Source: a virus
IMG/VR virus record: IMGVR_UViG_3300022725_000151
Span: 1-45,167 of that record
Direction: 5' to 3' (one strand)
DNA: 45,167 nucleotides
In this document: positions 1-45,167 of the stretch, one piece after another
Position numbering within the stretch: the first letter of the stretch is position 1
Layout of the letters: every line of letters begins with the position of its first letter
Notes under the pieces: model-generated
Database searches by the model: none
What the model saw: the letters and a program-made list of their open reading frames with translations, nothing else
Told to the model about the DNA's origin: nothing
Position numbers and translations under genes: made by a program

Positions 1-53
1 CCTTGAGGAGATGGATTAAGGGGAAAGGTAAAGGGTTTAAGGTTTTGGGTTTT

Positions 54-79
54 TGTGATCCGTCAAAAGAGATGGGATC
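54..79 (-). repeat. Left terminal inverted repeat, transposase end site L1
   Basis: The segment begins TGT and holds CGTCAAAA followed by GGGATC. It matches the complement of the right terminus at about 19 of 26 positions. The conserved core is GTCAAAA, then four or five bases, then GGATC. MuA-type transposases bind such sites at both ends. The role is inferred from position and symmetry. Confidence 0.75.
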
Positions 80-90
80 GGGAGTGCTGG

Positions 91-130
91 GCTGAGGAAG
101 GCTGAACAAAGCTGAACAGAGCTGACTGAA
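91..130 (+). repeat. Four 10-bp phased repeats inside the left end
   Basis: Four consecutive decamers start with GCTGA: GCTGAGGAAG, GCTGAACAAA, GCTGAACAGA and GCTGACTGAA. A 10-bp period keeps the motif on one face of the helix. They lie between the outer and inner transposase-type sites, a place where a bend or a bound architectural protein would help build the transposition complex. Function is inferred. Confidence 0.55.
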
Positions 131-170
131 TGGGTTTGGGCGGATGGGCGGAATTCTTGAGGATTGTTGT

Positions 171-228
171 AATGATCAAAAGTCGATGCGAAAAAGTGGG
201 ATCGGCGATCCCATTTGTTTTGATCATT
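171..228. repeat. Inner left-end transposase-type sites, inverted pair
   Basis: AATGATCAAAA (171-181) and TTTTGATCATT (218-228) are a perfect 11-bp inverted pair. They enclose a second inverted pair, GGGATC (198-203) and GATCCC (207-212). The half from 207 to 228 matches the complement of the right-end repeat units at 20 of 22 positions. That makes this stretch the left counterpart of the right-end array. Leftward transcription from the accessory genes does not cross it, and no gene is visible in 1-347. Confidence 0.7.
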
Positions 229-347
229 GGGGTGTGACAGTTGGGCTACTTAATGCGAAGGATGGCAATAAGCGGCGTGTGCCGGTGAGAGTGGTTTAAG
301 GGTAGATTTAAGGGGTGAATAATTCGCCCTCAAGGAATGATTTACAG

Positions 348-1061
348 ATGCCTGATCGCTGCTGGGTAGACGAGGTAGCGACGGCGCTGGCGGAGGGACG
401 GGTGTTGCTGTATCGCCAGCGGATTGTGACGCGCGGGGGATTGCAGCGCTTTGAGGTTTTGGCGCGGTTGATGGTGGAGGGGCAAGTATTGAACCCTGTT
501 GTGTGGATGCCTGCGCTGGAGGGAGAACCGGATTTGTTTCGCGAGTTTGACTTGTGGGCATTGCGAAGCGCGCTGGAGCGAGGACTAGATTCGCGAGAGC
601 AGGTGTGGATTAACGTCTGTGGACACTCGGTGACGACGGGGTTTGCGGCACTGGTGGGGAAGCTGCTGGACAAGCACAGCCTGCCCGCTCGCCAACTGTG
701 CGTGGAGATAACTGAATCGGTGGCGATGGGGCATGGCTACCGACAGGAGCTGCGGAATCTGAGAGCACTGGGAATCGACATCGCGATCGATGACTTGGGC
801 GCGGGACACAGCAACCTAAAAAGCCTAGAGGCCCTGCCCTACAACTGGCTCAAGATTGACGGGGGGCTGTTGGCTTCGCCCCGAAAATTGAAGGTTGCCA
901 AGCACCTCTGCCTGCTGGGCAAGGAATTGGGGATGGGCGTAGTGGCTGAATGGGTAGAGACCCCACATCAGGCGATGCTGCTGTGGGGATGGGGCTGTGA
1001 TGGTCTGCAAGGATTTAATGTGCCGAAAGTTGGCGAGGGACGCCCAAAGCGCTGGGGCTAG
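348..1061 (+). CDS. EAL-domain cyclic-di-GMP phosphodiesterase
   Basis: A stand-alone EAL domain of 237 residues that would hydrolyse the bacterial second messenger cyclic di-GMP. The metal and catalytic residues can all be found: E36 in the EVL version of the EAL motif, N89 in the WINVCG segment, E120 in VEITES, D148-D149 in the DDLGAG loop, K169 in LKID, E201 in AEWVE and Q221 in LQGF. Loop 6 reads DDLGAGHSNL instead of the usual DDFGTGYSSL, so activity is likely but not certain. ATG 348 is chosen because AAGGA at 332-336 precedes it; a GTG at 315 opens the same frame without a usable ribosome site. No GGDEF, PAS or membrane segment is present. It lies just inside the left end, outside the phage core. 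Confidence 0.85.
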   Translation: MPDRCWVDEVATALAEGRVLLYRQRIVTRGGLQRFEVLARLMVEGQVLNPVVWMPALEGEPDLFREFDLWALRSALERGLDSREQVWINVCGHSVTTGFAALVGKLLDKHSLPARQLCVEITESVAMGHGYRQELRNLRALGIDIAIDDLGAGHSNLKSLEALPYNWLKIDGGLLASPRKLKVAKHLCLLGKELGMGVVAEWVETPHQAMLLWGWGCDGLQGFNVPKVGEGRPKRWG

Positions 1062-1145
1062 GTGCTTGTGGGGTGGTAGGAAGTGGGGGCATGAGCTATA
1101 AGGGCGATGGCCAGTGATGGCTGCTCTCCCTGCTTTGAGGTGTGT

Positions 1146-1304
1146 ATGAAACGATTATGGAAAATGTGCTTGGCATTGCTGGCCGCGCTCGGGCTGATCG
1201 CGGCCCCGGCTGTGGCTGACAACAGCGGCGATGAGTTTCCCGGTCAGCGGCAGGGTGGGGGTACCCATGTGGCGAACCCGCTGGAGGCCGACAACGCGGA
1301 GTAG
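1146..1304 (+). CDS. Small exported peptide
   Basis: A 52-residue protein with a clear Sec signal peptide: MKRLWK, a Leu/Ala-rich core and an APAVA-D cleavage site near residue 24. About 28 residues would be released, containing GQRQGGGTH, a GxRxGGGT pattern I associate with the start of some exported cyanobacterial proteins (DUF928-like); that link is tentative. GAGG lies just upstream of ATG 1146, and an upstream in-frame ATG at 1107 would bury the signal peptide. A terminator follows. Target unknown; a secreted or periplasmic moron product is likely. Confidence 0.65.
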   Translation: MKRLWKMCLALLAALGLIAAPAVADNSGDEFPGQRQGGGTHVANPLEADNAE

Positions 1305-1334
1305 TCGCGTGTGAAAACTGAATAGACGGCCACG

Positions 1335-1361
1335 GCCCCCGGCGAATGCTGGGGGCTTTTT
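1335..1361 (+). terminator. Rho-independent terminator after the exported peptide gene
   Basis: GCCCCCGGC and GCTGGGGGC pair across a short GAAT loop with one wobble, followed by TTTTT. It closes the rightward accessory unit and separates it from the convergent gene ending at 1386. Confidence 0.8.
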
Positions 1362-1385
1362 GGTGCATTGCTTGCGCTATGTACC

Positions 1386-1787
1386 CTACGGGGTGGAAAC
1401 CTTGAAGTAGAGGTAGTCGGGGAAGGAGTCGGCGGAAACGTACTTGCCACTGGCGATCACTTGTTTGCTGGGCTTGTTGTTGACGGTGATCCAGTCGGCT
1501 TTGTTGTTGATGTAGACGACCTCGACCCAGTTGTCGCCGTAGGTGAGTTTGGGGCAGGGGCAGGGCGTATTGGAGGGGGTGGCTTGCTCGATCGCAGTGG
1601 GCTGACCGAGGATGGCCGCAACGGCCTCGGGAGATTGCCCTGCAATGTCGGCGACATCAAGGTCGGGCGATGCTGGTGCGTCGATGGCGGTGGGCTCGCT
1701 ACCACCACCATTGAGGTGGTTGACAATGACGGCAGGGCCGAGGATGGCAAGACAGAGGGCTGGGACAATGAAAAGCCATTTGCGCAT
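1386..1787 (-). CDS. Membrane-anchored small protein, function unknown
   Basis: 133 residues. An N-terminal hydrophobic segment (about residues 4-22, starting MRKWLFIVPAL) suggests an anchor or uncleaved signal. A Pro/Ala/Asp-rich spacer follows, then a compact domain with DIAGQSPEAVAAILGQP and a strand-rich end, VEVVYINNKADWITV. The helix-helix-strand order and the GQPTxIE turn resemble the BamE/SmpA type of periplasmic domain, a fold-level guess only. AGGAATTC precedes the start. It converges on the terminator at 1335-1361. Confidence 0.7.
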   Translation of the reverse strand: MRKWLFIVPALCLAILGPAVIVNHLNGGGSEPTAIDAPASPDLDVADIAGQSPEAVAAILGQPTAIEQATPSNTPCPCPKLTYGDNWVEVVYINNKADWITVNNKPSKQVIASGKYVSADSFPDYLYFKVSTP

Positions 1788-1867
1788 GATGAATTCCTAA
1801 GAGCATATTCCTATTAAGCCCCAAGTGGGACGGTGAATTGCGCGATCGCACCCTATGGTTGCTGGTT

Positions 1868-2074
1868 TTACAGCTTGCTGATGTCTTCGGTGCTGCTGGC
1901 GAGACACTGAATGGCTTGGGCCAGGTGCAAGATGGCGAGGCTGTTGAGCTCTGTTTGCTTTTCGGAGGCCAGGGTTAAGGCTTGGTCTTGTAGGGCTTCG
2001 ATGAGCTGGAGCTGTTTGTCTTTACGGGTTTTGGCGGCCATCTCTTCTTGGTCGATATCGATAAGGGTTTGCAT
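1868..2074 (-). CDS. Small helical protein, unknown
   Basis: 68 residues from the ATG at 2074, which has GAGG eight bases upstream. A longer in-frame opening from 2137 lacks a comparable site and overlaps the terminator. The protein is charged and Gln/Leu-rich throughout, predicted as one or two long helices, with no recognised domain. It may be cotranscribed with the anchored protein gene downstream of it on the same strand. Confidence 0.5.
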   Translation of the reverse strand: MQTLIDIDQEEMAAKTRKDKQLQLIEALQDQALTLASEKQTELNSLAILHLAQAIQCLASSTEDISKL

Positions 2075-2126
2075 GGGCTTTGCCTCGCTAGAATAGGGTG
2101 CAAAGCCTTGGAACAGCTTTAATTTT

Positions 2127-2160
2127 AAGCCCCACACCGGATACCGATGCGGGGCTTTTT
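2127..2160. terminator. Bidirectional terminator hairpin
   Basis: AAGCCCC at 2127-2133 pairs with GGGGCTT at 2151-2157, followed by TTT on the plus strand. On the minus strand the stem is followed by AAAATT. It lies downstream of the leftward gene ending at 2251 and upstream of the gene starting at 2074, so it probably ends the former's transcript. Confidence 0.65.
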
Positions 2161-2250
2161 GATGCAGGGCTGCGCGAATGCATCTGCGATTTTTTACAGG
2201 ATTGCATAAAAAATCAGAACCATTGCAGTGAAAGGGATGCAGCGTATCGC

Positions 2251-2919
2251 TTACGCTTTGTCGTCTGGGTCTTCAAACGATTTGTAATGGTCCATGATGT
2301 TTACGACGTTGGAGGCGAATTTATCTTGTTCGTACACCAAGTCTTGGATAATTTCAATCCTTTGACCAAAGCCATCCCAAGCCATTGCTAGCTTTGCCGC
2401 CTGGTTCCCAGCTTCCTTTTGATAATCCTCTTTGTGTGAGTTAGCCTCAATCCAGAATGACTGAAGGGCGGCTGAAACCTTGCGTAAACAGAAGGCTGTG
2501 TTCAGGCAGAATTCAGCGACCTCGTTAAAATCATTTTTCGGCGATGATTCGTAATCATCTACCTTTTCGGACATTGAGTCTTCCCACTCTTTTTGAAGCT
2601 TGACAATCACTTGACGGGTGTACCGCCCTTGAGGATTGTCGGCTAGCAGGCAAAGATCACTGAGGCCATGAACGCTAAGCAAGTAAACGACCCTGCCTGG
2701 GTTAGAATTTTCAACTTCAAGCGTGTCTAGGGAAAAACGGCAATAGTCTAGGTCTGGGGTCAAGTGCCTTTGCACAAGACTGATAGCAGCATCCATCGAC
2801 GTGGTGCCAGTGATCTGCCAGATTGTACTAAGCCTAAAAGGGAACGAAGATCTAGAAGCAATAGACTTTCTGATTTTGTGGAGGTCTATTTCGAAATCAA
2901 GTGGTTGGTCGAAGTCCAT
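2251..2919 (-). CDS. Unknown protein, possibly antirepressor-like
   Basis: 222 residues from ATG 2919, with AGG seven bases upstream; an upstream ATG at 2940 is less well placed. The first 110 residues run through a FRLSTIWQITG segment, a TPDLDY turn and a VYLLSVHGLSDLCLLADNPQGRYTR segment. That succession is reminiscent of AntA/BRO-type phage antirepressor domains, where a Leu-rich helix is followed by a conserved Arg. The rest is acidic and helical. The match is by eye only. Its leftward position beside the repressor would suit a lysogeny-control role. Confidence 0.45.
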   Translation of the reverse strand: MDFDQPLDFEIDLHKIRKSIASRSSFPFRLSTIWQITGTTSMDAAISLVQRHLTPDLDYCRFSLDTLEVENSNPGRVVYLLSVHGLSDLCLLADNPQGRYTRQVIVKLQKEWEDSMSEKVDDYESSPKNDFNEVAEFCLNTAFCLRKVSAALQSFWIEANSHKEDYQKEAGNQAAKLAMAWDGFGQRIEIIQDLVYEQDKFASNVVNIMDHYKSFEDPDDKA

Positions 2920-2947
2920 AATGAAACCTAGTAAGAACACATGAACT

Positions 2948-2985
2948 ATAGCCCTGATATTTGTCTAATGGCAAGCCAGGGCTAT
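2948..2985. other. Hairpin upstream of the leftward unknown gene
   Basis: ATAGCCCTG (2948-2956) and CAGGGCTAT (2977-2985) are a perfect 9-bp inverted repeat with a 20-base loop, followed by TTTCTTT on the plus strand. It could act as a weak terminator or as a leader hairpin of the gene starting at 2919. Confidence 0.5.
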
Positions 2986-3037
2986 TTCTTTGGCTGAAAG
3001 GGTTGATATACAAGGGCTTAAACGCTCTTAAACGGTG

Positions 3038-3069
3038 AAAGCCCCGCTGAGGTGATCAGGGGGGCTTTT
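3038..3069. terminator. Terminator-like hairpin downstream of the repressor
   Basis: AAAGCCCC pairs with GGGGCTTTT across a loop that includes TGAGGTGATCA. It lies past the repressor stop on the minus strand and can end that transcript. The adjacent GTGTGACAGTTG (3072-3083) recurs exactly at 232-243 near the left end. Confidence 0.55.
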
Positions 3070-3105
3070 GAGTGTGACAGTTGAGTGGTTTTTAGGAAGC
3101 TTTCT

Positions 3106-3230
3106 GTTCGGAGTTCGGAGTTTGGAGTTCATGAAAGATCGAACAACTCCGAACAACTCCGAACAACTCCGAACTAACTCCGAACTAACTCCGAACTAAC
3201 TCCGAACTAACTCCGAACTAACTCCGAACT
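3106..3230 (+). repeat. 10/11-bp tandem repeat array with inverted leader copies
   Basis: Three exact copies of GAACAACTCC (3141-3170) are followed by five exact copies of GAACTAACTCC (3171-3225) and a partial copy. Just before them, 3106-3130 carries the same GTTCGGAGTT motif in the opposite orientation, so the two parts can pair. The period is close to one helical turn. The rest of 2986-3278 holds only the terminator hairpin above and no gene. Confidence 0.85.
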
Positions 3231-3278
3231 AGCCAGTAAGTGAGCGCGCGTAATTTAAACAGTAGATACCACCGGGCA

Positions 3279-3551
3279 TCAGCCGTTATAGGATCCTCCG
3301 TCTTCCGCTGCCATCATGGTGGAGTTACTCCGAGGCTGACATTGGACGTTACCTATCAATGAGAAGTAGTAGGCCTGCTCTTCGGGGCTTAACGCTTGAA
3401 TTACTTTTTGCAGGTTAATTACAGAAAGACTGGCACCACCGTTCTTGAACTCGCTGATTTGAGAGGGATTAACCCCGGTCTTGCGCCCCAACTTGGCTCC
3501 GCTAATGCGGAACTCAAACATCGTTCTGCGTAGAGCTTCCCCAAAATCCAT
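3279..3551 (-). CDS. Leftward HTH repressor (c-repressor analogue)
   Basis: A 90-residue helix-turn-helix protein. Residues 17-45 (SGAKLGRKTGVNPSQISEFK) give the XRE/Cro pattern: a GxKLGRKTGV first helix and a PSQISEFKNG recognition helix. The tail is short and polar with no oligomerisation domain that I recognise. Position and orientation, leftward and divergent from the Ner-like gene and transposase, match the Mu c repressor, although Mu c belongs to a different DNA-binding family. Promoter boxes and palindromes lie directly upstream. Expected to hold the transposition operon off in lysogeny. Confidence 0.72.
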   Translation of the reverse strand: MDFGEALRRTMFEFRISGAKLGRKTGVNPSQISEFKNGGASLSVINLQKVIQALSPEEQAYYFSLIGNVQCQPRSNSTMMAAEDGGSYNG

Positions 3552-3552
3552 C

Positions 3553-3581
3553 GAATTAATTCCTAGTTCTTGAATTAATTC
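3553..3581. promoter_or_regulatory. Paired operator-like palindromes at the repressor start
   Basis: The palindrome GAATTAATTC occurs at 3553-3562 and 3572-3581, 19 bp centre to centre. The second copy extends to TTGAATTAATTCAA (3570-3583). They cover the leader of the repressor gene, where binding would allow autoregulation. Which regulator binds is not visible. Confidence 0.6.
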
Positions 3582-3582
3582 A

Positions 3583-3611
3583 ATTAAACACGAATAAATC
3601 TAAGGCGACAA
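3583..3611 (-). promoter_or_regulatory. Predicted repressor promoter
   Basis: On the minus strand, TTGTCG (complement of 3606-3611) and TTTAAT (complement of 3583-3588) are separated by 17 bp. These are 4/6 and 5/6 matches to the sigma-70 boxes. Transcription would start among the GAATTAATTC palindromes. Confidence 0.55.
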
Positions 3612-3663
3612 TCGATCACCTGTACTAGACTTTCTCAACATTTTGTTTTGTCCGTATAAGCAC

Positions 3664-3692
3664 TTGACAAATTCACTCGAAGGTCTTTAGAT
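3664..3692 (+). promoter_or_regulatory. Predicted early promoter for the transposition operon
   Basis: A consensus -35 box TTGACA (3664-3669) is followed 17 bp later by TTAGAT (3687-3692), a weak -10. Initiation near 3699 would place the palindromic operator at the transcript start. It would also exclude the upstream ATG at 3691 as the Ner start, leaving ATG 3724. Confidence 0.55.
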
Positions 3693-3703
3693 GTATTCAA
3701 CAC

Positions 3704-3720
3704 ATTCGATCAGATCGAAT
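3704..3720. promoter_or_regulatory. 17-bp palindromic operator at the early start
   Basis: ATTCGATC, A, GATCGAAT is a perfect palindrome with 8-bp arms centred at 3712. It sits between the predicted transcription start and the Ner-like ATG. A dimeric repressor bound here would block early transcription. Confidence 0.65.
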
Positions 3721-3723
3721 ATC

Positions 3724-3996
3724 ATGCAAATAACCGAAGAGCATATTCGGCGTGCCCTCGCCAGACAAATAGCCCTCATCTTCGATACCAGCGAGCAGAC
3801 CGTATCTAACTGGAGACTGGGTAGAAACCATCCTTCTGGGCGGATGCTGCAAAGAGCCTGTCAGCGCACTGGTATTCCAAAGGATGTCCTCATTCGAGGA
3901 TTAGACTTGCGCGCCCGTGATGCTGATCGAGATCAGGAGGTTCGAGGGTTTTTGGATGAAGAGCTTGCAAAGATTTTGGACGGGCAAGCCGCCTGA
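3724..3996 (+). CDS. Ner/Cro-like HTH regulator
   Basis: A 90-residue protein. Residues 1-45 hold an HTH (QIALIFDTSEQTVSNWRLGR), with TSEQTVSNW as recognition helix; the C-terminal part is a charged helix rich in Asp and Arg. It is the first gene rightward of the operator and directly precedes the transposase, the place of Ner in Mu, which damps early and repressor transcription. ATG 3724 is preferred over the in-frame ATG at 3691 because the latter overlaps the predicted -10 box. No strong Shine-Dalgarno is visible. Confidence 0.7.
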   Translation: MQITEEHIRRALARQIALIFDTSEQTVSNWRLGRNHPSGRMLQRACQRTGIPKDVLIRGLDLRARDADRDQEVRGFLDEELAKILDGQAA

Positions 3997-4046
3997 ATTC
4001 AGTAGGAATGCAGAACGATGGATAGAATCGACGTCGAAGGTAGGCT

Positions 4047-6419
4047 ATGAAGCTTTGGTTTACAAGTAAGGAGCTTGCTGAGATCCAACCCCCTGGGTTG
4101 CCTGGTACTGAAAGAGGCATTCAGAAACGGTTTAAGCCGTTGTTGGGAAAGCTTGAGAAAGAGGGCAAGGTTCGCAAGCGCCAAGGTCGGGGTGGTGGCT
4201 GGGAGTATCACATCAGTTGCCTCCCTCCGGAGACGCAAGAGTATTTACTAACGCGCGGCATCGATGTCGATGCCGACGGTAACGCCACATATATAGATGT
4301 GGTGGCAACAGAAATTAGACCTGATGTGCAGGCCAGCCCTGCCGTGGACGCTACACGGGTAACTGCGACCTCTGCCCCCACGGAGCCTGCACAGATGGCC
4401 GATCGCGTACCTGCACCTGATTCCTCGCGATCGGTTTCCTCTTTGGCCCTCACCCCCAGCCCCTCTCCCAAAACTGGGAGAGGGGGGCAAGACTCAACAA
4501 TTCGCGCGATTGTGCGGGTGACGATACCTGAAGAGGAGCCGACGGGCATCCCCAAACGGGAGCGGGTCGCGATCGCCCGAGCGGCTTATATTCAAGCTCA
4601 GCTCGAATATTGCGCTGACAGGGGCATCCCTGCGGTGGACTGCGAGTATGAGTTTTGCCAACAGTTAAAGGCGGGTTTAGTACGCGTTTATGGCTGGGTT
4701 AGACGCCTGCAAAAACCGCCGAGTCGGTCTTCGCTGTGCCGCTGGAAGACGGAGGCGAGGCAAGAAAACCTGCTGGGCATGGCCCCAGGGCAGAAGACTG
4801 GGCGTCCGAGCGTATTTGCAGAGAACGAAATCCTGGCGGGGTTTGTGATTGCGGCGGTGTGCAAGTGGCCCCACGTGAAATACAGCCATTTATATAGAGT
4901 GGTGCGCGATCGCTTTCCCAACTTAGAGGCCACCGAGCCGACGGTGCGGCGATTTGTGCAGCGCTGGAAGCAGGAAAATAAGGGCACCTTTGCCCTGCTG
5001 TGCAATCCTGACGATTGGAAGAATCGCTTCTTACCGGCCTTTGGTTCTTACTCTGAAGGGGTGACGGCGCTGAATGACCTGTGGGAGCTGGACAGCACCC
5101 CGGCTGATGTGATGCTCGCCGATGGCCGCTACGCGATCGTGGGCTGCATTGATGTCTACAGCCGACGGGCGAAACTGCTCGTGACCAAGACCTCGAAGGC
5201 GGTGGCGATCATCGCCCTGCTGCGACGCTGCATCCTGGATTGGGGCGTGCCCCGTGCGGTGAAAACTGACAACGGGAAGGACTACACGGCCTTCCACATT
5301 CAGCACACGCTGGAGGCGTTGCAGATTGACCATCGGCTGTGTCAGCCGTTTAGCCCGGAACAGAAGCCCCATGTGGAACGCTTTTTAGGCACGTTTTTAC
5401 ACGACTTTTTAGAGTTATTGCCCGGCTATATTGGGCACTCGGTGGGCGATAGAAAGAAAATTGAGAGCCGGAAATCGTTTGCCGAGCGCTTTGGCGACAA
5501 GGCGATCGAGGTCAACCTTGACCTGAAAACCTTTCAAGCCTTTTGCGACAACTGGTGTGAGGGCGATTATGACAACGAAGTCCACGGGACGACGGGTAAG
5601 TCGCCTGCTCAGATGGCGGTGGGGCAGCCCATTCGCACGATTGAAAACGAACGCCAGCTAGACCTGCTGATGGCCGAGACGGCGACCCGAACCGTTCAGA
5701 AGAAAGGCATCAAGATCGAGGGGCGCTGGTTTATTGCGCCAGATCTGGCCCCCCGCATTGGCGAACAAGTGCATCTGCGACTGCCGCAGGATGCGGGCAT
5801 CGTCTACGTCTTTACCGATCCGAGCTGTACCGAATTTATTTGTGTGGCGGAGGACCCCGATTGCACTGGTGCGAATCGCCAGGAGATTGCCCGCAAGGCG
5901 AAGCTGTGGCGCAAACAGCAGGCCGAAGCCGTGAGAAATATTCGCAAGCTGATCAAGGAGACGAACCTGGACGAAGTGCCGATGGAGATGGTAGAGGCCA
6001 GCCGTCAAGCTGCCGCCAAAATCGAGGTGCTACCAGGGCAGAAAGAGTTGGCGCAGTTGCCAGCTTCGTCGGCTCAGGCGGTAGATCAATATCTGACGAT
6101 GACCAGCCCACAGGAGCCGATACCGCTGACGCCCGTTGAGCGACAGCACATCGAGAAACGGGAACAGGCCAAAGCCCAGCAAGAGGCGAAGCAAAACAGC
6201 CTGACGCCCATGCAGCGCGAGATGATCAAAGACTTTCCTGGCTGGTTTGACCGGGAAATTTTTAACCCCTTGTATCTGGAAAAGCGAACGGTGGAAAGCC
6301 TGCGGCCTGAAGTGCAGGCGTACATCGCCAAGCAAAAAGAAGAGGGGTGGTTTCAGGGGCATTGGAAAGAAGCGATGTCGCGATACAACTATCGCACCAC
6401 CCCACCCAAAGCCATGTAA
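4047..6419 (+). CDS. MuA-like DDE transposase
   Basis: 790 residues. The N-terminus (1-70: WFTSKELAEIQ...GLPGTERGIQKR) is the Mu-type winged helix used for enhancer or end binding. The RNase-H core carries the DDE triad: D349 in WELDSTP, D408 in KTDNGKDY and E444 in PHVERFLGTF. A beta-barrel-like segment and a basic C-terminal helix region follow, the latter where MuA contacts MuB. It catalyses strand transfer of the phage ends into target DNA. AAGG precedes ATG 4047. Odd feature: residues 130-150 (LALTPSPSPKTGRGGQ) are encoded by a genomic palindromic repeat inside an otherwise low-complexity linker. The MuB gene follows closely. Confidence 0.95.
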   Translation: MKLWFTSKELAEIQPPGLPGTERGIQKRFKPLLGKLEKEGKVRKRQGRGGGWEYHISCLPPETQEYLLTRGIDVDADGNATYIDVVATEIRPDVQASPAVDATRVTATSAPTEPAQMADRVPAPDSSRSVSSLALTPSPSPKTGRGGQDSTIRAIVRVTIPEEEPTGIPKRERVAIARAAYIQAQLEYCADRGIPAVDCEYEFCQQLKAGLVRVYGWVRRLQKPPSRSSLCRWKTEARQENLLGMAPGQKTGRPSVFAENEILAGFVIAAVCKWPHVKYSHLYRVVRDRFPNLEATEPTVRRFVQRWKQENKGTFALLCNPDDWKNRFLPAFGSYSEGVTALNDLWELDSTPADVMLADGRYAIVGCIDVYSRRAKLLVTKTSKAVAIIALLRRCILDWGVPRAVKTDNGKDYTAFHIQHTLEALQIDHRLCQPFSPEQKPHVERFLGTFLHDFLELLPGYIGHSVGDRKKIESRKSFAERFGDKAIEVNLDLKTFQAFCDNWCEGDYDNEVHGTTGKSPAQMAVGQPIRTIENERQLDLLMAETATRTVQKKGIKIEGRWFIAPDLAPRIGEQVHLRLPQDAGIVYVFTDPSCTEFICVAEDPDCTGANRQEIARKAKLWRKQQAEAVRNIRKLIKETNLDEVPMEMVEASRQAAAKIEVLPGQKELAQLPASSAQAVDQYLTMTSPQEPIPLTPVERQHIEKREQAKAQQEAKQNSLTPMQREMIKDFPGWFDREIFNPLYLEKRTVESLRPEVQAYIAKQKEEGWFQGHWKEAMSRYNYRTTPPKAM
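4460..4485 (+). repeat. Palindromic cyanobacterial repeat inside the transposase gene
   Basis: CCCCTCTCCCA (4460-4470), loop AAAC, TGGGAGAGGGG (4475-4485) is a perfect 11-bp stem, preceded by CCCTCACCCCCAG. Repeats of this form are common between genes of cyanobacteria (general knowledge). Here one lies in frame and supplies part of a linker. Confidence 0.8.
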
Positions 6420-6425
6420 AAACCC

Positions 6426-6443
6426 CTGCCCCAAGTGGGGCAG
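6426..6443 (+). other. Short hairpin between the transposase and ATPase genes
   Basis: CTGCCCC, AAGT, GGGGCAG is a perfect 7-bp stem 7 bases after the transposase stop. It has no T-tract. It may tune expression of the ATPase relative to the transposase or be a small repeat. Confidence 0.5.
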
Positions 6444-6479
6444 AGGCTTAGTCAAAGCTATGTAATTCGAGTATACGAC

Positions 6480-7187
6480 ATGAAAAACATCGTAGTGCAA
6501 ACCCAAAATGTGGCGCGGCTGATTGCCGCCCATGCCGCCCTCAAGGAATCGGGCTATCAATTGCCGAAGATAGGGCTGGTGCATGGCCTGGCGGGGGCGG
6601 GAAAAACGACCGCGATCGCCCATCTGAGCCAGACCGAAGGCGGGTGCTTTGTGCGGGCCACCGCCGTGTGGACCCCCAAGGCCATGCTGCAAGCCATTTT
6701 GCGGGAACTAGAACGTGAAGATATTGCTGGCAACAACCAGACCAAGCTGGATGAAGTCATCAAGCGCCTGGCGATCATGAACCAACCGCTATTTGTGGAC
6801 GAGGCTGATTACCTATTTCAGCGACCCGCCACGCTGGACATCTTGCGCGACATCCACGACCAGGCTGGGGTGCCCCTATTTCTAATCGGGATGGAGCGCA
6901 TTAGCCGTAAGGTCAACAGTCGCGAGCTGGTAGCTAGCCGAGTGGCTCAAGAGATCAAGTTCAGCCCGTTGGATCTGGCTGATACGCGGTTGGTGGCTGA
7001 TACCCTTTGCGACCTGGAGCTCTCCGACGATCTGTTGGCGGACCTGCATCAACGGGCGCAGGGCAGCATTCGTCGGATCACAGTGGGGCTCTCAGTCATT
7101 GAAGGCTTTGGCCGCCAGATGGGCCTACACAGCATTGACCTGGAAGCTTGGAAATCGGCTGGCCGTCCCTACTTCCTAGAGCGCTAG
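6480..7187 (+). CDS. MuB-like AAA+ target-selection ATPase
   Basis: 235 residues from ATG 6480; a longer frame from 6435 overlaps the hairpin region. Walker A is GLAGAGKT (36-43), Walker B LFVDEAD (104-110), and a sensor-type segment LFLIGMERIS follows. This is the ExeA/TniB-related AAA_22 class. In Mu, B polymerises on DNA, picks the target and stimulates A. Unlike Mu B, no separate N-terminal HTH is seen, so it is shorter than Mu B (312 residues). The gene lies directly after the transposase, as in Mu. Confidence 0.92.
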   Translation: MKNIVVQTQNVARLIAAHAALKESGYQLPKIGLVHGLAGAGKTTAIAHLSQTEGGCFVRATAVWTPKAMLQAILRELEREDIAGNNQTKLDEVIKRLAIMNQPLFVDEADYLFQRPATLDILRDIHDQAGVPLFLIGMERISRKVNSRELVASRVAQEIKFSPLDLADTRLVADTLCDLELSDDLLADLHQRAQGSIRRITVGLSVIEGFGRQMGLHSIDLEAWKSAGRPYFLER

Positions 7188-7229
7188 ACCTTTCCCCGAA
7201 TCATCGAACACCTTACCCCCAGATGACCG

Positions 7230-7841
7230 ATGACAACTTACCGAAAGATACGAACTCAAAGAAAAACGGCAGAAGCCAAACTGTTGATTTGGTCCACCAT
7301 TCGCAGACTCAAAGACTTCCGCATTCCGCCGTTGGCGGAACGGCTAGAACTGCCAGACCGCACTGTATACGACTACATCAATTACTTAGAGCGCATCCAA
7401 TATGTGCGGCAACTGGATGAATACGATCGCCGAGGGCAACGGGGCAACTCTGCCACCTATCGCCTGGAATACGACACGGGCATGTATCCCCCTTATGAAA
7501 GTAAGGGCCAGTTGATCGATCCGAATTTGCGGCCTGAGTTACGGGCTAAGCGCGAGAAGTTGTGGCAGGCCATTCGCTTGTTGCGTAGTTGCGACTCTGC
7601 ACAATTGGCCTCGGTGACCGACCAAAACCAGGGAGCGATATCCCGGTATCTCAAGTTTCTCGCTGACCACGAATATCTCAGGGTGTCGAGTCCCAACGCT
7701 AGCGGCAAGGCCGGTAGCTGGATTACCTACTTCCTGATCAACGATACCGGGCCGCTGGCTCCGATGCGTCGGCGCGATGGTTCCCTGTATGACCCGAACG
7801 AAGACCTCAAAGAAATTAAGGAGAGAGCACTATGCCGTTGA
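7230..7841 (+). CDS. Two-domain winged-helix DNA-binding protein
   Basis: 203 residues. Two winged-helix segments are visible: residues 15-60 (TIRRLKDFRIPPLAERLELPDRTVYDYINYLE) and 105-150 (IRLLRSCDSAQLASVTDQNQGAISRYLKFLADHEYLRV). Each is followed by a polar wing, consistent with an early regulator or replication accessory. It is the first gene after MuB, and its end overlaps the next gene by 10 bases. Specific function not recognised. Confidence 0.75.
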   Translation: MTTYRKIRTQRKTAEAKLLIWSTIRRLKDFRIPPLAERLELPDRTVYDYINYLERIQYVRQLDEYDRRGQRGNSATYRLEYDTGMYPPYESKGQLIDPNLRPELRAKREKLWQAIRLLRSCDSAQLASVTDQNQGAISRYLKFLADHEYLRVSSPNASGKAGSWITYFLINDTGPLAPMRRRDGSLYDPNEDLKEIKERALCR

Positions 7842-8323
7842 TCACAAGACAACCCAAATTTCTCAATAGTGAACTGGTGCTGGGCCAGCTAAAAAGCCCT
7901 GGCGAGATTGCTGCATTGATCCGGTATTGGGATACCGAATGGAGCAATTTGCGGGCAGCTTTGGCCGGCACTCAGGGGGCAGAGCGGCAGGCTTTGCTGC
8001 GATCAGCCGACATGGCGGCAACTATCGCCTTTCGGCTGGAAGACGTATTAAAGGATCGGAAACGGCACAACCCCAATCGATTGCGGGGATTGCTGAAAAC
8101 GGCGATTCGCGAACGGTTTGCCGATGGCGAGGTAGCTCTGCTGCCAGCAGCGGCGCAGGCAATGCGGCTGCTGGCAGCAGAGCTACAGTCTGGAGCAACA
8201 AGACAGATGTTGGCAGCTGAGCTGGAGGTTTCGCCCTCTTATTTCAGCTCAGTCGTGAATTTCAAGTTGCCATTTAGCGACAAGTTTGCGCAGAAGGTGA
8301 TCGATACCTACGGCGCTGAGTAG
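7832..8323 (+). CDS. Early protein with C-terminal HTH, unknown
   Basis: 163 residues, starting inside the previous gene with GGAGAG upstream. The N-terminal two-thirds is helical and basic (LKDRKRHNPNRLRGLLKTAIRERF). The last 45 residues read as a helix-turn-helix, RQMLAAELEVSPSYFSSVVNFK. Probably a DNA-binding partner of the preceding winged-helix protein. No family recognised. Confidence 0.72.
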   Translation: MPLITRQPKFLNSELVLGQLKSPGEIAALIRYWDTEWSNLRAALAGTQGAERQALLRSADMAATIAFRLEDVLKDRKRHNPNRLRGLLKTAIRERFADGEVALLPAAAQAMRLLAAELQSGATRQMLAAELEVSPSYFSSVVNFKLPFSDKFAQKVIDTYGAE

Positions 8324-8329
8324 AGAAAA

Positions 8330-8402
8330 GCCACGTCGCGGCAACGACGTGGCGGCTTGACCATCGCGGGGGCGAGAGTCCCCGCCCCTAAGGAGTTTCA
8401 CG
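8330..8402 (+). ncRNA. Hairpin-plus-leader element, copy 1
   Basis: GCCACGTCG (8330-8338), loop CGGCAA, CGACGTGGC (8345-8353) is a perfect 9-bp stem. A second palindrome GCGGGG...CCCCGC (8366-8385) follows, then GGAGTTTCACG (8392-8402) directly before the ATG. Two other leaders in the window (10784, 12356) share the CGGCAA loop and the GGAGTTTCACG sequence but have different stems. Confidence 0.65.
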
Positions 8403-8870
8403 ATGGACACATTAACGATATCGGGGATTGACCCCACAATCCAAAAGATAGGAAGAATCTACGATCGCCCCTCTCGCGGGAGCGGCGATGCGTTCCTCAC
8501 GACGGAACGTCCCAAAAATTGGGCTCTGGCGAAATGGACGCCTTTTGGCTGGGCCAATGTGGCGCGGTTTGGCACATTCGCTGAGGCCGAGCGGCATCGG
8601 CGAGTGCTGGAACGGGTGAGTGGAGTGGAGTGCGTGATTAGTCACGTTGAGGATGGGGCTCAGCTCCGCAGTTATGAGGTGCTGATCAATCGGATGCGGT
8701 TGGCGGGCCGGAGGCCCAACACACAATCGCCCACTGCCCAAGAGGCGGCGATCACGTCGGTGATTTGTGATGCCCACCTGTGGGCGGCGCGGCGGGGTCA
8801 TGCGATTAGCGGACGGCTACACCAGGGGCTCTTGTGTATGGGCTTTGCGCCTGCGCTGGAGGTGGAATGA
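8403..8870 (+). CDS. Early protein, unknown
   Basis: 155 residues directly after a GGAG leader. The N-terminal half holds SRGSGDAFLTTERPKNW and ALAKWTPFGWANVARF, an aromatic-rich segment; a helical region with AEAERHRRVLERV follows. Around residues 100-106, AGRRPNTQ derives from a small GGGCC-GGA-GGCCC palindrome (8705-8717). The stop overlaps the next start. No family recognised. Confidence 0.7.
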   Translation: MDTLTISGIDPTIQKIGRIYDRPSRGSGDAFLTTERPKNWALAKWTPFGWANVARFGTFAEAERHRRVLERVSGVECVISHVEDGAQLRSYEVLINRMRLAGRRPNTQSPTAQEAAITSVICDAHLWAARRGHAISGRLHQGLLCMGFAPALEVE

Positions 8871-9142
8871 TGCCAAAGCTAACGGTTGACCAACGACTGC
8901 AAGGCATTGAAGGTTTGACTTTTAAGCGACTGAACAGCACGTTACTGAGCTTGCATGATACCGAAGGCGCGCTGGCTTTCTTGCGGCGATTTGAGGGGCG
9001 TTGGTATCTGGCTTTGCTGGAGTCGAGAGAATACCCGCCTGAACCGATGCCGCCGTTGTCGCGGGACTTTGCCTGGACGGAGGACGAAGAGGCGGCGCTG
9101 AAGCGTCTACTGACGAAAGTGCTGGGTGAGGAGGTGCGCTGA
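8870..9142 (+). CDS. Small early protein, unknown
   Basis: 90 residues. ATG 8870 has GGAGG seven bases upstream; the ATG three bases earlier is equally in frame. The protein has a Trp/Arg-rich middle (LRRFEGRWYLALLESREYPP) and an acidic helical end. It overlaps both neighbours by one to four bases, showing translational coupling in a tight early operon. No domain recognised. Confidence 0.68.
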   Translation: MPKLTVDQRLQGIEGLTFKRLNSTLLSLHDTEGALAFLRRFEGRWYLALLESREYPPEPMPPLSRDFAWTEDEEAALKRLLTKVLGEEVR

Positions 9143-9405
9143 TGGGAGTTCCAGTTTTTATTGAGCGACCCTTTCCTAACCAGGAGCTGAAGCTCTGGCT
9201 GGAAGGCGAGATCGCGGCTCACGCGGGGGAGGTGGTGATGGAAGGCGAGGCCCCTGTCGATGGGGGTGACACGGTGATGGTGATGGCGGCCTTTCCTGAT
9301 GTGGCGACTGCCCTGGTCTTTGCGGCCAAGTGCGATCGCCTGGAGCTAAAGCCGGAAATCGTAACGACGTTTAGGGTGCGGAGTGAGGTGCTGTATGGCG
9401 AGTGA
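9142..9405 (+). CDS. Small acidic early protein, unknown
   Basis: 87 residues, with a start coupled to the preceding stop. Strongly acidic, beginning MGVPVFIERPFPNQELKLW and then Gly/Asp/Val-rich. The pattern of short strands and an amphipathic helix (VATALVFAAKCDRL) suggests a small alpha/beta protein. Function unknown. Confidence 0.66.
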   Translation: MGVPVFIERPFPNQELKLWLEGEIAAHAGEVVMEGEAPVDGGDTVMVMAAFPDVATALVFAAKCDRLELKPEIVTTFRVRSEVLYGE

Positions 9406-9754
9406 TGGTGGAATGTCGGGCAAGATGCCCGATCAACAAGAGTGGGTTGAGGAGTTGCGCCGGCAGTGTATGGCGACCAGCCAGCGGAAGGTGGCTGAGA
9501 AGCTGGGGATTTCGCCAGCAGCGGTAAACCAACTGCTGGCGGGAAAGTATCCGGGGGACTTGCGGGCGATGGAAGCCCGTGTGCGAGGGGTCTATTTGGC
9601 CGGGGTGGTGGATTGCCCGGTACTGGGCGAGCTGTCGTCTAAGCATTGCCTGGACTGGCAACGTAAGCCGTTTGCGGCAACGAACCCGATCAGGGTGCAG
9701 ATGTATCGGGCTTGCCGTGATGGATGTCCCAATTCGAGTTTGGGAGGTGCGTGA
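9395..9754 (+). CDS. Small HTH protein with Cys-containing tail
   Basis: 119 residues from ATG 9395, with GAGG six bases upstream. Residues 25-55 (MATSQRKVAEKLGISPAAVNQLLAGKYPG) form a Cro-type HTH. The tail holds Cys residues (VDCPVLG, KHCLDW, YRACRDGCPNS) that might bind a metal. The first residues (MSGKMPDQQE) are encoded by a CGGGC...GCCCG palindrome at 9417-9431 inserted near the gene start. Probably an early regulator; the family resembles small phage HTH proteins related to the Mu Ner neighbourhood. Confidence 0.7.
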   Translation: MASDGGMSGKMPDQQEWVEELRRQCMATSQRKVAEKLGISPAAVNQLLAGKYPGDLRAMEARVRGVYLAGVVDCPVLGELSSKHCLDWQRKPFAATNPIRVQMYRACRDGCPNSSLGGA

Positions 9755-10668
9755 TGGGCGGAACCAATGATGTCGTCAAGAAATTTCGGGAGCCGGGAAT
9801 CGCCGATCGCGTGATGGCCTTGTGCAAGTTGCAGGATAAGAAGCCGGAAAACCTCGCTATTGCCCTGGGCATTAACCGCATCGGTTCCTGGAAACGGCAG
9901 ATCGAACAAGAGATGGATCGGCTGATTGAGGAGTGTGATTTGCCGCTGGTGAAGACGGTGCATGGGGGACTCACAGCCGAGGGTGAGCGCAAACAGGATA
10001 CCTATGTGACGTATGGGTTGCAGCGGGCGAAACCGGAGTTATTTGCGCCTGCGGGCCAGGGGCCAGCGGTGAAGGTTTTCACGATAGATGAGTTGAAGGC
10101 GAAGGAACTGGAGGAAGAAATGGGCAGGAATCAACGGACGCCGATGCAGTTGGAGGCGGATCTGGAGCGGATTTTAGGAGAGTTGGCGGACCCAACGATC
10201 TTTCCCGACAGCAGTTTGAGCCTGGAGGGGATTAAGCGACGGGGCAAGTTTAGCGATAGCTTTTTCTATGCGCGGAATGGAGCGCGTAAGGAGAAGGCGC
10301 AGAAGGCTCTGGCGGATGAGATTATGCGGCGGAGCAAGTTGGAACGGCGTGAAGAGCCGAAAGCCGTGGCCTCGTCTACCCCGGCTGAGGCGGGTGATGA
10401 GGTTGATTTGGCGGCGACACTATTGAGCTTACAGGCTCAGATCGAGGAGCTGCGGGCGGAGAATGAGCGGCTGCGGGATGGACAGGCGGGTACGCCTGTC
10501 GCACAAGGTCAAGAGGTACTTGCGGTGGCTTCGTTGAAGGCTCGGCTGGAAAGTTTGGAGCAAGCGATCGAGTCGCTGACGATGGAGATTAAGGCTGCCG
10601 AAGGAGAGCGCGATCGCCTAACGCAAAAGCGAGATGCGATTCAGGAAGTGATTGAGCTTTTGCGTTAG
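9754..10668 (+). CDS. Coiled-coil early protein with HTH-like start
   Basis: 304 residues; ATG 9754 overlaps the previous stop (ATGA) and follows GGGAGG. Residues 10-60 hold a possible helix-turn-helix (PENLAIALGINRIGSWKRQIEQEM). The middle is charged. From about residue 215 onward there are long heptad-like helices (LSLQAQIEELRAENERLR, LEQAIESLTMEIKAAE). A palindrome (10481-10500) encodes DGQAGTPV between the coils. Possibly a host-factor or nucleoprotein role as for phage early proteins; no family recognised. Confidence 0.68.
   Translation: MGGTNDVVKKFREPGIADRVMALCKLQDKKPENLAIALGINRIGSWKRQIEQEMDRLIEECDLPLVKTVHGGLTAEGERKQDTYVTYGLQRAKPELFAPAGQGPAVKVFTIDELKAKELEEEMGRNQRTPMQLEADLERILGELADPTIFPDSSLSLEGIKRRGKFSDSFFYARNGARKEKAQKALADEIMRRSKLERREEPKAVASSTPAEAGDEVDLAATLLSLQAQIEELRAENERLRDGQAGTPVAQGQEVLAVASLKARLESLEQAIESLTMEIKAAEGERDRLTQKRDAIQEVIELLR
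10481..10500 (+). repeat. Perfect palindrome inside the coiled-coil gene
   Basis: GACAGGCG, GGTA, CGCCTGTC is a perfect 8-bp stem. It lies in frame at the junction of two coiled-coil stretches, like other small palindromes of this window that sit in linkers. Confidence 0.7.
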
Positions 10669-10678
10669 GCGGTTGGCA

Positions 10679-10709
10679 GACCTCGGAGGTTTTTAAAACC
10701 TCCGAGGTC
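10679..10709 (+). repeat. 31-bp perfect palindromic repeat
   Basis: Two 15-base arms, GACCTCGGAGGTTTT and its complement, surround a single T. The palindrome starts 11 bases after the preceding stop. It may serve as a terminator; palindromes of this form are frequent repeats in cyanobacterial genomes (general knowledge). Confidence 0.8.
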
Positions 10710-10718
10710 CGAAGAGAC

Positions 10719-10782
10719 GGGGCTACTGGGGACATGCATAGGGCCGTCAGGCAACCGTCCCGTTCGACTCGGGATAGCCCCC
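10719..10782 (+). ncRNA. tRNA-like fold (acceptor stem plus T arm)
   Basis: GGGGCTA (10719-10725) pairs perfectly over 7 bp with TAGCCCC (10775-10781). The 3' strand directly follows a 5-bp T arm: TCCCG, loop TTCGACT, CGGGA (10758-10774). The loop satisfies the tRNA rules TTCRANY and G53-C61. The 32 bases between have no D arm or anticodon arm that I can fold, so this is not a decoding tRNA. It may be a decayed tRNA, a tRNA mimic or a processed leader. CCA is not encoded. Confidence 0.5.
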
Positions 10783-10783
10783 T

Positions 10784-10840
10784 TCCCAGCGGCAACTGGG
10801 ATTGTCCGGTTACGAGAACAAATTCAAATGGAGTTTCACG
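10784..10840 (+). ncRNA. Hairpin-plus-leader element, copy 2
   Basis: TCCCAG (10784-10789), loop CGGCAA, CTGGGA (10796-10801), then GGAGTTTCACG at 10830-10840, four bases before ATG 10845. It shares loop and leader with the elements at 8330 and 12356, while the stem sequence differs. Confidence 0.62.
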
Positions 10841-10844
10841 AACG

Positions 10845-11042
10845 ATGGCTGTTAAAACACACAATCCTTTGGCGGCTTTGGATAGCAAGCGTTTGCGCAG
10901 GATGGTGAAGGGCCTGGTCATCAGCCTGGGCTACTTGCAGCACTGGCTGGATAAGGGCGGCGATAACGCCTTCATTTCGACGGCTGCGAGCAGCTTGGAT
11001 ATCGCGATCGATGCGCTGAATGACTATCTGGACCAAGCCTGA
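10845..11042 (+). CDS. Small helical early protein, unknown
   Basis: 65 residues from ATG 10845, preceded by the GGAGTTTCACG leader. Basic start (HNPLAALDSKRLRRMVKGL), then two helices ending in IAIDALNDYLDQA. No domain recognised. The stop overlaps the next ATG (TGATGA). Confidence 0.66.
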   Translation: MAVKTHNPLAALDSKRLRRMVKGLVISLGYLQHWLDKGGDNAFISTAASSLDIAIDALNDYLDQA

Positions 11043-11302
11043 TGAAGCGACTGATCTACGGGGTGTGTCTGCTATCGACGCTGGCTCTGGTGGGCTGTAA
11101 CGACGATGGCGACCTGGCCCCGGCTGTAATGAACCAAATTTTGGAGACGACTCATGACCAATCAATTCTTGCCCCCACCTCCGGCCTGGGCAAAGCGACA
11201 GGCCCAACCAACCTGGCCTTACTACGATGGCTTTCCCCGGCAGTATCGGGTGAATCAGGAGACGGGGAAGTTTATGCGAGGCACCGAGGATCTCGGGGCT
11301 GA
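11042..11302 (+). CDS. Predicted lipoprotein, overlapping the next gene
   Basis: The first 19 residues form a lipoprotein signal (MKRLIYGVCLL, lipobox LVGC at about 16-19) followed by NDDGD. An Asp at +2 or +3 is compatible with inner-membrane retention by E. coli rules. The frame stays open to 11302, overlapping the next gene by 149 bases, and the distal part looks like non-coding reading. The original gene was probably only about 40 residues and lost its stop, or shifts frame near 11130. A small phage lipoprotein would suit superinfection exclusion, as known for other phages, but this is inference. Confidence 0.55.
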   Translation: MKRLIYGVCLLSTLALVGCNDDGDLAPAVMNQILETTHDQSILAPTSGLGKATGPTNLALLRWLSPAVSGESGDGEVYARHRGSRG

Positions 11303-11723
11303 ACTGGAGCTGATCATCTTTGATTTTCATTGGGCAGCGGGCGCAATGGGCAAAGGCGTCGAGCGTTGGGGCTTTGGCCTGCAAGTGTGGCTGGATGTGG
11401 GCTTTGTCGATGCCGATGGCTTCGCCTCGATCTGCTCACTGAAGAAGGACTCGGCAACAAATTTGCATGTGCGGTTGCAGCAGATTTACAAGGCGGGGGC
11501 AGCTCCGCATTGTTACCGCATTCGCCTGTCGCTGGAGCCAGTGGAGGCGGAAGACGGTATCTACTACGTGGCCCAGGTCGCCGACGTGCAGCTCGTCACC
11601 GAGGCCCAATGGAATGCGGTTAAGCAGTTTTGCGATTCGGGGCGGTTCCAATTCTTGCTGATGGGCGAGACGACGAAAGGGCCGCACGACGAGTTGCCCC
11701 AGTTTGACGGATCGGTTTATTGA
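11154..11723 (+). CDS. Early protein, unknown
   Basis: 189 residues, with TTGGAG just upstream of ATG 11154. The N-terminus is Pro/Trp-rich (PPPPAWAKRQAQPTWPYYDGFPRQYRV). An alpha/beta region follows with FDFHWAAGAMGKGVERWGFG and EDGIYYVAQVADVQLV. The steady use of strands suggests a single-strand-binding or OB-like fold, not proven. Codon use is typical of its neighbours, so this frame rather than the overlapping lipoprotein frame is the coding one here. Confidence 0.72.
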   Translation: MTNQFLPPPPAWAKRQAQPTWPYYDGFPRQYRVNQETGKFMRGTEDLGAELELIIFDFHWAAGAMGKGVERWGFGLQVWLDVGFVDADGFASICSLKKDSATNLHVRLQQIYKAGAAPHCYRIRLSLEPVEAEDGIYYVAQVADVQLVTEAQWNAVKQFCDSGRFQFLLMGETTKGPHDELPQFDGSVY

Positions 11724-11734
11724 CCACACCACCA

Positions 11735-11754
11735 GGGCGCACGGCTGTGCGCCC
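11735..11754 (+). repeat. GGGCGCAC palindromic repeat
   Basis: GGGCGCAC, GGCT, GTGCGCCC, a perfect 8-bp stem between two genes. A near-identical copy (GGGCGCAC, GGCG, GTGCGCCC) lies at 31066-31085 after the major capsid gene. Confidence 0.75.
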
Positions 11755-11762
11755 CTACGACT

Positions 11763-12275
11763 ATGCCCCTCACTGCACAGGCGGTTAAAGACGAATTAAA
11801 GAAACGGGTGGGGTCGCGCTTTGCGATTCAGGCCCCAGAGCTGGCGGCGCAGATTCTCAAGCGGATACCCACCGAGGCGGATACGCGGAATGTGCGGCGA
11901 TTGGTGAAGCAGTTGCGGTTGGCGGGTGAGCCCATTTGCTCGCACAGCAATCGCGGCTACTGGTGGGCCGCCAACCCGGAAGAGTTGGAGGCGGCCTGTG
12001 AGTTTTTGCGGGGTAAGGCGATGAGCAGCCTGAAGCAGATCAGCCACTTGCGGCGATTTGTGAAGCCGACGCTGGCGGGGCAGTTGCCTTTGCTCAATCA
12101 GCCGACTGATGAGCCTGAGGCCAGCGTGACCGAGCTGCCGGGGAATTTGTTGGCGCTGCTGGATGATTACTGCTCAGCCAAAGGGCTCAGCCGCGATGAG
12201 GTGATCGCCGCGTCGTTGGCGCGTTACCTGACTGAGCAGGGCATGAAAGCGGCGCAACGGTTTGCGGGGCGTTGA
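11763..12275 (+). CDS. Winged-helix protein with C-terminal dimerisation-like helices
   Basis: 170 residues. Residues 5-75 read as a winged helix (TAQAVKDELKKRVGSRF...TRNVRRLVKQLRLAGEPICSHSNRGYWW), where YWW is the typical wing strand. A polar linker follows, then residues 125-165 (LLALLDDYCSAKGLSRDEVIAASLARYLTEQG) of ribbon-helix-helix appearance. Probably a DNA-binding regulator or replication factor of the early region. Confidence 0.7.
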   Translation: MPLTAQAVKDELKKRVGSRFAIQAPELAAQILKRIPTEADTRNVRRLVKQLRLAGEPICSHSNRGYWWAANPEELEAACEFLRGKAMSSLKQISHLRRFVKPTLAGQLPLLNQPTDEPEASVTELPGNLLALLDDYCSAKGLSRDEVIAASLARYLTEQGMKAAQRFAGR

Positions 12276-12276
12276 T

Positions 12277-12462
12277 ATGTGGGGTCATCTGCGCTGGATC
12301 AATGTGGTCGTTTGGACTGTGGCGATCTGGCTGAATATCGGTTTGCTGCATTTTTGGGCACAGCGGCAACTGTGCCCGCCAGCGGGCGAAAGGCCCAATC
12401 AACTATCGGGCGAGACGCCCAATCAACAAGAGGAGTTTCACGATTATGGCAACGAAGACTAA
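12277..12462 (+). CDS. Small single-pass membrane protein with repeat-derived tail
   Basis: 61 residues. One transmembrane helix (about 7-27: NVVVWTVAIWLNIGLLHFW). The tail after residue 30 is encoded by two tandem palindromic repeats and reads PPAGERPNQLSGETPNQQEE. The original protein may have ended soon after the helix. ATG 12277 follows the preceding stop by one base. The hairpin of RNA element copy 3 lies inside its coding region. Confidence 0.55.
   Translation: MWGHLRWINVVVWTVAIWLNIGLLHFWAQRQLCPPAGERPNQLSGETPNQQEEFHDYGNED
12356..12442 (+). ncRNA. Hairpin-plus-leader element, copy 3
   Basis: GGGCACAG (12356-12363), loop CGGCAA, CTGTGCCC (12370-12377) is a perfect 8-bp stem. Two GGGC...GCCC palindromes follow (about 12384-12396 and 12407-12420), then GGAGTTTCACG (12432-12442) before ATG 12446. 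Same loop and leader as the copies at 8330 and 10784. Confidence 0.65.
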
Positions 12463-12706
12463 GACGAAACCCATGACGCTGCTGGAACAGTATCTACTGC
12501 TCTGTCTGGCGGTGGCGGTGAAAATTATGGCTCAGCAGACGGGGCGATCGTTTGCGGTCTGCACTCAAATGATCATGGGCCAGGGGGCGATCGCGTTTAA
12601 GGAGTCGATGCGGAGTAAGCGCCATGTGACTGATCCAATCCTTGCGGGCATTCGCCAGATCATGGGCAAGCAAGACTTTCTCTCGCAAAAAGAGGATGAC
12701 CGCTAA
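12446..12706 (+). CDS. Small early protein, unknown
   Basis: 86 residues behind the GGAGTTTCACG leader. Lys/Thr-rich start (MATKTKTKPM), a hydrophobic stretch (LLEQYLLLCLAVAVKIMAQQ) that could be a buried helix or membrane segment, then a basic end (MRSKRHVTDPILAGIRQIMGK). No family recognised. Confidence 0.66.
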   Translation: MATKTKTKPMTLLEQYLLLCLAVAVKIMAQQTGRSFAVCTQMIMGQGAIAFKESMRSKRHVTDPILAGIRQIMGKQDFLSQKEDDR

Positions 12707-12905
12707 GACCCGTTTCATTGCCTGCTGCGTGTGCGATGAAACGTTTATGGAGGCGGCCTATGTTTGCTGCTGGGACGCCTTCAGCCACGCTGGCTACTTT
12801 GCCTACCTGTTTCCTGGCTGCCCCGTCTGGGTGGAGCACGAAGTGGGCGATGAACGCTACGAATGCGCCGTTTTTCAGAATTCAGATGAGGACGAAGAAG
12901 ATTGA
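12696..12905 (+). CDS. Small Cys- and aromatic-rich protein
   Basis: 69 residues from ATG 12696, with AAAGAGG upstream, overlapping the previous gene by 11 bases. It contains a CCVC cluster near residue 9, a second CC at YVCCW and single Cys residues in GCP and YECA, so it may bind zinc. The tail is strongly acidic (NSDEDEED). Overlap with both neighbours implies coupling. Function unknown; acidic small phage proteins often inhibit host enzymes. Confidence 0.62.
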   Translation: MTAKTRFIACCVCDETFMEAAYVCCWDAFSHAGYFAYLFPGCPVWVEHEVGDERYECAVFQNSDEDEED

Positions 12906-13129
12906 AATTTATCAGCCCCAAAACCAACAAGGTTTACGATCTGCCGTTCCATGTGTCAGTCAAAATCCCGCCCGAGTTGGTTGAAGAGATCAAGGGGAAA
13001 GACGGGATACCCGTTTTACAGATAGCCGAGACCCGAGAACTCAAGTTGACGATGTTCCATGAAGTCAACTGGGGTGACGAAGAAGACAAAGATCTGGAGT
13101 GCCAAACGGGGTTTACCTATGTCAAATGA
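12902..13129 (+). CDS. Small protein with TTG start, unknown
   Basis: 75 residues, starting at TTG 12902 inside the preceding stop, with purine-rich GAGGACGAAGAAG upstream. The protein is strand-rich with alternating Lys/Glu (KFISPKTNKVYDLPFHVSVKI) and an acidic end. No domain recognised. Overlaps the methyltransferase start by 11 bases. Confidence 0.62.
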   Translation: MKFISPKTNKVYDLPFHVSVKIPPELVEEIKGKDGIPVLQIAETRELKLTMFHEVNWGDEEDKDLECQTGFTYVK

Positions 13130-14273
13130 CGTTTTTAAGCCTGATAGCAGTCCTGAGACGATTTCGCAGGGACTGAAGGAGGGCTGGATTGTCCCTTCAA
13201 ATACTGGAGTCCCTAGCTTTCCCCCCAAGGATTTTTCTGGCGATTGCGCAATTGCGCAATCGCAGACCGTGGCGGTTGAGATTCTGCGCCCCCTTTCGCC
13301 GAAGGAGGCCAGATACGTTTGTGATCAGATCAAATACAACGAGCGCTCTAATCGCCAATTGCTCTTGGTCCTTTGGGAAGGGGAAGGCTGGCGAGCATTG
13401 GGTTATAAAAGCTGGCGAGAGTGCGTGGCTGAAGAGTTTCAGCAGTCGCAACGCCACTGCTATCAGTTGCTAGCCGCCGCCCAAGTCGGAAGAAATCTTT
13501 GCGCAATTGCGCAAAACCCTGACGACATCCCTGAATCGCATTTGCGTCCGCTCGCCAAGTTGGAGCCGGAGCTTCAGGTGCAGGCTTATCAAGAAGCGTT
13601 GGCTGAGGTGGGCGAGAATCGCAGGCTGACGGGCGACAAAGTGAAGAAGGTTGTGAATCGCTATCTGGCAAGCAAGCTGTCGGCAGCAAATGGCGAAGCG
13701 CCTGGCCGCAAGGCGCTGGATTATTACCCGACTGATCAGCGCTTAACGCGGGGCTTTATTAAGCTGATGGGCGACAAGATCGACTGGCACCAGGGCAACA
13801 TCATTGAGCCGTGTGTTGGTGGTGGCGACATTGTTGCCTGCCTACCTGAAGGGTGCGTGGTCACCACGAACGACATCAACCCTGATTGTGAGGCTGATTA
13901 TCATCGCGATGCGACGATGCGGATCTCCTGGCAAAGTGCATTTCCGATGTTTTCGATCGCGATCACCAACCCCCCTTTTGATGGGGCAATTGAAATCCTG
14001 GAGAACGCCTGGGAGCACACCAGTGACTGGTGCATTTTTCTGTTGCGACTGAGCTTTGCTGAAGCTGCAAAGACCCGGCGTGATTTCCTGATCCGAAACG
14101 CCGATCATCTGCGCTATTTCGTTCCGGTCAATCCACGACCAGGCTTTCGAGAGACGCCAGGCGGAGACATCAGTACCGTTGCCTGGTTCGCCTGGAGCAA
14201 GCGGTGGAGTTGGGAGCGAGCCGGTTACGACAGCCCGTTCAAGTTTTTAGTTGACTGGAAAATAGAGGACTAA
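13119..14273 (+). CDS. N6-adenine DNA methyltransferase with ParB-like N-terminal region
   Basis: 384 residues from ATG 13119. The C-terminal half is an adenine methyltransferase: DYYPTDQRLTRGFI (201-214), motif I EPCVGGGD (230-237) for S-adenosylmethionine, TNDINPD, and catalytic NPPF (284-287). The N-terminal half (60-180) has helices with KYNERSNRQLLLVLWEGEGW and an LRPLAKLEPELQVQAYQEAL segment like that in ParB/KorB-type or phage adaptor proteins, perhaps for DNA recognition. Probably protects phage DNA from host restriction, in the role Mom plays in Mu by other chemistry. Two GCGCAATTGCGC palindromes lie inside the gene. Confidence 0.85.
   Translation: MSNDVFKPDSSPETISQGLKEGWIVPSNTGVPSFPPKDFSGDCAIAQSQTVAVEILRPLSPKEARYVCDQIKYNERSNRQLLLVLWEGEGWRALGYKSWRECVAEEFQQSQRHCYQLLAAAQVGRNLCAIAQNPDDIPESHLRPLAKLEPELQVQAYQEALAEVGENRRLTGDKVKKVVNRYLASKLSAANGEAPGRKALDYYPTDQRLTRGFIKLMGDKIDWHQGNIIEPCVGGGDIVACLPEGCVVTTNDINPDCEADYHRDATMRISWQSAFPMFSIAITNPPFDGAIEILENAWEHTSDWCIFLLRLSFAEAAKTRRDFLIRNADHLRYFVPVNPRPGFRETPGGDISTVAWFAWSKRWSWERAGYDSPFKFLVDWKIED
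13240..13263 (+). repeat. 24-bp perfect palindrome inside the methyltransferase gene
   Basis: The arms GCGATTGCGCAA and TTGCGCAATCGC meet without spacer. The core GCGCAATTGCGC recurs at about 13500-13511. Both copies are read as CAIAQ in the protein. It may be an autoregulatory site or a repeat insertion. Confidence 0.7.
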
Positions 14274-14280
14274 CTGTTCA

Positions 14281-14733
14281 ATGGAGAAAGAAATTCAAGT
14301 GATGGCGATCGCGTATCGTTTGGCCTTATCTCGCCTCGCATCCATACTCAGCACTCCGCCGTCTGACCTGACGGAGCATTTCAAAGAGCAGGCTGAGGCG
14401 ATGGTGGCGCAGGCCAGCCCCACGCAAACTGATTGCATCGTGCAGCAGGTAATGGATAGCTTTGGGCGCCCTGGTGATCCGCCGATGATTGCGGCAGGCA
14501 CTTCGGCCATGCAGTTTCTCAATGATCTGGAGAAGCTACAGCGGGAGCAGCTGAACGTGGCGACCAACTACTCAGGCGATGAGGATCGCCCCTGCCTCAG
14601 CATGGAGCTGCGAACCACCTCAGGGTGCGGCTATCTGATCGCCGTGCGGGTTGAGGCCGAAACCGAGCAGGATAAAGCTCTGCTTAAACAGCGCATTGAA
14701 GGCTATCTGAAGACACTGGAAACGTTGAGGTAA
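14281..14733 (+). CDS. Early protein, unknown
   Basis: 150 residues. Helical N-terminal half (QVMAIAYRLALSRLASIL, AMVAQASPTQTDCIVQQVMD), then a strand-rich end (RPCLSMELRTTSGCGYLIAVRVEAETEQD) and a final helix. No clear ribosome site. It sits between the methyltransferase and a coupled small-gene set. No family recognised. Confidence 0.68.
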   Translation: MEKEIQVMAIAYRLALSRLASILSTPPSDLTEHFKEQAEAMVAQASPTQTDCIVQQVMDSFGRPGDPPMIAAGTSAMQFLNDLEKLQREQLNVATNYSGDEDRPCLSMELRTTSGCGYLIAVRVEAETEQDKALLKQRIEGYLKTLETLR

Positions 14734-14735
14734 AA

Positions 14736-15278
14736 GTGAAACAGGAACTGAAGCCACTAAGCGATCCATCCGAGCAGGGCAAGGTGAAGCACCTGGCCCA
14801 AGGGGTGATTGATGGCGATACCTGGGAAGAGTGCGCTGTCACCCTGGCAGAGTATCTGCTCAGAGCGCTGAGACAAATCGAGGCCCTGACACTGCTGGCT
14901 GACCCCATGGCGGCTCGCATGAGCAGAGGCCATCACCGCTACCCAGAACTGACAGCGGTGGGGTTGGGGCATCTGTGGGTTGGCCCTGGCTTTAATGATT
15001 TTGAGCCGGGGTTGATCGAGGCATGCCGCAAACACCTCAAGACGCTGAACTTGCCCGCGCAAAAGGGGCATGCGCTCGACTATATTCGCAATCGCATCCG
15101 CGAGCAGAATTGGGGAGCGCTAGAGCAGCGGTGGGAGGAACGGCCTCAGGGTCGGGCTGGAAGCCTAACCCAACAAGAGGGGCCGAAGGCGTTGCCGATG
15201 GATAATCTCGCTCCGCCGTTTGGCACTCCGGCGTATTGGGACTGGGTTGAAAAGCGGCAGTTTGGAGGTGGGGGGTGA
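14736..15278 (+). CDS. Early protein, unknown
   Basis: 180 residues from GTG 14736 with GAGG five bases upstream. Helical and charged (PSEQGKVKHLAQGVIDGDTWEEC), with a Pro/Gly-rich end (LAPPFGTPAYWDWVEKRQFGGGG). A middle segment HHRYPELTAVGLGHLWVGPGF may bind metal. No family recognised. Confidence 0.68.
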   Translation: MKQELKPLSDPSEQGKVKHLAQGVIDGDTWEECAVTLAEYLLRALRQIEALTLLADPMAARMSRGHHRYPELTAVGLGHLWVGPGFNDFEPGLIEACRKHLKTLNLPAQKGHALDYIRNRIREQNWGALEQRWEERPQGRAGSLTQQEGPKALPMDNLAPPFGTPAYWDWVEKRQFGGGG

Positions 15279-15535
15279 GTGAGCTAAGTGATCGCATCAC
15301 CAAGGAGATCGCGTGGTACGAGGCCAACCGTGGGGTGCTGGCCTCGGCCATGCCGCTCAGCTATCAGGGAACGACCTGGCGATCGCTGTCGCTGGTTGAT
15401 ATGGATCGCCAGATTGCCAGCTACCGCAGTGGAGAGCTATCACCGCATCTGGCTCGGGTCTACGTGCTCAATCAATTGCGGCATTTGTATCGAGCATTTC
15501 AACAGCATCAAAAGGAGATTGGGAGTGGCAAATAA
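15275..15535 (+). CDS. Small helical protein, unknown
   Basis: 86 residues from GTG 15275, with GGAGG six bases upstream and a start inside the previous stop. Mostly helical with repeated Arg and Tyr (WYEANRGVLASAMPLSYQGTTWR, RHLYRAFQQHQKEI). Directly upstream of gemA, it may be cotranscribed and functionally linked. No family recognised. Confidence 0.66.
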   Translation: MSELSDRITKEIAWYEANRGVLASAMPLSYQGTTWRSLSLVDMDRQIASYRSGELSPHLARVYVLNQLRHLYRAFQQHQKEIGSGK

Positions 15536-16004
15536 GTCGGGAAAAACAAAAGCGTTTCCAAAGGGAGAGCGCAATCGGCTGATCCGCGTGATCCATACGG
15601 CGAAGCGGAATCTAGGGCTGGATGAGGAAGCTTACCGGGCCATGCTGGAAGGGGTGACGGGCAAGCGGAGCTGCAGCGATATGGATGCCGCAGAACTTTC
15701 TGCCGTGGTGGAGCGGCTGCGGCAACTCGGCTTTAAGCCCAAAGGCGCGAAGGGCCGCAAGTACAGCCCCAAGACGCGCGACAAACAGGGCGTGAAAGAT
15801 CAGATCGATATGATTCGCGCCTTGTGGATTGAGTGTGCGCGTTTAGGGGTGGTTGAAAACCGCTTTGAGCAGGGCTTAAACGCCTGGGTAAAGCGGATGA
15901 CGACAGTGGAGCGCGTCGATTGGCTGGTGCGGGCGAGCGACTGTAATTGCTGCATCGAGGCGTTGAAGGCCATGAAGCAAAGGGGGGAAGATGCCCAGAC
16001 CTGA
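15525..16004 (+). CDS. gemA: GemA-like protein (DUF1018)
   Basis: 159 residues from GTG 15525, with GGAG upstream. DUF1018 signature: LIRVIHTAKRNLGLDEEAYRAMLEGVTGKRSCSDMDAAELSAVVERLRQLGF, then KQGVKDQIDMIRALWIECA and VDWLVRASDCNCCIEALK. In Mu, GemA modulates host gene expression and DNA relaxation and lies just before mor. The same order is seen here. Confidence 0.9.
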   Translation: MANKSGKTKAFPKGERNRLIRVIHTAKRNLGLDEEAYRAMLEGVTGKRSCSDMDAAELSAVVERLRQLGFKPKGAKGRKYSPKTRDKQGVKDQIDMIRALWIECARLGVVENRFEQGLNAWVKRMTTVERVDWLVRASDCNCCIEALKAMKQRGEDAQT

Positions 16005-16212
16005 AACGCTGAACCCAGAGCAGTTTTTGGGTTTGCGGTTTGAGTGTGAGCGCCAACTTGATCGCCTGGGGCTAGACTGGAAATCGCCACGGGTAAAGGA
16101 ATTTTGTGTGAGGGTGACTGGATTACAGAATGCGATTTTGGCTGACTTACCCGAGCTGGCGATCGCCAGCCTGTTGACAAAGCTAAAGAAGGAGCAAGGC
16201 ATTGAAGACTAA
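15991..16212 (+). CDS. Small protein between gemA and mor
   Basis: 73 residues, ATG 15991 overlapping the gemA end, with GGGGGGAAG upstream. Basic and helical (PRPETLNPEQFLGLRFECERQLDRLGLDWK). It overlaps mor by 11 bases, so all three are coupled. No family recognised. Confidence 0.64.
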   Translation: MPRPETLNPEQFLGLRFECERQLDRLGLDWKSPRVKEFCVRVTGLQNAILADLPELAIASLLTKLKKEQGIED

Positions 16213-16558
16213 GGGTGTGCCCCCCACCGTCAAAGAAATCTCTGATGTCCTCGGCGAGGAAAAAGCGCTGGCCCTGATGGAAGCCTTTGGGCGACAACGA
16301 TTTACCATTCCGGTAGAACCCCCCTGCGTGCATCCCTTCCTGGAGGTACTGTCGCTCCCGGAATTTATTGAGCTATGCTTTCGGTGTGGCGGGTGGCAGT
16401 GGACTATCCCCAGCGGCGAGCATCTCCGACTGCAACGCCGCAATCAAGAGATCCAAAAGCTGCGGCAGCAGGGCGATCGCATCGCTGACCTCGTCCGTAA
16501 GTATCAGCTCACTGAAGCGCGGATCTACCAAATCTTGGAAGAGTGCAATCGGAGCTAA
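16202..16558 (+). CDS. mor: Mor/C-type transcription activator
   Basis: 118 residues from TTG 16202, with AAGGAG seven bases upstream. The C-terminal HTH RIADLVRKYQLTEARIYQIL matches the Mor family (Mu Mor has 129 residues), and the N-terminal part (KEISDVLGEEKALALMEAFG) is the dimerisation region. Mor turns on middle and, through C, late transcription in Mu. No second Mor/C-like gene is seen, so this protein may do both. Its stop codon lies inside the palindrome 16553-16570 upstream of the next operon. Confidence 0.88.
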   Translation: MKTKGVPPTVKEISDVLGEEKALALMEAFGRQRFTIPVEPPCVHPFLEVLSLPEFIELCFRCGGWQWTIPSGEHLRLQRRNQEIQKLRQQGDRIADLVRKYQLTEARIYQILEECNRS

Positions 16559-16596
16559 AACGTTTTAGCTGTCTTAGTTTGCGGAATGCCTAGAAA
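16553..16596 (+). promoter_or_regulatory. Predicted activator-dependent late promoter, site 1
   Basis: AGCTAAAACGTTTTAGCT (16553-16570) is a perfect palindrome. A -10-like TAGAAA (16591-16596) lies 32 bp from its centre, and no -35 box is visible. Mor and C in Mu bind an inverted site centred near -43 with a -10 box about 33 bp away, so the geometry agrees. The same palindrome recurs at 28361-28378. Confidence 0.65.
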
Positions 16597-16627
16597 ATCA
16601 GGGTGTCCGCTTAAGACGTGAATTCCT

Positions 16628-17242
16628 TTGAAGCTGCACACCCACATCCCCGTCGTGATTGCCCAGCAAGGGAGCGCTCCACCGCCAAATGCCGTGGAGA
16701 TTCCTCTTGGGGTGATTGTGCTTGGGGGTGTGGGTCTTTTTATTGCTCTGATGAAATGGCTGCTCGGTCGTGAGATCTCGCGGCTGGACGAAGGATTTAA
16801 GAATTTTGATCAACGACTGCAAAAGCTGGAGAGCTTACAGGCGTCCCAACAGGTAGAAGCGGCGACCATTGCCCGCCTGGAAAAAGAACTGCTCATACTG
16901 GACCGGCAGATTAATCAACTGGCGACTGATATGGCGGCCTTGAGCAAGGTCGGCACCGCTCAAGATCGCATTGTGGAAGCGCTGGGAGAGCTGAGAGAAC
17001 GGGTGCAGCGGGCCGACAATATTGGCTCTGCCCTGTTCCAAGCCCAAGACTTAATCAAGGACGTTCAGAAAGAGCTGTTGCAGTTTAAGAGTCATGTCGC
17101 GGCAGGCTTTGTCACCGAGGAAAAATTCGTCAGGGACATGACTGTGCTCAGTAGCCGGGTTGACGCGGTCTGGGAGCGTTTTGATCAGGTGGCAGGCTCG
17201 CGGCCCCGCTTATTGGAAGGAGGCGAAGGTGGATATCGCTAG
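16628..17242 (+). CDS. DUF2730-like membrane coiled-coil protein (Mu gp25 position)
   Basis: 204 residues from TTG 16628. A short N-terminal segment, a transmembrane helix (about 22-44: IPLGVIVLGGVGLFIALMKWLL), then long coiled coil (residues 50-190: RLDEGFKNFDQRLQKLESL, LEKELLILDRQINQLATDM). That layout is that of the Mu-phage DUF2730/gp25 proteins at this position. Probably anchored in the inner membrane with a cytoplasmic coil; the role in lysis or assembly is not established. The start lacks a strong ribosome site. Confidence 0.66.
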   Translation: MKLHTHIPVVIAQQGSAPPPNAVEIPLGVIVLGGVGLFIALMKWLLGREISRLDEGFKNFDQRLQKLESLQASQQVEAATIARLEKELLILDRQINQLATDMAALSKVGTAQDRIVEALGELRERVQRADNIGSALFQAQDLIKDVQKELLQFKSHVAAGFVTEEKFVRDMTVLSSRVDAVWERFDQVAGSRPRLLEGGEGGYR

Positions 17243-17819
17243 AGCAAAACAACAGGAAGTACGCGCCCATCTGCTCAAGGTGTTGGACCGCGATCGCCCC
17301 GATGCTGTATCGGAGGCGCTATTGCTTCGCAGTCTCCATCAGGCTGGCCTGCGGCTGGTCAAAGATGAGTTAGTTCAGGAACTGGCGTATCTCGAAGCCA
17401 AGGACCTGATCGGCCACGAGGGGCAGCAGTGGTATCTGCTGCCCCTGGGTATTGATGTTTTGGAGCGATCGGTTGAACCTCCCTCGGGCATTCCGGCCCC
17501 TACGGCTTTGGGTGTAGAGGTGCTGGTGCATCGCAAGGAGGTGCGGAGCCGCATCCTTACCGCGCTCTACTATGGCCGCCCCCATGGGTTGGTCAGCACA
17601 ATTCTCTGGCGAGCGCTAGACGATAGCGACCTGCCGGTAACGGAGAAGGAGCTGGCCCGAGAGGCTAGCTACCTGGCCGCCAAGGCACTGGTGGAGGTGA
17701 CGGGGGAAATTCGGCGCGATTGGCATGCCAAGCTGACGGCGGCAGGCATTGACCTAATGGAATACTCCACCGACCCGCCCCCCGGCATCGATCGCATTGA
17801 GAAGTATTGGGAGGGCTAA
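17229..17819 (+). CDS. Tandem winged-helix protein (internal duplication)
   Basis: 196 residues from GTG 17229, with AAGG two bases upstream. Two copies of a roughly 95-residue unit: residues 1-92 (LLRSLHQAGLRLVKDELVQELAYLEAKDLIG...GIDVLERSVEPPSGI) and 100-196 (ILWRALDDSDLPVTEKELAREASYLAAKALV...GIDLMEYSTDPPPGI). Each is a winged helix ending in a near-identical (E/D)PP(S/P)GI motif. Mu gp26, at the same place in the genome, also has winged-helix character. Likely DNA-binding and linked to terminase function. Confidence 0.75.
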   Translation: MDIARAKQQEVRAHLLKVLDRDRPDAVSEALLLRSLHQAGLRLVKDELVQELAYLEAKDLIGHEGQQWYLLPLGIDVLERSVEPPSGIPAPTALGVEVLVHRKEVRSRILTALYYGRPHGLVSTILWRALDDSDLPVTEKELAREASYLAAKALVEVTGEIRRDWHAKLTAAGIDLMEYSTDPPPGIDRIEKYWEG

Positions 17820-17822
17820 GCG

Positions 17823-18344
17823 ATGGCAACCCGCCCAATGGAAGTGCAGCTGCCCCCTGACGTGCGAACGGAGCTTGAACAGAAGCTGGTTGAGTCGGGA
17901 TTTAGTGACTACGCTAGCTTGCATACATGGTTGCAAGAGCGGGGTTACACCTTCGGTCTGAGTACCGTGAAACGCTTTGGCAAGCGCTTTGAAGAGCGCT
18001 GTGAGATGGTGCGCCTCGCCACCCAGCAAGCGCAAATGATGCGGCAGCACTTTGGCGATGACGAAGCCGCGATCGCTGAGGCATCTTTGCAAATGGCGCA
18101 AGGTTTGCTCTTCAACATGATGATGGAACGCGGCGAAGAGCTGAATCCCAAGGAGATGACAATGATCAGCCGCGCCCTGGCCGATAGCGTGCGCGGCACC
18201 GTCAGTGTGAAAAAGTATCAGGCAGAGATGGCGAGGCGAGTGGCTGAGGTAGCTGAAGACATCGGCAAGACCGCGAAGTCTCGCGGCATGAGCGACACCT
18301 TTGCCGAGCAGTTAGTGCAGAAAGTATTGGGGATTGTGGCATGA
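17823..18344 (+). CDS. Small terminase subunit-like protein (DUF3486, Mu gp27)
   Basis: 173 residues. DUF3486 pattern at the N-terminus: LPPDVRTELEQKLVESGFSDYASLHTWLQERGYTFGLSTVKRFGKRF. A helical region with GMSDTFAEQLVQKVLG follows. Members of this family sit before the large terminase in Mu-like phages and are thought to be the small terminase that recognises the packaging site. GGAGGG precedes the ATG. Followed by a 91-residue gene and then the large subunit. Confidence 0.82.
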   Translation: MATRPMEVQLPPDVRTELEQKLVESGFSDYASLHTWLQERGYTFGLSTVKRFGKRFEERCEMVRLATQQAQMMRQHFGDDEAAIAEASLQMAQGLLFNMMMERGEELNPKEMTMISRALADSVRGTVSVKKYQAEMARRVAEVAEDIGKTAKSRGMSDTFAEQLVQKVLGIVA

Positions 18345-18616
18345 GTCCAGTTGATTTTGCTCGGGTTTTTAATAAAGAAGATTTTGGCCAGCTGATTGTC
18401 TACCTGGACGACACTGCTGACACTCCGGGATTTCAATTTCTTTTTTTTCCGCCTGGTTTTGGGGTCTGTTCGGCTTCACTTCCTATTAATGGCTCTGATG
18501 CAGTGTGGGACGAGGCAGAGCGGCGATTGCGATCAGAATCATTTGAGGATGAAGCGTGGGGCTTTTTGGGTGACGCCCTAGAGGCCGCTGGATTGAAGGA
18601 GGCAATGCCACTGTGA
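18341..18616 (+). CDS. Small protein between terminase subunits, unknown
   Basis: 91 residues, ATG 18341 overlapping the previous stop. Aromatic and hydrophobic (FQFLFFPPGFGVCSASLPING) with an acidic helical end (DAVWDEAERRLRSESFEDEAW). Possibly an inserted moron. No family recognised. Confidence 0.6.
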   Translation: MSPVDFARVFNKEDFGQLIVYLDDTADTPGFQFLFFPPGFGVCSASLPINGSDAVWDEAERRLRSESFEDEAWGFLGDALEAAGLKEAMPL

Positions 18617-20166
18617 TGACTGAAGCCGCTCTACTGCCTTATCAGCAAGACTGGGTCGCTGACAAAACCCAGGTGAAGCTCTACACGAAGTCGCGCCGGA
18701 TCGGCATTTCGTGGAGTGAAGCCGCGGATGCGGCTCTGTTGGCGGCGCGGGCGAACGGGATGCCCGTGACCTACATCTGCTACGACAAGGACATCACGCG
18801 ACAGTTCATCAAAGACTGCGCCAACTGGGCCAAGGTTTACGACCTGGCCGCCAGCGCGATTGAGGAACGGGAAGAGGTGTTTCGCGATGGCGATGAAGAT
18901 AAGGCCGTTCTGATCTTTCGGATTTACTTTGATAGCGGGTTTGAGATTGAGGCGATCGCGGGTACTGCCCGTAAGCTCCGAGGTCGTAAGGGCTTGGTGA
19001 TTATTGACGAGGCCGCTTTCTTAGATGACCTGGGCGCGGTGATTGAAGCGGCCCTGGCCTTGCTGATTTGGGGAGGCGCGTTGCACCTGATCACCACCTA
19101 CAACGGCATCGAGAACGCTTACTACGAACTGGAGCAAGACGTATTGGCAGGTAAGCTGCCCTACTCCCGCCACTTCACCACCTTTCAAGATGCGGTGAAG
19201 CAGGGGCTCTATAAGCGGATCTGCCTGGTCAGCAACAAGCAATGGTCGCCCGAGGCAGAGAAGAAGTTCCTCGAAGATACCTACGCCTTCTTTGGCGATC
19301 GCGCCTCCCAAGAACTTGACTGCATTCCAGCTAAAAGCGGTGGTCGCTATTTTCCGTCCGTAGTAATTGAGCAGGCCATGCAGAGCAGCGCCCCGGTCCT
19401 CACCTACGAATGCAAAGAAGGCTGGGCGACTCAGCCTCAAGATGTGCGCGAGGGCCATGCTGACGACTGGCTCAAAACGGAAGTTTTACCCGTTCTTGAG
19501 GAGCGATTAAACCCAGCCTTAAAGACCGTTTATGGCATGGACTTTGGCCGCAGTGGTGACCTGTCGGTGCTCAACATTTCGCAGATTCAAGAAAACCTCA
19601 CCCGTGAAGCGATTGCCGGGGTGGAGCTGCGGAACGTGCCGTTTGATCAGCAGCGACAAATCCTCTGGTGGATCTGCGATCGCCTACCTCGCTTTGTCTC
19701 CGGTGCTCATGACTCGCGGGGGAACGGCCAGCACCTGGCAGAGTTAACCATGCAGAAATTTGGCACCCACCGCATTCACCAGGTGATGCTCTCACGTCCC
19801 TGGTACGGCGAGTGGTTTCCCAAGTACAAAGCCGGAATGGAAGACGGGCGACTGACCTTGCCGCCCTCATCGGACTGGAAAGACGATCACCGCGTCGTGG
19901 AAGTCGACAAGGGTACCCCCGTTGTACCCAACACCAAGAACAAGGGCGAAGACGACAAGCAGCGACATGGTGACTCAGCGATCGCGGGCGTGCTGATGTG
20001 GTTTGCTTCCCTCAATGAGGCGGCCCCCATCGAATATCAGGCGATGAACCGCCCCTCACCTGTGCTCACCGCTTACGCCGACATCAAGCCGCGAAACTCT
20101 TATGCAGCGCGGCTTGGTACTGCGTCCCCAAATTTTGGTAACCGCCCCCGAGGATTCGATCTGTGA
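18613..20166 (+). CDS. Terminase large subunit (Mu gp28 family)
   Basis: 517 residues. Start at GTG 18613 or ATG 18616; AAGGAGG lies about 10 bases upstream. ATPase Walker A-like KSRRIGIS (26-33), Walker B LVIIDEAAF with D132-E133, and nuclease motif VYGMDFGRSGD with D310. In Mu-type phages this protein cuts and packages DNA by the headful method, including host DNA beside the integrated end. The length matches Mu gp28 (about 550). Confidence 0.95.
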   Translation: MMTEAALLPYQQDWVADKTQVKLYTKSRRIGISWSEAADAALLAARANGMPVTYICYDKDITRQFIKDCANWAKVYDLAASAIEEREEVFRDGDEDKAVLIFRIYFDSGFEIEAIAGTARKLRGRKGLVIIDEAAFLDDLGAVIEAALALLIWGGALHLITTYNGIENAYYELEQDVLAGKLPYSRHFTTFQDAVKQGLYKRICLVSNKQWSPEAEKKFLEDTYAFFGDRASQELDCIPAKSGGRYFPSVVIEQAMQSSAPVLTYECKEGWATQPQDVREGHADDWLKTEVLPVLEERLNPALKTVYGMDFGRSGDLSVLNISQIQENLTREAIAGVELRNVPFDQQRQILWWICDRLPRFVSGAHDSRGNGQHLAELTMQKFGTHRIHQVMLSRPWYGEWFPKYKAGMEDGRLTLPPSSDWKDDHRVVEVDKGTPVVPNTKNKGEDDKQRHGDSAIAGVLMWFASLNEAAPIEYQAMNRPSPVLTAYADIKPRNSYAARLGTASPNFGNRPRGFDL

Positions 20167-20369
20167 ACAGCAGTGATCAAAACCTGCAATTCAACGGCCT
20201 GGACATCAACATGCAGCGCTACTTTTTTGCCCAGGTTTATGGCCAACTCTGCGGCGTCGCTTATCGCCATCACCTGGCCACCGGCGACCAGATTGAGTAT
20301 GCCGACATCGCCCAGATGGCGCGCCACATGGTGGCGGCTGGCCTGCGGGAGGCACAAGGCGATGACTAA
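20163..20369 (+). CDS. Small protein after terminase, unknown
   Basis: 68 residues from GTG 20163 inside the terminase stop, with GAGG upstream. One predicted helix (QRYFFAQVYGQLCGVAYRHHLATG). No family recognised. Confidence 0.6.
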   Translation: MNSSDQNLQFNGLDINMQRYFFAQVYGQLCGVAYRHHLATGDQIEYADIAQMARHMVAAGLREAQGDD

Positions 20370-20472
20370 CCTGGTCGGCCATCTGCTCCTAGCGCTGCTG
20401 AACCTGGCAGCGTGTTCGCTGTTTTTCGGCACAGTGCTGTGGGCGCTGATCGGAGGTGCTCAAGTGGCATGA
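20362..20472 (+). CDS. Small membrane peptide, holin-like size
   Basis: 36 residues from ATG 20362, overlapping the preceding stop. Nearly all is one hydrophobic helix (LVGHLLLALLNLAACSLFFG). It precedes the M15 endolysin by two genes, so a holin or lysis role is possible, though one-span peptides of this size may also be membrane toxins or noise. Included because of its coupled start. Confidence 0.42.
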   Translation: MTNLVGHLLLALLNLAACSLFFGTVLWALIGGAQVA

Positions 20473-20524
20473 GGTACGTCTGTTTGCTGGGAATGTTTAT
20501 CGCTCTGATCACGGGATTTTAACC

Positions 20525-20800
20525 ATGAACACCGTCAAGATTTCTGCCCGTTTACTATCTGGCCCGATTATCGACCTGCTCAAGATTAATGAACAGCTTA
20601 AGGAGATGGGCTTGCCGCCTTACTTTTTGGGCGGCGGGGGGTTCAACGTGGAATATCGCGTTGCGGAAAAACCTCGATACATCTGGTCGTGGAGTCCTCT
20701 GGGCATGCGGTTATCCGAGGTTTACCTCTACTACATGCCGCGCATCATGCCGGGTGCAGAGCCAACGAAAAACGATGAAATCACGGTGAAACTATGCTGA
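20525..20800 (+). CDS. Small protein upstream of the endolysin, unknown
   Basis: 91 residues from ATG 20525; a longer frame to 20456 exists without a ribosome site. It has a Gly-rich turn (LPPYFLGGGGFNVEYR) and aromatic strands (YIWSWSPLGMRLSEVYLYY). The stop overlaps the endolysin start. No family recognised. Confidence 0.6.
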   Translation: MNTVKISARLLSGPIIDLLKINEQLKEMGLPPYFLGGGGFNVEYRVAEKPRYIWSWSPLGMRLSEVYLYYMPRIMPGAEPTKNDEITVKLC

Positions 20801-21546
20801 ACATCACTTTTCTGGCCGACACCCTACTAAAGCCCAGCACTCAGCAAAGCTCGGAGTTGCCAGAGGCCACTATGGCCAAGGTGCAAAAAGGGCAAGATCT
20901 AAGATTGCTGGCCTATGCCCCAGCGACCAATGGCCATTACAAGATCACCCTGGATACTCACGTGTACGATCGCGCTTGGCTGAAGGATCTGCACCCGACT
21001 GCCAAGAATACCTGGTTTGTGTGGGGTGGCCACATCACTGATCCGTCTGGGCTGGGGCCGGAAAATAAACCTGACGACCAACCAGCCCCTAAGCCCCAGG
21101 GACGAGGGCACGATTTTGCTTTGCCTGGTTACAGTGGTGTTTATTTCTCGGCCAACCCGCTGAAGCATGGCTACAACTTCACCTGGGCCGAAGCCTTGCA
21201 CTTTGATGGGGCAGGCAATTATCGGCGACCTGCTTCCGCCCAGGTCGTGGAAGGCATTTTGAAAGTCGCCGATGTGATGCAGGAAATTCGCGCGCGGTAT
21301 GGTGTGCCGATCAAAGTCAATTCCTGGTATCGCGATCCGGCAACGAATCGGCGAGTGGGAGGTGCCAGTCAAAGCCGCCATCTCAAGGGTGATGCCGTTG
21401 ATTTTGTGGTGCAGGGAGTACATCCCTACTTAGTTTTTGATGACTTAAATGCCTGGTGGGGAAGCCGTGGGGGGCTTGCTAGCTCTAGTGTCTTCACCCA
21501 CATCGACTGTCGCGGGTATCGTGCCCGATGGGATTACGGATATTAA
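20794..21546 (+). CDS. Peptidase M15-type endolysin
   Basis: 250 residues. C-terminal zinc peptidase: SRHLKGDAVDF with H196 and D203, and THIDCRG with H236. This is the D-Ala-D-Ala carboxypeptidase/L,D-endopeptidase fold (M15_3) that cuts peptidoglycan crosslinks at host lysis. The N-terminal 85 residues form a separate strand-rich domain (GQDLRLLAYAPATNGHYKITL...WFVWGGH), a likely wall-binding module, joined by a Pro-rich linker. No signal peptide, so export needs a holin. It lies between terminase and portal, an unusual place compared with Mu. Confidence 0.85.
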   Translation: MLNITFLADTLLKPSTQQSSELPEATMAKVQKGQDLRLLAYAPATNGHYKITLDTHVYDRAWLKDLHPTAKNTWFVWGGHITDPSGLGPENKPDDQPAPKPQGRGHDFALPGYSGVYFSANPLKHGYNFTWAEALHFDGAGNYRRPASAQVVEGILKVADVMQEIRARYGVPIKVNSWYRDPATNRRVGGASQSRHLKGDAVDFVVQGVHPYLVFDDLNAWWGSRGGLASSSVFTHIDCRGYRARWDYGY

Positions 21547-21548
21547 CT

Positions 21549-23420
21549 ATGCTCAGCCCTCGTCAAACACAATTAATAGACGCCGGCCTGGTCGATGACG
21601 ACCCCATTGAAGATGGGCCAATTTACAACGAGATCGCTACTATTGGCGGCTACCGCGATATTACGCGCCCCTATATCGACCCACTGGGGCAGTTGATTCT
21701 GCCTCAAGATGAAGTGCTGTTGCTCAACGGCGAGCTGGGCTGGCGACGGCTAGAGCTGTATGAAAAAGTGCGGCAGGATGATCAGGTTTTTAGCTGCATG
21801 CAGCAACGCATTCGCGCCGTCACTCAGGCCGAGTGGGATGTGATACCGGGCGAGCGCCCAGGCCGCAGCAACACAAAGGCGGATCAAAAGGCGGCTGACT
21901 TCATCCGCGATCTGCTCTCCAATGGCTTTGGCCCCAAAAGTTCATGGGATAGCTGCACGGAGAAAATGCACTGGGGCCTGCTGTACGGCTATAGCGTGGC
22001 GGAAGTGCTGTATGACCGCGACGCTCGCTATGTCACCTTCAACGCCAATCGCGGCGGTATCCGCGTACGGAATCGCAAGCGCTTCCAGTTCGACATCACG
22101 GGCAATCCCCGGCTGATCACTCCCACTGGCCCCTACGGTGAGGTGCTGCCGCCGATGAAGTTTTGGCACTTTGCCACCGGGGCCGACAACGATGATGAGC
22201 CTTATGGCCTGGGGCTGGGCCACTGGCTCTACTGGCCCACCTGGTTTAAGCGGAACGACCTGAAATTCTGGCTCTTCTTTCTGGAAAAGTTTGGCCAGCC
22301 CACGGCTGTGGGCACCTATCAGCCGGGTGTCCACGGCAAAACTGAGCAAGACAAGCTGATGGCATCTCTGTATGCCATCCTCACCGATGCTGGCATTATC
22401 AAGCCCGAGGGCATGAACATCGAACTGCTGGAGGCCACCCGCAGTGGCACGGCGGATTACGCCACGGTGTATGGCCAGATGGATGCGGCGATCACGAAAG
22501 TGGTTCTTAGTCAGACGATGACCACCGAGAGCGGCAGCTCCTACTCTCAGGCGAAGGTCCACGCCGATGTGGGCGATGACGTTAAAAAGGGTGATGCCGA
22601 TCTGATTAACGGGTCGTTTAACGGCTCTGTAATTCGCTGGTTAATCGACTTTAATCGGGCCGCATTAGGCGATTGCACCTACCCGCAGGTGTGGCGGCGG
22701 GTAGAGCCTGAGGAGGATATCAACAACCGGGCAAAACGCGATAAGACGCTATTCGACATGGGCTATCGGCTCAACACTGAGCAGGTTGAGGCGGTCTACG
22801 GAGAAGGCTATGAGCCCTTAGACCGCGTACCGCTGGGCGACTCTCAAAGCGTGGAACCTATGCCAGCAGAGAGCGAAGGCGGGTTACCACAGGAGATAGC
22901 CCCCACCGCAGATGTGCAGGCAACCGCGCTGAACGGAGCGCAAGTGCAAAGCCTGCTGGAAGTGGTGCAAGCAGTTGCAACCGGAGCTTTGCCCCTTGAC
23001 TCTGCTGTACAGCTCATTCAGATCAGCTTCCCCACGGTGGATGAGGCCAGGGCGCGGGCACTACTATCACCCTCGCAGGGTTTTACCCCAGCAGCAGAAC
23101 CCGTTCAGGCAACGATGCCGGAGGAAGCGCCTGCCGAAATTAACGCCGCCCCCGGCGATGCTCAGTTTGCGGCGGCACCCTACACGCCGGATATTTTCGC
23201 GGAGCGATTGCGACAGCAAAATCTGTTTGCTCCTCTCATTGAACAAATCCGCGCAGAGTTTCAGCGGCAGATCAGCGAGGGTGGCAGCTTGGAGGATTTT
23301 CAGCAGTGGCTGAATACCGCTTTCCCCGATTTGGAAACTGAAGAGCTGGAACGGCAGATGGCACTGGCTTTGACGGCTAGTCGTTATGCGGGCCTGTATG
23401 AAGCGCAAGAGGGGGATTGA
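21549..23420 (+). CDS. Portal protein (DUF935, Mu gp29)
   Basis: 623 residues from ATG 21549. DUF935 pattern: RRLELYEKVRQDDQVFSCMQQRIRAV and WDVIPGERPGRS, then a core with MHWGLLYGYSVAEVLYD, PPMKFWHFATG, FWLFFLEKFGQPTAVG and SSYSQAKVHADVGDD. Forms the dodecameric ring through which DNA is packed. The C-terminal 180 residues are an Ala/Pro/Glu-rich extension. Confidence 0.92.
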   Translation: MLSPRQTQLIDAGLVDDDPIEDGPIYNEIATIGGYRDITRPYIDPLGQLILPQDEVLLLNGELGWRRLELYEKVRQDDQVFSCMQQRIRAVTQAEWDVIPGERPGRSNTKADQKAADFIRDLLSNGFGPKSSWDSCTEKMHWGLLYGYSVAEVLYDRDARYVTFNANRGGIRVRNRKRFQFDITGNPRLITPTGPYGEVLPPMKFWHFATGADNDDEPYGLGLGHWLYWPTWFKRNDLKFWLFFLEKFGQPTAVGTYQPGVHGKTEQDKLMASLYAILTDAGIIKPEGMNIELLEATRSGTADYATVYGQMDAAITKVVLSQTMTTESGSSYSQAKVHADVGDDVKKGDADLINGSFNGSVIRWLIDFNRAALGDCTYPQVWRRVEPEEDINNRAKRDKTLFDMGYRLNTEQVEAVYGEGYEPLDRVPLGDSQSVEPMPAESEGGLPQEIAPTADVQATALNGAQVQSLLEVVQAVATGALPLDSAVQLIQISFPTVDEARARALLSPSQGFTPAAEPVQATMPEEAPAEINAAPGDAQFAAAPYTPDIFAERLRQQNLFAPLIEQIRAEFQRQISEGGSLEDFQQWLNTAFPDLETEELERQMALALTASRYAGLYEAQEGD

Positions 23421-23614
23421 TGCACTTTGACAGCCTGGAGCAAGAGTTTCAGATCATGGGGTCGTTGCGCATACAGGTGAACGACATGCCCCGCGAGGTG
23501 CTGGAGGCCCACTACCTGATGACCTTTAAGGCACTGCTGGAACAGAAGCGCATTAACTGTGAGGTGCGCGATCATCTGGATCGACTGCGGGAGGTGCTGC
23601 ATGCCCTTGGATGA
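23420..23614 (+). CDS. Small protein between portal and F-like gene
   Basis: 64 residues, ATG 23420 overlapping the portal stop. Two helices (QIMGSLRIQVNDMPREVLEAH, LLEQKRINCEVRDHLDRLREVL). It may contribute to assembly; no family recognised. Overlaps the next gene by 14 bases. Confidence 0.62.
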   Translation: MHFDSLEQEFQIMGSLRIQVNDMPREVLEAHYLMTFKALLEQKRINCEVRDHLDRLREVLHALG

Positions 23615-24803
23615 TCGCTATCGCACCATGCCATTTGAGCCCGCTATTGAATTCATGCGGGACAAAATCAACCTTGACACCGATAGCTGGCGCGACGTGA
23701 CCGATGACGAGCACGATGCCGCGTTCGTTGTCGCCGGAGCTAAGGGTAGTGTGCTGAGTGAGTTTCGTGTGGCGGTTGACCGCGCGATCGCGGAAGGCCA
23801 GAGGCCCGAAGATTTTCGCAAGGAGTTTGATCGCATTGCTGAGGGCTGGGAGTTCAACGGCGATGCGGCCTGGCGAAGCGACATCATCTACTTCACCAAC
23901 CTGCGGGCCAGCTATGGGCGCGGGCGGGACCAGATGCAATTTGACCCGGCAGTGGTGGCCGCCCAGCCCTATGTGCAATATCAGCACAGCGACGCCGAGC
24001 ATCCGCGCCCCCTTCACCTGGCTTTGGATCAGATGGTCTTTCGCAAAGACCGGGTGCCCTTTGCAACGCCTAACGGCTTTGGTTGTTCATGCCGCTACAC
24101 CAGCCTCAGCCAACGTGACCTCGATCGCCTGGGCCTGGAGGTGAGCGACCTATCGCGGGGTGACAGCATCCCGGTAGAGATTGATGGCCGCACCTACAAC
24201 CCGGTGATCGAACCGGCAGAGGGCTGGGACCGCATGCCCAATCCCGACCCGCAGGAACGACGGGAGGAAATCTTGAGGCGGATCGCCGATCGCTCTGTCC
24301 CTGAAGTCGCCACCTATCTGCGGCAGTTCAAAGAGGAGTTTGAGGGCTCGCCATCCTTGCCACCCCTAAGTGCAGAAACCGTGGAAGATTTTGAAGCGAT
24401 CTTTGAAGTCGGCGAAAACGTCGTCTTGCTTCGAGCGTTTGAAGATATCTTCCATTCTGCTGAATTCCTGGGTGACAGCATTAAGCCCATGGATGTTATC
24501 TTCAAAGTGAATGACAGTTTCGATTTCGGCACCGTTGGCGATGAACGGGAAGCACTCAAGATATTGTTCAAGCTGAGAAGCCGAATGCGAGAATTTGTCG
24601 CCACCCTGCCCGAGGGGAAATTACTGTTCAATACTCCTTGGCAGTCAGACGAACGAGGCAGCGATCGCGTTTCGACCTATCGACGTTTTGGCTTTGGCCC
24701 AATCAACGAAGAGGGTGAACAGTGGGGCATCGTAGTTGATGGCAAGATACAACCCATTACAGTAGAAGAAATTCAGAGGAGTTGGGATGAGTCGCAGCGC
24801 TGA
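23601..24803 (+). CDS. Head morphogenesis protein (Mu F, gp30-like) with extra C-terminal domain
   Basis: 400 residues from ATG 23601, with GGGAGG upstream. Residues 1-210 carry the Mu F pattern: FMRDKINLDTDSWRDV, an IIYFTNLRASYGRGR helix, and LALDQMVFRKDRVPFATPNGFGCSCRY. The C-terminal region (about 285-400) is a separate alpha/beta domain (VGDEREALKILFKLRSRMREF, LPEGKLLFNTPWQ, STYRRFGFGPINEEGEQWG), reminiscent of the YRRxGF ending of GNAT-type acetyltransferases. Fusions of extra domains to such minor head proteins are known in other phages; this one's activity is unproven. Confidence 0.85.
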   Translation: MPLDDRYRTMPFEPAIEFMRDKINLDTDSWRDVTDDEHDAAFVVAGAKGSVLSEFRVAVDRAIAEGQRPEDFRKEFDRIAEGWEFNGDAAWRSDIIYFTNLRASYGRGRDQMQFDPAVVAAQPYVQYQHSDAEHPRPLHLALDQMVFRKDRVPFATPNGFGCSCRYTSLSQRDLDRLGLEVSDLSRGDSIPVEIDGRTYNPVIEPAEGWDRMPNPDPQERREEILRRIADRSVPEVATYLRQFKEEFEGSPSLPPLSAETVEDFEAIFEVGENVVLLRAFEDIFHSAEFLGDSIKPMDVIFKVNDSFDFGTVGDEREALKILFKLRSRMREFVATLPEGKLLFNTPWQSDERGSDRVSTYRRFGFGPINEEGEQWGIVVDGKIQPITVEEIQRSWDESQR

Positions 24804-25011
24804 GGAAGTTAAAGACCTGGTTAGCTCAGTTACTCCAGAACGCTTTCAAGAGGTGCTGGATGTTTTTTTTAGCGATGACCTCACCGAAGAGCAGATTGAA
24901 GCGTGGATAGAGGAGCAACCCGACAGTGCTGCTTTGAGCTTTGCCCTGCTTGATGGGGTCAGAGTGCAAGCACCAGCCGAACGGAAAGCCGCTAGAATGG
25001 GCTATGGCTAA
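24787..25011 (+). CDS. Small acidic helical protein, unknown
   Basis: 74 residues, ATG 24787 inside the previous gene, with GAGGAG upstream. Strongly acidic (VFFSDDLTEEQIEAWIEEQP). Between the F-like gene and the G-like gene. It could be the immunity or partner factor of the fused domain before it, a guess from position. Confidence 0.6.
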   Translation: MSRSAEEVKDLVSSVTPERFQEVLDVFFSDDLTEEQIEAWIEEQPDSAALSFALLDGVRVQAPAERKAARMGYG

Positions 25012-25576
25012 CCTCAGCATCCAAACCAGCACCACCGAAATCCTTGCTGCCCTGCGCAGTACCGCCCTCGGTAAGCTTGAAAATCCTCAGCAGCTCACCA
25101 CCCTCTATAAGCTCTGGGCCAACGCAGGCGAGCGTGTCGCTGTGCAAGCTTTCCGCACCGAGACCGCTCCATACGGCTCGCCCTGGCAAGAGCTGTCGCC
25201 CATTACTAAGAAGCTCGACGCTGGCGGCAAGCGCCGGGGCAAGCTGCGTAAAAGTGGAGCCCTGTTTGACTCACTGGCTGGCCAGGTGCTCAGCGACGGT
25301 GCACAGATTGGCACTAACCAGGTCGTGGGAGCCTACAGCTTGGGTGCTATTCACCAGTTTGGCGCGATCGTGCCAATCACCCCCAAGAGTCGCGCCTTCT
25401 TCCGCTTCCGGTTCAGCGCCACGAAAAACGAAGGCTGGAGCGACCTTGCCAATCTCGGTAACGATTTCGTAGAGATTCCCGCTCGCCCCTTCCTGCCCAT
25501 GGACGAGCAGGGCGAGCCCCTACCCCAGTTCATCGCCGAGATTGAAGAAATCACTATTGACTGGCTCTTTGGTTGA
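25004..25576 (+). CDS. Virion morphogenesis protein (Mu G, gp31-like)
   Basis: 190 residues from ATG 25004. Phage_tail_S-type pattern: LYKLWANAGERVAVQAFRTETAPYGSPWQELSP, KLRKSGALFDSL, YSLGAIHQFG and a final IPARPFLP. In Mu, gpG acts in tail completion or head-tail joining. Its stop ends the first late unit; the next rightward gene is at 28433. Confidence 0.86.
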   Translation: MANLSIQTSTTEILAALRSTALGKLENPQQLTTLYKLWANAGERVAVQAFRTETAPYGSPWQELSPITKKLDAGGKRRGKLRKSGALFDSLAGQVLSDGAQIGTNQVVGAYSLGAIHQFGAIVPITPKSRAFFRFRFSATKNEGWSDLANLGNDFVEIPARPFLPMDEQGEPLPQFIAEIEEITIDWLFG

Positions 25577-25826
25577 TCGTTTGAATTAAATGTCGCCACA
25601 TTGGATGGTTTGAACGGGTATTAAACGCGCTCTATTCTGTTGTCTGTAGCATTCCACCCCAGATCGCTCAATGGCTTCTGAGGGGCATTTGAGAGGATCT
25701 TTGGGTTAAAGGTTGATTTTGCCTTGGCCGAGCGTCGAAGTCCCTACGTTGGCTTGCATCCCAAAAATCCATCTAGAGGCTCTGCTTTGGGAACCCATCG
25801 CTTTGGCTTTGGCCAGGTTAAGCCAC
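25577..25826. other. Intergenic gap between convergent units
   Basis: About 250 bases between the convergent G-like gene and the tail-fibre assembly gene. No reading frame with coding character, strong hairpin or invertase-type crossover site was seen. Confidence 0.5.
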
Positions 25827-26339
25827 TTAAACGCCTCGGATTAAATCTACAAAATCTTGTGGCAGATTTCGAGCGATCGCCGCAGCCGCCCAAGCATCCC
25901 GCATTGGTGAGGTGGCCCCTCCCGCCGCACAAACCGCATTGAGCAGCGTAGCAAAAGTCTGTACGCTTCCTGTCTGCACCTGAGTCAAAGCCGCTGGCAA
26001 GGCGTTGGCCTGAAGCGGCGCGGCTGTCAGTGCCGCTCCGTAAACCGCATTAAAATCAGCATCGCTCAAAATAAAGGCATTAAAACCATCCCAGTCCGGC
26101 TGAGGCGGCAGTGGCTCAGGCTCAGGCTCTGGCTCAGGCTCTGGAATTGCCTGTTGTTGCCATGCGACTCCATCCCACACGCGCACAAACCCGGCTTGCT
26201 CAGCGGGAGGGGCGATATCTGTGCTGTGGGCAGGATATAGCCACTCGCCGGGCTCCAGCGGTGAGGGATCGGCTTCGCCGCTGCCAAGATATTCACCGGA
26301 TTCAGGGTGGTAGTGGTAAATGGTGGGTGTCAATTTCAA
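25827..26339 (-). CDS. Tail-fibre assembly protein-like
   Basis: 170 residues. N-terminal domain (IYHYHPESGEYLGSGEADPSPLEPGEWLYPAHSTDIAPP...FVRVWDGVAWQ) is typical of short phage fibre-assembly chaperones, with a distinctive EPEPEPEPEP linker. The C-terminal part is helical (NLPQDFVDLIRGV). It is the last gene of the leftward cassette, next to the fibre, as expected of a fibre chaperone (Mu U analogue). Confidence 0.75.
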   Translation of the reverse strand: MKLTPTIYHYHPESGEYLGSGEADPSPLEPGEWLYPAHSTDIAPPAEQAGFVRVWDGVAWQQQAIPEPEPEPEPEPLPPQPDWDGFNAFILSDADFNAVYGAALTAAPLQANALPAALTQVQTGSVQTFATLLNAVCAAGGATSPMRDAWAAAAIARNLPQDFVDLIRGV

Positions 26340-27085
26340 TATTTAATGCAGGCCAGGAGGGCAAAGTTTCGCGGGCGCGATTCGTCCCCGCCGAAATCAG
26401 CTATAGCCGAAGTTAGAGTTAGGCCAATATCCGGGGAAATAATTCGTCCCAGGGAGGCTTGGTCACTCGCCAAATAGCCTACGCCGGAGGTCTCAGCTGC
26501 ACTAAGGCCTCCTTCAACTAACAGCTCGTGGTTATGGGCCTTTATGTCGTCGGCCTGAAAACTCCCAAAACTACGCCCGGAATCGACGCCGCGTCCATCG
26601 TCATAACTTCGGATAAACTCGCCTCGGAGATCCGGGATATTGAAAGTGGATGAGCCGTCTCCACTACCGAAAGTGGTTCCGATCGCGCTAAACAGTTCTG
26701 AGTAGGTGGTTCTGGAAATCGCTGCCCCATTCGCTTTCAACCAGCCACTGGGGGCGCTGCTCATAGCAAAATGCATGACGGCACCTGAAGGTACCAGCTC
26801 AGTTGCTCCGAATTTTGAGATCTTGGACCAGCTTATAAACGCTATGGGGTCAACATTCTGGTCCTTAATCAGAAAACTGTTTGCTTGATTAAGGTCATTA
26901 AATCCCAGTACTCTGCCTTCGTCTGGAGTTGCGGCGGCAATTTGAGTTAGGACTGTGCTTGCAGCCTGAGCGTCGATCGCCGATCTTGCAGCCTGAGCGT
27001 CGACAGCCCCCAGCAGGGTATCGATCGCGGCACTAATGTCCCGCGTTGTGGGCAATCCGTTGAGAAATCGCAGCAGGTTAGCCAT
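26336..27085 (-). CDS. Tail fibre with collar domain
   Basis: 249 residues. The C-terminal half is a phage collar-type fibre tip: GAVMHFAMSSAPSGWLKANG, then ISRTTYSELFSAIGTTFGSGDGSSTFNIPDLRGEFIR, with the conserved GW, FNIPDLRG and a Gly-rich end. The N-terminal part is a Gln/Ala-rich coil for trimerisation. Mediates host attachment. Strand is opposite to the head genes on both sides. Confidence 0.88.
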   Translation of the reverse strand: MANLLRFLNGLPTTRDISAAIDTLLGAVDAQAARSAIDAQAASTVLTQIAAATPDEGRVLGFNDLNQANSFLIKDQNVDPIAFISWSKISKFGATELVPSGAVMHFAMSSAPSGWLKANGAAISRTTYSELFSAIGTTFGSGDGSSTFNIPDLRGEFIRSYDDGRGVDSGRSFGSFQADDIKAHNHELLVEGGLSAAETSGVGYLASDQASLGRIISPDIGLTLTSAIADFGGDESRPRNFALLACIKY

Positions 27086-27594
27086 TACGCGATATCAATG
27101 TAGCCGTTGTCTTCAAACTGTAGGGAGGTGGCTGAGTCAGCCGTTCCTAAATACTGAGAGATGTTGCCGCTGGCGCTGGGGGCAGTGGAAACAGCTGTCC
27201 CGGCAGTGGCGGCACTGAGATGGTAGCGTGCGCCAATCGTCAGACCACTCAGGCCCGTGTTTCTACCGGACAGATACACGGTCGCGTTCTGCCCGGAGGT
27301 CACAGACGCCAACACGAATCCGTGGGCGGGCCTCGTGTTGCTGGCGTCAGCTTTGCGAACCTTCGCCCCCGTGCTGTCGTGGATATTTACAAAGTCGCCA
27401 GCGGCGAGATTTTCACTGGCCTCAACCGAGACGGTATCGGCTCCAACCCCTACAGGTAGAAACGTGGAGTCGAGTTTGCCGCTGCTATCCGTGGCGATCA
27501 GCTTGTCGGCGTCGCCAGCGCCAGCGCTGGACGTGATGCCCGCAACGAGTTGCTGGATGCCGTTGGTTAGGGTCATAAAGAATTTTGTGCTCAC
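27085..27594 (-). CDS. Tail-associated beta-rich structural protein
   Basis: 169 residues. Beta-rich, Gly/Ala/Ser-rich, with the repeated motif pattern of phage surface proteins: ASENLAAGDFVNIHDSTGAKVRKADA, GFVLASVTSGQNATVYLSG and RYHLSAATAGTAV. Strand-turn repeats indicate a shell or fibre-shaft role. It lies between the collar fibre and the first cassette gene. No family named with certainty. Confidence 0.65.
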   Translation of the reverse strand: MSTKFFMTLTNGIQQLVAGITSSAGAGDADKLIATDSSGKLDSTFLPVGVGADTVSVEASENLAAGDFVNIHDSTGAKVRKADASNTRPAHGFVLASVTSGQNATVYLSGRNTGLSGLTIGARYHLSAATAGTAVSTAPSASGNISQYLGTADSATSLQFEDNGYIDIA

Positions 27595-28301
27595 AGTAAG
27601 ACTGCCTCCTGGGGCTCAAAGTATAAAGACGTAGCAGAGATCGGCGTAGCGACCTGTCGCAGATAGCCACTCGCCGGGACGGCTTGAGACAGCGCTCCGG
27701 CAATGCCGATAAAGATTGGAAGCTCTGTGTCCCAGTTCCAGCCGTTGTCGATGACGATCGCGCTGAGCACTGCCACCGCCGCATCCCCCTCAGCAAAAGC
27801 TTGCAGGGTTAGCGCTACTGTTTTCGCGGCCTGGGACACATCGCCGCTGTCGGCATACACAAGATCGCCGTCTGCGTTGGTGGTCACCACCCGCAGAGCA
27901 GATAGAGCGGTGGCTGCTTCTCCCGATAGTTGCCCGGAAACTGTCGGGGTCTCGACGACCGCGACAGTTTCCGAATAAGCGGGAATCACCTTTACCTGGC
28001 CCTGGTCGACCAACTCTACCGCAGACCCACTCGCACGGGCACGAACCTGCCACCGCAGATACACCTCTTTCTCGTTGCCGAGAATAGTGGTTAGCGCCGC
28101 ACCAGGGATCTGCACCGCCAGAGTTTTACCATCTGGCAGGCGCGCGATCGAGCCATTCAGCACCGTGAGGAACTGCTGCTCTTTGAAATCACGTCCCAGG
28201 TCAAACCGCAAATCAGCCGTAGCAAAGTCCACACCGCTCATACCCTTGGGCGCGATTTCTAGCTGCTGATCGATTCCCCAATAGAGGTTAGGAGGGGGCA
28301 T
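27591..28301 (-). CDS. Tail-fibre cassette protein, likely adaptor
   Basis: 236 residues, first gene of the leftward unit. N-terminal half strand-rich (YWGIDQQLEIAPKGMSGVDFATADLRFDLG, VYLRWQVRARASGS). The C-terminal half is Ala-rich with short helices and ends LYFEPQEAVLL. Its position suggests an adaptor between baseplate and fibre; no family recognised. Predicted expression from the shared palindrome at 28361. Confidence 0.58.
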   Translation of the reverse strand: MPPPNLYWGIDQQLEIAPKGMSGVDFATADLRFDLGRDFKEQQFLTVLNGSIARLPDGKTLAVQIPGAALTTILGNEKEVYLRWQVRARASGSAVELVDQGQVKVIPAYSETVAVVETPTVSGQLSGEAATALSALRVVTTNADGDLVYADSGDVSQAAKTVALTLQAFAEGDAAVAVLSAIVIDNGWNWDTELPIFIGIAGALSQAVPASGYLRQVATPISATSLYFEPQEAVLL

Positions 28302-28332
28302 TGCAGATCTCTAAAAACGGTGTACGCTTGCG

Positions 28333-28406
28333 AGTGTAATCCTCGCAAACCCTTGATATAAGCTAAAAAGTTTTAGCTTTCCCTGCGCTTTGCTAGTCGC
28401 CACAAT
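28333..28406. promoter_or_regulatory. Predicted bidirectional activator promoter, site 2
   Basis: AGCTAAAAAGTTTTAGCT (28361-28378) lies between divergent genes starting at 28301 (leftward) and 28433 (rightward). Candidate -10 boxes are CACAAT at 28401-28406 on the plus strand and TACACT on the minus strand (complement of 28333-28338), each 34 bp from the palindrome centre, 28369.5. Symmetry would let one bound dimer fire both operons. No -35 box is visible in either direction. Confidence 0.6.
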
Positions 28407-28432
28407 ACGCACAGCGCATTCAAGGATGGCAC

Positions 28433-29398
28433 TTGGCAACCACGCTTTCCCCCGTCGAAATCCTCAGTCTCGGCCCCAAGCTCTCGCACAATGCAGGCCG
28501 CATCGAGATTAGCGAGCAGATTTTGCGAGATCTGGTTGAGACCTTCGAGCCTGCTCGGTTTGTAGCGGGGCATCCGCCCGAAGATAAAGAACCCGAGTTT
28601 GAGCTGGCCAAAGCCCAAAAGCTGGAACTCAAGGACGGCAAGCTAGTCGTTTCTAAATACTCCGGCGTCTCACCCGCCACCCGTGCTGCCGTCAACAGTG
28701 GCGAACTCAACAAAGTCAGCGTCAAGATCCGCCCACCGGGCCACCCCAAAAACCCCACGGGCAAATGGAAGCTGCTACACATCGGCATGTTTGGTCGCAA
28801 CCCTGTGGCCGATGCCAACCTGGCCGATGCCGCCTTCAGCGCTGAGCACACAGAGGATGTGCTCTTATCAGCAATCCCAAGCGAAAGTGAAGCGACGGGA
28901 ACGGGATCCCAGGGGGGCGAATCACAGCCCCCCACAACTCCCCCTGCACCCTCTACTCAGGAGACTCCTGTGACTACAGAACCCCCTACTAAGACCGATG
29001 CCGAACTCGCGGCAGAGCGCCAACAGTTTGAGCAAGAGAAGGCTGACTTTGAGCTACGGCAGCAAACCTTTAACCGCGCCCAAGCGATCAACCCGTGGCT
29101 AGAGGGTCAGATCCGCGCGGGTCGAGTCCTACCTGCCGAAAAGCCCATGCTACAGGCCATGTTTTCACAAGTGCCTGAGCAGGATGTCGCCTTCCAGCAT
29201 GGCGACAAGGAAGAAAAGGTTGGCTTTACCGATGGCCTCAAGAGCTTCATCGCTGGCCTACCCAAGCGCATCGACTACGGCGAGGTCACCGCACCCACCG
29301 AAGGCGACGCGGAGTTTGCTAAGGGCAAGGATGAAGATACCTCTGAAAAAGCTCGCCGCAAAGCTGCCGCCGCTGGCCTCGAAAAGTGGGGGCAGTAA
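28433..29398 (+). CDS. Prohead protease and scaffold (Mu I/Z-like)
   Basis: 321 residues from TTG 28433, with AAGGATG upstream. Residues 1-150 form the Mu I-type protease domain (GPKLSHNAGRIEISEQILRDLVET, FVAGHPPEDKEPEFELAKAQ, STKVSVKIRPP-type core). A Pro/Thr linker with a GGGGGGC...GCCCCCC palindrome follows. The C-terminal 143 residues form a charged coiled-coil scaffold (ELAAERQQFEQEKADFELRQQ, DGLKSFIAGLPKRID). It trims and guides head assembly. An internal start seems to make the scaffold alone. Confidence 0.86.
   Translation: MATTLSPVEILSLGPKLSHNAGRIEISEQILRDLVETFEPARFVAGHPPEDKEPEFELAKAQKLELKDGKLVVSKYSGVSPATRAAVNSGELNKVSVKIRPPGHPKNPTGKWKLLHIGMFGRNPVADANLADAAFSAEHTEDVLLSAIPSESEATGTGSQGGESQPPTTPPAPSTQETPVTTEPPTKTDAELAAERQQFEQEKADFELRQQTFNRAQAINPWLEGQIRAGRVLPAEKPMLQAMFSQVPEQDVAFQHGDKEEKVGFTDGLKSFIAGLPKRIDYGEVTAPTEGDAEFAKGKDEDTSEKARRKAAAAGLEKWGQ
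28970..29398 (+). CDS. Predicted internal-start scaffold (Mu Z-like)
   Basis: An in-frame GTG at 28970 has GGAG at 28960-28963, six bases upstream, inside the protease gene. Translation would give 142 residues, exactly the coiled-coil half. In Mu and similar phages, gene Z, the scaffold, is read from an internal start within gene I. The Pro-rich linker just before this start supports a domain boundary. Confidence 0.6.
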   Translation: MTTEPPTKTDAELAAERQQFEQEKADFELRQQTFNRAQAINPWLEGQIRAGRVLPAEKPMLQAMFSQVPEQDVAFQHGDKEEKVGFTDGLKSFIAGLPKRIDYGEVTAPTEGDAEFAKGKDEDTSEKARRKAAAAGLEKWGQ

Positions 29399-29415
29399 AC
29401 CCCGTCTTGTTTGGT

Positions 29416-29458
29416 GGGCGTTTCGCCCGCTAGTGAAATGCTACGGGCGTGACGCCCG
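29416..29458 (+). repeat. Two GGGCG...CGCCC palindromes before the decoration gene
   Basis: GGGCG-TTT-CGCCC (29416-29428) and CGGGCG...CGCCCG (29444-29458). They precede the string ATACCAGTCCTC (29462-29473), which recurs at 31607-31618 before the HU gene, also after two palindromes. Similar units lie at 30013-30029, 31564-31576, 31589-31603 and 32890-32904. Confidence 0.72.
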
Positions 29459-29489
29459 CTAATACCAGTCCTCCAACCCCACTACTGCC

Positions 29490-29999
29490 ATGCCAATCAG
29501 CTACTCTGACTCTCCCGGCTCTTACTACGAAGGCCAAGTCATCTTTCCCTTGGAAGATTCGATTATTCGCACCGGCATCAATGCCGATAGCGTCATCCTG
29601 CCCTTTGGTCGCCTGGCCTGCCTGGATGAAACCGCGACGGGTGACGGCACCCGCTTGCCGATCATCCTGCCCGATGATGCCAACGCTATCCCGCGCGGCA
29701 TCCTGGTTAAGACCGACACTTTTGAAAAGCGCGAAGGCTACAGCCTGAATGCTGATGGGGACATGGGCTATCCGCTCAACTATCAACTGGCCTATATGGT
29801 CAAGGGCACGATCGCGGTTTACACCGACGAAGCCGTCACCCCTGACGACAATGTGTTTTGGATTCACACCGCCTACACCGGGGCCAAGGTCGGCCAGTTC
29901 CGCACCGATGCCAATACCGACAAGGCCGTGCAGCTCACCGGAGCGAAATGGCTGGCTCCTGGCGGCCCCGGCATCGTTCCTCTCAGCATCGACCTCTAA
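29490..29999 (+). CDS. Capsid decoration-like protein
   Basis: 169 residues, between scaffold and major capsid. Beta-rich (YYEGQVIFPLEDSIIRTGINADSVILPFGRLACLDETATG). Pattern and place fit a DUF2190-type or lambda D-like decoration protein of Mu-like phages that stabilises the head. No ribosome site: the leader is CCACTACTGCC. Confidence 0.68.
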   Translation: MPISYSDSPGSYYEGQVIFPLEDSIIRTGINADSVILPFGRLACLDETATGDGTRLPIILPDDANAIPRGILVKTDTFEKREGYSLNADGDMGYPLNYQLAYMVKGTIAVYTDEAVTPDDNVFWIHTAYTGAKVGQFRTDANTDKAVQLTGAKWLAPGGPGIVPLSIDL

Positions 30000-30059
30000 C
30001 CCCTTATTCTCTCCAGGCGAGACGCCTGGGCATACAACTACTCTCTCAGGAAAAAGACC

Positions 30060-31052
30060 ATGCCCCAAGCTGGAGCCCTACTAAGCCGCGACGCCGAGCA
30101 ACTATTGCCCGGCGTACTGCGCAAACGCTATCGCCCCCTCAAATTCGTCAACAACGAATTTCAGATCATCCCCAACATTCCCGACCTGGAAGCGGGCACC
30201 CCTGAAGTGGTCCGCGAGGTCGAAGAAGAAGAAGGCCCCGAGGCCGTCATCGTCGCTGACAACGCCGCCGATATTCCCGCTGGCGATGAAGGGCTGAGCG
30301 AAGATCGCTATCGCACCTTTTGCATCATGTACGCCGTCAGCTACACGATGCAGCACATGCGCGCTTTTGAGAAAGCAGGCAAATTCGATCAGAGCTTGCA
30401 GCGCAAAATGCTGAAAGCTAACCGCAAAATTGAAGAGAAGGACAATCAGCTTGCCGCCTATGGCAGCGCCGCCTTCAACGTCAAAGGCTTCCTCAATAAT
30501 GCCAGCGTCACTCTGGAAAATAGCAATACCATCGACTTTTACGATGCTACTACCACGGGCAAGACGATGTATGAGTTCATCCTCGATACCCTTGGCACCA
30601 TCCAGGACAGCACCGACGAAACCGAGAACCCCAACAATCTGCTGATTCCGCCGTTGCTGATGACCCAATGGACGCAAACCACCGTCAGCAACAATGCCGA
30701 CAAATCGGTCTATCAATACCTTTTGGAGAACGGCATCGGCAGTATCCAAACCGCACCGGAATGTAAGTCCGCCAAGCTGGAGGCCAACGGGGTGCAGTCC
30801 GGTGGCACGAACAAAGACCGCATCGTTTTCTACCCGCGGGAGCAGCAGGTTGGCTTGATCGACACTGAAACCACGGGCGACATCGTGTTTGAAGTGATCG
30901 AGCGGCACATCGAGCCCTTGCAGATGGCCCCCGAGGACTATCACGAAACCCGTAAGCTCAAGTACATTGCGCCGATGTTCAAGTGTGTCACGCCGACGAT
31001 CATCAACTATCCCGACGCCATGTACTACACCGATCTCGCCAAGCCTAGCTAG
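30060..31052 (+). CDS. Major capsid protein (DUF2184-like, HK97 fold expected)
   Basis: 330 residues. Start with an acidic spacer (VVREVEEEEGPEAVIVADNAADIP), then the capsid core with AVSYTMQHMRAFEKAGKF, KMLKANRKIEEKDNQLAAYG, LLIPPLLMTQWTQTTVSNN, IVFYPREQQVGLI and a C-terminal PTIINYPDAMYY. This resembles the DUF2184 class of HK97-fold major capsid proteins. It occupies the gpT position after protease and decoration genes. Confidence 0.85.
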   Translation: MPQAGALLSRDAEQLLPGVLRKRYRPLKFVNNEFQIIPNIPDLEAGTPEVVREVEEEEGPEAVIVADNAADIPAGDEGLSEDRYRTFCIMYAVSYTMQHMRAFEKAGKFDQSLQRKMLKANRKIEEKDNQLAAYGSAAFNVKGFLNNASVTLENSNTIDFYDATTTGKTMYEFILDTLGTIQDSTDETENPNNLLIPPLLMTQWTQTTVSNNADKSVYQYLLENGIGSIQTAPECKSAKLEANGVQSGGTNKDRIVFYPREQQVGLIDTETTGDIVFEVIERHIEPLQMAPEDYHETRKLKYIAPMFKCVTPTIINYPDAMYYTDLAKPS

Positions 31053-31065
31053 TCGCCGCCCGTAG

Positions 31066-31085
31066 GGGCGCACGGCGGTGCGCCC
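31066..31085 (+). repeat. GGGCGCAC palindromic repeat, second copy
   Basis: GGGCGCAC, GGCG, GTGCGCCC, 14 bases after the capsid stop. Same family as 11735-11754. Confidence 0.72.
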
Positions 31086-31108
31086 TGCTCAACACTGTAG
31101 GTCGCCCC

Positions 31109-31555
31109 ATGCAAGTTATCTATCACCCCCAAAAAGAGCAGCCACCACGTCAGGGTAAATGGGTTTGCAACTTCATCGTGTTCCAGCCTGGGGTCAATGA
31201 CGTTTCCCCGACAGCTCTGGCCACGTTGCTCAAAAATCCCACATTTAAGCAATACGTGGAATGGGGCGCGATCGTCTTACCTCCCGAGGCGGTTACCCTC
31301 GAAGCTGATCCCAAGGTGGTGGAAGTGATCGACCCCACCAAAAGCGACCCCGAGTTACCGCATTCTGAGGCCGAAGAAGCGCTGAGTTATACCGATTTGG
31401 AAAGCTTGCGCGACTTCACCACCGAAGAAGCCGAGCCGATCATCGCCCTTACTTCTGACCTGTTAGTCCTTGAGCGGTGGCAGGCCGCCGAAACTCGCAA
31501 GGGCGTCGGCGAACTGTTGAGCGATCGCATCGCCGAACTAGAACCCCCTTTCTAA
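31109..31555 (+). CDS. Head-module protein, unknown
   Basis: 148 residues. N-terminal domain (MQVIYHPQKEQPPRQGKWVCNFIVFQPGVNDVSP) strand-rich, then a strongly acidic C-terminal region with helices (DRIAELEPPF). Position between capsid and HU genes, where Mu-like phages have small unknown structural or assembly proteins. Confidence 0.66.
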   Translation: MQVIYHPQKEQPPRQGKWVCNFIVFQPGVNDVSPTALATLLKNPTFKQYVEWGAIVLPPEAVTLEADPKVVEVIDPTKSDPELPHSEAEEALSYTDLESLRDFTTEEAEPIIALTSDLLVLERWQAAETRKGVGELLSDRIAELEPPF

Positions 31556-31634
31556 CCTGTTGTGGGCCTCTGGCCCGCCATTCAAAAACGGGCAAGATGC
31601 CCGTGCATACCAGTCCTCTAACCCCAACCCCACC

Positions 31635-31913
31635 ATGACCACCAAAGTTGAACTCATCCGCAAGATTGCCGATCGCGCCAAAACCCCGCAAGCGATCGCC
31701 TCCGAAATCTTTGATGCTGCCGTCGAAGTGTTCACCGAAGAGCTGCAGGCAGGTGAAGAAATCCCCTTCCCTGGCCTCGGCAAATTGGTACGCACCGTCA
31801 AGGCCGCTCGCCAGGGCCGCAATCCCCAGACGGGCGAAGCCATCCAGATCCCCGAGAAGCTGTCCGTCGCTTTCCGCGTCAGCAGCAAATTAAAAAACCT
31901 TCTCAACTCCTAA
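31635..31913 (+). CDS. HU/IHF-family DNA-binding protein
   Basis: 92 residues from ATG 31635. HU pattern: TKVELIRKIADRAKTPQAIASEIFDAAVEVFTEEL, then FPGLGKLVRTVKAARQGRNPQTGEAIQIPEK, with the GRNPQTG arm typical of HU. HU bends DNA and helps Mu transposition complexes; host HU does this in Mu. A phage copy in the head operon could compact packaged DNA or assist transposition. Confidence 0.9.
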   Translation: MTTKVELIRKIADRAKTPQAIASEIFDAAVEVFTEELQAGEEIPFPGLGKLVRTVKAARQGRNPQTGEAIQIPEKLSVAFRVSSKLKNLLNS

Positions 31914-31952
31914 AACCTAAGACCTAAAACCTAAGACCCAAAACCCAAAACA

Positions 31953-32378
31953 ATGCCTTACGCGACCGAGACCGAATTTATCGAAGCCTTTGGGCTAGAG
32001 CTATCCGTTGAGCTGACCAACCTCGAAAACCCCGAGGCCGACACGGTTGATAGCACCGTTATGGACCGTGCTCTCACCCGTGCCACCAGCTTGATCGACG
32101 GCTACCTCTCCGGTCGCTATAGCCTGCCCCTGGCTACCACGCCCGAGCTGCTCAAAACCATCTGTCTCGACATTGCCCGCTATCAGCTCGGCCACTATGG
32201 CAAAGAGAGCGATGCCCGGATGCGCTATGACGACGCCATGCGGATGCTGCAACAAATTGCCAACGGCACCATGCAGCTCGGCTTGCCCGCCGTCGATGCT
32301 CCGGCCACCGCCAGCGGCGTCCCTCAATACACCGCCCCCGATCGCATCTTCACCCGTGACTCCCTCCAGGGTTTCTGA
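31953..32378 (+). CDS. Head-tail connector (DUF1320, Mu gp36)
   Basis: 141 residues. DUF1320 pattern: YATETEFIEAFGLELSVELTN, DRALTRATSLIDGYLSGRYSLPL, LLKTICLDIARYQLG and RYDDAMRMLQQIANG. Mu gp36 acts at the head completion stage. Leader before it is a CCTAAAACC-type tandem repeat (about 31912-31950). Confidence 0.88.
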   Translation: MPYATETEFIEAFGLELSVELTNLENPEADTVDSTVMDRALTRATSLIDGYLSGRYSLPLATTPELLKTICLDIARYQLGHYGKESDARMRYDDAMRMLQQIANGTMQLGLPAVDAPATASGVPQYTAPDRIFTRDSLQGF

Positions 32379-32407
32379 ATTCTCAATTTTGAATTTTGAA
32401 TTGATCC

Positions 32408-32878
32408 ATGCCCCTAACCGCCGACCAGCTCACCGCCGCCAAAACCACCCTTGAGGATTTGCTCAACCCCCTCAAGAGCGAAGGCGCACGGGTCAACCTG
32501 ACGCCAGTGTTACAGGGGCCATACAGCAAAGGTGAGTTTCAGATCTACTACGAAGGCGGGAGTGGTCAACCCCCCACTCAACTCACGTTTAACGCCGCTT
32601 ATAGCCAGCTTTATACCCGTCGCTTTCGCGCCTTCGTGATCCTCAAAGACATGCGTGATCCCTGGGCCGCGCTGCCCATTTTGGAGCAATCCAAATCATT
32701 GATTGAAGGGGTGCAACTGTTTGGCGAGCAACCCCGTACCGACTACGAAGGCGGCCTGCACGTCACCGCCGATCAGTTCGTTCAAGATCGCCAAGATTCC
32801 AGCGTCTGGACCTACCAGTTCAACGCCCAATGCCAAATCGAAGAAGCCGTGAGAATGCCTTATGAACCCAGTAATTGA
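32408..32878 (+). CDS. Tail terminator-like protein (Mu gp37, DUF1834)
   Basis: 156 residues. DUF1834-like pattern: TLEDLLNPLKSEGARVNLTPVLQGP, FRAFVILKDMRDPWAALPILEQS and HVTADQFVQDRQDSSVWTYQ. Usually joins head and tail or ends the tail tube. The stop overlaps the next gene by 17 bases. Confidence 0.8.
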   Translation: MPLTADQLTAAKTTLEDLLNPLKSEGARVNLTPVLQGPYSKGEFQIYYEGGSGQPPTQLTFNAAYSQLYTRRFRAFVILKDMRDPWAALPILEQSKSLIEGVQLFGEQPRTDYEGGLHVTADQFVQDRQDSSVWTYQFNAQCQIEEAVRMPYEPSN

Positions 32879-33095
32879 GTCCCCGAATTCGGGCATCTTG
32901 CCCGATCAGCCGCTCCCTCATCCGTCCATCGTCCAGTCCTACACGCCAGTATTGGAAAGAATTTTCGACACTGTGCAGGTCATCCAAGCTTTTGACGACG
33001 ATGACACCGACGATGCCGATGATGACGAACCCGTCATTGATGACGACGACGATATCCCCGACGACGACGACTTCCCGCCCACCCAGCCCGGCTAA
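32862..33095 (+). CDS. Small Asp-rich protein, unknown
   Basis: 77 residues; the last 40 have long Asp runs (DDDDTDDADDDEP). SGILPDQP near the start is encoded by the palindrome 32890-32904. Its highly acidic tail could mimic DNA or bind calcium, but no family is recognised. Coupled to the connector before it. Confidence 0.55.
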   Translation: MNPVIESPNSGILPDQPLPHPSIVQSYTPVLERIFDTVQVIQAFDDDDTDDADDDEPVIDDDDDIPDDDDFPPTQPG

Positions 33096-33152
33096 CTTCC
33101 CCCAGCGCCCAGCACCCAGTACCCAATACACAGTCCTTTATAGGAAACGCCC

Positions 33153-33863
33153 ATGGTTCTTTACACCCTCCCTACCGGAAAAAACCGCATCCTCGAAGGT
33201 GCAGCTGGCCACGCCCCAGTGCTAGGCCGCAAAACCGATGTGTTTATCGCCTTGCTGCCCGAGGGCGTTCGCACGGCCCCGACTGTCCAGGCCCTCACTG
33301 TTGCCACGGGGGGCGCTACCCTGGCGGCAGAGACCATCACCGTCACCGAAACGATTTCGGCTCTCATCCCGGCCAATAGCTTTCTCCAGTTCTACAACCT
33401 CACTACAGGCGAAGAGTACATCGCCCAACTCACTGCCGACGTTTCTAGCGGTAGCGAGTTGGCAGTCAGGCCCCTCAAGGCGGCCATTCCTGAAGCCGCA
33501 GTGGCGCAAAACCCAGGTTACCTGTGGGATCGCTCCGATGCCTCGGTCGATCGCTCCTACAACCGGGCGACTACCAGCACGTTCAACACGGGGGGTGACG
33601 AAGATGGTGTGATCACTGGTGCCTCTCGCACCATGAGCCTGCCCGGCATCTTTTACGACAAAAATGCGGGCTATCTCAATGCGCTCTGGGCCGCAGAGCA
33701 AGGCCGCGAAATTTACGTGCAGCGGCAGATCAACGGCGTTCTCGACATGGAAGGCCCCTGCGTAGTCACCGCCGCCCCGTCTACGGCCCCGGTTGATGGC
33801 AACGTTTCGGCAGACCTGACGCTGGCATTCCAGGGCAAGCCGGTTGAAGGTCTGCTGGCCTAA
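33153..33863 (+). CDS. Major tail tube protein-like
   Basis: 236 residues with AGGA upstream. Beta-rich with Thr/Ala repeats (TVATGGATLAAETITVTETISALIP) and a core of FNTGGDEDGVITGASRTMSLPG, then DLTLAFQGKPVEG. Position before the tail chaperone and tape measure marks it as the tail tube protein of a long-tailed, non-contractile phage, in place of Mu's L (sheath) and M (tube). Confidence 0.75.
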   Translation: MVLYTLPTGKNRILEGAAGHAPVLGRKTDVFIALLPEGVRTAPTVQALTVATGGATLAAETITVTETISALIPANSFLQFYNLTTGEEYIAQLTADVSSGSELAVRPLKAAIPEAAVAQNPGYLWDRSDASVDRSYNRATTSTFNTGGDEDGVITGASRTMSLPGIFYDKNAGYLNALWAAEQGREIYVQRQINGVLDMEGPCVVTAAPSTAPVDGNVSADLTLAFQGKPVEGLLA

Positions 33864-34102
33864 TGGAGTGGTTTGACCTGCTTCGCTGCTATGAGCTGCT
33901 GGCGATCGGGTGCTATGTATCCGCCGACGAAATTCGCGTCGGCATCCTGGTGCCAAACCCGATCGCACCTCCGACCTGCGAAGCCCCCCAAACCCTTTAC
34001 GACGCTACCACCGAACCACCCACCCCTTACCTCATTTACCTGCCTACCATCCCGCTCGATCAATCCACCTATCGCCTTAACCTTCGTTGTCTCAACCCAT
34101 GA
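33863..34102 (+). CDS. Small tail-module protein, unknown
   Basis: 79 residues, ATG 33863 overlapping the previous stop. Pro/Thr-rich C-terminus (LIYLPTIPLDQSTYRLNLRCLN). Lies between tail tube and tail chaperone. Confidence 0.58.
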   Translation: MEWFDLLRCYELLAIGCYVSADEIRVGILVPNPIAPPTCEAPQTLYDATTEPPTPYLIYLPTIPLDQSTYRLNLRCLNP

Positions 34103-34626
34103 AACTTCCCTTCGATACGCAACCCAAACCAGAAACCCACAAGGTCGGCAGCGCAACCCTCGGCTCTATTGAGCTACCCAAGCTATACAGCGTCACGCCG
34201 AAAGAGGAAATCGAGATCGCGGAATCCCTGCGCAAAGCTGGCGCGGGCAATGATGTCGCTGCTCTCAATCGTTGCCGCTGCGAAATTGCGGCTCTGGCCA
34301 TCAAGCGCAAGCCCCAAAGCCGGGACTTCGACCCCACCGAGGTCACCCCGGAGGGGATGGCCGATCAGCCTTTAGCCCTCGTTGAACAATTGTTCACTTA
34401 CATGCTGGGTGAGCGTCGCGGCTGGCGAGAGTCCGAGCCCGATGAGGAGGGCCAAAAAAAATCGAATGGGGTGAATACTTCGACCTCCTCGAACGCACCT
34501 TCACCCACTATTACTACCGCCTCAGTGCCCGATGGCCGCAGCGATACAACCGCGAAACCTTCGGCGACATCCCGCTCAGCGAAATCCGCCAAAGCTACAA
34601 AGCCGACCTCCAACTCCGAGCTTTAG
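34099..34626 (+). CDS. Tail assembly chaperone, zero-frame product (G-like)
   Basis: 175 residues from ATG 34099, overlapping the previous stop. Residues 1-120 are a coherent domain (TPKEEIEIAESLRKAGAGND, EVTPEGMADQPLALVEQLFTYMLGERRGW). After EEGQKK the zero frame turns into Ser/Thr/Lys-rich text that looks like a shadow of another frame. The slippery A-tract at 34455-34461 lies at that exact point. Directly upstream of the tape measure, this is the G/GT arrangement of long-tailed phages. Confidence 0.82.
   Translation: MKLPFDTQPKPETHKVGSATLGSIELPKLYSVTPKEEIEIAESLRKAGAGNDVAALNRCRCEIAALAIKRKPQSRDFDPTEVTPEGMADQPLALVEQLFTYMLGERRGWRESEPDEEGQKKSNGVNTSTSSNAPSPTITTASVPDGRSDTTAKPSATSRSAKSAKATKPTSNSEL
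34455..34461 (+). promoter_or_regulatory. Slippery heptamer for -1 ribosomal frameshift
   Basis: The eight-A run (34454-34461) supplies A AAA AAA in the X XXY YYZ arrangement: zero-frame codons CAA, AAA, AAA, then TCG. Slipping back one base gives ATC GAA TGG. A perfect hexanucleotide-repeat slip site in the classic gene and position is strong evidence for programmed frameshifting. Confidence 0.8.
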
Positions 34627-34862
34627 AGGGCACCCCTGCGGCTGAGGCTGCCGCCGCGACCTATCGCGTCCACAAGGTCAAGTCTGTCCACCCCCGCATG
34701 TTTAACCCGGCTGCCGCTGCCCTCTACTCTATGGAGGCCAAAGAAGCCATCCCAACCCGCGCTGCCCAGACCTTTTTGCAATTGCTAGAGGCAGGCAAAC
34801 TCCCCAGTTGGATCAACCAGTCCATCGACCTCGACTTTATCAAGGCTGCCGCCAATGGCTGA
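34461..34862 (+). CDS. Tail chaperone frameshift extension (T-like), no own start
   Basis: The -1 frame is open from before the A-tract to TGA 34860-34862 with good coding character: IEWGEYFDLLERTFTHYYY, RYNRETFGDIPLSEIRQS and LLEAGKLPSWINQSIDLDF. It lacks a plausible start and overlaps the tape measure start by 8 bases. Read by frameshifting, it gives a fusion of about 250 residues. GT-type fusions coat the tape measure during tail assembly. Confidence 0.82.
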   Translation: MEWGEYFDLLERTFTHYYYRLSARWPQRYNRETFGDIPLSEIRQSYKADLQLRALEGTPAAEAAAATYRVHKVKSVHPRMFNPAAAALYSMEAKEAIPTRAAQTFLQLLEAGKLPSWINQSIDLDFIKAAANG

Positions 34863-37800
34863 ACGCGAACTACAGCTCAAAATCGCCCTCGCGAGAGCGG
34901 GCCTCTCGCAAGATGCTGCCGGAGCCGCCGCTACGATTCAATCGGCGTTGCAGGGCATCGAAGCGCAAGTCGGCGTTGACCAGGAAAAACTCAGAGCAGA
35001 ACTGGCCGCCGTCGAGGCGTTTACGCGGGGCGCGTTTGATGAGATTCCGGTCGGGTTTTCGGTCGATGCCGGTGGTCGCCTCCGCAATGATGTGGGCCAG
35101 TTCGTTGAAGTGACGAGGCGTCAAATCGAAGTAGGGCTTCAGGGCATCGAAATTGACCTTGACTTGGACGCTGGCAACATTCGCCAGGCTGATCGCGCCC
35201 TCTCCGAACTCGCAGATGAGACGGTTAATACCGCTCGCCAAGCCAAGTTTCTTAAAGAAGCCTACAACCTGAACGATCGCGAAATCGACCAGGTCATCGG
35301 CAAAATCCAACAGCTCGAAGCTGAAACCAAACAGGCCCGTCAGGAAGCCCTTAACCTTGCGGGTATTTTTGGTGGGACATTGGCAGCAGGCGTCGGTGCA
35401 GTGTTCGGCAGTGGCCTCCAAGGCTTTGCCCAGTTTGAACAGTTCCAGACCATCCTCACGAACACCCTGGGCAGTGCTGCCGAAGCCGAAAAGGCTTTGG
35501 CTCAAATTGAACAGTTCGCCAGCACTACGCCCTTCCAATTAGATGAGGTGGTCGAAGGCTTCATCAAGCTTCAAAACCGAGGCATCAAACCCACTAACGA
35601 CGTGCTGCGGCAATTGGGAGATTTGGCCAGCAGCCAGGGCAAAAGCCTCGATCAGGTGGTTGAGGCAGTGCTCGATGCTCAAACCGGAGAGTTTGAGAGA
35701 CTCAAGGAGTTTGGCATCACTGCCAAAACCAGCGGTGACCAGGTCACCCTGGCATTCAAAGGGGTTGAGCAAACGGTTGCCAAGACGCCCGAGGCATTGT
35801 CAGCAGCAGTCATCGAACTGGGTGCTCTAGAGGGTGTCGCCGGACAGATGGCTGCCCAGTCTGAAATCCTGGTGGGGAGCTTCTCCAACCTACAAGACGA
35901 GGCAGGCAAGGCCACCCGCGTCTTTGGCGAGTTCGCTGCGGCTGGGGCGCGCCCGGTGATTGATGCCAGCATTGCTCTGCTGCAAACCTTCAACGCTTTG
36001 CCCGCTCCAATTCAGGCGACCCTCATTGCCAGTACCGCTTTTGTTGGGATTCTGGGCGCATCGGTGGCCGCGATCGCCGCGTACAACGTCGCGAATGGTC
36101 AGCGCGTCACTCAAGAGATTGCCGCCGCTGCGGCTACGGTCAAGGGCAATGCCGCCCTAGTCGCCAAAAATACAGCCACCGCGATCGCCACCACGGCCCA
36201 GTCACTTTATGCCGCTGCCACCGGACAGGCCACCGCCGCTCAACTCGCGCAGAATGCTGCCCTTGGTGCTGGCGCGCTCAAGTTAGGGCTGTTTGCTGGA
36301 GCTGCGGCGAGCATTGCTTTGGTTGTAGACACCTATCGCCAGACCACGGAGGCAGGTCGCGAAACGGCAGCGGCCACACGCGAGGTAGAAAAGTCGCTAC
36401 TGGAACTGCAAAAGACCAGCGGCGATACCTCGCCGATCATTGGCGAAGAAACATCCAGCAATGCCAAAGAGGCGATTCGTAATGTTGAGCAACTGACTGA
36501 AAGCCTCGGTCCTACGCAAAACGCCCTTGATAAAGTGCGAAGCCTCGTTGACTTCATTCCAGGTGTGGCGACAGCAGCCGAAGCGGCCAGTAATCGCAGT
36601 CAGGTTGCATTCGGCGAACTGACTCAAGCCGCTGGCGAGGTCGAAGGGGAAGCTGTCAATTTGCAGCTAGCCCTTAAACAAGGGTTGGAGGTTGACCCCA
36701 GCACTGTTGGCGCTACCGTAGCTAGCATCAATACTGCCATTGATGCGCTCAAGGCTCAAAACCTCGTCACCAAAGAAGAGATCCGTTTGCGGGATGAACA
36801 GGTCGGACGCCTGGAACAGTATCGCGACGCGATTGAGCAGGCTACTGGGGTGAGTGGTGACCTCACCGACGCGACCGATGCGCTTTCCTCCAAACTGAAA
36901 AACCTCGCTACCGACCTGGACAACGCGACTGCTGCCCTAGATGGACAGGCCAAGGCCCAAGAAGCTCGCATTAAAGAATTGCTGGCCAATGGCCAATTGA
37001 CCCAGCAAGAGGCGGATAGCCAGCTTGCTCAAGTCGAGCAGCAAAATCTTCAGGACCGCATTTCGGCGGCCACCAAGCAAGTCGCCGAGCTCCAACGTAT
37101 CAAGGCGGCCACCACCGACCCTGAAGAACTGGCCGAAGTCAATCAGCAAATCCTGGAAGTTGAAAACCAGCTTAATCAGGACCGGATTACCCTGGCGCAG
37201 AACGCCACCGACCGTCAAAAGGAACTGGCTGACGATGCCAAAGAGGCCCAAAAGGAACTGGCTGACGATGCCAAAGAGGCCCAAAAGGAGGCTGCCGAAG
37301 CCGCACTGGATGCTGTCAAGGAGGCGAATGCCCAGGCCGATGCGGCCATTGTCCAGAGTCAGCAAACACGGGTGCAGGCTATTCGGGAGGCTCAACGCGA
37401 CGGGAAAATTTCGGCAGAGCAGGCCGCTGCAGACATCATTGACATTGAGCTAGATGTCATCGATCGCACCATCAAAGCCCGCGAAGCCGAGTTGGCCCGC
37501 TTCCGTAACCTCAAGGCCCAAGGCAGCCTCACTGCTCAAGAGTTTGCCGAAAAAGAACGCGAAATCAACGCCGAAATTGGTGAACTAAACCTGGAACGGG
37601 TCAATCAGGAAATCGCGGGTCAAGAGCAAATCCGGCAGGCTCAAGAGGCCGCCGCTAAAGAGGCCGAAGCCGCCCGTGACGATCAAATCGACCAGATTAA
37701 AGAACAGGCCGACGCTCAGGAGGCATTGGCTACCGTTGCCCTGGAGGCCGAAGAATCCCGGATCAAGGCCGCCGATCGTGTAGCCGAAGCCTACGATCGC

Positions 37801-38745
37801 CAGGCCCAACTGATTGACTCTCAGCTCAAACTGTTTCAGGCCCAAGCCGACCTGCAAAGTAGCCTTTTTGATGCTCGTGAATCGCGACTAGATCAAATCA
37901 TCAACAGTGAAGAGTCCAGCGAGGCCGAACGCGAAAAAGCCGCCCGTGAACTGATTAAGCTCACTGAGGAGCGCGCTGCCGCCGAGAAACGTCAGCTCGA
38001 ACAGCGCCAGGCCCTGGAGCGACAACAGCTCGAAAATCAGCAACGTGCCGCCGCCCTGGCCGACCAACGCGCCATCAAAGAGGAACAGTTCGCTCTCAAG
38101 AAGTTGGAGCTGCAACGGCTAGAGCTGGAGAATGAACTGCGAATTGCTCAAATCGAAGGAGACCCCCAAGCGATCGCGATCGCCCAGGCCAAGCTTGCGG
38201 CGCTAGGCGAGCAAGCGGCCCTGCAACAAGAAATCATCGCTAGCCGCCAGGCCGACGCTCAGCTCAATGCCGACACCCGCAGGGACGATCGCCGCGCCTT
38301 GCTGACTCAACAAGAGCAACAGGATGTGGAGTTGGCGGGTCAGCAGGCCAACGATGCTCGGCAGCTCGCTGGACAATTCGAGGACATGTCCCGCGTCGAT
38401 ATCCTGGCCGAACGATTAGCCGCCCTAGCTGATGCCAACCTGGGTGCAGAAACAGCTCAAGCCAGCAGCTTCTTGTTTGACTCCGCTGCTGGCCCACTGC
38501 CAGGATTTGAGATGAACCCAGCGGTGCAACTACCTAATGCCGCCTTTGCCGCCGCTCCTTCACCCACTATGGGTAGCGAGTTTGCCACCCCCATCGTGGA
38601 GGAAATTCGCAAGCTCAATGCAAACCTGGAAGCGGTGGCCAACAGCCCACGCAGCATTAGCCTGTCTACCCCCAGCCCCTATCAAGATTTGAGTCGCGTG
38701 CTCGGCGCGATCGCCGACCAACAAACAGCGGGGGTTAACGCATGA
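34855..38745 (+). CDS. Tape measure protein
   Basis: 1296 residues. N-terminal part (1-180) with coiled-coil and helix repeats; middle (180-500) with phage tape-measure pattern FGGTLAAGVGAVFGSGLQGFAQFEQFQTILTNTLGSAAEAEKAL and hydrophobic segments (TLIASTAFVGILGASVAAIA) that can enter the host membrane; then a long Ala/Glu/Gln-rich coiled coil (about 690-1150). An exact 33-base direct duplication (37216-37281) repeats KELADDAKEAQ. The length sets tail length; about 1.5 A per residue predicts roughly 190 nm. Confidence 0.95.
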   Translation: MAERELQLKIALARAGLSQDAAGAAATIQSALQGIEAQVGVDQEKLRAELAAVEAFTRGAFDEIPVGFSVDAGGRLRNDVGQFVEVTRRQIEVGLQGIEIDLDLDAGNIRQADRALSELADETVNTARQAKFLKEAYNLNDREIDQVIGKIQQLEAETKQARQEALNLAGIFGGTLAAGVGAVFGSGLQGFAQFEQFQTILTNTLGSAAEAEKALAQIEQFASTTPFQLDEVVEGFIKLQNRGIKPTNDVLRQLGDLASSQGKSLDQVVEAVLDAQTGEFERLKEFGITAKTSGDQVTLAFKGVEQTVAKTPEALSAAVIELGALEGVAGQMAAQSEILVGSFSNLQDEAGKATRVFGEFAAAGARPVIDASIALLQTFNALPAPIQATLIASTAFVGILGASVAAIAAYNVANGQRVTQEIAAAAATVKGNAALVAKNTATAIATTAQSLYAAATGQATAAQLAQNAALGAGALKLGLFAGAAASIALVVDTYRQTTEAGRETAAATREVEKSLLELQKTSGDTSPIIGEETSSNAKEAIRNVEQLTESLGPTQNALDKVRSLVDFIPGVATAAEAASNRSQVAFGELTQAAGEVEGEAVNLQLALKQGLEVDPSTVGATVASINTAIDALKAQNLVTKEEIRLRDEQVGRLEQYRDAIEQATGVSGDLTDATDALSSKLKNLATDLDNATAALDGQAKAQEARIKELLANGQLTQQEADSQLAQVEQQNLQDRISAATKQVAELQRIKAATTDPEELAEVNQQILEVENQLNQDRITLAQNATDRQKELADDAKEAQKELADDAKEAQKEAAEAALDAVKEANAQADAAIVQSQQTRVQAIREAQRDGKISAEQAAADIIDIELDVIDRTIKAREAELARFRNLKAQGSLTAQEFAEKEREINAEIGELNLERVNQEIAGQEQIRQAQEAAAKEAEAARDDQIDQIKEQADAQEALATVALEAEESRIKAADRVAEAYDRQAQLIDSQLKLFQAQADLQSSLFDARESRLDQIINSEESSEAEREKAARELIKLTEERAAAEKRQLEQRQALERQQLENQQRAAALADQRAIKEEQFALKKLELQRLELENELRIAQIEGDPQAIAIAQAKLAALGEQAALQQEIIASRQADAQLNADTRRDDRRALLTQQEQQDVELAGQQANDARQLAGQFEDMSRVDILAERLAALADANLGAETAQASSFLFDSAAGPLPGFEMNPAVQLPNAAFAAAPSPTMGSEFATPIVEEIRKLNANLEAVANSPRSISLSTPSPYQDLSRVLGAIADQQTAGVNA
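37216..37281 (+). repeat. Exact 33-bp tandem duplication in the tape measure gene
   Basis: Two identical 33-base units (37216-37248 and 37249-37281) each encode 11 residues, with the start of a third. In frame and inside the coiled coil, so it lengthens the protein by 11 residues per unit. Confidence 0.85.
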
Positions 38746-39206
38746 CCGCTAACGCCCTAGAAATCATCCATGTCGGCCTCACCGCCAGCCTGACGCGGCC
38801 CGCTCGCAACAACCACCCCCGCGAGCAACCCGAGCTGCCCCAAATAGATCGCACCACCTTCGGCGCGGTCACCCGCGACGGCCTCAGCTATGAACCGCCC
38901 CATATTTGGGATGGCGCGTTTATCGTCAACCTGGCCACCCGCGACATCCTGATCGTGCAGCACTCCGCTTGGCGGGATGCCCCTACCAGCTTCCCGATTT
39001 ACGACACCATCACCCCATACAGCGAGGCGACGCAAACCCGCGCCGCTGTCCCTGGCACCACCCCTGCGACCCTTGGCGGGCGCGCTTTGTATTACCCCCA
39101 ATTCAAAGGCGAATTCCAGGGATCGCTTAAGATCACCGATTTGGGAAACGCTTGGTATCAGGTCAACTTTCAACTTATTGAGACGGAGGTTGTCCCCGTC
39201 CCATGA
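38742..39206 (+). CDS. Tail protein after tape measure, distal-tail-like
   Basis: 154 residues, ATG 38742 overlapping the tape measure stop. Strand-rich (HVGLTASLTRPARNN, HIWDGAFIVNLATRDILIVQHS, ITDLGNAWYQVNFQLIETEVV). By order it should be a distal tail or baseplate wedge protein. Coupled to the next gene by an ATGA overlap. Confidence 0.65.
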   Translation: MTANALEIIHVGLTASLTRPARNNHPREQPELPQIDRTTFGAVTRDGLSYEPPHIWDGAFIVNLATRDILIVQHSAWRDAPTSFPIYDTITPYSEATQTRAAVPGTTPATLGGRALYYPQFKGEFQGSLKITDLGNAWYQVNFQLIETEVVPVP

Positions 39207-40942
39207 CCGTGAATGACATTGCCGCCAAACCCGTCCAAGTGCTGGTCAACAACGGCACCAACAACCTCGACTGCTCCAGCATCTTCCAATCCTTCAACTT
39301 GCAAAGCGACGAATGGAGCCCCGAAGGCTGGTGGCGACCCACCGCCACCCTCACTCTCGCGGCCAATAACCCCAGCTTTGCCGAGTCCCTGGATGCTCGG
39401 CTCAATCCCTCCCGCTGGGCACCCGATAACCTGGTCAGTGTTGCCGTTGACTTTGGCTCTGGCTGGGTACCCATCCCCTGCCGCCTCAAAATCCTCAAGT
39501 GGCCAGCTCGCCCCTACCCCGGCAGTCAAAACATCACCCTGCAACTGGGCGGTGATGCTATCCTACGGAGCTATCGCAGCCCCGAGGGCGATGCAGGCGG
39601 CGCGACCTTTGGCACCCTCGCCAGCCGGAAGACGCTGATTAATTCCGTGTTGGCAGCAGCAGGCTGCCCCGCGATCGCCACTGCCGACACCTTCAGCGCC
39701 TACTCCCTCGCCTTCAGCCCCGAAAAAAAGACAGGCGGCAGTTGGGTCGATTTTGCAGGCGATTTGGCCTGGAGTGCCAACCGCCTGCTCTGGCAAGAGG
39801 CAGATGGGGATATTCGAGTAAATGAGTTTTCAGTAGGCGTCCTTGAATCTCTACAGCCCATCGCTCACTATGTTGTCGGCATCGATGAGGCTCGCTACAT
39901 TCCCCAGGCACCCACCGAAACCCCGCCCGATACCTTCAAGGGTGTTGGCACAGGGCTTTCCCTGACGCCAGCCTCTGATGATCCTGAATCCTTTGTGAAT
40001 ACGGTCGATGGAGTTGAAGTTGAAACCACAATCACCTATAGCGGCCAAGGTGGCAATAATCCCTCCAGGCAGGTCACCATTCGCAAGCCGCGAAATGTGA
40101 TTTTGCCGAACTATTTCACCATCAGCGACCCCGCCACTGATAGCGAAACTACAACCACTGACACCTACAGCGCAGTGGACGGCACCCTCACCCGAACCGT
40201 TATTGAAACTCGAGAGCCAATTGCCAAAGTCTTCCCTGAGCGCACTTGGGGAAGTGCCTTGAACATGACGGACTCTTATGAGAAAACGACCGAATATGAG
40301 TACGATTCCGATAAAGTGATCATTCGCCGCACCACTGATATTCGTCGCGCCAAGTACACAGGCTCAGTAATCTTGGCCGACTATCAATATGTTGATGAGA
40401 GATGGCGCAAACGCGGTGATAAATGGAACTACACGCGTGACGTCACTAATCAAGATCCTGATGCTAGCAACGCTCCAAAGCTTTCGACTCCGACTTCCAG
40501 TCAATCCCCCCCAGCCACACAATACCGCCCCCCCGCCAACACGAAAGAGCAGACTGACTACTCCGCAGAAATTACGGTTTCCAGCCCTACGGGTGGCGAT
40601 TACGCGGGCAAGCCGCAGGTTATCAGCCTGCCTGGGGGGCTCTGTGCCTCCAATGTTCAGGTAATGGATGTAATTAAGCTCTGGGCCACGATCCGCCATG
40701 GTCGCCAATGGCCGATCGCCTGGACTGCTCCTCTGTCCGCCGCTTGGCTAACCAGCTTTTCACCCGTTCAAACCCTCGATTTTACTTATCAAGGCACTCG
40801 CACTCGCTATCTAGTCGAGGCGCTACAAATCTGGCTTGATAAGCGCTCTGCCCGCATTGGCGGCAGCACCATCGAACTGGGAACTGTCGCACTCGATGGT
40901 ACGGGCACGCCCAACGCACCCTATACGATTACAGAGGCCTAA
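39203..40942 (+). CDS. Tail hub protein
   Basis: 579 residues. N-terminal half (KPVQVLVNNGTNNLDCSSIFQSFNLQSDEWSPEGWWRPTATLTLAANNPSFAESLDARLNPSRWAP as separate segments) matches the two-barrel hub fold of phage baseplate hubs. The middle is Thr-rich. The C-terminal part (FTYQGTRTRYLVEALQIW) closes the barrel. Position after tape measure supports a hub at the tail tip that contacts the host. The family is not named with certainty. Confidence 0.68.
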   Translation: MTVNDIAAKPVQVLVNNGTNNLDCSSIFQSFNLQSDEWSPEGWWRPTATLTLAANNPSFAESLDARLNPSRWAPDNLVSVAVDFGSGWVPIPCRLKILKWPARPYPGSQNITLQLGGDAILRSYRSPEGDAGGATFGTLASRKTLINSVLAAAGCPAIATADTFSAYSLAFSPEKKTGGSWVDFAGDLAWSANRLLWQEADGDIRVNEFSVGVLESLQPIAHYVVGIDEARYIPQAPTETPPDTFKGVGTGLSLTPASDDPESFVNTVDGVEVETTITYSGQGGNNPSRQVTIRKPRNVILPNYFTISDPATDSETTTTDTYSAVDGTLTRTVIETREPIAKVFPERTWGSALNMTDSYEKTTEYEYDSDKVIIRRTTDIRRAKYTGSVILADYQYVDERWRKRGDKWNYTRDVTNQDPDASNAPKLSTPTSSQSPPATQYRPPANTKEQTDYSAEITVSSPTGGDYAGKPQVISLPGGLCASNVQVMDVIKLWATIRHGRQWPIAWTAPLSAAWLTSFSPVQTLDFTYQGTRTRYLVEALQIWLDKRSARIGGSTIELGTVALDGTGTPNAPYTITEA

Positions 40943-40943
40943 A

Positions 40944-42077
40944 ATGCAGTTTAATGACCCTTCAAACGCAGCCCAAAACGGCGATGAACAGATCTTGCAA
41001 GGGCTGGTAGCCGCCAAGGCTCGTCGTCGCCAAAAGGAAGCCAGTGCCGAACTTGAACAACGCCAAGAATCGCCTACAGGCAGAGCCACGCAATACGATA
41101 CCACCACAGGCGATTGGTTGGTGCAGCTTCCCTCTGGCGGCACTGTGCGCGCCCAGCTCAATAGCAACGGTGCCCCAATCGGTCGCGTTCCTGTACAGAG
41201 AAATCGTGATAGCCAGATCTCTTCAATCAGTGCCCCGCCTACCAATTCGGATTTTGCCAGCCTTATTGAGCAAATCGATATCCTTAGCCGCACCCTTGTC
41301 GAAATGATGGCCGCCAACATCGAAGCCGGTGACCCCAACAATGAAACCACCCCCGGCGTCCTCGACATACCGCCACGCTACCCCAACGATCTCTACTACG
41401 ACCGTGATTCTGGCACCCTGTTTCGCTGGAATGCCGACTTGCTTAACGACCCCTCCAACCCCTTATGGGAACCTCTGTTTCAGCTCTGGCAAGGGTTCAC
41501 CGGAGTTCCGGCTGCAACCGTCTTTGTCGATGGCGCGATCGCTATCAATTCCAGTGGCGAACTTTACACGGGTGATGTCAGCGAAAACGAGTGGGCACAG
41601 CTCAGCGGCGGCGGCGTAGTGAGCCTGACGACTGACCCCAACTCGGCGGGAACGCCCGTGCAGGACAATCTACTGGTAATCAATAAAGTCAATGGCGATC
41701 AATACTATGCCGACAACTCAAGCCCGCAGGCATGGGCCAAGCAGCCGAGTGGCGGCGGCATTGGTCACTATTTTTCTTCGGACTATCCAGACAATGAGAT
41801 CGACGCAGACCAATTAGCTATAGGCAGCTTTTTTACGAATGAAGGATCAGGTTTCTTGTATTACCTGACCTCAGACGGATGGGTTCAATACAAGTGGAAA
41901 AATTGCTCTGATGAATGCCAGGACCCCGATCCTCCGCCACACTATCCAGGCGAAACCTGTGAATATGATTATTATGGCTTTGGCTTCAACGCACCTGGGC
42001 CGGATTATCCCTGTGGAGGCGGGGCCGTTAGTTTCAGATGCACTCCGAGCGGTTGGGGGTGGAAATGCGGCAATTAG
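40944..42077 (+). CDS. Tail-tip structural protein
   Basis: 377 residues from ATG 40944. Gln/Arg-rich helical start (AARKRRQKEASAEL-type segment), then a strand-rich middle with GRATQYDTTTGDWLVQLPSGG. Repeats of aromatic turns (PNDLYYDRDSGTLFRWN, GELYTGDVSENEWAQL) follow, with a Cys-rich end (CSDECQDPDPPPHYPGETCEYDYYGFG), probably disulfide-stabilised outside the cell. Likely host-contact tip or fibre. Confidence 0.68.
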   Translation: MQFNDPSNAAQNGDEQILQGLVAAKARRRQKEASAELEQRQESPTGRATQYDTTTGDWLVQLPSGGTVRAQLNSNGAPIGRVPVQRNRDSQISSISAPPTNSDFASLIEQIDILSRTLVEMMAANIEAGDPNNETTPGVLDIPPRYPNDLYYDRDSGTLFRWNADLLNDPSNPLWEPLFQLWQGFTGVPAATVFVDGAIAINSSGELYTGDVSENEWAQLSGGGVVSLTTDPNSAGTPVQDNLLVINKVNGDQYYADNSSPQAWAKQPSGGGIGHYFSSDYPDNEIDADQLAIGSFFTNEGSGFLYYLTSDGWVQYKWKNCSDECQDPDPPPHYPGETCEYDYYGFGFNAPGPDYPCGGGAVSFRCTPSGWGWKCGN

Positions 42078-42721
42078 CTTTTTATTTCGCGATTTACAAA
42101 GACGAACCTTTGGCCTTGCGCTTGGCTCGGCAGATTCGCTTGCATTATCCCAACGCTGAAATTGTCGCCATTACCGATGGCGAGCATGGCTCAAGTGAGT
42201 TGCAGTCAATTAAAAATTATGGGGTGATTTTCGTTGAAGGAAATCACCTAAAAAAATGGGGATGCGGCGGCGCGGGGGCGCATCGAAATTTGGCAGCAGC
42301 ATTAGAATTCACTCAGGCTGACACCTTGATTCAGATGGATCCGGACGCCTACTTGTGGCGTCGGTTTCAGCAAATTCCAGATCAGCCGTGGTTTGGGCAA
42401 GTGCATATCTCCCAATGCACATGGTATCCGCATTCACCTATGCCTTGCGTACATGGCGGGACTTGGGGGATGAAGCGTGAATTCGCAAGGCTCGCACTCA
42501 AGAGCGAATTACTTCTAGATCCGCTTTACAGCACCAGTAAAACGCTTTGGGCTTACAAGCTAAAACGCGACAATAAGCGGTTACTGCCACGCTTTGATTT
42601 AATTTGGGGCCATGTGGCGGCAGATCTAGGAGTTCAACCCAGCACTTGGGCCGATGTAAATGGTGGGTTGCTGGCGGGCGATAAAGTCGGGGGATGGGCG
42701 GCAACTCATCCAGTGCTCTGA
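42065..42721 (+). CDS. Glycosyltransferase-like protein
   Basis: 218 residues from ATG 42065, overlapping the tail-tip gene by 13 bases. GT-A-type layout: LAFYFAIYKDEPLALRLARQIRLHYPNAEIVAITDGEH, a metal-binding DPDAYLW motif near residue 98 (QMDPDAYLWRRF), and CVHGGTWGMKREFA. It transfers a sugar from a nucleotide donor. Coupling to the tail-tip gene suggests it modifies the tail or host receptor, but donor and target are unknown. Confidence 0.72.
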   Translation: MRQLAFYFAIYKDEPLALRLARQIRLHYPNAEIVAITDGEHGSSELQSIKNYGVIFVEGNHLKKWGCGGAGAHRNLAAALEFTQADTLIQMDPDAYLWRRFQQIPDQPWFGQVHISQCTWYPHSPMPCVHGGTWGMKREFARLALKSELLLDPLYSTSKTLWAYKLKRDNKRLLPRFDLIWGHVAADLGVQPSTWADVNGGLLAGDKVGGWAATHPVL

Positions 42722-42819
42722 CAATTTTCAACAGCGTACATCTAGGCCAGGACGTGGCGCGATTCCTTTTTGAGGCTAATCTATACGTTTTCGACCTCAC
42801 ACTTGAACACGGAAAATAG
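42694..42819 (+). CDS. Possible 41-residue remnant or small protein
   Basis: An ATG at 42694 inside the glycosyltransferase end opens a frame of 41 residues (NSVHLGQDVARFLFEAN, then LYVFDLTLEHGK) to TAG 42817-42819. It has GGGG upstream. It ends just before the IS element, so it may be a cut-down gene. No homology recognised. Confidence 0.3.
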   Translation: MGGNSSSALTIFNSVHLGQDVARFLFEANLYVFDLTLEHGK

Positions 42820-42877
42820 CTCGAACGGCTTGGTAGCCCCGCGATTTTAATCCGGGGAGGAAAAGCCAGCGGCGAAT

Positions 42878-43285
42878 TTATTCGCCGTGATGAGGGTCAT
42901 TGATATAAGCCTCAATCCTGGCAGTTGTGACCGCTCCGGTTGTGTCGTAGAAGTAACTTCTAGGCCAAAGGCTTGGGAGCTTGCAGAGATGTGGGAACTC
43001 CTGCCTGAGTAATCGAGACGAACGGCCCTTAAAGGCTTTGGCAATTTCGTGAATCGCCGTGTTGCTGGAGTGCTCAACCAAGACATGAACATGGTCGGGG
43101 GCGACTTCTAGCGCTCTAATCAGCCACCCTTTTTCAGCCGCAACTTGATTCAGAATCGTCGCCAGCCGGGTCTTAACAGCGCCTTTCAAAACAGGCTTTC
43201 GCCGCTTCGGAATCCAAACTAAGTGAACGTTAGCCAAACCAACCGCCCTGGCCGTTCTACGATACTTTTCGGATAGCTTTCGCAT
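42878..43285 (-). CDS. tnpA: IS200/IS605 transposase TnpA (Y1 HUH)
   Basis: 135 residues. HUH motif DHVHVLV with H65 and H67; catalytic tyrosine Y127 in IEAYINDP; the conserved WPRSYFYDTTG segment. All active residues are present, so it may still move the element. Divergent to tnpB. Confidence 0.94.
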   Translation of the reverse strand: MRKLSEKYRRTARAVGLANVHLVWIPKRRKPVLKGAVKTRLATILNQVAAEKGWLIRALEVAPDHVHVLVEHSSNTAIHEIAKAFKGRSSRLLRQEFPHLCKLPSLWPRSYFYDTTGAVTTARIEAYINDPHHGE

Positions 43286-43329
43286 GTAGATATTTAGCGC
43301 ATTATCGACAATAATAGTATAATTGTTCT

Positions 43330-44640
43330 ATGGCTAAACTTTTTGCGGCGCAAGTTAATCGACTGCCTGACAGCCCGGAGTTAGGGGCAGCATTAGAGTA
43401 TCTGTGCAGAGAGTCCAACAAGCTCTACAACTGTACGGTATATCTAGCCAGGCAGCTTTATTTTAAGGAAAACAAATTCTCGAATGGGCGCTGGCTATCT
43501 ACTCAGATGAAGCTCAATCCCCACATGAAAGCGCTCTATACCAGTGCCGCGCAGCAAACCTGCATCAGCGTGGGGGAAGCGTTCAAGAGCTTTAAGGAGT
43601 TACTGAAGCTTTGGCGACAGGGTGAACTCCCTGAAAAGCCTAAACCACCCAACTACAGAAAATCTGATGGCCTCTTCCAAATCAGTTACCCACAACGCTG
43701 GCTGAAGCTGGTTGAGGGGCAAGTTCGGGTGCCGATGGGGACGGCCTGTAAAGTCTGGTTCGGCTTACCTGAAATCTTTCTGCCATTCCCGGCGAACCTG
43801 GATTGGGGCAAGGTCAAAGAGCTTCAGATTGTACCCCGTGCGGGATATTTTGATGCTGTCTGGATTTGCGAAGGGAAACCCACTCCAGTATTTGATTTAG
43901 ACCCGGATAAAGTCCTCTCAATTGACCCCGGCTTAGATAACTGGCTGACTTGCACAGACAGTCTAGGAAACGCATTCATTGTTGATGGCAAGCATCTCAA
44001 GTCTCTAAACCAGTGGTACAACAAACGGGTCGCCAACATTAAAGAGGGCAAGCCTCAAGGGTTTTGGTGCAACCTGCTAGACCGCATCACGGGCAAGCGA
44101 AACCGTCAGATGCGAGATGCGGTCAATAAAGCGGCTCGGACGGTCATCAATCATTGCCTAGAGCACCGCATTGGCACTCTAGTGTTTGGCTGGAACAAGG
44201 GGCAAAAACAGCGGTCTGAGATGGGGCGCAAGACGAATCAAAAGTTTGTTTCGGTGCCGACTGCAAGGCTCAAAAAACGCATTCAGCAGCTTTGTGAACA
44301 GTACGGGATTGAGTTTATCGAACAGGAGGAAAGTTATACGTCAAAAGCTTCTGCGTTAGACCTGGATGAGATTCCCGTTTACGGCGAAAAACCCGAAGGA
44401 TGGAAGTCGTCTGGAAAGCGTGTGAAGCGCGGTCTGTATCGCGCAGCCGATGGAACCGAGATCAATGCAGACTGTAACGGTGCCTGGAACATTGGCAGAA
44501 AAGCAAACGTAGTCGGAATGCAACGCAAACCGAGTAGAGGGCATTTGACTAGCCCTAAGCGTCTGAGGTTATGGGATTTGCCGCAAGCCAATCCTATCAG
44601 AAGTGCTGAAACTCCCTCCGGGGAATCCCCGCGTCTTTAG
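43330..44640 (+). CDS. tnpB: TnpB-family RuvC protein lacking the zinc finger
   Basis: 436 residues. RuvC triad candidates are D199 in LSIDPGLDN, E333 or E334 in EQEESYTSKAS, and D381 in NADCNGAWNI. The CxxC...CxxC zinc finger usually found between E and D is absent: the segment reads SALDLDEIPVYGEKPEG. TnpB proteins are RNA-guided nucleases using an RNA from the element's right end. This variant may be active by another means or inactive. The start lies 44 bp from the tnpA start. Confidence 0.93.
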   Translation: MAKLFAAQVNRLPDSPELGAALEYLCRESNKLYNCTVYLARQLYFKENKFSNGRWLSTQMKLNPHMKALYTSAAQQTCISVGEAFKSFKELLKLWRQGELPEKPKPPNYRKSDGLFQISYPQRWLKLVEGQVRVPMGTACKVWFGLPEIFLPFPANLDWGKVKELQIVPRAGYFDAVWICEGKPTPVFDLDPDKVLSIDPGLDNWLTCTDSLGNAFIVDGKHLKSLNQWYNKRVANIKEGKPQGFWCNLLDRITGKRNRQMRDAVNKAARTVINHCLEHRIGTLVFGWNKGQKQRSEMGRKTNQKFVSVPTARLKKRIQQLCEQYGIEFIEQEESYTSKASALDLDEIPVYGEKPEGWKSSGKRVKRGLYRAADGTEINADCNGAWNIGRKANVVGMQRKPSRGHLTSPKRLRLWDLPQANPIRSAETPSGESPRL

Positions 44641-44655
44641 ACCGGGGAGTAGTCA
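44500..44655 (+). ncRNA. Candidate omega RNA region of TnpB
   Basis: By rule of the family, the guide RNA covers the 3' end of tnpB and the right-end hairpins (44627-44647). It ends in a guide formed by the bases just past the element, here starting about AAGATCGCC. No separate promoter or boundary can be read, so this rests on the family alone. Confidence 0.35.
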
Positions 44656-45038
44656 AGATCGCCAGACTGATCGAGCAGTTTGAGCCAATTGAATGCACTG
44701 TCGAAACCAATGGGGCGGGAAAGGTCTGGCTGGAATCTTTGGGCGGGCTGAATTTGCCTACAAAGCTCAAAGGGTTCAACACCAATCGCACATCAAAGGA
44801 ATCGCTCGTTACTCGCCTGCTGTTGGCCTTGGAGCGGGGCGATATCCTCATTCCTCAAAGCCCTATCACAGATGAATTGTTGGCTTTCAAGCGAGACGCT
44901 ACAGGTAAGCTCGAAGCGGCGGGCGGTGCCCATGATGACACCGTGATTAGTTTGGCCTTAGCTCTCACGTCAGCGGGTTACACCGTTTGGGGCCGATTTT
45001 GTGTCTGTGATGGTGGAGAAGATTGCCGACATAATTGA
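44656..45038 (+). pseudogene. Truncated terminase-type nuclease domain
   Basis: An open frame continues from the IS right end to TAA 45036-45038 with no start of its own: IARLIEQFEPIECTVETNGAGK, KLKGFNTNRTSKESLVTRLLLALERGDILIP and LEAAGGAHDDTVISLALAL. The G-x-HDD-x-x-x-ALALA ending is characteristic of terminase large-subunit nuclease domains. It does not match the gp28-type terminase at 18613. The 5' part is missing on the other side of the IS, so the gene is broken. Confidence 0.68.
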
Positions 45039-45094
45039 GATCTGAAAATGATCAAAATAAATGAGATCTGAAAATGATCAAAATAAATGAGATC
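45036..45094 (-). repeat. Right-end direct repeats, transposase-type sites
   Basis: Two exact 26-bp tandem units, TGAGATCTGAAAATGATCAA followed by AATAAA, occupy 45036-45061 and 45062-45087, with a partial third (TGAGATC) to 45094. On the minus strand they hold GATCTCATTTATTTTGATC, 20 of 22 like the left inner site at 207-228. Confidence 0.75.
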
Positions 45095-45125
45095 CGTAGT
45101 GATTATGAGATCGTTTTGATCCTGA

Positions 45126-45151
45126 GATCCTATTTATTTTGACGCGCTACA
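45126..45151 (+). repeat. Right terminal inverted repeat, transposase end site R1
   Basis: GATCCTATTTATTTTGACGC followed by GCTACA, the inverted match of 54-79. It ends in ACA, as Mu does. TTTTGAC is conserved with the left end. The following 16 bases are the visible right flank. Confidence 0.75.
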
Positions 45152-45167
45152 CCCCGCGCAATGTCCT

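Follow-up and report, generated by a model that had tools for sequence, protein, structure and literature searches.

The early region of this phage raises a simple question, namely why the same six-base loop should recur on three different stems, each time in front of a small gene, and what such an element would do there. The stretch of DNA analysed here (the window) is a virus record of 45,167 bases, in which PHROG and Pfam matches place a Mu-type transposase at 4047-6419 and a MuB-type ATPase at 6435-7187, with a terminase (18613) and a portal protein (21528) further along. The phage is Mu-like. The HIP1 motif, GCGATCGC, is abundant in cyanobacterial genomes, and because it occurs in 28 copies in the window, the host is probably a cyanobacterium. 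tRNA genes were looked for and none was found, and a AACTCCGAACTA-like unit stands in a tandem run at 3139-3235, to the left of the phage early region.

The three elements, together with the genes directly behind them, are composed as follows.

8330..8353, plus strand: hairpin of element 1, 9 bp, loop CGGCAA, 6 nt past the TAG stop of the ORF at 7832-8323
8373..8377, plus strand: CGAGA block of element 1, with GGAG 19 nt downstream
8392..8402, plus strand: leader GGAGTTTCACG of element 1, abutting the ATG at 8403
8403..8870, plus strand: gene P1 behind element 1, 155 aa, no known relatives
10784..10801, plus strand: hairpin of element 2, 6 bp, loop CGGCAA
10813..10817, plus strand: CGAGA block of element 2, with GGAG 17 nt downstream
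10830..10840, plus strand: leader GGAGTTTCACG of element 2, with the ATG at 10845 after 4 nt
10845..11042, plus strand: gene P2 behind element 2, 65 aa, no known relatives
12356..12377, plus strand: hairpin of element 3, 8 bp, loop CGGCAA
12411..12415, plus strand: CGAGA block of element 3, with GGAG 21 nt downstream
12432..12442, plus strand: leader GGAGTTTCACG of element 3, with the ATG at 12446 after 3 nt
12446..12706, plus strand: gene P3 behind element 3, 86 aa, no known relatives

The initial annotation had described three CGGCAA hairpins on unlike stems of 9, 6 and 8 bp, a constant leader before the start codons and small unknown genes behind, and all of this was borne out. The three are the only perfect-stem CGGCAA hairpins (at least 4 bp) on either strand of the window, while 100 dinucleotide shuffles gave a mean of 0.01 for such hairpins of at least 6 bp. 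The stems are unrelated in sequence with the pairing kept, all closed by G-C, the one of element 2 being short. The 11-nt GGAGTTTCACG occurs in the window at these three places alone, 0, 4 and 3 nt from the ATG, and none of the products of P1, P2 and P3 has a match in PHROGs, Pfam or the loci searched. Between hairpin and leader, CGAGA is common to all three, 17-21 nt 5' of GGAG, an in-register sharing of a 5-mer for which random early-region windows gave P = 0.0034; the spacers from the end of the hairpin to GGAG are 38, 28 and 54 nt in elements 1, 2 and 3. On the sense strand the order is always the same, that is, a hairpin with a free stem and a fixed loop, CGAGA, GGAGTTTCACG and the start codon. 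Among the Mu-like loci compared at that stage, the window was alone in having one hexaloop recur three times on different stems. As for element 3, a possible ORF for a single-span membrane protein of 61 aa (12277-12462) encloses both hairpin and tail and extends into the beginning of P3, and hairpin 3 may therefore be coding sequence.

Could the elements simply be scattered palindromes of host origin, or copies arisen by chance, with no function in the phage? The window is indeed rich in REP-like palindromes, some of them adjoining the elements, but that kind keeps its stems, whereas elements 1-3 keep only loop and leader, and the expectation from the shuffles speaks against chance copies, so that we consider this explanation improbable. 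The REP-like palindromes (11735-11754, 31066-31085, 9416-9432, 31588-31604, 32889-32905 and 12383-12427) fall into a few recurring types, GGGCGCACGGC.GTGCGCCC on the one hand and TCGGGCAAGATGCCCGA and its relatives on the other, and several adjoin gene starts. A perfect 14-bp hairpin, GACCTCGGAGGTTTTTAAAACCTCCGAGGTC, lies at 10679-10709 in the gap 5' of element 2.

The surroundings of the elements were revealed by comparison with the closest relative found, L124, whose transposase and MuB share 46% and 56% identity, respectively, with those of the window. Against L124, the early region resolves into a conserved backbone and exactly three accessory-gene islands, and each of the three contains one hairpin element.

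7832..9397, plus strand: accessory island A, with element 1 inside; its flanking genes are adjacent in L124
9754..11153, plus strand: accessory island B, with element 2 inside
12277..14733, plus strand: accessory island C, with element 3 inside and a DNA methyltransferase included

This placement of every copy in an accessory island fits the gene-leader part, and that part alone, of the mobile cassette suggested in the initial annotation. A search of IMG/VR for relatives of P1 and of the protein encoded at 7230 found none. One may go further and regard the elements as junction scars of cassette insertion, which would mark the joins between island and backbone and would either travel with captured genes or serve in their capture. 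The presence of one element per accessory island and of none in the relatives agrees with such an origin, but the far ends of the islands show neither a direct repeat nor an element, the flanks fail to align past short blocks, and element 2 lies in the interior of island B and not at its edge; we think this origin rather improbable.

No close homologue of the whole element came to light. Two pattern scans of IMG/VR, from which near relatives of the record were possibly excluded, found no second virus with a CGGCAA hairpin and a GGAG-NNN-CACG tail, and no such hairpin is present in the nearest relatives L124, L126, L127 and L137. In L124, GGAGAAACACGATG (6999-7013) leads an island gene and resembles GGAGTTTCACGATG, with no CGGCAA hairpin. 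The IMG/VR matches to CGGCAA plus GGAGTTTCACG (108 stretches) and to GCGGCAAC plus GGAG-NNN-CACG (60 stretches) had no stem longer than 5 bp and were set aside as chance only, as were the plasmid matches that elements 1 and 3 gave by DNA similarity; a DNA similarity comparison of 8300-10900 with phages gave no match. In a 105-kb virus contig (L209, 492-515), a 9-bp CAG-CGGCAA-CTG hairpin stands 11 nt 5' of GGAGTT and a start codon, possibly by chance, since the pattern used was chosen for it.

The loop itself has a much wider distribution. A hairpin is a frequent feature of the transposase-MuB gap in Mu-like phages. It lies 40-75 nt upstream of MuB, as a rule directly past a stop codon and ahead of the Shine-Dalgarno (SD) sequence of the next gene, and is mostly closed by G-C; its stems are unrelated from phage to phage, and its hexaloop has the form C-N-G-S-M-A or T-N-G-S-M-G. 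When every loop was admitted to the count, C-A stood at positions 1 and 6 in 13 cases, T-G in 11, and C-G or T-A in none. Strict-consensus hairpins with stems of at least 7 bp numbered 20 in 15 kb of MuB leaders versus 6 in 1.8 Mb elsewhere, the rest of the loci being scanned on both strands. The class was defined on the leaders where it was first seen, and its test consists of this contrast with the remaining loci and of three independent leaders: in three sets of further genomes, the non-duplicate hexaloop MuB leaders fit the class in 3/3 cases, two of them with CGGCAA. Covariation counts were made on hairpins preselected as hairpins and hence are not independent evidence of pairing. The claim of a structured element with a constant loop and changing but complementary stems, tied to gene starts, is supported, with these additional examples of the loop class before MuB.

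CGGCAA is among the two most frequent loops once the non-redundant leaders are pooled (the MuB leaders of L176, L223, L304 and L345 carry it), and a model of the loop ranks it 11 of 4096, or 19th when trained without any CGGCAA leader. By hexaloop consensus and by loop-model rank, then, the loop of the window belongs to the MuB-leader class, and elements 1-3 share its perfect, G-C-closed stems of at least 6 bp, though their position does not conform: none lies in the transposase-MuB gap, they lead other early genes, and the window alone has the GGAGTTTCACG tail. The window's own gap contains another hairpin, CTGCCCC-AAGT-GGGGCAG, with the tetraloop AAGT (6426-6443). Rfam returned no family at or above the gathering threshold in the window, and in ten loci with MuB-leader hairpins it gave no match to the leader hairpin, its matches (hammerhead II, tRNA, C4 and isrK) falling elsewhere only. 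Type II hammerhead ribozymes were seen in such loci at L134:9037-9102, L191:8257-8322, L169:8631-8693 and L144:1371-1438 and 7091-7160.

On which strand would the hairpin act? The loop score is almost equal when the loop is read on the opposite strand, and the MuB leaders themselves lean to the minus strand. At least five A in the eight nucleotides 5' of the hairpin, equivalent to a T-tract on the minus strand, were found in 20/35 leaders, as against a sense T-tract in 1/35; the stem positions outside Watson-Crick pairing are A.C in sense, and so G.U in antisense, by 10 to 0 (7 to 0 without L169, which holds three, and two of the seven may be coding). From the A-rich flanks and this asymmetry, the MuB-leader hairpins look more like intrinsic terminators of leftward transcription, with a structure apparently better kept in minus-strand RNA. 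On a rival reading, the elements of the window would be minus-strand intrinsic terminators, or insulators, ending leftward transcription at the borders of gene blocks, and the conserved loop would be a favoured stable terminator loop. A GC-rich perfect hairpin is what a Rho-independent terminator requires, and element 1, with six A in the eight nucleotides before it, is terminator-like on the minus strand with the T-rich tail TTTTCTC. Elements 2 and 3, in contrast, have one A each at these positions and a T-tract directly after the hairpin on neither strand; the loops of intrinsic terminators are usually not conserved, and the other terminators of the Mu-like loci are mostly without this loop class. 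A terminator also leaves the constant sense-strand GGAGTTTCACG and CGAGA unexplained. For the window we therefore rank the terminator as a possible but less probable explanation than a leader element, to which the constancy of these two sense-strand blocks points.

Our preference, held tentatively and at somewhat less than even confidence, is that all three copies represent a single cis-acting leader module, which serves accessory early genes and acts on translation or on mRNA stability. In the sense mRNA, the module would consist of a stable hairpin with any stem and a fixed loop, followed by CGAGA, the Shine-Dalgarno leader GGAGTTTCACG and the start codon. A common factor, whether a phage protein, a host protein or the ribosome, would read loop and leader and would thereby govern how the following gene block is translated or how stable its mRNA is, bringing three islands of foreign genes under one control, with a loop drawn from the wider class used in Mu-like MuB leaders. 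The action on RNA, the sense strand, the reader factor and the sign of its effect are what we infer here, and the stem exceptions of the MuB leaders, which side with minus-strand RNA, count against the leader module. So do the near-equal loop score on the opposite strand, the lack of such a hairpin in the nearest relatives, the negative search for one SD-sequestering fold in all three elements and the possible coding position of hairpin 3. In its favour stand the recurrence far beyond the shuffles, the tail confined to three places, the constant order of blocks, the changed but still paired stems, the one element per island, the enrichment of the loop class before MuB, the high rank of CGGCAA in the loop model and the fit of the three independent leaders.

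Two known systems invite comparison. Lambda boxB also presents constant-loop hairpins in several copies in an early operon, a layout that the window recalls, and the elements might accordingly be nut-like sites of processive antitermination. The loop of boxB, however, is a GNRNA pentaloop accompanied by boxA, whereas the window has the hexaloop CGGCAA, which does not conform to GNRNA, with a constant, SD-linked tail that adjoins start codons, and an antitermination site is to our mind very improbable.

The second system comes from a Mu-like phage. In the Com/mom operator of phage Mu, a hexaloop hairpin lies 5' of the start region, SELEX showed that the loop is recognised and the stem variable, and Com has been proposed to open or close the mom start via loop binding (PMC6483171). 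Our elements likewise place a hexaloop hairpin upstream of the start, with a constant loop and variable stems. They differ in sequence, as the motif of Com, CC(N)2-3GAG, is closed by a C-G pair (PMC6483171) and the present one is CGGCAA with G-C, and a translation-inhibiting structure is not common to elements 1-3. Fold prediction was searched for an SD-sequestering fold shared by all three, and none was found; in element 2 the SD region is predicted to be able to pair with 10761-10770 around the hairpin, a fold that elements 1 and 3 lack. Through such pairing, a factor that binds the loop of element 2 could expose or occlude the start, much as proposed for Com/mom. A profile search of the record for a Com homologue (zinc-ribbon, PF10122) found none. 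A small Cys-rich ORF (CCVC...CC, 69 aa) is present at 12696-12905, shortly 5' of the methyltransferase; it has no Pfam match and is not Com by profile.

Could the leader module be one case of something more general? The recurrence of this class of loop before MuB in many distant transposable phages points to an undescribed genetic control element. We entertain, as a doubtful extension, an undescribed RNA operator common to Mu-like phages, which would control MuB in many of them and would have been redeployed here for three accessory islands; it would be a hairpin whose hexaloop is spanned by a C.A or U.G mispair and has G in third place, read by a common factor.

Whichever strand proves to act, a leader hairpin that is widespread among Mu-like phages and has no entry in Rfam has been brought to light. 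The leader module, if it works as we tentatively propose, would also offer a way to study how a temperate phage brings genes that it has recently gained into its early programme.
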